Below are positions 1-35,866 of a DNA stretch of 35,866 nt, one piece after another. Where the stretch lies: assembly GCA_001771985.1 (NCBI GenBank), contig MERG01000052.1, forward strand, positions 11,613 to 47,478, in the 5' to 3' direction. The notes under the pieces were generated by a model that worked only from the letters and a program-made list of their open reading frames with translations, was not told where the DNA came from and ran no database searches. The translations under genes and the position numbers were made by a program. The stretch is from Betaproteobacteria bacterium RIFCSPLOWO2_12_FULL_62_13 (GTDB lineage: Bacteria; Pseudomonadota; Gammaproteobacteria; Burkholderiales; SG8-41). How positions within the stretch are numbered: the stretch's first letter is position 1; each line of letters starts with the position of its first letter.

Positions 1-212
1 AGAGTTACAATGTCTTACAATTCGCAACGGTCCGGTCCCGGCGCCGGGAGCGCAGTCTATGGTGCACGCAGGGTCAGCCGAGCGCACCGCGCCGGGCAAG
101 AAGGGTCAGGAGACCCTTACAGTATAATCCACGAATCCGCTAACTGCGCGGCTTGAGGCCAGCGGCAAAGCATTGCTCAACGCGCATTTTCCTCATCATC
201 GGGTTTATCCGC

Positions 213-2507
213 ATGGATGAACAACTGCGCAATGCGGCCCTCGAATATCACCGCTCGCCCGTGCCCGGCAAGATTTCCGTCACTGCTACCAAGGGTCTCG
301 TCAACCAGCGCGATCTTGCGCTCGCTTATACGCCCGGCGTCGCGACCGTCTGCGAGGTGATCGCTGCGGATCCGGCCGAGGCGCGCAGCCTCACCGCGCG
401 CGGCAATCTGGTGGCGGTGATCACCAACGGCACGGCGGTTCTGGGCCTGGGTGCCATCGGCCCGCTCGCTGCAAAACCGGTTATGGAAGGCAAGGCGGTG
501 CTGTTCAAGAAATTCGCCGGCATCGACGTCTTCGACATCGAGATCAACGAGCGCGACCCGGAGAAGCTGGTCGAGATCATCGCCAGCCTCGAACCCACTT
601 TCGGTGGCATCAACCTCGAGGACATCAAGGCGCCCGAGTGTTTCATCGTCGAGAGGAAGCTCAGGGAGCGCTGCAAGATCCCGGTGTTCCATGATGATCA
701 GCATGGCACGGCGATCATCGTCGGCGCGGCGATCCTGAACGGGCTGAAGGTGGTCGGCAAGGACATATCCGGAATACGACTCGTGGTCTCCGGAGCGGGT
801 GCGGCGGCGCTCGCCTGCCTCGGCCTGCTCGTGAAAATGGGCCTGCCCCGGCAGAACATCGTCGCCACCGATATCAAGGGCGTGGTCTACAAGGGCCGCA
901 AAGAGGAGATGGATCCGGACAAGGAGCAGTATGCGGTCGAGACCAGGGCACGCACGCTCGCTGAGGTGATCGGCGGTGCCGATGTCTTCCTCGGACTCTC
1001 GGCGGGCGGCGTTCTCAAGCCCGAGATGGTGAAGAAGATGGGCGGCAAGCCGCTCATCCTGGCGCTCGCCAATCCGGAGCCGGAAATCCGCCCTGAGCTT
1101 GCGAGGCAGGCGCGCCCCGATGTGGTGATCGCCACGGGCCGCTCCGACTATCCGAATCAGGTGAACAACGTCCTTTGTTTTCCCTTCATTTTCCGCGGTG
1201 CGCTCGATGTTGGGGCCACCACTATCACCACCGAGATGGAGCTTGCCGCGGTGCGCGCGCTTGCCGAACTCGCGCAGGCGGAGCAGTCCGATATCGTGGT
1301 GGCGGCCTACGGCGAGCAGAACCTGACTTTTGGTCCGAAGTATCTGATTCCGAGACCCTTCGATCCGCGGCTGATCGGCCGAGTCGCGCCAGCGGTGGCC
1401 AAGGCGGCGATGGCGGGTGGCGTAGCGACGCGTCCGATCGCGGATCTGGACGCGTACCGCGAGCGGCTCGATCAGTTCGTGTATCAGTCCGGTTTGATCA
1501 TGAAACCGGTGTTTGAGGCGGCGAAGCAGGCGCCCAAGCGGGTGGTCTACGCCGAAGGCGAGGATGAGCGCGTGTTGCGTGCCGCGCAGGTGTTGATCGA
1601 TGAGGGCATCGCGCGGCCGATACTGATCGGGCGTCCGGAAGTCCTCCAGTCGCGAATCGACCGCCTGGGCCTGCGCATGAAAATGGATGAGCATTTCGAC
1701 CTCGTCGATCCCGGCAACGATCCGCGTTATCACGAGCACTGGACCGAGTATCTCCGGCTCGCCGAGCGCAAAGGCGTCACCCCCGAAATCGCCAAACTCG
1801 ACATGCGCCGCCGTCGAACGCTGTTTGGAGCGATGCTCATGCATACGGGCGCGGCCGACGTGATGCTGTGCGGGCTGCTCGGCAGGTATCTCGGGCATCT
1901 GCGTTTTATCGACCAGGTGATCGGGAAGCGCGCGGGCGTGAATGATTTTGCGGCGATGAACATGCTGCTGCTGCCAAAACGCACCGTGTTCATCTGCGAC
2001 ACCTACGTCAATTTCGATCCCAGCGCCGAGCAGATCGCAGAAATGACAATTCTCGCCGCGGAGGAGATCCGGCGTTTCGGTCTGACACCCAAGGTGGCGC
2101 TGCTTTCGCATTCGAGCTTCGGCGCAGCGGACACGCCCACCGCACAGAAGATGCGCGCGGCACTGGCGTTGATCGAAAAGCTCGTGCCCAACGTGGAGGT
2201 CGAGGGCGAAATGCACGGTGACGCCGCACTGTCGGAGGAAATCCGCATGGGGGTGTTCCCGAGTTCGCGCTTGAAGGGCGAGGCGAATCTCCTGGTGATG
2301 CCAACGCTCGACGCCGCGAATATCGCTTTCAATCTGCTCAAGACCGCCGCGGGGGATGGCATCACGATCGGGCCCATCCTGCTGGGTGCGGCGAAGCCCG
2401 TGCATATCATGACCCCGAGCGCGACGGTGCGGCGCATCGTCAACATGACCGCGCTCACCGTGGTCGACGCCGGCGCCCAGCGCGGCGAGCAGAAGTGCTT
2501 GCTCTAG
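213..2507 (+). CDS. maeB: NADP-dependent malic enzyme (malic domain fused to phosphotransacetylase-like domain)
   Basis: ORF with [23 protein letters not shown] start, [37 protein letters not shown] and C-terminal Pta-like domain; start placed at ATG 213 rather than ORF start 153. Confidence 0.95.
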
Positions 2508-2540
2508 GAGTTTGTCGGACTTGGCCCCGCAAACTCCTAG
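2504..2540. repeat. Perfect 11-bp inverted repeat CTAGGAGTTTG/CAAACTCCTAG overlapping the maeB stop codon
   Basis: CTAGGAGTTTG (2504-2514) and CAAACTCCTAG (2530-2540), 15-nt loop; TAG stop 2505-2507 lies inside the left arm. Confidence 0.8.
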
Positions 2541-2542
2541 CG

Positions 2543-2577
2543 GTAAATGGTGAATAGTGAATGGTGAATGGTGACTA
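2543..2577. repeat. Degenerate heptamer tandem array GTAAATG-GTGAATA-GTGAATG-GTGAATG-GTGACTA
   Basis: Direct reading, period 7 bp, 5 units. Confidence 0.85.
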
Positions 2578-2581
2578 TCCG

Positions 2582-2601
2582 GCCGCATAGCGGCGTTTTT
2601 T
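2582..2601 (+). terminator. Rho-independent-terminator-like hairpin downstream of maeB
   Basis: GCCGC-ATA-GCGGC followed by GTTTTTT. Confidence 0.5.
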
Positions 2602-2603
2602 GC

Positions 2604-2631
2604 TATTCCCTATTCCCTATTCCCTATTCCC
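2604..2631. repeat. Perfect heptamer tandem array (TATTCCC)x4 upstream of fumC
   Basis: Direct reading of TATTCCC x4. Confidence 0.9.
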
Positions 2632-2643
2632 TACCGAGGCTTT

Positions 2644-4068
2644 ATGGAAAAGAACGTACGCATCGAGCACGATACGATGGGCAGGATCGAGGTGCCCGCC
2701 GACAAGCTGTGGGGCGCGCAGACCCAGAGAAGCCTGCATCATTTCCATTTTCCCGGTGAGGCCATGCCCATCGAGGTGGTGCACGCCCAGGTTCTGGTGA
2801 AGAAGGCTGCCGCCACCGTCAACGTGGCGCTCGGGGCGCTCGACAAGAAAAAAGGGGAGGCGATCGTCAATGCCGCGGACGAAGCGCTTGCCGGCAAGCT
2901 CGACGAACATTTCCCGCTGGTCACATGGCAGACCGGCTCCGGCACGCAGACCAACATGAACGTGAACGAGGTGCTTGCCAACCGCGCCTCGGAACTCATG
3001 GGCGGCGAGCGCGGCGAAGCGCGGCTGGTGCATCCCAACGACGACGTGAACAAGGGGCAGTCGTCGAACGACACCTATCCGACCGCCATGCACGTCGCGG
3101 CGGTGATCGCTCTCGAGAAGCGGTTGAAGCCGGCGGTAAAGCGGCTGCGCGACACGCTCGACAAGAAGTCGAAGGCCTTCATGCGCATCGTCAAGATCGG
3201 CCGCACCCATCTACAGGACGCCACTCCGCTTACGCTGGGGCAGGAGTTTTCGGGCTACGTGGCGCAGCTTGACCACGGTCTGAAACACATTGACGACGCG
3301 CTGCCTCACCTGTACGAACTTGCGTTGGGCGGCACCGCGGTCGGCACGGGTCTGAACGCCCATCCCCAGTTCGCGGTGAAGGTGGCGGCGGAACTGAAGA
3401 AGCTCACCGGACTGCCGTTTGTCACCGCGCCCAACAAGTTCGAAGCGCTCGCCTCCTGCGACGCGGTGGTGCATGCTCACGGCGCGCTCAAGACGCTCGC
3501 CGCCTCCCTCATGAAGATAGCCAATGACATCCGCTGGCTCGCGAGCGGGCCGCGAAGCGGGATCGGTGAGCTCGCCATTCCCGAGAACGAGCCGGGCAGC
3601 TCGATCATGCCGGGCAAGGTCAATCCGACGCAGTCGGAGTCGATGACGATGGTGTGCTGCCAGGTGTTCGGCAACGATGTCGCGATCAACCTCGGCGGCG
3701 CCTCCGGCAACTTCGAGTTGAACGTGTTCCGCCCGCTGGTGATCCGCAATTTCCTGCATGGCGCGAGATTGCTCGCTCATGCCTGCGAGAACTTTGACGA
3801 GCACTGCGCGGCCGGCATCGAGCCCAATTACGAACGCATCGATCAGTTGATGCGCGATTCGCTGATGCTGGTGACGGCGTTGAATCCTCATATCGGCTAC
3901 GAGAAAGCCGCGGCGATCGCGAAGAATGCGCACAAGAAAGGCACCACGCTCAAGGAATCGGCGCTCGAGCTGGGCTATCTCACTGCCGAGCAATTCGACG
4001 AATGGGTGCGGCCCGAAGACATGGTCGGCATCAAGACCAAGTCGCCGTCCGGGAAAAGCAAGCGTTAG
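2644..4068 (+). CDS. fumC: Class II fumarate hydratase
   Basis: [44 protein letters not shown], signature [13 protein letters not shown]. Confidence 0.97.
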
Positions 4069-4145
4069 ATTTGCCGTCAAGCTTGCCCCGGACTCGATCC
4101 TCGGACGCCAAGAACGTCAAGCAAAGAGGAAAACGAGGGGCTGTC

Positions 4146-4165
4146 ATTCCCGTGAAGGCGGGAAT
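4146..4165. repeat. dRS3-like palindrome ATTCCC-N8-GGGAAT
   Basis: ATTCCCGTGAAGGCGGGAAT matches the Neisseria dRS3 consensus ATTCCCNNNNNNNNGGGAAT. Confidence 0.75.
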
Positions 4166-4180
4166 CGAATTTGAGGTGAC

Positions 4181-4891
4181 ATGGCGGACGCATCGCGCAT
4201 CGCGGTCGTGACCGGTGCTAATCACGGCATTGGTTTGGAAATCTCGCGTCAGCTCGCGCGGCGAGGCTTGATGGTGGTGCTCACGAGCCGCAGTGCGACC
4301 AAGGGTCGCGCCGCGGTCAAGGCGCTGCGTGACGACGGCGTTGTGGTCGATTACCACCTGCTCGACGTCAGGAGCCCCGTCAGCATCAGAGCGCTCGCCG
4401 CCTATCTCTCCGAGCGTCACGGCAGGCTCGACGTTTTGGTGAACAACGCCGGCGTGCTCCTGGATCCGCGCGGTTCACGCCTGCTCGACGCCAAGCCCAA
4501 GACTTTCCGCGACACGCTGGAGACCAATTTCTTTGGGCCGCTGCAACTCGTGCAGGCGCTCGCGCCGCTGATGAAGAAGAACGGCTACGGGCGCATCGTC
4601 AATCTGTCGAGCGGGCTCGGGCAGCTCTCGGATATGGGCGTTGGCACGCCTGCCTATCGTGTTTCCAAGACTGCCCTGAACGTGCTGACCCGCACGCTCG
4701 CCGCTGAACTCAACGGAACGGGCATCCTCGTCAATTCGGTGTGTCCCGGCTGGGTCAAGACCGACATAGGAGGGCCCAACGCGCCGCGCACGGTGGAGCA
4801 GGGCGCCGATACCGCAGTGTGGCTCGCGACGTTGCCAGATGACGGCCCTTCGGGTGGATTTTTCCGTGACCGCAAGCCGATTCCCTGGTAA
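4181..4891 (+). CDS. Short-chain dehydrogenase/reductase family oxidoreductase
   Basis: VTGANHGIGLEI cofactor motif, NNAGV, YRVSKTALN active site, NSVCPGWVKTD. Confidence 0.92.
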   Translation: MADASRIAVVTGANHGIGLEISRQLARRGLMVVLTSRSATKGRAAVKALRDDGVVVDYHLLDVRSPVSIRALAAYLSERHGRLDVLVNNAGVLLDPRGSRLLDAKPKTFRDTLETNFFGPLQLVQALAPLMKKNGYGRIVNLSSGLGQLSDMGVGTPAYRVSKTALNVLTRTLAAELNGTGILVNSVCPGWVKTDIGGPNAPRTVEQGADTAVWLATLPDDGPSGGFFRDRKPIPW

Positions 4892-4917
4892 ACGGTGAAC
4901 AGCGCGCGGTGAACGGC
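4890..4917. repeat. Heptamer array AAACGGT-GAACAGC-GCGCGGT-GAACGGC starting inside the SDR stop codon
   Basis: Period-7 reading; TAA stop 4889-4891 overlaps unit 1. Confidence 0.7.
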
Positions 4918-4947
4918 AAAAAAGAACCCCGCCTCACCGGCGGGGTC
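4917..4947 (-). terminator. Rho-independent terminator of the minus-strand small exported protein gene
   Basis: Minus strand: GACCCCGCCGGTGAGGCGGGGTTCTTTTTT, strong GC stem followed by a T-run. Confidence 0.8.
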
Positions 4948-4971
4948 CATAGCGAATCGTGAGGCTCGCGC

Positions 4972-5214
4972 TTACATGCTGAGAATCTTCCTGGCCTTGG
5001 CGAGCGTATCGACTGACTCCTTATGCTTGCCGGCCTTGTGCAATTTCTCCCCCTCGGCGCGGTATTTCTTCACATCGGCCATCTGCGCGGCGGAGAGCTT
5101 GGCTTTCGGCAACGCTGCGTCGATCGCCTTCATGTCTTTTGGACACTGGAACGCAAACGCCGTGCTGCTGGCGAATGCAAGAATTGCTGCGATCATGATA
5201 CTGCGGAACTTCAT
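4972..5214 (-). CDS. Small exported protein with N-terminal signal peptide, unknown function
   Basis: MKFRSIMIAAILAFASSTAFAFQCPKDMKAIDAALPKAKLS...; start placed at internal Met; own terminator downstream. Confidence 0.75.
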   Translation of the reverse strand: MKFRSIMIAAILAFASSTAFAFQCPKDMKAIDAALPKAKLSAAQMADVKKYRAEGEKLHKAGKHKESVDTLAKARKILSM

Positions 5215-5368
5215 TTCTTTCTCCTCTTGTCGGTTGGACAACGGTTATTAGTGAAAAGCGGGGCGCCACCCCGCTCGCAGGGCACATAACCTGTTTCGCC
5301 GTGGATGCGCTCGCGCCCACTACAGGGTAAAATCCCCAACAACAACAGCATCTTGTGCGCATCCTGGA

Positions 5369-6001
5369 ATGACTTACAATCCATTAACACAAAGGCATGC
5401 CGACTTATTCCCGATAACGCGGGACACCGTTATCGAGCGTCTGGCGCGCCCGGCTCCGCCACCGGAACCTGAAGACCTGTATGTCATCACGCTGACGGAG
5501 GGCGTGCGCGTCACGGAGGCAGCGGTGCTCGTGCCGCTGGTACCCCATTCCGGCGCGGTCAACGTGCTGCTCACCCAGCGCACCGCACACCTCGCTGATC
5601 ACGCCGGTCAGATCAGTTTTCCAGGAGGCCGCGTCGAGTCATCCGACAGGAACCGCGAGGATACGGCTTTGCGCGAGACCGATGAGGAGATCGGATTGAG
5701 ACGGACGCAGGTCGAAGTGCTCGGCCGGCTTCCCGACTACGAGATTCCATCGGGTTTCCGGATTACACCGGTCGTGGGCTGGATCGAGCCGCCATTCGAA
5801 CTCAAGCCCGACCCGTTTGAGGTCGACACCGTGTTCGAGGCGCCGCTCGCATATTTTCTGGAGCCCTTGAATTATCAGCGCCGGGAGTATCGTTTCCGCG
5901 ACCGCCACCGTCATTACATGGCGATCCCCTTCGATGGACGCTACATCTGGGGCGCCACCGCCGGCATGTTGTATAGCCTGTGCCGCATGCTCAGGGGTTG
6001 A
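5369..6001 (+). CDS. CoA pyrophosphatase-type NUDIX hydrolase
   Basis: LLTQRTAHLADHAGQISFPGGRVESSDRNREDTALRETDEEIGL NUDIX box with CoA-ase-like LxxHxGQxxFPGG. Confidence 0.9.
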   Translation: MTYNPLTQRHADLFPITRDTVIERLARPAPPPEPEDLYVITLTEGVRVTEAAVLVPLVPHSGAVNVLLTQRTAHLADHAGQISFPGGRVESSDRNREDTALRETDEEIGLRRTQVEVLGRLPDYEIPSGFRITPVVGWIEPPFELKPDPFEVDTVFEAPLAYFLEPLNYQRREYRFRDRHRHYMAIPFDGRYIWGATAGMLYSLCRMLRG

Positions 6002-6015
6002 CGGCGTCGAGGGAA

Positions 6016-6351
6016 ATGATGTTCGAGATCTTTGCCGTTGTGCTGCTTGCCGGCATGGCGTGGCTGTGGCTATTCAGCCTGCGTGCTCGGGAAACGGCGG
6101 TTGAGGCCGCGCGGCGTGCCTGCATCGCCGAGGGCGTTCAGCTGCTCGATGACACCGTGGCGCTGGCTTCGTTCCGGCCGCAGCGTGCGAGCAGCGGAAC
6201 GCTGGCCCTGAGGCGAGTCTATCGCTTCGAGTTCAGCGATACCGGCAACAACCGCCTGGGCGGAAGCGTCACCTTGCTCGGGCCGGCGGTGCAGGCGCTC
6301 TATCTCGAACCGCATCGCGGGGAGGCCGCGTCGAGGCCTGTCTTGCGATGA
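6016..6351 (+). CDS. DUF3301-like membrane-anchored protein
   Basis: N-terminal TM MMFEIFAVVLLAGMAWLWLFSLRARETAVEAARRACIAEGVQLLDDTVAL; start placed at ATG 6016. Confidence 0.75.
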   Translation: MMFEIFAVVLLAGMAWLWLFSLRARETAVEAARRACIAEGVQLLDDTVALASFRPQRASSGTLALRRVYRFEFSDTGNNRLGGSVTLLGPAVQALYLEPHRGEAASRPVLR

Positions 6352-7538
6352 AGGAAGCGCCGAAGATCGCACTCATCATGACGGGCGGCGGCTCCCGCGC
6401 CGCCTACCAGGTCGGCGTGCTGCGTGCGTTGGCGGAACTGCTGCCCCGCGGAGTCCGCAATCCGTTTCCCATCATCTGCGGCACGTCCGCCGGCGCCATC
6501 AACGCCGCGGTGCTGGCGGCGGCCGCCTCGAATTTCCGGCAGGGTGTGCGGCGCCTGATGGCGGTGTGGAGGAACTTCCAAGTGGGCCAGGTCTACCGCG
6601 CCGACCCGATCGGCGTGATTCGCAACAGTTCGCGCTGGCTGTTCGCCGGGCTCACCGGTGGCGCCTTCACGCGGAAGCCCGTGTCATTGCTCGACAATTC
6701 CCCGCTCGCCGAGCTGCTCCGGCGTCGTCTGGACTTTTCGGCGATCCAGCGCTGCATCGACACCGGCGATCTCATCGCATACAGCGTAACCTGCTCCGGC
6801 TACACCTCCGGGCAGTCGGTGAGTTTTTTCCAGGGGCAGTCGGGGCTGCAACCCTGGCAGCGCGCGCGGCGCATCGGTGTGGCGACGCCGATCACCGTCG
6901 AGCATCTGGTCGCTTCAAGCGCGCTGCCGTTCATCTTCCCGCCGGTGCACATCAACCGCGAGTTTTTTGGTGATGGCTCGATGCGCCAGATCGCGCCCGT
7001 CAGCCCCGCGCTACACCTCGGCGCGGACCGCCTGCTCGTAATCGGGATGGGCCGCCAACTGCAGCAGCGGCAGGTGGAGCGCAGCAAGGTCGATGCCTAT
7101 CCTTCCCTCGCGCAGATCGCCGGCCACGCGTTGAACAGCATCTTTCTCGACAGTCTCGAAGTCGATCTCGAACGTTTGCAGCGGATCAACCGCACCGTCG
7201 AGATCATCCCCAAAGAGGAGCTGGAACGGGCGAACTATCCGCTGCACCACGTCGATTTCAGGCTGCTGTCGCCCAGCGACGAGCTGGAGAAAATCGCCTC
7301 CCAACACGCCGGCGATTTACCGCGCACCATACGCACGCTGCTCTACACCGTCGGCGCGTTGAAGCGCAGCGGTTCCAACCTGCTGTCCTATTTGCTGTTC
7401 GAGAAATCCTACTGCCGCGCACTGATTCAACTTGGTTACCAGGACACTGTGGCGCGCAAGGATGATCTACTTTCTTTTCTCGGCTACGCCGGACAGGAAG
7501 CGCCTCCGCGCGCGCCCTGCTTCGGGAGGCCCGATTAG
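6348..7538 (+). CDS. Patatin-like phospholipase family protein
   Basis: GGGSRAAYQVGVL oxyanion motif, GTSAGAINA nucleophile elbow, DGSMRQ. Confidence 0.93.
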   Translation: MKEAPKIALIMTGGGSRAAYQVGVLRALAELLPRGVRNPFPIICGTSAGAINAAVLAAAASNFRQGVRRLMAVWRNFQVGQVYRADPIGVIRNSSRWLFAGLTGGAFTRKPVSLLDNSPLAELLRRRLDFSAIQRCIDTGDLIAYSVTCSGYTSGQSVSFFQGQSGLQPWQRARRIGVATPITVEHLVASSALPFIFPPVHINREFFGDGSMRQIAPVSPALHLGADRLLVIGMGRQLQQRQVERSKVDAYPSLAQIAGHALNSIFLDSLEVDLERLQRINRTVEIIPKEELERANYPLHHVDFRLLSPSDELEKIASQHAGDLPRTIRTLLYTVGALKRSGSNLLSYLLFEKSYCRALIQLGYQDTVARKDDLLSFLGYAGQEAPPRAPCFGRPD

Positions 7539-7686
7539 TGGCGGCTGAGCGGCTGACCCAGGGAAGGACCCTGTGGCGGCATGATCTTGCGCTGTCCGCC
7601 AACGGTCGCAGCGGGCGACGACAGGTGTTGCCATGCTGGGCGCCAGCCGGTATAAAGGCAGTTCAACCTGTGAGTGAAGAGCGGTC

Positions 7687-8199
7687 ATGAGCCGGGCATT
7701 TGTCAAAGAGAGCGATGACGATCTGGTTGCGGGCGAACTGCCCGAGCGGCCGTTGTCCGCGCACCCGAATTACGTCACCCCGCACGGGCTCGAGCAGTTG
7801 CAGGCGCGCGTGCGGCAACTGAACGAGCGCCATGACCAGCTCAAGTTGCAGTCGGAAGAAGACTCGGTCGCAAAGCAAAAACTGCGCGAGGTCGAGCGCG
7901 ATTTGCGGTATTTCAACACCCAGCTCGAGCGCGCGGTGGTCGTCGATCCGGCGGGACAGCCGCAGGACGAGGTGCACTTTGGTGCGGAGGTGAAGATCAC
8001 CGATGAGGACGGCAAGGAGCATCGATTCAGCATCGTCGGCGACAATGAAGCCGACGTCGCGGGCGGGAAAATCAGCTGGGCGTCGCCGCTTGCCAAGGCG
8101 ATGATCGGCTCGAAAGTCGGAGACGTCGTAAGCTGGCGCCGCCCGGCGGGCGACACCGAAGTCGAAATCACCGGAATCCGGTACCCTAAAACACCGTGA
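7687..8199 (+). CDS. greB: Transcription elongation factor GreB/GreA family
   Basis: YVTPHGLEQLQARVRQL, FGAEVKITDEDGKEHRFSIVGDNEAD, ISWASPLAKAMIGSKVGDVVSWRRP. Confidence 0.88.
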   Translation: MSRAFVKESDDDLVAGELPERPLSAHPNYVTPHGLEQLQARVRQLNERHDQLKLQSEEDSVAKQKLREVERDLRYFNTQLERAVVVDPAGQPQDEVHFGAEVKITDEDGKEHRFSIVGDNEADVAGGKISWASPLAKAMIGSKVGDVVSWRRPAGDTEVEITGIRYPKTP

Positions 8200-8230
8200 C
8201 CCGTGACTCGTGTCTCGTGATTCGTGAGTC
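8196..8230. repeat. Heptamer array GTGACCC-GTGACTC-GTGTCTC-GTGATTC-GTGAGTC; contains the greB stop codon
   Basis: Period-7 reading; greB TGA stop 8197-8199 is inside unit 1. Confidence 0.85.
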
Positions 8231-8251
8231 GTAGGCGCAAACACCTTGCTC

Positions 8252-8293
8252 GATTCACCAGTCACCAATCACCAATCACCAGTCACCGTTCAT
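8252..8293. repeat. Opposing heptamer array GATTCAC-CAGTCAC-CAATCAC-CAATCAC-CAGTCAC-CGTTCAT, running into the next start codon
   Basis: Period-7 reading; complementary in type to array 8196-8230; ATG at 8292. Confidence 0.85.
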
Positions 8294-9212
8294 GAAGTTC
8301 CTGTCTCTGCTCGTCGCGCTTTTGATCGAACAGGTGCGTCCGCTGCGGCGGGGTAACCGCCTCTACGTGTCGTTCGCCTCCTATGCAGCAAGACTGGACC
8401 GCCACTTCAACGGGGGGCAATACCGTCATGGCATCATCGCCTGGCTGCTCGCGGTGCTCCCCGTGGTGGTGGCTACGCTTGCCGTGTCCCTGTTGCTTGC
8501 CGGCATGAGCCCGGTGCTCGCGTGGCTGTGGAATATCGCGGTGCTGTATGTGACGATGGGATTTCGGCAATTCAGCCATTATTTCACCGAAATCATTCTG
8601 GCCCTGCAGGAAGGCCGGCTCGATCAAGCGCGCGAATTTCTCGGCAAGTGGCGCGGCGAGGCCACAGCCGAATTCGGCGCCAACGAAATCGCACGCGTGG
8701 CGATCGAACTCGGGTTGATCGGCTCGCACCGGCACGTATTCGGCCCCATCGCCTGCTTCATCGTGCTCGGGCCGTCCGCCGCCGTGCTCTATCGCGCGGC
8801 GGCAATGCTCGGCGAGAGATGGGGCATGCGCGGCGATCCGGAGTCCGGAGACTTCGGGCGTTTTGCCGAACGTTTCTTCTTCTGGTTCGATTGGCTGCCG
8901 TCACGGCTCACGGCCGCAAGTTTCGCGATCGTCGGCAATTTCGAGGATGCGGTGTACTGCTGGCGCACTCAGGCCCGGTCCTGGACCATGCATTCGCTCG
9001 GCATCATCGTGGCGAGCGGCGGCGGGGCGATCGGCGTGCGCCTCGGTGACACTCTGCACCAACACGGCAGCATGCAGTATCGCCCCGAGATGGGGACCGG
9101 CGAGGAAGCCGACGTCGATTACATGCAAAGCGCCGTCGGCTTGATCTGGCGCGCGCTCGTGCTGTGGCTGTTCCTCGTGCTGCTCGTCACCATTGCGCAC
9201 TCCCTGGGCTAG
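8292..9212 (+). CDS. CobD/CbiB-family membrane protein
   Basis: MKFLSLLVALLIEQVRPLRRGNRLY, FRQFSHYFTEIILALQEGRLDQARE, FAERFFFWFDWLPSRLTAASFAIVGNFEDA, multiple TM segments. Confidence 0.8.
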   Translation: MKFLSLLVALLIEQVRPLRRGNRLYVSFASYAARLDRHFNGGQYRHGIIAWLLAVLPVVVATLAVSLLLAGMSPVLAWLWNIAVLYVTMGFRQFSHYFTEIILALQEGRLDQAREFLGKWRGEATAEFGANEIARVAIELGLIGSHRHVFGPIACFIVLGPSAAVLYRAAAMLGERWGMRGDPESGDFGRFAERFFFWFDWLPSRLTAASFAIVGNFEDAVYCWRTQARSWTMHSLGIIVASGGGAIGVRLGDTLHQHGSMQYRPEMGTGEEADVDYMQSAVGLIWRALVLWLFLVLLVTIAHSLG

Positions 9213-9317
9213 TGCCGTTCCAACTTGATTGGCCTAATGATTGCGAGAGCCCTTCGGCTGAATATCGTGTTTGGGTCGCGGATCACCGATAACTCGACAT
9301 AGTTGGAACAGCACTAG
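9209..9317. mobile_element. MITE-like element with 17-bp terminal inverted repeats (16/17), between convergent genes
   Basis: Left CTAGTGCCGTTCCAACT (9209-9225); right AGTTGGAACAGCACTAG (9301-9317); no internal ORF. Confidence 0.7.
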
Positions 9318-10225
9318 TATTTTTCTCCCTTCGCGAGTTCCTGCGCCAGGCTGCGGTAGGAAGCGAGGCGTCGTTCCGAAATCCTGTTCTCGGCGCAGGC
9401 TGACGCAATCGCACAATCCGGTTCGGACAGGTGCCGGCAGTCGCGGAAACGGCACCGGCCAAGCCAGGGCCGGAATTCTACGAACGCATGAGCGGCTTCA
9501 TCGATGGTGAGCTGATGCAGTCCGAATTCCTGCATGCCGGGCGAGTCGATGATGTGGCTCGCGGCATCGAGGTGGTAGAGCCGCGCGTGCGTGGTAGTGT
9601 GCCGGCCTGAGTTAAGCGCGCGCGAGACATCGTCGGTACGCGCCGCTGCGTGCGGCAGCAGGCGATTGATGATGGTCGACTTGCCCATTCCCGACGGCCC
9701 GACCAGTACGGTTACCTGGCCACGGAGCAGCGGCACGAGCGGCCGCACGTCGCGCCTGGCGCTGAGCGCGAGCACGCGGTAGCCGAGCCTGCGGTAGAGC
9801 TCCAGCGACTCGAGCGCTGCAGCGCTTTCCGGCAGGTCGGTCTTGTTGAGCACGATCAACGCGGCCATGCCGCCGTGCTCGGCCGCGACAAGGCAGCGGT
9901 TGACGAGGTCCTCGTGAAAGCTTGGCGCCGCCGCGACAACGATGATGCTTTGCGTGACGTTGGCCGCGATCAGTTTCTGGCGGAAGGCGTCGCTGCGGTA
10001 GAGCAGCGTCGTGCGCGGCGCGGCCGCTTCGATCACACCCTGGCCGGGTCCACTCGGTGCGACCGAGACGCGGTCACCGCACGCCAAGGCGCCGCGCTTG
10101 CCGCGCGTGACGCAATCGAGCACGGTAGCGTCCGGGAATTCGACCAGATAACGTCGCCCGTAGCTCGCGATGATCGAGCCTTCGAGCCAAGCGGCGGGGC
10201 TCTTGTTCTTCCTGCCCGCCATCAA
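9314..10225 (-). CDS. rsgA: Ribosome small subunit-dependent GTPase A
   Basis: Circularly permuted GTPase: LNKTDLPE (G4), GPSGMGKSTIINRL (G1), DSPGMQEF (G3), C-terminal CRFRDCRHLSEPDCAI zinc motif. Confidence 0.95.
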   Translation of the reverse strand: MMAGRKNKSPAAWLEGSIIASYGRRYLVEFPDATVLDCVTRGKRGALACGDRVSVAPSGPGQGVIEAAAPRTTLLYRSDAFRQKLIAANVTQSIIVVAAAPSFHEDLVNRCLVAAEHGGMAALIVLNKTDLPESAAALESLELYRRLGYRVLALSARRDVRPLVPLLRGQVTVLVGPSGMGKSTIINRLLPHAAARTDDVSRALNSGRHTTTHARLYHLDAASHIIDSPGMQEFGLHQLTIDEAAHAFVEFRPWLGRCRFRDCRHLSEPDCAIASACAENRISERRLASYRSLAQELAKGEKY

Positions 10226-10297
10226 ATATCGGACCTGCCGGTGAACGTGGAAAAGCGCTGAACATTGTCTTGATCGGCGAGGGTCGATCGTCGGGTT

Positions 10298-10633
10298 CTA
10301 TAGCGCAAACAACGCATCAATCTTTGCCGCGCAGATAAAGTCATTCTCGGATAAACCCCCGATCGCGTGCGTCGAATATTCGACGCGACACTTGTTATAA
10401 CCGACGGTGATGTCGGGATGATGATCCTCGCGGTGCGAAATCCAGGCCATGGCGTTGACGAACGCCATCGTCTGGTAGTAGTTCTTGAAGCTGTAGGTTT
10501 TCGCAATCACACCGTTCACACATTCCCAGCCGTCGATGCGCTTGAGCAGGCGATCGATCTCCTGCGGGTCGAGCGGCGCCACACCGCCTTCGCATGGTTT
10601 GCATTTCTTATGGGCAAGGTCATCTGCATCCAT
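10298..10633 (-). CDS. 4a-hydroxytetrahydrobiopterin dehydratase (pterin-4a-carbinolamine dehydratase)
   Basis: KTYSFKNYYQTMAFVNAMAWISHREDHHPDITVGYNKCRVEYSTHAIGGLSENDFICAAKID. Confidence 0.93.
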   Translation of the reverse strand: MDADDLAHKKCKPCEGGVAPLDPQEIDRLLKRIDGWECVNGVIAKTYSFKNYYQTMAFVNAMAWISHREDHHPDITVGYNKCRVEYSTHAIGGLSENDFICAAKIDALFAL

Positions 10634-10650
10634 GATCGTCTCCGGTCATC

Positions 10651-10671
10651 TATTCACCAATCACCCTTCAC
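10651..10671. repeat. Heptamer array TATTCAC-CAATCAC-CCTTCAC; contains the stop codon of the M48 gene
   Basis: Period-7 reading; minus-strand TGA (10668-10670) is in the last unit. Confidence 0.7.
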
Positions 10672-11906
10672 GCCTTTTGCAGCCGCGCGATGCGGATGAG
10701 CGCCAGCGGATGCGAATCGTAGAAGGCGGAATGCGCCGGGTCCGGCGTGAGCGTCGAGGCGTTGTCTCTGTAGAGCTTCACCAGGGCCGATACGAGATCC
10801 TTCGCCGAGGCATTCTGCGCCGCGTAGCGGTCGGCCTCGAACTCGTGCATGCGCGAGTACATGGCGCCGAGCGGCTGCAGCAGGAAGGTGAAGTTGGGTA
10901 CCACGATGAAGAACAGGATCAGCGCCATCGCGGTGGACGGCGCGCTCACGTTCAGCCCGTGGAAGAACCACTCTTTCTCCATCAGGTAACCGAGCAGCCA
11001 GAGGAAGCCGAGACTGACGGCAAAAATCCATGTCATGCGTTTGGCGACGTGGCGCAGCTTGAAGTGGCCGAGTTCGTGCGCGAGCACCGCTTCGACTTCG
11101 GCCGGGTTCAGGCGGGAGAGCAGGGTGTCGAAGAACACGATGCGCTTGGACTTGCCGAAGCCGGTGAAGTAGGCGTTGCCGTGGCTGCTGCGCCTGGAAC
11201 CGTCCATCACCATCAGCCCCTTTACTCTGAAGCCGCACCTCGTGAGCAGGCGCTCGACGCGTTCCTTCAGCTCCGCGTCCTGCATCGGCGAGAACTTGTT
11301 GAACAGTGGAGCGATCCAGGTTGGGTAAATCGCCAGCATGAACAGGTTGAACCCGACCCACACGAACCAGGCGTAGAACCACCAGTAGGTCTCCGTCTTC
11401 GACATCAGCCACAGTATGCAGACCACAAGCGGGATGCCGAACGCGGCCGCGAGCAGCACCGACTTCGCCAAATCGATGAAAAACATCGGGAGCGTCATCC
11501 GATTGAACCCGAAACGCTCTTCGATGCGGAAAGTGCGATAGAGACCGAACGGAAGCTCGGCCGCCGTCATCAACGCCGTCACGAGAACAATCAATGCCAG
11601 ACCCCGCCCGATTCCCCCGGGCAGCCAGCTCGCAGTGATCTCGTGCATGGCTTGCAGTCCGCCGCCAAACGTGAGCCAAAGCACGATCGCCGCTTCCGCC
11701 GTGACGCCCGCCATCGCCAGCCGGGCCTTGGCGCACGTGTAATCGGCGGCTCGCTGATGCGCGGCGAGGGTGATCTCACCTGCGAATTCAGCCGGCACCG
11801 CGGCACGATGCAATCGCACGTGCGTGATATGGCGCCAGGCGAGCCACAGCCTGACGGAGGTGGCGAGCGCGAGCGCCGCAAGGAAAACCAAGCCGAAAGT
11901 CATCAT
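10668..11906 (-). CDS. M48 family metallopeptidase (Ste24-type)
   Basis: AVLAHELGHFKLRH HExxH motif, NAYFTGFGKSKRIVFFDTLL, EFEADRYAA, multiple TM segments. Confidence 0.93.
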   Translation of the reverse strand: MMTFGLVFLAALALATSVRLWLAWRHITHVRLHRAAVPAEFAGEITLAAHQRAADYTCAKARLAMAGVTAEAAIVLWLTFGGGLQAMHEITASWLPGGIGRGLALIVLVTALMTAAELPFGLYRTFRIEERFGFNRMTLPMFFIDLAKSVLLAAAFGIPLVVCILWLMSKTETYWWFYAWFVWVGFNLFMLAIYPTWIAPLFNKFSPMQDAELKERVERLLTRCGFRVKGLMVMDGSRRSSHGNAYFTGFGKSKRIVFFDTLLSRLNPAEVEAVLAHELGHFKLRHVAKRMTWIFAVSLGFLWLLGYLMEKEWFFHGLNVSAPSTAMALILFFIVVPNFTFLLQPLGAMYSRMHEFEADRYAAQNASAKDLVSALVKLYRDNASTLTPDPAHSAFYDSHPLALIRIARLQKA

Positions 11907-11971
11907 ACGGTAGAATTAACGGTGCGGCGGAAATTGTGACACAATAGCTACGCCGATTCCCGATAATAATT

Positions 11972-12517
11972 ATGGCACAGGACCCGAACAACCTCATCTG
12001 GATCGACATGGAGATGAGCGGGCTCAACCCCGACCTCGACAAGGTCTTGGAGGTGGCCGTCGTGGTGACTGATTCCCGGCTCAAGACGCTCGCCGAAGCG
12101 CCGGTGCTCGTCGTGCATCAGTGCGACGCCTTGCTCGACGCAATGGACACATGGAACAAGTCAGCCCACGGCAAGTCGGGGCTCATTGAGCGGGTCAGGG
12201 CGTCCGCTCTGTCCGAGATCGGCGTCGAGGAGCAGATGATCGGGTTTCTGGGCCAGTTCGTGCCGCCCAATGCATCTCCGATGTGCGGCAATTCCGTGCA
12301 CCAGGACCGGCGTTTTCTTGCACGCTACATGCCCCGGTTGGAGGCGTATTTCCACTATCGCAACCTCGACGTGAGCACGCTCAAGGAGCTGGCCAAGCGC
12401 TGGAAGCCGGACATCATCGCGGGGCTCGCCAAGGAGGGCAAGCACGAAGCGCTCGCCGATGTCTATGAGTCGATCGAAGAGCTGAGGTATTACCGCGAAC
12501 ACTTTCTGAAAGTATGA
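11972..12517 (+). CDS. orn: Oligoribonuclease
   Basis: [68 protein letters not shown]. Confidence 0.97.
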
Positions 12518-12546
12518 AGGATGAGGGATGAAGGATGAGGGATGAA
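12512..12546. repeat. Heptamer array GTATGAA-GGATGAG-GGATGAA-GGATGAG-GGATGAA; contains the orn stop codon
   Basis: Period-7 reading; opposing TTCATCCTTCCTCCTTCC arm near 12557-12586. Confidence 0.85.
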
Positions 12547-12663
12547 TCAAAATCGCTTCATGCTTTTCTTCATCCTTCCTCCTTCCGCCCGCGGCGCGCA
12601 GCGCGGGGGCGTGATAACGCTCGTCATCCTCTGGCTCCTCTTCATCGGCGCGGTCTACCGGGT

Positions 12664-12684
12664 GTTTACTATTCACCACTCACT
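12664..12684. repeat. Short degenerate heptamer array overlapping the stop codon of the DUF6494-like gene
   Basis: ...TTTACTATTCACCACTCACTC...; minus-strand TGA at 12680-12682. Confidence 0.55.
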
Positions 12685-12886
12685 CGAGTTTGATTTCGCC
12701 GTCGAACCTCACGTCGAGATTCAGCGTGCCGACCTTCAGCGTCATCGTTGCGGGAAAAGACTCGCTGCCTTTGAGCTTCCCGTCGGCAATCGCCTTGTGC
12801 ACGGCCTTCTCGACCGCGAGCTGGGAATTGACGCCAACGGTTTTCAGGAACTTGCGGATGCTCATGTTGAGCGCTTCGTCGTTCAT
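12680..12886 (-). CDS. Small DUF6494-like protein
   Basis: MNDEALNMSIRKFLKTVGVNSQLAVEKAVHKAIADGKLKGSESFPATMTLKVGTLNLDVRFDGEIKLE. Confidence 0.8.
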   Translation of the reverse strand: MNDEALNMSIRKFLKTVGVNSQLAVEKAVHKAIADGKLKGSESFPATMTLKVGTLNLDVRFDGEIKLE

Positions 12887-12905
12887 GTTTCCTCCTTGGT
12901 TGCGG

Positions 12906-14549
12906 CTATCGGTGTTGACGATGGGCCTTGAAGTGGTTGATGAGCCCGTTGGTCGAAGCGTCGTGGGATGAGACCGGCGCCTCGCCTTCCAGTTCCGTCA
13001 GAAGCCGTCCAGCGAGCTCCTTGCCGAGCTCCACGCCCCACTGGTCGAAAGCATTGACGTTCCAGATCACGCTTTGCACGAACGTCTTATGCTCGTAGAA
13101 CGCAATGAGCGCTCCCAGAGCGTGCGGATCGAGTTGATCAAGCAGGATCGAGGTCGTCGGCCGGTTGCCCGGACATACGCGATGCGGCAGCAGTTTCGCG
13201 ACGTGATCTTCGGTCATTCGCCGTGCCCGCATTTCCGCTTCGGCCTCGGCGGTGGTCTTGCCGCGGGCGAGCGCTTCGGTCTGCGCAAAATAATTGGCGA
13301 GCAGCGCGGGATGGTGGCCTTCGAGAGCGTGATGCGGCCGGCAGCAGGCGATGAAGTCGGCGGGAATGAGGAGCGTGCCCTGGTGCAGCAGTTGGTAGAA
13401 CGCGTGCTGGCCGTTGGTGCCGGCAGCGCCGAAGATCACGGGCGCGGTGGCGTAGTCGACGGTGGCGCCATCGCGCGTCACACGCTTGCCGTTGCTTTCC
13501 ATCTCGAGCTGCTGCAAGTAATCCGGGAGGCGTTTCAGCCGCTGGTCGTAGGGCAGCACGGCGTGCGCCGCCGCGCCGAAGAAATCAATGTACCAGACGC
13601 CGAGCAGGCCGGCGAGCACCGGAACGTTGCGCTCGAGCGGTGCGCGTCTGAAGTGCTCATCCATTTCGCGCGCGCCTCGGCGCAGCGCATCGAAATGCTG
13701 CACTCCGATTGCGAGCGCGACCGGCAGGCCGACCGCTGACCACAGCGAATACCTTCCGCCGACCCAGTCCCAGAACTCGAACACGGCGTCCGGGTCGGCG
13801 CCGAACTCGCGTGCGGCCGCCGGATTTGCGGTAATCGCAGCGAAGTGTCGTGCGACAGTTCCGCCGCCCAGCTTGGCCGCGAGCCAGGTGCGGGCCGAGC
13901 GGGCGTTGGCGAGTGTCTCCAGAGTGGTGAAGGTCTTCGAGGCAACGAGGAACAGCGTAGTCTCCGGATCAAGATCCCCTAGCACCCCCGACAGATGCGC
14001 GCCGTCCACATTGGATACGAAATGCAGGCGGGGGTGCGGTCTCGCGTATGGCACAAGGGCTTCGGTCACGAACGCCGGTCCAAGATCGGACCCTCCGATG
14101 CCGATGTTGACCACATCGGTAAAGGCGCGGCCGGTGCTCCCATGGCGCTTGGCGTTCCACACGTCCTCGCAGAAGCGTCGGATTCTGGAAAGTTCGTCTT
14201 CGACATCGGCCACAACGTTCCTTCCATCGAGCACGACCGGCTCTTGCGATCGCAGTGCGGTATGCAGCGCAGCGCGGTTTTCAGTCGTGTTGATTCTCTC
14301 GCCGCTGAAAAGGCGCTCGATCCACGCCGGCAGGTCGCATTGTCGTGCAAGCTCGACCAGCAGGCGCAGCGTTTCGTCCGTGACGAGGTGCTTGGAGTAG
14401 TCGAACAGAATTCCCCCGGACCGGAACGAACATTTTTCGTAGCGCGCCGCGTCGCGCTCGATCAGTTCGCGCAGGTGGAACCCCTGGGCCGCGCGATGAT
14501 GCTCGCGCAGCGCCTGCCAGGCGGGCAGCTGGGTGCGGGAGCCGGTCAT
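12906..14549 (-). CDS. pgi: Glucose-6-phosphate isomerase
   Basis: NIGIGGSDLGPAFV, FVSNVDGAH, LFLVASKTFTTLETL, GRYSLWSAVGLP, VIWNVNAFDQWGVELGK. Confidence 0.97.
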   Translation of the reverse strand: MTGSRTQLPAWQALREHHRAAQGFHLRELIERDAARYEKCSFRSGGILFDYSKHLVTDETLRLLVELARQCDLPAWIERLFSGERINTTENRAALHTALRSQEPVVLDGRNVVADVEDELSRIRRFCEDVWNAKRHGSTGRAFTDVVNIGIGGSDLGPAFVTEALVPYARPHPRLHFVSNVDGAHLSGVLGDLDPETTLFLVASKTFTTLETLANARSARTWLAAKLGGGTVARHFAAITANPAAAREFGADPDAVFEFWDWVGGRYSLWSAVGLPVALAIGVQHFDALRRGAREMDEHFRRAPLERNVPVLAGLLGVWYIDFFGAAAHAVLPYDQRLKRLPDYLQQLEMESNGKRVTRDGATVDYATAPVIFGAAGTNGQHAFYQLLHQGTLLIPADFIACCRPHHALEGHHPALLANYFAQTEALARGKTTAEAEAEMRARRMTEDHVAKLLPHRVCPGNRPTTSILLDQLDPHALGALIAFYEHKTFVQSVIWNVNAFDQWGVELGKELAGRLLTELEGEAPVSSHDASTNGLINHFKAHRQHR

Positions 14550-14616
14550 TGCCGATCAGTGCGCGGGTTCGATGAAGACATGGGCCATTTGCCGGATAAG
14601 ACATTTTACCTTTTCC

Positions 14617-14703
14617 GGCGCGCTACCTCTGAACTATTTCATCGGGATTACTGCCCCATCGCGTCGGCCGCGTGCGCGCCTGCACGGTCGCATCCCCGCA
14701 AGC
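14617..14703. repeat. Long direct repeat, copy 1
   Basis: GGCGCGCTACCTCTGAACTATTTCATCGGGATTACTG...CGGCCGCGTGCGCGCCTGCAC..TCGCATCCCCGCAAGC; copy 2 is 108 bp downstream. Confidence 0.9.
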
Positions 14704-14724
14704 GGGGCCCCTGCTCCGCGTTTC

Positions 14725-14811
14725 GGCGCGCTACCTCTGAACTATTTCATCGGGATTACTGTCCCTTCGCCTCGGCCGCGTGCGCGCCTGCACCATCGCA
14801 TTCCCGCGAGC
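14725..14811. repeat. Long direct repeat, copy 2
   Basis: GGCGCGCTACCTCTGAACTATTTCATCGGGATTACTG..., few substitutions relative to copy 1. Confidence 0.9.
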
Positions 14812-14889
14812 TTAAAATAGCCGCATGCACACGCAGGGAACTTTCCGTGCTCGGCGCGTCGACGGCATTGAGATGGGTGTAAAGCGGCC

Positions 14890-15609
14890 GTGACGCGTGT
14901 TTTGACCGCTCTCGGCCGCGCCCTGCGCGACCTGCGCGAGCCGCGCATACTCGCGATCGTTCTGCTGCCCATGCTCGGAGCCATTTCGATCTGGGCTGCG
15001 CTGTCTCTGCTCTTCTGGAATGAATGGACGGCGTGGCTTAATGGTCTTGCCGCCGGCACGGTCGCAGGGCGCTGGCTGGAGGGCATCGGCGCCGGCTGGT
15101 TGCTTCAGGCGCTCTCTGCTCTCGGCGTGATCGTGCTCGTCGCGCCCGCGATGCTCGTCACGGCGCTGGTGATCACCGAAGCCGTGGCCATGCCGGCGAT
15201 CGTGACCCATGTCGGCGGCCGATATTTCCCCGCCCTCGACCGGCGTTCAGGCGGCACGTTGATCGGCAGCGTGCTTAATGCGGCGGCCGGGATCGTGGCG
15301 TTTTGCTTCTTGTGGATCGCGACACTGCCGTTGTGGCTCACCGGCGTTGCTGCTCTGTTGCTCCCGCCGCTGACTTCGGCCTACCTCAATCAGCGCTTGT
15401 TCCGCTACGACGCGCTTGCCGAACACGCGAGCCGCGATGAATATCGAGAGGTGCTTGCGCGCACCAGGGGCAATCTCTACCTGCTGGGGCTCACGCTCGC
15501 ACTGCTGTATTACGTGCCGGTAGTCAACCTGGTGGTGCCGGTCCTGAGCGGGCTGGCGTTCACGCACCTGTGCCTCGGCGAGCTTGCTCGCCTGAGGAGC
15601 GAGGATTGA
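14890..15609 (+). CDS. EI24 domain / CysZ-like membrane protein
   Basis: GTG start; LGRALRDLREPRILAIVLLPML, several TM segments, FLWIATLPLWLTGVAALLLPPLTSAYLNQRLFRYDALAEHAS. Confidence 0.85.
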   Translation: MTRVLTALGRALRDLREPRILAIVLLPMLGAISIWAALSLLFWNEWTAWLNGLAAGTVAGRWLEGIGAGWLLQALSALGVIVLVAPAMLVTALVITEAVAMPAIVTHVGGRYFPALDRRSGGTLIGSVLNAAAGIVAFCFLWIATLPLWLTGVAALLLPPLTSAYLNQRLFRYDALAEHASRDEYREVLARTRGNLYLLGLTLALLYYVPVVNLVVPVLSGLAFTHLCLGELARLRSED

Positions 15610-15692
15610 GGACTGAGGATCGAGGGAACGGAAGGAAAGGAAAGGAAAGGGGCGGCAGCGTCCCTCTCAATCCTCAATCCTGGATCCTCGAA
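15601..15692. repeat. Opposing heptamer arrays GAGGATT-GAGGACT-GAGGATC-GAGGGAA ... CTCAATC-CTCAATC-CTGGATC-CTCGAAC with (GGAAA) purine tract between
   Basis: Period-7 reading; left array contains the TGA stop of the EI24-like gene (15607-15609). Confidence 0.75.
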
Positions 15693-15700
15693 CCTGGTTT

Positions 15701-16891
15701 TCAGTGCATGCGCTCAAATACCGCAGCGATGCCCTGGCCGCCCCCGATGCACATCGTCACCAGCGCGTAGCGGCCGCCGATGCGCCGCAGTTCGTAGAGC
15801 GCCTTGACCGTCAGGACCGCGCCGGTGGCGCCGATCGGGTGCCCCAGTCCCACGGCCCCGCCGTTGGGATTGGTCTTCTTGGGATCGAATTTGAGGTCGC
15901 ACGAGACGGCGAGCGCCTGCACGGCGAACGCTTCGTTGGATTCGATTACGTCCATGTCCTCGACCTTGAGGCCGGCCTTGGCAAGCGCTTTCTGGCACGC
16001 CGGGACCGGGCCAATGCCCATGATCTTGGGATCGACCCCGGCGAGGCCGTAGGATACGAGCCGCGCCATTGGCTTCAAACCCGCTTTCGCGGCAGCGTTT
16101 TTTTCCATCAGGACGACGGCGCCGGCGCCGTCGTTGATGCCCGAGGCATTGCCTGCGGTCACCGTGCCGTCCTTCTTGAACGCGGCACGCAGCCTTGCCA
16201 TGCCTTCCACGCTGGCGTCCGCGCGCGGGTGCTCGTCGCGGTCGAACACCACGGTGCCTTTTCGGGTCTTCAGTTCGATCGGCAGGATCTGGTCCTTGAA
16301 ATTGCCTTTCTCGATCGCATTGATTGCGCGCCGATGACTTTCTACCGCGAACTCGTCCTGCTGCTCGCGCGTAATTTTCCATTTTTCGGCGATGTTTTCC
16401 GCGGTGATGCCCATGTGCACCGCGTCGAACGGGTCGGTGAGCGCGCCGACCATCATGTCGACCACGCCGCCGTCATTCATACGCTGGCCCCAGCGCAGCG
16501 TGGGCAGAATATAGGCGCCGCGGCTCATCGATTCCGCGCCGCCGCCCACCGTCACGTCGGCGTCGCCGAGCTGAATCGACTGGGCCGCGCTCACAATCGC
16601 CTGCAGACCGCTGCCGCACAGCCGGTTCACGGTGAGCGCTGTGGTGTCCTGCGGTAAACCGCCCTTGAGGCAGGCGACGCGCGAGAAGTACATGTCCTTG
16701 GCTTCGGTGTGGATCACATTGCCGAACACGAGCTGGTTGACTTGCTGCGGATCGATCTTCGCACGCTTCACCGCTTCCCTTATTGTTTGTGCCGCGAGCT
16801 CCGTTGGCGCCAAATCCTTCAACGCCCCGCCGTAGTCGCCGATTGCCGTCCGCACGCCGCTCACTACCACCACTTCACGTCCGCTGTTCAT
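15701..16891 (-). CDS. Acetyl-CoA C-acyltransferase (thiolase family, beta-ketothiolase)
   Basis: NRLCGSGLQAIVSA active-site Cys, VIESNEAFAVQALA, NPNGGAVGLGHPIGATGA, CIGGGQGIA; start placed at MNSGREVVVVSG. Confidence 0.95.
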   Translation of the reverse strand: MNSGREVVVVSGVRTAIGDYGGALKDLAPTELAAQTIREAVKRAKIDPQQVNQLVFGNVIHTEAKDMYFSRVACLKGGLPQDTTALTVNRLCGSGLQAIVSAAQSIQLGDADVTVGGGAESMSRGAYILPTLRWGQRMNDGGVVDMMVGALTDPFDAVHMGITAENIAEKWKITREQQDEFAVESHRRAINAIEKGNFKDQILPIELKTRKGTVVFDRDEHPRADASVEGMARLRAAFKKDGTVTAGNASGINDGAGAVVLMEKNAAAKAGLKPMARLVSYGLAGVDPKIMGIGPVPACQKALAKAGLKVEDMDVIESNEAFAVQALAVSCDLKFDPKKTNPNGGAVGLGHPIGATGAVLTVKALYELRRIGGRYALVTMCIGGGQGIAAVFERMH

Positions 16892-17049
16892 GGTCGTCTC
16901 CTTAACTCGCTGATTTGACACTTTTTTCATGGCAAGATTGGGGTGCTGCCGAGCCGTTCCGGGAGGGTCAGTTTAAGCCCCCCGCCCGCCGCCTGTCGAG
17001 CAGAATTTGTGCGGCACAGCAAATGCGTCGCGAGTGCGGCGCATTTATG

Positions 17050-17083
17050 CAGACTTTACCGGGCGGTTCTCCGGTAAAGTCTG
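17050..17083. terminator. Perfect 13-bp stem hairpin overlapping the 3' end of the glycosyltransferase gene
   Basis: CAGACTTTACCGG-GCGGTTCT-CCGGTAAAGTCTG; no obvious U-run, so terminator role uncertain. Confidence 0.5.
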
Positions 17084-18663
17084 TAGCGCTCGTCCTTGTC
17101 GCCGGGCCGTCCTCCTTCCCAGAGTTTGCGCCATGAGCCGCGGGGCGGCACCTCATAACGAGGATGGCCCTGCACCAGCAGGAGGTCGCATTTGCGCCGG
17201 CGTTCCTTGACTTCTTCGCGGTAGGTGACGATATCAGCGAAATAGTGCAGCATTGCCCGCTGGGGCTCGCCCAGGTCCTTGCTCGAAATGCAGTCGTATT
17301 TCCCGGGGAGCGCCTGCTGCAAGGATGCCACCATCGAGCGGTAGCTCTTGCCGGTGTCGACCCAGCCGATAAAAAGAATGGCGAGCAGCGCCCAGATCGT
17401 GGTAATGCCGGTTGCCCACGTGAAAACCGGACGTTCCGGGCCGCGCCTGAATCCGATCAGTACGCCGAACCAGGCCAGCGTATAGGCAGCGGCAAGCAGG
17501 AACGGCAAGGCCCTTAATCCGGGCTCGTATCCGGGTTGCATCCGATGCAGATGTGCGTGCAACCTTGCCGGCACGCCGAGTTCGAGGCCGGTCCAGTAAA
17601 ACCACGCAACGATCACGAAGAAGCTGAAGCCCATCACGCTGAACCAGTACCAGGCATTGGCGGCGCCACGGCGCAGCGTATCGGCGGCGGGGGTGGCGAG
17701 CAGCGTAAGCGGGATCAACAGAGGCAGGGCGTAGAGTTCGCGTACGTCGGAAACGGCGCTGAGCATGGCGAGCGTGATGACGAAGCCGAACACCGGCAAC
17801 ACGACCGCGGGCTTGTCGAACCCGGTCGTTCGTGCGCGCCATAGCGTCCACGCCGCAATCGGCCACACCGGCCACGCATACCACGGCAGAATGCGCAGAT
17901 AGTACATGAGCCCGGCCTCCGGACGACCGCCAAGCAGGCGGGCAATGTTGCTTGCCCACACCCATTCCTCGAACAATGCTGGCGATTGCGCATAAAGCAA
18001 AGCCGGCCAGAGAACGATCCAGGGAACCGCCACGACGAGTCCTACGGCAAGCGCCAGTCCGTATTCACGGCACCGCCAGGCGCGGGCCAGAGGCAGCGCG
18101 GCGGCAATCACGGCGAGGATACCCGCTTCCAGCAACCCCTGAGTCATGAACACGATCCCCAGCCCGGTGCCAAGCCAGAGGCCGCCCGCAAGCGGGCGGC
18201 GCAACGCGAGAGCAAGCCCGTAATACCCGATCATGAAGCCGCAGAGCGTCGCAATATCATTGATCAACTGATGGCTGCGCAGCACCAGTCCGAAGCAGCC
18301 CAGAAGCAGCAGCGCGGCTAGGGTGCCGTATCGCTCGCCGTTCAGTTCACGGCCCGCCAGCCCGCAAAAGAGAAATGTGAGCGCCATGTAGAACCCGCTC
18401 GAAAGGCGCGCAGCATCGTGCAGCGGCAGCAGCCACGAAAACAGCTTCGCGCTCGCTGCGGCAGTGAGGTGAAAGAGCGGTGGCTCGGTGAGGAAGGTTT
18501 CGCCGGCGAGCGCAGGCACAATCCATGACCCGCCCTTCAAGACTTGGTAGACCACGCCGAAGGTGTAGGCTTCGTCAGGCTTCCATGGATCGTGACCGAT
18601 CAAACCGGGGAGAATCCACGCGAGGCACAAAACCGCGACCAGGACATGGCGAAAGGAAATCAT
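17056..18663 (-). CDS. ArnT/GT39-like (dolichyl-phosphate-mannose-type) glycosyltransferase, multi-pass membrane protein
   Basis: N-terminal GHDPWKPDEAYTFGVVYQVLKGGSWIVPALAGETFLTEPPLFHLTAA motif and many TM segments. Confidence 0.85.
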   Translation of the reverse strand: MISFRHVLVAVLCLAWILPGLIGHDPWKPDEAYTFGVVYQVLKGGSWIVPALAGETFLTEPPLFHLTAAASAKLFSWLLPLHDAARLSSGFYMALTFLFCGLAGRELNGERYGTLAALLLLGCFGLVLRSHQLINDIATLCGFMIGYYGLALALRRPLAGGLWLGTGLGIVFMTQGLLEAGILAVIAAALPLARAWRCREYGLALAVGLVVAVPWIVLWPALLYAQSPALFEEWVWASNIARLLGGRPEAGLMYYLRILPWYAWPVWPIAAWTLWRARTTGFDKPAVVLPVFGFVITLAMLSAVSDVRELYALPLLIPLTLLATPAADTLRRGAANAWYWFSVMGFSFFVIVAWFYWTGLELGVPARLHAHLHRMQPGYEPGLRALPFLLAAAYTLAWFGVLIGFRRGPERPVFTWATGITTIWALLAILFIGWVDTGKSYRSMVASLQQALPGKYDCISSKDLGEPQRAMLHYFADIVTYREEVKERRRKCDLLLVQGHPRYEVPPRGSWRKLWEGGRPGDKDERYRLYRRTAR

Positions 18664-19012
18664 CGGTGAAGAGGCTGATCGGCGTGCATGTTAGCGACGC
18701 TTTTGGTTGTTGTTGTGGGGGAGATGGCGCGAATTATCGCATTTCGCGTGCGTCGCCTGAAGCGAGACCGGCATCGCGGGCAGCATACGCGAGCTCCCGC
18801 ACCAGTCAGTCCGGCCCTTGCGGTGATTACGCCCAGCATGAGCGGTTTCCCGCGCGCCCGCTTTCTGTGCGTTGCGCACTAACAACATGCGGCACGAGCC
18901 GCGGTGGACACGGCGCGCGGCGCACGCGAACGTCGTGGGCAGAGGAATAATCCAGAAAAAACAGATCGCTGGGATTGCGCGCTGCAGCCGGTTCGGATGC
19001 GGCGCGGCGGGC

Positions 19013-19028
19013 TGGTATGCATCCTGCT
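19013..19028 (+). promoter_or_regulatory. Candidate sigma-54 (-24/-12) promoter upstream of the cyanate operon
   Basis: TGGTATGCATCCTGCT: GG-N10-GC spacing matches TGGCACrN4TTGCW with three mismatches. Confidence 0.25.
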
Positions 19029-19067
19029 TGGGACACGGCATCGGAAACCTAAAGGACTGGAGAGATC

Positions 19068-20444
19068 ATGATGTCAGCATTCAACGATCCGTATGACCCG
19101 AACGTGCCGCTGTCCTGCCATTGCAGTTGCGGCCGCCACGCCACGCAAGCAGCACATGAGCGTGACCTGGAGGCGTCGAACGGCGACGGCGAGTCGCTTG
19201 CCGGACGAGCAGTTGAGTCGGCAATTGTCCGCGCGCTGTTGCCGCAGGATGCGCTGCGCCGCCGGTTTCTGGAGGCGGTAGGCGCAGGCACCGCGATGGC
19301 GGCTATCTCGACCTTCTTCCCGGTGGGTGCCGCCAAGGAGGTTTTTGCCGAGGACGCCGGCAAGATCGAAAAGACCAAGCTCAAAGTGGGCTTCATTCCG
19401 ATCACTTGTGCGACACCGATCATCATGGCGCACCCGATGGGCTTCTACTCGAGGCACGGTCTTGACGTCGAGGTGGTGAAAACCGCGGGCTGGGCGGTGG
19501 TCCGTGACAAAACGCTCAACAAGGAGTACGACGCCGCGCACATGCTCTCGCCCATGCCGCTCGCGATTACGCTCGGCGCCGGCGCGCAGCCGATTCCCTA
19601 CACCATGCCTGCAGTGGAGAACATAAACGGCCAGGCGATCACGCTCGCCATCAGGCACAAGGAGAAGCGCGACCCGAAACAGTGGAAGGGCTTCAAGTTT
19701 GCCGTGCCCTTCGATTACTCGATGCACAATTACCTGCTGCGCTATTATGTGGCGGAGTACGGGCTCGATCCGGACAGGGACATTCAGATCCGCGTGGTTC
19801 CGCCGCCCGAGATGGTGGCGAACCTGCGCGCGGACAACATCGACGGCTTTCTGGCGCCCGACCCGGTGAACCAGCGTGCGGTCTATGACGGCGTCGGCTT
19901 CATTCATACGCTGTCGAAAGACATCTGGGAAGGGCACCCGTGCTGTGCGTTCGCCGCGAGCAGGGAGTTCGTCACCCAGACGCCGAATACCTACCGTGCT
20001 CTGCTCAAGGCGATCATCGACGCGACCGCGTTCGCGCGCAAACCGGAGAACCGCAAGCAGATTGCGGAAGCAATCGCGCCCGCCAATTATCTCAACCAGC
20101 CGGTGACCGTAGTCGAGCAGGTGCTGACCGTAACTTTCGCCGACGGGCTCGGCAACGTGCGAAAAGTGCCCGACCGCATTGACTTCGATCCGTTCCCTTG
20201 GCACTCGTTCGCCGTCTGGATCCTGACCCAGATGAAGCGTTGGGGGCAGGTGAAGGGCGATTTCAGCTACGAAAAAGTCGCACGCGAGGTGTTTCTCGCG
20301 ACCGACACGGCGAAGCTCATGAAAGAGCTAGGGCTCGCGCCGCCAGCGGCCACATCCAAGAAGTTCACGGTGATGAAGAAGGAATTCGACCCGGCGAAGC
20401 CGGACGCCTACCTCGCCAGTTTCGCGATCAAGAGAGCGGCATGA
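19068..20444 (+). CDS. NrtA/CmpA-family ABC transporter substrate-binding protein, probable cyanate uptake (CynA-like)
   Basis: Tat-like RRRFLEAVGAGTAMAAIS; LKVGFIPITCATPIIMAHPMGFYSRHGLDVEVVKTAGWAVVRDK; downstream permease, ATPase and cyanase. Confidence 0.88.
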   Translation: MMSAFNDPYDPNVPLSCHCSCGRHATQAAHERDLEASNGDGESLAGRAVESAIVRALLPQDALRRRFLEAVGAGTAMAAISTFFPVGAAKEVFAEDAGKIEKTKLKVGFIPITCATPIIMAHPMGFYSRHGLDVEVVKTAGWAVVRDKTLNKEYDAAHMLSPMPLAITLGAGAQPIPYTMPAVENINGQAITLAIRHKEKRDPKQWKGFKFAVPFDYSMHNYLLRYYVAEYGLDPDRDIQIRVVPPPEMVANLRADNIDGFLAPDPVNQRAVYDGVGFIHTLSKDIWEGHPCCAFAASREFVTQTPNTYRALLKAIIDATAFARKPENRKQIAEAIAPANYLNQPVTVVEQVLTVTFADGLGNVRKVPDRIDFDPFPWHSFAVWILTQMKRWGQVKGDFSYEKVAREVFLATDTAKLMKELGLAPPAATSKKFTVMKKEFDPAKPDAYLASFAIKRAA

Positions 20445-21289
20445 GCATGCGCGGCTTCGCAACCTGGCGCGCGCCGGCACTTTCTCTGCTGCTGTTCCTG
20501 CTGTTCGTGGGGGTATGGCACGCAGCGACGCTCCCGACCGTGGGTCAGCAGACGGTGGACCCTGAATATGCCAAGCTCGTGGGCGCAGCGGCCGCCACCG
20601 GACAGAAGACGGCGTTTCCCACACCGGCGGATATGGCCGCAAAGATCTGGACGCACCTGCAAGAGCCGTTCTACGACCGGGGGCCGAACGACAAGGGCGT
20701 CGGCGTCCAGCTCGCCTATTCGCTTGCGCGCGTGCTCCTCGGTTTCCTTCTCGCGGCGCTGGTGGCTATCCCGGTCGGTTTCCTGATCGGCATGTCGCCA
20801 CTCGTCTACCGGGCGCTCGACCCGTTCATCCAGGTGCTCAAGCCGATCTCGCCGCTCGCCTGGATGCCGCTGGCGCTGTTCACGTTGAAGGACAGCGGCG
20901 TATCGGCCGTATTCGTGATCTTCATCTGCTCGCTGTGGCCGATGCTGGTCAATACCGCATTCGGCGTGGCTGCGGTGCGCCACGAGTGGCTGAACGTCGC
21001 AAGAACACTCGAAGTCGGGCCCTTCAGGAAAGCGTTCCGCGTGATCCTGCCGGCGGCAGCGCCCACCATCATGACCGGCATGCGCATTTCAATCGGCATC
21101 GCATGGCTGGTGATTGTCGCCGCCGAGATGCTGGTGGGCGGCACCGGAATCGGCTACTTCGTGTGGAACGAGTGGAACAATCTCTCGATCACCAACATCC
21201 TGACGGCGATCCTCGCCATTGGGCTGGTCGGCATGGCGCTCGACCAGATCCTCGCGCGGCTCACGCGCCTGGTGACCTTTCCGGAGTAA
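20441..21289 (+). CDS. NrtB/CynB-like ABC transporter permease
   Basis: ATGA overlap with upstream gene; LKPISPLAWMPLALFTLKDSGVSAVFVIFICSLWPMLVNTAFGV, EMLVGGTGIGYFVWNEWNNL; start at ATG 20441. Confidence 0.9.
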   Translation: MSMRGFATWRAPALSLLLFLLFVGVWHAATLPTVGQQTVDPEYAKLVGAAAATGQKTAFPTPADMAAKIWTHLQEPFYDRGPNDKGVGVQLAYSLARVLLGFLLAALVAIPVGFLIGMSPLVYRALDPFIQVLKPISPLAWMPLALFTLKDSGVSAVFVIFICSLWPMLVNTAFGVAAVRHEWLNVARTLEVGPFRKAFRVILPAAAPTIMTGMRISIGIAWLVIVAAEMLVGGTGIGYFVWNEWNNLSITNILTAILAIGLVGMALDQILARLTRLVTFPE

Positions 21290-21315
21290 ACGGTGAACAG
21301 TGAACAGCAAACAGT
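21288..21315. repeat. Heptamer array AAACGGT-GAACAGT-GAACAGC-AAACAGT starting inside the permease stop codon
   Basis: Period-7 reading; TAA stop 21287-21289. Confidence 0.8.
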
Positions 21316-21346
21316 GAGGGCGACCACAACCCGGAAAGCGGATCGT

Positions 21347-21381
21347 ACCGTTCACAGTTTACCGTTCACGCTTCACGGATT
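21347..21381. repeat. Opposing heptamer array ACCGTTC-ACAGTTT-ACCGTTC-ACGCTTC-ACGGATT
   Basis: Period-7 reading; units complementary to array 21288-21315. Confidence 0.8.
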
Positions 21382-21387
21382 CTGGTC

Positions 21388-22320
21388 ATGAACGATCACC
21401 TGATCAAGATCGAAGGTATCGCCAAGCGCTTCGGCGGGCGCGACGGCGCGGAAACCACGGTATTCGAGAACGTTCATTTCGCGATCGAGCAGGGCGAGTT
21501 CGTGTGCCTGATCGGTCATTCCGGCTGCGGCAAGACGACGATCCTCAATATCCTTGCCGGACTCGAGCCAGCCTCCGACGGTTACGTTTTCGTTGGTGGA
21601 CGCGAGATCCGGGGGCCAAGCCTCGATCGCGCCGTGATCTTCCAGAGCCACGCGCTATTGCCGTGGTTGACTGTCATGGGGAACATCGCTTTTGCGGTGA
21701 GTTCCCGCTGGCCCGAGTGGGACAAGGCGAGAATGCGCACCCACTGCCAGAAATACATCGATCTCGTGAACCTCGCCGGCGCCGAGAAGAAGCGTCCGGC
21801 GGAGCTTTCCGGCGGTATGAGGCAGCGCGTCGGCATCGCGCGCGCGCTCGCGATTCAGCCAAAGATCCTGCTGATGGACGAGCCGTTCTCCGCGCTCGAC
21901 GCGCTGACGCGCGGCATGCTGCAGGAGGAGGTGCTGCGGATCTGCGCCGAGACGCGCCAGACCGTGTTCATGATCACTCACGACGTCGACGAAGCGATCC
22001 TGCTCGCGGACAAGATCATCCTCATGACCAACGGGCCGCACGCCAAGATCGCGGAGATCGTGGTCAACACCCTGCCGCGCAATCGCAGCCGGCACGATCT
22101 GCACCGGCATCCGCACTACTATCGCATTCGTAATCACCTGATCGAGTTCCTCGTCGACCGCTCGCGTGCGTTCGACCGGGAAACGGCCGCCGGCGACTAC
22201 GACCCGCGCAACCCGCCGCTCGTCGCTCCGGGATTGAGCGAAGTCGCCGAGGCGGCCGCGCACGCCGCGCCGCGGCCGCTGGCGAGCTCGCGCCCGATGG
22301 CGGTGGTGGTCACTCACTAG
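21388..22320 (+). CDS. NrtD/CynD-like ABC transporter ATP-binding protein
   Basis: Walker A GHSGCGKTTILN, LSGGMRQRVGIARAL signature, ILLMDEPFSALDALTR, NPhTxR-type H-loop MITHDVDEA. Confidence 0.93.
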   Translation: MNDHLIKIEGIAKRFGGRDGAETTVFENVHFAIEQGEFVCLIGHSGCGKTTILNILAGLEPASDGYVFVGGREIRGPSLDRAVIFQSHALLPWLTVMGNIAFAVSSRWPEWDKARMRTHCQKYIDLVNLAGAEKKRPAELSGGMRQRVGIARALAIQPKILLMDEPFSALDALTRGMLQEEVLRICAETRQTVFMITHDVDEAILLADKIILMTNGPHAKIAEIVVNTLPRNRSRHDLHRHPHYYRIRNHLIEFLVDRSRAFDRETAAGDYDPRNPPLVAPGLSEVAEAAAHAAPRPLASSRPMAVVVTH

Positions 22321-22331
22321 AGTTCGAAACC

Positions 22332-22352
22332 CGCAACTCGTAACTCACAACT
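22332..22352. repeat. Short heptamer array CGCAACT-CGTAACT-CACAACT between ATPase and cynS
   Basis: Period-7 reading. Confidence 0.6.
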
Positions 22353-22370
22353 CAACTGAAGGAGAGACCG

Positions 22371-22871
22371 ATGAAAAAATCCGATGCACCCGAAGCGCTG
22401 CTCGCTGCGGCGAGTATGGCCAAACCCATGACGCGCGCCAATGTCACCGAAATGGTGGTGATGGCGAAGATCAAGAAGGGGCTCACCTGGACCAAGATGG
22501 CGAAAGCGATCGGCCAGAGCAAGGAATGGACGACGGCGGCGCTGCTGGGACAGATGCAGATGACGAAGCAGCAGGCCGAGGCTGCCGGCAAACTCCTCGG
22601 GCTGCCGGAAGACGCGCTACTGCTGCTGCAGCAAGTGCCGTACAAGGGATCGCTTCCGACCGCGGTGCCCACCGATCCGCTGATCTACCGTTTCTACGAG
22701 CTGGTCAACGTCTACGGCACTACCTTCAAGGAGCTCATTCACGAGGAGTTCGGCGACGGCATCATGAGCGCCATCGACTTCAAGATGGATCTCACTCGCG
22801 AGCCCGATCCCAAGGGCGATCGGGTCAAGATCACGATGAGTGGGAAGTACCTACCCTACAAGACCTATTAG
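22371..22871 (+). CDS. cynS: Cyanase (cyanate hydratase)
   Basis: KIKKGLTWTKMAKAIGQSKEWTTAALLGQ, DPLIYRFYELVNVYGTTFKELIHEEFGDGIMSAIDFKMDL. Confidence 0.95.
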   Translation: MKKSDAPEALLAAASMAKPMTRANVTEMVVMAKIKKGLTWTKMAKAIGQSKEWTTAALLGQMQMTKQQAEAAGKLLGLPEDALLLLQQVPYKGSLPTAVPTDPLIYRFYELVNVYGTTFKELIHEEFGDGIMSAIDFKMDLTREPDPKGDRVKITMSGKYLPYKTY

Positions 22872-22900
22872 AGCGGACACGCAAGCGCGCCGTTTTGAAT

Positions 22901-22943
22901 GCGCGCGTTGGAGCGGACGGGTTGACTGCCGCTCAACGCGCGC
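22901..22943 (+). terminator. Terminator-like long hairpin downstream of cynS
   Basis: GCGCGCGTTG (22901-22910) / CAACGCGCGC (22934-22943), with inner AGCGG/CCGCT pairing, followed by TATTTGTTGCTGTT. Confidence 0.5.
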
Positions 22944-23079
22944 TATTTGTTGCTGTTATCCGGTTCTGTTGATCCTGAGGAATCCTGCAAGTCGCGTCCA
23001 TTGACGCCCTCATCCGCGTTCGGCGCTGCTCAATTCGTGCATCGCGTAGAATTGAGTTTTTGCAAGTCGTCACCCACGC

Positions 23080-24681
23080 ATGAACAATTCCATTCGCGGC
23101 ACGCGCGGCATGGCGGTTGCGCCTCACTCGGCTGCCGCGCAGTCCGCCCTCGCCGTGCTGCGCGAAGGTGGCAACGCGCTGGACGCAATGATCGCCGCCG
23201 CGGCGACCATTGCCGTTGTCTATCCGCATATGAACTCGATCGGCGGGGACAGCTTCTGGCTGATTTCAGTGCCCGGCAAGGCGCCCGGCGCGATTGATGC
23301 CTGCGGCGCGGCCGCGACGGCGGCTTCGATCGAGTGGTACCGCGAACGCGGCATCGAAGCGAGTATTCCGTTCCGGGGCGCCGTCGCTGCCAACACGGTG
23401 GCGGGCACCGGGTCGGGTTGGGGTGCGGCTTATCGGCTTTCGCGCCGTGCGCTTCGGGGCCGCATGCCGCTTTCACGCCTGCTCGAGGACGCGATCCACT
23501 ATGCCGAACACGGTATCGCGGTCACGGTGAGCCAGGCCGCCAGCACGGCGACCAGGCAGGCCGAGCTCGCGACGCAGCCGGGTTTCTCCGAGACATTTCT
23601 GGTCGGTGGAAAGTCGCCAGCGGCGGGCAGCTTATTCACCCAGAAACGCCTCGGGGCGGTGCTCAGGCGCATCGCCAGGATGGGTACCTATGATTTCTAC
23701 CAGGGCGATCTCGCGCGCTCGATAGCCGAAGACCTGGCGCGCGTCGGGAGCCCCATCAGCGCGGCTGACCTTGCCGCGCATCAGGCGCGGCTCACCGACC
23801 CGCTGGCACTTGCTCACAGCGCCGGGTCGCTCTACAACATGACGCCGCCCACGCAGGGACTGGTGTCGCTCTTGATCCTCGGTATTCTCGATCAGTTGGA
23901 GATCCAGCGCACCGGTACCGCCAGCGCCGAATACGTGCACCTGTGCGTGGAAGCGACCAAACAGGCATTTCGCGTGCGCGACCGATACATCACTGATCCA
24001 GCCTACATGACCGTCGACCCGCGTGAATTGCTCAAGCCGGAACATATCCGCGAACTTGCCGTCAAGATCGACCGGCACAAAGCCGTTCCGTGGGGCCCGG
24101 GCCGCCCGCCTTCTGACACCGTGTGGATGGGCGTCATCGATCGTGCCGGTCGTGCGGTGTCGTTCATTCAGAGCATCTATCACGAATTCGGTGCCGGGAT
24201 CGTGCTGAAGGATACGGGGATCAACTGGCAGAACCGCGGCTGCAGCTTTTCGCTCGACCGCCAGGCGCTCAACGCGCTCCAGCCGGGCCGCAAGCCGTTT
24301 CACACGCTCAATCCAGCGCTGGCGCGCCTCAAGGACGGGCGTGTCATGATCTACGGCACCATGGGCGGCGACGGTCAGCCACAGACGCAATGCGCCGTTT
24401 TCACGCGTACTGTCGCTTTCGGCATGGACCCGCAATCAGCAGTGAACGCGCCGCGCTGGCTGCTGGGGCGCGCCTGGGGACTGCCGAGCGATACCCTCAA
24501 GCTGGAGTCGCGCTTCGACGCCGGCATCGCAAAAGCGCTCGGCGAGTGGGGCCACGAGGTCGAGATCCTCCAGCCTTACGATGAGGCCGTGGGCCATGCG
24601 GGCGCCATCATCCGGCACCCGAACGGCGTGCTGGAAGGCGGGGCGGACCCGCGGAGCGACGGCGTCGTCGCGGCTTTTTAA
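23080..24681 (+). CDS. Gamma-glutamyltransferase family (Ntn-hydrolase) protein
   Basis: RGMAVAPHSAAAQSALAVLREGGNALDAMIAAAATIAVVYPHMNSIGGDSFWL; catalytic-type DTVWMGVIDRAGRAVSFIQSIYHEFGAGI. Confidence 0.9.
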   Translation: MNNSIRGTRGMAVAPHSAAAQSALAVLREGGNALDAMIAAAATIAVVYPHMNSIGGDSFWLISVPGKAPGAIDACGAAATAASIEWYRERGIEASIPFRGAVAANTVAGTGSGWGAAYRLSRRALRGRMPLSRLLEDAIHYAEHGIAVTVSQAASTATRQAELATQPGFSETFLVGGKSPAAGSLFTQKRLGAVLRRIARMGTYDFYQGDLARSIAEDLARVGSPISAADLAAHQARLTDPLALAHSAGSLYNMTPPTQGLVSLLILGILDQLEIQRTGTASAEYVHLCVEATKQAFRVRDRYITDPAYMTVDPRELLKPEHIRELAVKIDRHKAVPWGPGRPPSDTVWMGVIDRAGRAVSFIQSIYHEFGAGIVLKDTGINWQNRGCSFSLDRQALNALQPGRKPFHTLNPALARLKDGRVMIYGTMGGDGQPQTQCAVFTRTVAFGMDPQSAVNAPRWLLGRAWGLPSDTLKLESRFDAGIAKALGEWGHEVEILQPYDEAVGHAGAIIRHPNGVLEGGADPRSDGVVAAF

Positions 24682-24772
24682 AGTCCGACCGCCAAGACAT
24701 GCGCTCGTTCGTGTTGCGGCTGGCGCACGAGTGCTGTCGGGCGTGCACCCGCAATAATCGGCGCCAATAAGG

Positions 24773-24799
24773 AAAAAAGGGCAGCCGAAGCTGCCCTTT
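24773..24799 (-). terminator. Rho-independent terminator of rpmE
   Basis: Minus strand AAAGGGCAGC-TTCG-GCTGCCCTTTTTT. Confidence 0.85.
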
Positions 24800-24816
24800 C
24801 TTGGGTGAGATGAAGC

Positions 24817-25050
24817 TTACGCAGCGGCGGATTTGGGTTTGGGCGTAGCCTTGCTCGCGTATTTCTTGCGGAACTTCTCGACGCGACCGGCGGTGTCAAC
24901 GATTTTCTGCTTGCCGGTGTAGAACGGGTGGCAGGCCGAGCATACCTCGACGTGCAAGTCCTTACCGAGCGTCGAGCGGGTGATCCACGAGTTACCGCAA
25001 CTGCACGTGACCGTTATCTCTCTATATCCAGGGTGAATTTTCGCTTTCAT
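24817..25050 (-). CDS. rpmE: 50S ribosomal protein L31, zinc-binding (C+) type
   Basis: [60 protein letters not shown]; start placed at internal Met. Confidence 0.96.
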
Positions 25051-25119
25051 GGGAGCTCCTTGATGCGGCCGGGCCCGTCTCGGGAGATATGGAAACGCGC
25101 GAATTATCAACGATTTCAC

Positions 25120-25599
25120 TCAACGAAGCAAGGGCCGCTGTCCCGGCGCCCAGTTTTCCAGCAGCACGCAGCAGGCGAGCAGTTCCCGACGTCCGATCCG
25201 TGCATCTGTCAGCGCAAAGTGAGAATACCCGCTGAGCACATTCAGCGACACGAAGTAGATTTCGCCGGGGCGCACTTCGACCTGGATGCGGCCCGCATCG
25301 TAGCCGACTCCGTGCAAAAGGTGTTTTCCTGGACGCACGTCAACCCGGAAGAAACCGCCGGGGAGCGTGGCGCCGATCAGACGGTTGTCCATGTAGAGCA
25401 CGGTGTCGGCCCCGTTTCCGCCCCGGTCATGGCGGTAGACGTAGATTGCGGCGGTCGCCGGATGCGAGACGAATTGTTTCGCCTCACCGTCACGCACAGG
25501 CGAGGCTTGCGGGGTAGACGCGCAACCGCCCAGCAGCGTGAGCGGCAGGATCAAAGCCGGCAGTCTTGTGAGGATGACCAGCACGGAAAAATACTCCAA
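25120..25599 (-). CDS. DUF2846-like lipoprotein
   Basis: Lipobox LTLLGGC; AAIYVYRHDRGGNGADTVLYMDNRLIGATLPGGFFRVDVRPGKHLL. Confidence 0.75.
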   Translation of the reverse strand: MEYFSVLVILTRLPALILPLTLLGGCASTPQASPVRDGEAKQFVSHPATAAIYVYRHDRGGNGADTVLYMDNRLIGATLPGGFFRVDVRPGKHLLHGVGYDAGRIQVEVRPGEIYFVSLNVLSGYSHFALTDARIGRRELLACCVLLENWAPGQRPLLR

Positions 25600-25753
25600 G
25601 AGCGCGCCATACGCCGATTATAACGGCGCCTCCGCTACGTGCGCCGGTCGGTTCGCAACGCAGTACGGCCTGCCGGACGTGGTTTTCGTCTAGGGGCTCT
25701 GATCTCGGAGTGAGGCGCGCAAACCGGAGGGCCGCGAAAACGCCCCAAGAGTG

Positions 25754-26167
25754 CTACAGCAATTGGGCCTGTGCCACCAGCACGCGACCGTCCCGTTCAT
25801 GGATCTGCTCCAGGAAGCTGACTAGCGGGCCGGCGCGCAGGTCCCCAAATACGGTGTGCTGCACGAAATAAACCCTTCCCGCCGAGGTTTGCACGGTGAC
25901 AGACGCATTCGACGGAGCATACGCGGCGATACGATGCGAACCCGGTGTCACTTCCCAGCGGTAATAGGTACCAGCATAGGTCGTGATCTGCGCGCGGTCG
26001 CCGAGCCAAAGCGTCCCGCCAAACACTGAATCCACTTTGCTGCGCACGATGTAGATCACCGCCTTGTCGGGAAGGCTTTCAAATTTCTTGGCTTGAATAT
26101 CCTGCGGGCTTGGCGGCAGTTGCACACAGCCAGCAAGCACCAATGCGGACAGCAGTAATCGCCACAT
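25754..26167 (-). CDS. DUF2846-like lipoprotein, second paralogue-like gene
   Basis: Lipobox LVLAGC; KAVIYIVRSKVDSVFGGTLWLGDRAQITTYAGTYYRWEVTPGSHRIAAYA. Confidence 0.65.
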   Translation of the reverse strand: MWRLLLSALVLAGCVQLPPSPQDIQAKKFESLPDKAVIYIVRSKVDSVFGGTLWLGDRAQITTYAGTYYRWEVTPGSHRIAAYAPSNASVTVQTSAGRVYFVQHTVFGDLRAGPLVSFLEQIHERDGRVLVAQAQLL

Positions 26168-26191
26168 GGATCGCTCCTTCAGGTTGGTTAA

Positions 26192-26223
26192 GAGTTTGTC
26201 GCAGCTTAGTCCGACATACTCCC
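26192..26223. repeat. Degenerate inverted repeat related to the 2504-2540 element
   Basis: AGAGTTTGTCGCAGCTTAGTCCGACATACTCC compared with GGAGTTTGTCGGACTTGGCCCCGCAAACTCC. Confidence 0.5.
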
Positions 26224-26512
26224 AAGGTACGACGACCGAAAATCATACGCCTTGCGCCGTCCCTCAACTGCTGTAAACAGGAAAATGCTGCAAGTTATTC
26301 CTGCGTGACTCGGCTCCGCCACCCCGCGGACGCGGATGCCAAGGTCTTGAATTGGCGAGGAGTTCAAAGAATGAGTTGGCACCTGTTGTGGCTGCAGCGC
26401 ATGCCTTGGAGCCAGTACGCGCGCAATTTCAGATTCGTAACCGAAGGGAGCCGTAGGCGGGCGGGATTTTTTCGTTCCAGAGCGCTGTATCGAAGTGAGG
26501 CGAATGGGTTCG

Positions 26513-27772
<1,260 letters not shown>

Positions 27773-27899
27773 AGAGTGGTGGCGCTACATGCGGATGAAG
27801 CCAGGGAAAAGAATCGGGAGGAACGACACCCGCGCCTGAACCGTGCGTTTTCTGTATCGGGGCAGCCTGGTTCAGACGCTGGTGAAAAGGGTAGCGGTT

Positions 27900-28226
27900 T
27901 TAGATATGACTGTCAATAAAAGCGGTTAACTGGGATTTCGAAAGCGCGCCCACCTTGGTTGCTTCCACAGCACCGTTCTTGAAAAGCATCAGGGTCGGGA
28001 TGCCGCGGATGCCATACTTGGGCGGTGTCGCCTGGTTTTCGTCGATGTTGAGCTTCGCCACCTTCAGCCGGCCGGAGTATTCCTTTGCAACTTCGTCAAG
28101 AATCGGAGCGATCATCTTGCACGGGCCGCACCATTCCGCCCAGTAATCGACCAGGACTGGCGTGGGCGACTGTAGCACCTCCGGCTCAAAAGTATCGTCA
28201 GTAACGTAATGAATATGCTCGCTCAT
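27900..28226 (-). CDS. trxA: Thioredoxin
   Basis: [39 protein letters not shown]; start placed at MSEHIHYV. Confidence 0.97.
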
Positions 28227-28422
28227 GGGCAGTGCCTTGGCACAATTGGACGGAAACCGCCACAGAAAAGGTGGCAACGAGGACTTGTGGAACTCATGCT
28301 AACCAAATTTTCGGATATTGGGAAGCGCAATGGACTTCGCGGGGCCGCCGGCGCACCGATTCTGTTAAAATATGAGCTTCTGCCGCCAATTCAAGGGTCA
28401 ATCAATTTCCTGAAGGAATACT

Positions 28423-28746
28423 ATGACTTACGTTGTTACCGAGAGCTGCATCAAATGCAAATATACCGATTGCGTTGATGTGTGCCCGGTAGATTGCTTC
28501 CGTGAAGGCCCCAACATGCTCGTCATCGACCCCGACGAGTGCATCGACTGCACCCTTTGCGTCGCCGAGTGTCCGGTCGAAGCGATTTACGCGGAGGACG
28601 ACGTGCCCGACAACCAGCGCCACTGGACCCAGGTCAACGCCGAACTGGCAAAGGTCTGGAAGGCCATCATCGAAAAGAAGGATGCGCCGGCCGATGCCGA
28701 CGAATGGGCAAAAGTTAAGGAGAAGGAGCATCTGCTTGAGAAGTAG
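28423..28746 (+). CDS. fdxA: Ferredoxin of FdxA type (7Fe/8Fe)
   Basis: [62 protein letters not shown]. Confidence 0.97.
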
Positions 28747-28779
28747 GCAGGCGTTATCGGATGTCGGCATCGTCCGCGT

Positions 28780-28813
28780 TCCGCGGTCGCATCCCCAGAG
28801 GGGCCCCTGCTCC
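28780..28813. repeat. Dispersed repeat core CGGTCGCATCCCC..GGGGCCCCTGCTCC shared with the pgi/EI24 intergenic region
   Basis: cggtcgcatccccagaggggcccctgctcc here and cggtcgcatccccgcaagcggggcccctgctcc near 14686-14718. Confidence 0.75.
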
Positions 28814-28836
28814 ACGCTCCACGCGGATACGCCTCT

Positions 28837-28881
28837 GAATGGGCAAAAGTGAAAGAGAAGGAACACCTTCTGGAGAAGTGA
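28837..28881 (+). pseudogene. In-frame duplicate of the fdxA 3' end (encodes [14 protein letters not shown]-stop)
   Basis: Same 14-aa peptide as 28702-28746, offset exactly 135 bp, six synonymous third-position differences. Confidence 0.85.
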
Positions 28882-28906
28882 TTTCACTGCAAGCGGCGGT
28901 TAAGGG

Positions 28907-31603
28907 ATGAAGGCGGACCTGGCGCAGCGCATCGGAGCCGGGTCCGCGGTCATCACGCCCAACCGCCGCCTCGCCGCCCATGTCAAGCGCGACTTCGACT
29001 TCGCGCAACTCGCTTCCGGCAAGGCGGCCTGGCCGTCGGCCGATTGCCTGCCGCTCGCCGCATTTTTCGAACGAACCTACGCCGAGCTAACGCGCCTGTC
29101 TCCGGGCACAACGCAGCTTAATCCACAGCAGGAGGCCGCGCTGTGGGAGCAGGTGCTGCAGGATTCGCCTTATGGATCGACGCTGCTCAATCCGACCGCC
29201 GCCGCGCGCGCCGCGCGTGAAGCGTGGGAGATCGAACACGCCTATCGCATCGAGCTTGCGAAGTACCGCTCAGTGCTTGATGAGGATGGCCAGGCTTACC
29301 TTGCCTGGGCGGCGCGCCTTCGCGATCTCATGCGTGCCAATCGCTGGCTCGATGCCGCGCGGCTTCCCGATGCCCTGGTCGAGGTGATGGAGAAGGGGGC
29401 CGGGCTTGAGCCACGCGCGTTGGTTCTGTACGGCTTTGATCAGCTCACGCCGCAGAGTCGAACGGTTCTTGACGCGCTTGCCGCGCGCGGCTGGGAGGCG
29501 GCCGAGATCGTTCCGCCATCACGCGCAGGCAACGCGGAACGTACGGCGTACGACGATCGCGAAGTGGAACTCGTCGCGGTGGCGGAGGAGGTGCGGGCGG
29601 CGCTTTCGGTCAACCCCGCACAGCGCATCGGCGTCATCGTGCCCGATTTCGCGGCGGCGCGCGGCGACATCATCCGTATTTTCGACGACGTGCTCGATCC
29701 GCCGCGTATCCTCGCCGGAACCCGCGAGCGCGCGCGTCCCTATAACGTCTCGCTCGGCCCGCTCCTCGCCGATTACCCGCTCGTCCATACCGCTTTCCTG
29801 ATTCTCAAGTTGGCGCATGGTGAGCTTGCGCTTGAGGATGCGGGTTCGCTGCTGCGCAGCCCCTTTATCGCCGGCGCCGAGCAGGAACTCGCCGCGCGCG
29901 CGCTTCTCGACGCGAAGCTGCGTCGTGACGGCCGTCCGCTGGTGGAGTTGCGCGCACTGGCGCGCCGCTCGCGCGGTGAGAACGCGCGCGACCCGGCCGG
30001 CTCACCGCAACTCGCCGCGCGACTCGCTTCGTGGACGAAGCTTGCCGGAGATGCCAGGCGGGCAAGACAATCCCCCTCGCAGTGGAGCCTTACCTTTCAG
30101 GGGCTTCTGGCCGGATTCGGCTGGCCCGGCGAGCGCGCCCTCGATTCGGAGGACTATCAGACTTTCCGGAAATGGCGCGAGATCGTTTCCTCGCTTTCCG
30201 CACTCGATATCGTGACGCCGCGGCTCGGCTACGACGAAGCGCTTGCGCGCTTGAGGCGCTTCGTCGCCGACGCGACGTTTCAGCCGGAATCGCCGGAAGT
30301 ACCGGTGCAGGTGCTGGGCGTGCTCGAGGCGAACGGGATCGAATTCGACCGGCTTTTTGTCACCGGCTTGACCGACGAGACGTGGCCGCCGCCGCCGCGC
30401 CCCAATCCGTTCTTGCCGCTCGCGCTTCAGCGCGCGCGCGAGGTGCCGCGTGCCTGCGCCGAGTGGCAGCTCGAATACGCGCGCCGCACCATGAAGCTCT
30501 GGCTCGGCGCGGCGCCGGAGGTGCGGCTGTCGTGGCCGCGGCGCGAAGGCGACCGTGAACTCAGCGCGAGCTTTCTGCTGCGCGACATCCGGCAAGCGCC
30601 GCGCGCGGCGCGCACGGTTTCGCTTCTGCGCGAGGTGATCCACGCCGCGCGCGTGAGCGAAGAGCTTGCCGATTTCAGCGCGCCGGCGCTGCCCGCCGGA
30701 ATCGGGGTTACCGGCGGCGCAACGTTCTTCCAGAATCAGGCCGCATGCCCGTTCAGGGCATTCGCCGTGCACCGGCTGGGCGCAAGAGCGCTCGAGGCGG
30801 CGAGCGTCGGGCTGGACGCGCGTGATCGCGGCGGATTGATTCATCTGGCGGCTTTCAACCTGTGGCGTGAACTGAAAACGCACGAAGCGCTCTGCAAGGC
30901 GAGCGGCGAGCGGTTGCAATCGGCGATCAAGCTCGCTGTGGCCTCGGCGGTGGAGAGCACACGCAGGAAGCGTCCCGATGTCATGACCGAAGCATTCGCA
31001 GCGCTCGAACGCGAAAGGGTGGCGGACCTGCTCGGGCGCCTGCTCGAACTCGAAAAGCAGCGCGCGCCATTCATGGTGCTCGTGCAGGAGGATCCGCGTG
31101 CAGTGAGTGTCGCGGGCGTTCAGGTATCGACCCGTCTCGACCGCTTGGACCGCCTCGCTGACGGCAGCGAGGTCATCCTCGACTACAAGACCAGCCGCGA
31201 AGTGGACGCGGCGGACTGGCTGGGCGAGCGTCCCGACGAGCCGCAGCTTCCGCTTTATGCCGCGGGCGGTGGGGAGGAGCTTGCGGCGGTCGCTTTCGCG
31301 CAATTGCACGCGCGGCAGGTGCGCTTCGAGGGGCTCTCGCGAAGGGCTGCGGTGCTGCCTGGGGTGCCTGCGCTCGCCGACTCCAAAAAGGCTTCATCGT
31401 ACTACGGTAGCTGGGGCGAACTGCTCGAAGGTTGGCGCGCGGTGCTGGAAAACCTCGCGCGCGAGTACCTTGCCGGCAGGGCGGAGGTTGCGCCCAAGGA
31501 TTACCCGCGTACGTGCGAGTACTGCGAGCTTGGTGCCTTATGTCGTGTGAAGGAGCTGAAGGACCGGGGTCCGGTTGCGGCAGGGGGGAACAGCGATGAC
31601 TGA
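28907..31603 (+). CDS. AddB-like probable DNA repair protein with C-terminal PD-(D/E)XK nuclease and Fe-S cysteines (TIGR03623-like)
   Basis: No Walker A; FVTGLTDETWPPPPRPNPFLPLALQR; GLIHLAAFNLW; VILDYKTSREVD; Cys pattern NQAACPFRAFAV ... CEYCELGALC. Confidence 0.85.
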   Translation: MKADLAQRIGAGSAVITPNRRLAAHVKRDFDFAQLASGKAAWPSADCLPLAAFFERTYAELTRLSPGTTQLNPQQEAALWEQVLQDSPYGSTLLNPTAAARAAREAWEIEHAYRIELAKYRSVLDEDGQAYLAWAARLRDLMRANRWLDAARLPDALVEVMEKGAGLEPRALVLYGFDQLTPQSRTVLDALAARGWEAAEIVPPSRAGNAERTAYDDREVELVAVAEEVRAALSVNPAQRIGVIVPDFAAARGDIIRIFDDVLDPPRILAGTRERARPYNVSLGPLLADYPLVHTAFLILKLAHGELALEDAGSLLRSPFIAGAEQELAARALLDAKLRRDGRPLVELRALARRSRGENARDPAGSPQLAARLASWTKLAGDARRARQSPSQWSLTFQGLLAGFGWPGERALDSEDYQTFRKWREIVSSLSALDIVTPRLGYDEALARLRRFVADATFQPESPEVPVQVLGVLEANGIEFDRLFVTGLTDETWPPPPRPNPFLPLALQRAREVPRACAEWQLEYARRTMKLWLGAAPEVRLSWPRREGDRELSASFLLRDIRQAPRAARTVSLLREVIHAARVSEELADFSAPALPAGIGVTGGATFFQNQAACPFRAFAVHRLGARALEAASVGLDARDRGGLIHLAAFNLWRELKTHEALCKASGERLQSAIKLAVASAVESTRRKRPDVMTEAFAALERERVADLLGRLLELEKQRAPFMVLVQEDPRAVSVAGVQVSTRLDRLDRLADGSEVILDYKTSREVDAADWLGERPDEPQLPLYAAGGGEELAAVAFAQLHARQVRFEGLSRRAAVLPGVPALADSKKASSYYGSWGELLEGWRAVLENLAREYLAGRAEVAPKDYPRTCEYCELGALCRVKELKDRGPVAAGGNSDD

Positions 31604-34600
31604 AGGGGAGTTCGCTGCCGATCTCGAAAACTTGCGCGGGCAGGACGCCGCGGCGCGGCGCGCGGCACTCGATCCGGCGCGGTCTGTCATCGTGCAGGCG
31701 CCTGCGGGGTCGGGCAAGACCGAGCTCCTGATCCAGCGCTATCTGGCGTTGCTCGCGCGCGTAGACTCGCCGGAGGAGATCATCGCCATCACTTTTACCA
31801 GGAAGGCTACCGCGGAGATGCGCGCCCGCGTGCTCGACGCGTTGCTTCGGGCGGAAAATGACACGCCGCCGGCCAAGCCGCACGAGTTCCTCACTTGGCG
31901 GCTCGCGCGCGGCGCGCGCAGCCGCGACAGCCAAGCGCGGTGGAACATCGCGGAGAACCCCAATCGCCTGCGCATACAGACCATCGACTCGCTATGCCAC
32001 TGGCTCACGCTCCAGTTGCCCATGCTCTCGGGCTTCGGCGCACAGCCCGAGACGCTCGAAGAGGCAGATGAGCTCTACCTGGAAGCCGCGCGACGCACGC
32101 TGGCGGGACTCGGGTCGGACAGCGGATGGTCCAGCCACGTCGCGACCCTGTTGAGGCACCTCGACAACCATGCGGAGCGGGCGCAGCAACTGCTTGCAGA
32201 CATGCTCGGGGTGCGTGACCAGTGGATCCGGTCGGTTACCCAGGCGCAGGGCAAGGAACGGGAAGTGCTGGAGGCAGCGCTCGCCAATGCAACGCGCGAC
32301 GCGCTGGCGAGCCTCGCTGCGCGGATTCCCGAGGAGGCGCGCGCGGAGCTTGTCGCGCTCGCGGCGCATGCCGCGGAGAACCTTGAAGCGACAGGCAAAG
32401 CGTCGCCGATCCGCCGCTGCCTCGGCGTGACGGCGATTCCAGGATCCGCGCCGGAAGACCTCGATGCGTGGCGCGCGATCGCCGAGCTGCTTCTCAACCA
32501 GAGCGGCTGCGTGCGCCGCACGGCCGATGCCCGCGTCGGCTTCCCGGCGCCGAGCGACGCGAAAGGGGCGGAGCGCCGGCAGCGCAAGGACATGAAGACG
32601 CGTTTTGAAGCATTGTTGGCGGCGACAGAACCCCATCGCACCTTCGTCGAGCAACTGCGGTTCACGCGGATGCTTCCGCCTTCGATGTATAGTGAAGCGC
32701 AGTGGCGCATCGTGGCGGGGCTGGTGAGGCTCCTGCCGGTTGCGGTTGCGCAACTCGAAGTGCTGTTCCGCGAGCGGGGCGAGGTGGATTTCACCGCGGT
32801 GGCGCAGGCCGCGGTGCGCGCGTTAGGCGCGCCCGAGGCGCCCACGGACCTTGCGTTGGCGCTTGATTGCCGCGTCCGCCACCTCCTGATCGACGAGTTT
32901 CAGGACACCTCCTGGAGCCAGTATGACCTGCTGCAGGGACTCACCGCCGGCTGGCAGCGAGACGACGGCAGGACGCTGTTCGTGGTGGGCGACCCGATGC
33001 AGTCGATCTACCGCTTTCGCAAGGCGGAGGTCGGGCTTTATGTGCGCGCGTGGCACGAAGGTATCGGCGGCGTCGCACTCGACGCGCTGCGGCTCGCCGT
33101 CAACTTCCGCTCCACCCGCGCGATCGTCGATTGGTTCAATCGCACGTTCCATCAGGTGCTGCCCGACGCGGAGGATCTTGCGAGCGGCGCAGTGCCGTTC
33201 GCACCCTCGGTTGCCGATGATGGCGCGACAGAAGGCGTGACACCGGAGCTTTATCCGCTGCTCGCAATGGAGCGCGAGGCGGAAGCGCGCCTGGTGACCG
33301 AGCTGGTGGAGCGCACACGCGCCGAAGATCCGGGGCAGAGCATCGCCATCCTCGTGCGCAGCCGCAGCCATCTCGTCGAAATCGCGCCCGCGCTGAAGGC
33401 GGCGGGGCTCGGATTCCAGGCGATCGAAATCGAGCAGCTCGGCCACCGTCCGGTAGTGCAGGATCTGGCTGCGCTCACGCGCGCGCTCGTCCATCCCGCT
33501 GACCGGGTCGCGTGGCTCGCCATGCTGCGCGCGCCGTGGTGCGGACTCACGCTGGCCGATCTCGAAGCGTTGGCGGGATCTGACCACGACGCGGCGTTAT
33601 GGACCCTCATTAACGATAGCGCAAGCCTCGCGCGCATCTCGGAAGATGGAACGCGCCGCCTCAACCGCGTGCGCGAAGCGCTGGGACAGGCCTTGGCCCG
33701 GAGGCGGCGCGAACCGCTCCGGCGCTGGGTGGAAGCCGCTTGGCTCACGCTGGGCGGCCCCGCCTGCACGGATGACGCGGGCGACCTCGAGGATGCGCAG
33801 GTGTTCCTCAGGCTTCTTGAGGAACTCGAGGAAGGTGGCGATCTCCCGCGCGTGGATACGCTGGAAGAGCGAGTCGCCGCACTTTACGCACTGCCGGATT
33901 CCGGCGCCGACGCGGCGCGCCTGCAGCTCATGACCATCCACAAGGCGAAGGGGCTGCAGTTTGACACCGTGATTCTGCCGGGATTGGGTTATTCCCCGCG
34001 GCGCGCCGACCCCAGGCTGCTGCTCTGGCTTGAGCGCCCAAGAATCAGGCACCCTCTTCCCTCAGGGGAGAAGGTGGGGGTGAGGGATGGTTCCGATCTG
34101 CTGCTTGCGCCGATCCGTGAGGCGAGCGCGGAGAAAGACGCGATTTACGAGTACCTCAGGGAACTCGATCGGGCGAAGGAGGACCATGAGGCGGCACGGC
34201 TGCTTTATGTCGCCGCGACGCGCGCCAAATCCCGCCTCCATCTCATCGGGCAGGTGCAATGGAAAGAGGGTAGCGCTGCGAAGCCAAAGGCGCGCTCCCT
34301 GCTTGAGCACCTGTGGCCGGTGGTTGCGCCCGCGTTCGAGCAGGCAATCGCCCAGGTCGAAACGTCGCTGCAGCCGCGGGCTGTGATAAGTGCGGCCGCG
34401 CCGCACGCGATTCGCCGGCTCGTTTCCGGCTGGCGGCTGCCCAAGCCGCCTGCGGGAATCGCGTGGCGGCCACGCGCCGAGATCGTCTATGAAGCGCGGA
34501 GTCCGCTCGACGAAGTGGAATTCTCCTGGGCTTCCGAAACCGCAAAGCACGTCGGCACGGTGGTGCACGGCTTCCTGCAGTGGATCGCCAAGGACGGGTT

Positions 34601-35057
34601 GGAACGCTGGAACGCGCAGCGCATCGGCGGCATGCATGACGCGTTCGCATGCGGACTGGCGCCGCTCGGCGTGCCGCAATCGGAAATGCAAAGCGCCGTC
34701 GCGCGTGTTGCGGAAGCGCTCACCGCGAACATCACCGATGAGCGCGGCCGTTGGGTGCTGGGTGCGCAAGCGGAAGCCCGTTCGGAGCTGCGGCTCACCG
34801 GCGCGCTGGCCGGCGAGATCGTGAGCGTGGCGATCGACCGCACTTTCGTCGACGAGCACGGCACGCGCTGGATCGTGGATTACAAGACCGGCATACACGC
34901 GGGCGGCGACCCCGAAGGCTTCCTTGACCGCGAGCAGGAGCGCTACCGAGCCCAGCTCGAGCGTTATGCCGCGCTCGTGCGCGAACTGGACCGCCGCCCG
35001 ATCCGGCTCGGGCTTTATTTCCCGCTGCTCAGGGGCTGGCGCGAATGGGCCTTTTGA
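31596..35057 (+). CDS. AddA-like UvrD/RecB-type helicase-nuclease
   Basis: Walker A APAGSGKTELLIQRYLALL, AITFTRKATAEMRARV, LLIDEFQDTSWSQYDLL, MTIHKAKGLQFDTVILPGLG, YVAATRAKSRLHLIG, C-terminal WIVDYKTG nuclease; start overlaps upstream CDS. Confidence 0.93.
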   Translation: MTEGEFAADLENLRGQDAAARRAALDPARSVIVQAPAGSGKTELLIQRYLALLARVDSPEEIIAITFTRKATAEMRARVLDALLRAENDTPPAKPHEFLTWRLARGARSRDSQARWNIAENPNRLRIQTIDSLCHWLTLQLPMLSGFGAQPETLEEADELYLEAARRTLAGLGSDSGWSSHVATLLRHLDNHAERAQQLLADMLGVRDQWIRSVTQAQGKEREVLEAALANATRDALASLAARIPEEARAELVALAAHAAENLEATGKASPIRRCLGVTAIPGSAPEDLDAWRAIAELLLNQSGCVRRTADARVGFPAPSDAKGAERRQRKDMKTRFEALLAATEPHRTFVEQLRFTRMLPPSMYSEAQWRIVAGLVRLLPVAVAQLEVLFRERGEVDFTAVAQAAVRALGAPEAPTDLALALDCRVRHLLIDEFQDTSWSQYDLLQGLTAGWQRDDGRTLFVVGDPMQSIYRFRKAEVGLYVRAWHEGIGGVALDALRLAVNFRSTRAIVDWFNRTFHQVLPDAEDLASGAVPFAPSVADDGATEGVTPELYPLLAMEREAEARLVTELVERTRAEDPGQSIAILVRSRSHLVEIAPALKAAGLGFQAIEIEQLGHRPVVQDLAALTRALVHPADRVAWLAMLRAPWCGLTLADLEALAGSDHDAALWTLINDSASLARISEDGTRRLNRVREALGQALARRRREPLRRWVEAAWLTLGGPACTDDAGDLEDAQVFLRLLEELEEGGDLPRVDTLEERVAALYALPDSGADAARLQLMTIHKAKGLQFDTVILPGLGYSPRRADPRLLLWLERPRIRHPLPSGEKVGVRDGSDLLLAPIREASAEKDAIYEYLRELDRAKEDHEAARLLYVAATRAKSRLHLIGQVQWKEGSAAKPKARSLLEHLWPVVAPAFEQAIAQVETSLQPRAVISAAAPHAIRRLVSGWRLPKPPAGIAWRPRAEIVYEARSPLDEVEFSWASETAKHVGTVVHGFLQWIAKDGLERWNAQRIGGMHDAFACGLAPLGVPQSEMQSAVARVAEALTANITDERGRWVLGAQAEARSELRLTGALAGEIVSVAIDRTFVDEHGTRWIVDYKTGIHAGGDPEGFLDREQERYRAQLERYAALVRELDRRPIRLGLYFPLLRGWREWAF
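34047..34090. repeat. Palindromic intergenic-type repeat inside the helicase ORF, encoding about RHPLPSGEKVGVRDG
   Basis: caggcaccctcttccctcaggggagaaggtgggggtgagggatgg; imperfect palindrome between conserved LLLWLERPR and SDLLLAPI. Confidence 0.65.
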
Positions 35058-35104
35058 AGGCGCGATGAAGCGGCCGTTGCCGGCTCTGTCTTGAGCTGAG
35101 AACG

Positions 35105-35854
35105 TCAGGCCGAGCCTGAGAGAGCGGCGAGGATCGCCGGGTTTTTCTTTCTCTCGGCGATGACGGCTGGCGTGAGCCCCTTGGCGGATTTTGCGTTCGC
35201 GTCTGCGCCCGCCGCCATGAGCACCTTCACCACTGCCAGATGGCCATCGGAGACAGCCGTGTGCAGCGCAGTCAAGCCTTCGTTGTCGGTTTCGTTGACG
35301 TGCGCGCCTTTCGACAGCAGGAAACCGACGATCCGGTCATGGCCCCACATCGTGGCCTGCATGATTGGCGTCAATCCCATGGTGCTCTTCGCGTTCACAT
35401 CCGCACCCTTTTCCACGAGGAGCTTGGTCATTTCGGGGAATCCCTTGAAAGCGGCCCAGTGCAGCGGGGTGAAGCCCTGGGCGTCACGCACGTTGATGTC
35501 CGCTTTCGCTTCGATCAGGACTGCCGCTACCGATGTCCTGTTGAGGCTCGCGGCTCTCAGAAGGGGCGTCCATCCCGAGGCGTCCTTGTCGTTGGGCCTG
35601 ACACCGGCCTTCAGGAAAATCTTGACCGCGCGCTCATTACCCAGTTGGATTGCGCGGTCGAATCCCTTCACGTTGAACTCGATCTGCTCGGCGGCCAAGG
35701 TACGCCTTGCGAGGTCGCTCGCCCACGGGTCGTCATTCTCGTCACGCTTCATGTTCCGCAGTTCCAGCACCCTGCCGTGAATCCTTGCCAGCGTGAGAAT
35801 GTCGTTCAAGACGTCCGGGGGAAAACCCTGGCGCCCGCCGCGCTTGTCAACCAT
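35105..35854 (-). CDS. Ankyrin-repeat protein (N-terminus may extend beyond the window)
   Basis: Repeats such as DAQGFTPLHWAAFKGFPEMTKLLVEKGADVNAKSTMGLTPIMQATMWGHDRIVGFLLSKGAHVNETDNEGLTALHTAVSDGH. Confidence 0.9.
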   Translation of the reverse strand: MVDKRGGRQGFPPDVLNDILTLARIHGRVLELRNMKRDENDDPWASDLARRTLAAEQIEFNVKGFDRAIQLGNERAVKIFLKAGVRPNDKDASGWTPLLRAASLNRTSVAAVLIEAKADINVRDAQGFTPLHWAAFKGFPEMTKLLVEKGADVNAKSTMGLTPIMQATMWGHDRIVGFLLSKGAHVNETDNEGLTALHTAVSDGHLAVVKVLMAAGADANAKSAKGLTPAVIAERKKNPAILAALSGSA

Positions 35855-35866
35855 CAGTTCCCCGAA

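Follow-up and report, generated by a model that had tools for sequence, protein, structure and literature searches.

In the 35,866-nucleotide stretch of DNA analysed here (the window, from genome G000) the ferredoxin gene fdxA has a doubled 3' end, and this is probably the work of a REP unit that sits there and has duplicated the end of the gene, so that the first copy (tail 1) is the one that is read and the second (tail 2) is a relict joined to the old downstream sequence. A gene end displaced by a REP in this way explains a pattern that can be mistaken for a functional readthrough extension.

The doubled end of fdxA and the REP-like hairpin

The complete fdxA gene (107 amino acids; 28423-28746, forward strand), recognised from its open reading frame and from orthologues with E<=1e-45 in 65 of 74 genomes of the family, closes with tail 1 (28702-28746, forward strand), the functional C-terminus of 14 amino acids with its TAG stop codon. 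Tail 2 (28837-28881, forward strand) carries the same C-terminus with a TGA stop, beyond which the sequence runs on to the downstream gene (28907); its assignment as a relict draws on the direct repeat, on the nature of the nucleotide differences and on comparisons with empty sites in relatives. As a first-pass annotation of the sequence had reported, the tails lie at these coordinates with a spacing of 135 bp, the frame from TAG to tail 2 is open, and the six differences between them are all third-position and synonymous when the last 14 codons (42 nt) are compared. The resulting identity of 36/42 is far above chance, the best unrelated site in the window giving 23/42.

The 90 bp that separate the tails are not unique: they hold a REP-like hairpin and also an inverted repeat of the stretch just 5' of tail 1. 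One arm of this repeat, segment A (28688-28701, forward strand; codons A-D-A-D), is the start of the duplicated segment and was located by a repeat search, lying immediately 5' of tail 1; the other, A' (28763-28776, forward strand), is an inverted copy of it in the spacer upstream of the REP, with 13 of 14 bases complementary to 28688-28701. A search of the same genome with the fdxA-end region gave 14 partial matches elsewhere, each of them centred on the spacer.

The unit at 28785-28813 (forward strand; core GGTCGCATCCCC-AGA-GGGGCCCCTGCTCC) is a REP-like element, that is, a short palindromic hairpin with many dispersed copies. Using the relaxed pattern GGTCRCATCCC-N-GGGCCCCTGYTC, with the reversed pattern as a control, we obtained 15 matches in G000 and 16-21 in G001-G003, and none for the control. 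Of 137 distinct copies collected from the genomes, 106 have G-C at one stem pair, 25 have A-T and 6 a mismatch, and because this pair covaries the hairpin is a maintained structure. The window unit shows no significant thermodynamic hairpin excess (z -1.0 and -0.3), and the structural argument therefore rests on covariation among the copies. The copies read GGTCRC..GYTCC, or GGARCAGG..GYGACC on the opposite strand, where GGAGCAGGGG...GGGGATGCGACC has the style of REP heads in other bacteria; a GTAG or CGTC tag at one end is absent from them, and no known RNA family scored above its gathering threshold. In a non-random survey of 133 copies many were situated at junctions between genes, and the hairpin may serve as a putative mRNA-stabilising or terminating 3' UTR element.

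REPs of this kind are found in other settings as well. A second member of the family in the window (core 14686-14717) lies 5' of pgi between 73-bp direct repeats (14613-14685 and 14721-14793; 14613-14793 in all), and the flank of this copy may once have been the end of another gene, now a relict. At L304 (1496-1830), L260 (1443-1750) and L181 (in G055 and G003) a REP and a constant segment are repeated in tandem every ~105 bp; these arrays form another size class than the ~135-bp gene-end units. In G005, G006, G031 and G059 more REPs are located within ~3 kb of fdxA on the same contigs, and the rho-trxA-fdxA region may be a preferred REP site.

Occurrence in the family and decay of tail 2

We examined 62 of the fdxA loci found in the 65 genomes, most of the compared genomes being fragmented draft assemblies, and observed the order tail 1, stop, spacer, REP, tail 2 at about 14 of them, in genera g1, g2, g4, g7, g8 and g9 (G000, G002, G003, G004, G006, G015, G018, G023, G035, G043, G050, G055, G059 and G070). 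Remnants of the order are present in G001, G005 and G039, and most congeners in the larger genera do not have the arrangement. Longer versions exist: three tails with two REPs between them in G059, and two REPs with a decayed third tail in G043. At a separate locus, L143 (G047:C4:66932-67677), two complete fdxA genes stand in tandem, 87% and 79% identical to the protein of the window. An artefact of assembly or binning, which could be suspected from the 469 contigs and 7.6% contamination of the G000 assembly, is very improbable since the structure has been assembled independently in more than 10 genomes, with sequence variants of its own in each; misassembly was rejected on the same grounds.

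The comparison also bears on the possibility, raised in the first-pass annotation, that UAG readthrough produces a 44-residue extension of the ferredoxin that is under selection. The open frame in G000 is compatible with such a product. However, tail 2 shares the frame of tail 1 in only 2 of the 14 genomes having the arrangement, and the first stop codon differs among the 14, being TAA, TGA or TAG. Degradation of the second tail in relatives, which the annotation had itself set against a selected extension, is what we find: in G055, G006 and G050 tail 2 has 5-7 nucleotide differences in nonsynonymous codons, with an early stop in G006, and what is left of it in G003, G001, G023 and G005 is a truncated or frameshifted copy, or next to nothing. 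Tail 2 thus decays with time, and because neither frame nor stop codon is conserved and the tail itself decays we reject the extended product, to which we assign next to no probability.

Origin of the two tails

Which of the two tails is native can be read from relatives. Gene ends of REP-free congeners, together with the sequence that follows, match tail 2 and its downstream sequence (G009 compared with G015, G017 with G018). In counts that are descriptive, as congeners are not independent, the functional tails of congeners are closer to tail 2 than to tail 1 in G059 (5/5), G035 (8 v 2), G015 (15 v 3) and G070 (9 v 3), and G018 leans the same way (9 to 4). In G059, G035, G015 and G070, then, tail 2 resembles the native end and tail 1 is a diverged newcomer. 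The excess of synonymous change in tail 1 of these genomes falls mainly in codons ~96-107, which make up the repeated part, while the gene body just upstream is ordinary in this respect; in most genomes the two tails agree fully over the first 8 to ~36 nt of the repeat and diverge after that. For fdxA of G000 tail 1 is the closer one in 3 of 4 congeners, and this comparison does not decide which tail is native there. Tail 1 of G000 has an identity of 0.93 to the tail of G005, from another genus, and the gene body one of 0.875.

The first-pass annotation had also proposed that the tail was replaced from another ferredoxin gene after an insertion. Replacement after insertion comes close to the data, what was inserted being a REP-type unit that is common to the family; the other ferredoxin genes of G000 do not qualify as the source, the two paralogues being 43-47% identical and aligning only to about residue 94.

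The same REP has duplicated the ends of further genes. In the survey of 133 copies, which is non-random, strong direct repeats flank 25. Gene names for these cases were assigned from recognisable N- or C-terminal sequences and from neighbours. Duplicated 3' ends are those of a thiolase-like gene (G000, G007) and of rho (G031, G006), to which the tail of another gene in G055 (L306) can be added, and duplicated 5' ends are those of murC in two genera (G005, G050; L263 and L301) and of ddl (G055). The 25 also take in arrays with the ~105-bp period. In G005 the left copy at the murC REP remains behind murG as a truncated start of murC. At fdxA of G059 and at rho of G031 the units stand in series, and the old tails are more and more decayed along the array; in the latter tail 2 still encodes FFDSMRRG with synonymous changes only, tail 3 is substituted and tail 4 decayed.

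The thiolase case is informative in that tail 1 of G000 ends in VIFGSDATL and tail 2 in VLFGGPATV, and both types of ending are functional in the family, the former in G055 and G059 and the latter (LFGGPSTV) in G002, G036 and G039, whose thiolase genes have no REP unit. Nucleotide identities of the G000 tails are 0.83 (G036), 0.79 (G039) and 0.79 (G002) for tail 2, and 0.83 (G055) for tail 1. Since decay of a fresh duplicate cannot readily yield another allele type, the two tails are most likely of different origins; here too tail 2 resembles the native end and tail 1 is the newcomer. Similarity among the tails of REP-bearing thiolases, taken as a signature of transfer, did not significantly exceed expectation (permutation p 0.14).

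These observations can be brought together in a scheme in which a REP-type unit would settle at a gene end and the target, roughly 55-95 bp, would be duplicated in place. Later, an allele bearing the unit and one lacking it would recombine inside the tail, and the outcome would be a diverged tail 1 and REP joined to the native tail 2 of the recipient, left as a relict. In-place duplication at the time the REP became established is suggested by the young copies, which are near-identical and continue beyond the gene boundary (one mismatch in 92 bp at L301, two in 95 bp at L306, and a length of 81 bp in G002). In old or chimeric copies the match ends at the stop codon and the differences are synonymous, and recombination within the tail would explain both features as well as the higher identity at the start of the repeat.

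A simpler history would have the REP insertion copy the tail once, with all differences arising later and the coding tail 1 changing only synonymously. Copies that are identical or nearly so fit such a history (0 differences in G004, 1 in G002, 0 in the G007 thiolase, 1 in 55 at L241), and DNA flanking REPs is known to become duplicated. We nevertheless consider it unlikely that duplication is the whole story, as a non-coding tail 2 should gain nonsynonymous changes at least as fast, and the observed ratios of synonymous to nonsynonymous differences are 6:0 in G000, 11:0 in G059, 4:0 in G015 and 7:1 in G070. Moreover, in G059 and G035 it is the non-coding tail 2 that stayed near the tails of relatives and tail 1 that moved away, and the thiolase tails of G000 are two different allele types.

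Duplication followed by recombination, the scheme we favour, raises the question of how the exchange took place. Since the gene body ahead of tail 1 looks native in G035, G015 and G070, the left exchange has to be placed inside the short tail, which is unusual for ordinary homologous recombination. No donor was found for any of the diverged tails. The exchange may have been ordinary recombination after DNA uptake or the movement of a dedicated cassette.

The inverted repeat is of interest in this regard. At 17 fdxA loci A' fits the A of its own genome better (mean 9.5) than the A of other genomes (7.9), a fit as high being reached in 0 of 20,000 permutations (p about 5e-5), and in the thiolase gene GCCGTGCG, directly after the stop codon, is the complement of CGCACGGC within the gene. 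A' might reflect the way in which the unit is made, by hairpin-primed copying of the flank, or else serve as a guide to the target or form a conserved RNA stem. If it is a guide, a dedicated mobile gene-end cassette comprising tail, stop codon, inverted guide A' and REP could integrate into a matching gene end and supply its own 3' end. This would be a more specific form of the best explanation, with single-stranded DNA perhaps handled by an IS200/RAYT-like nuclease, and we regard it as conceivable though doubtful. In its favour the units are discrete, short and conserved in polarity, A' and A of the same genome covary, new units adjoin the gene in arrays, the left exchange points lie inside the tail, and Y1 transposase (Y1_Tnp) genes occur in 10 of 12 genomes tested. 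Against it, none of the REPs of the fdxA type lie around the Y1 transposase genes at the six loci examined, neither an excised form nor a donor has been seen, and ordinary recombination between strains could account for the loci as well. Only tentatively, then, might the ~135-bp REP units be viewed as miniature mobile gene-end cassettes, each carrying the synonymous end of one conserved gene and a complementary inverted guide, that integrate without breaking the gene, push its old end downstream and build arrays.

By either route the data suggest that REP units can carry replacement gene ends between genomes and that the C-terminus of a gene can be swapped for a foreign one that arrives with the repeat. 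Duplication of the end allows REP units to occupy the ends of essential genes without harm. Loci of the fdxA type offer polarised snapshots of the process at one gene in many species, including empty sites, young identical duplications, chimeric ends and decayed relicts, and they bear on the open question of how REP elements spread, described as unresolved in PMC8266576.

Comparison with known systems

The doubled gene end has features in common with several classes of element. Integrative elements insert into the 3' end of a gene and restore it with their own copy, as e14 does in icd and many islands do in tRNA genes. As in those cases, what completes the gene here is a partly synonymous 3' end that has come in from elsewhere, and the native end has been moved to the far side; unlike them, the unit is only ~135 bp, has a REP hairpin inside and forms arrays, and no integrase-sized ORF is present in it. 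Diversity-generating retroelements share with our loci a direct repeat of a gene 3' end (VR/TR) with a hairpin between the copies; we rejected this candidate, the changes being synonymous, of mixed types and without adenine bias.

In IS200/IS605 elements a guide on the 5' side of the hairpin selects the target by pairing with it (PMC8266576). Similarly, A' lies 5' of the hairpin and is complementary to a target, A, that comes after the hairpin. In contrast to these elements, A' is 7-14 bp in length and gene-specific rather than a tetranucleotide, a long duplication is formed instead of none, and the units are known here without a linked transposase.

The closest likeness is to the well-described REP, BIME and REPIN elements, which RAYT (TnpA-REP) transposases mobilise or maintain and which are likewise short, G+C-rich, dispersed hairpins near gene ends, occurring singly, in pairs or in arrays with flanking DNA. 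REPs can be tandemly reiterated with flanking DNA and can lie near or overlap coding regions (PMC3733652), and capture of the 3' end of the rayt gene as an inter-REP segment has been described in four cases (Nunvar et al. 2010, PMC2817692). The present units differ from a RAYT-associated REPtron in that no rayt with these REPs around it was present at the six Y1 loci, and from REPs of the GTAG and CGTC super-families in carrying neither tag. Among the open-licence papers searched we found none that describes REP units as recurrently replacing the ends of conserved genes in different genera. What separates our loci from the REP, BIME and REPIN elements is that conserved housekeeping genes are struck repeatedly across genera, and that the end that is read is a diverged copy while the native end has been displaced.
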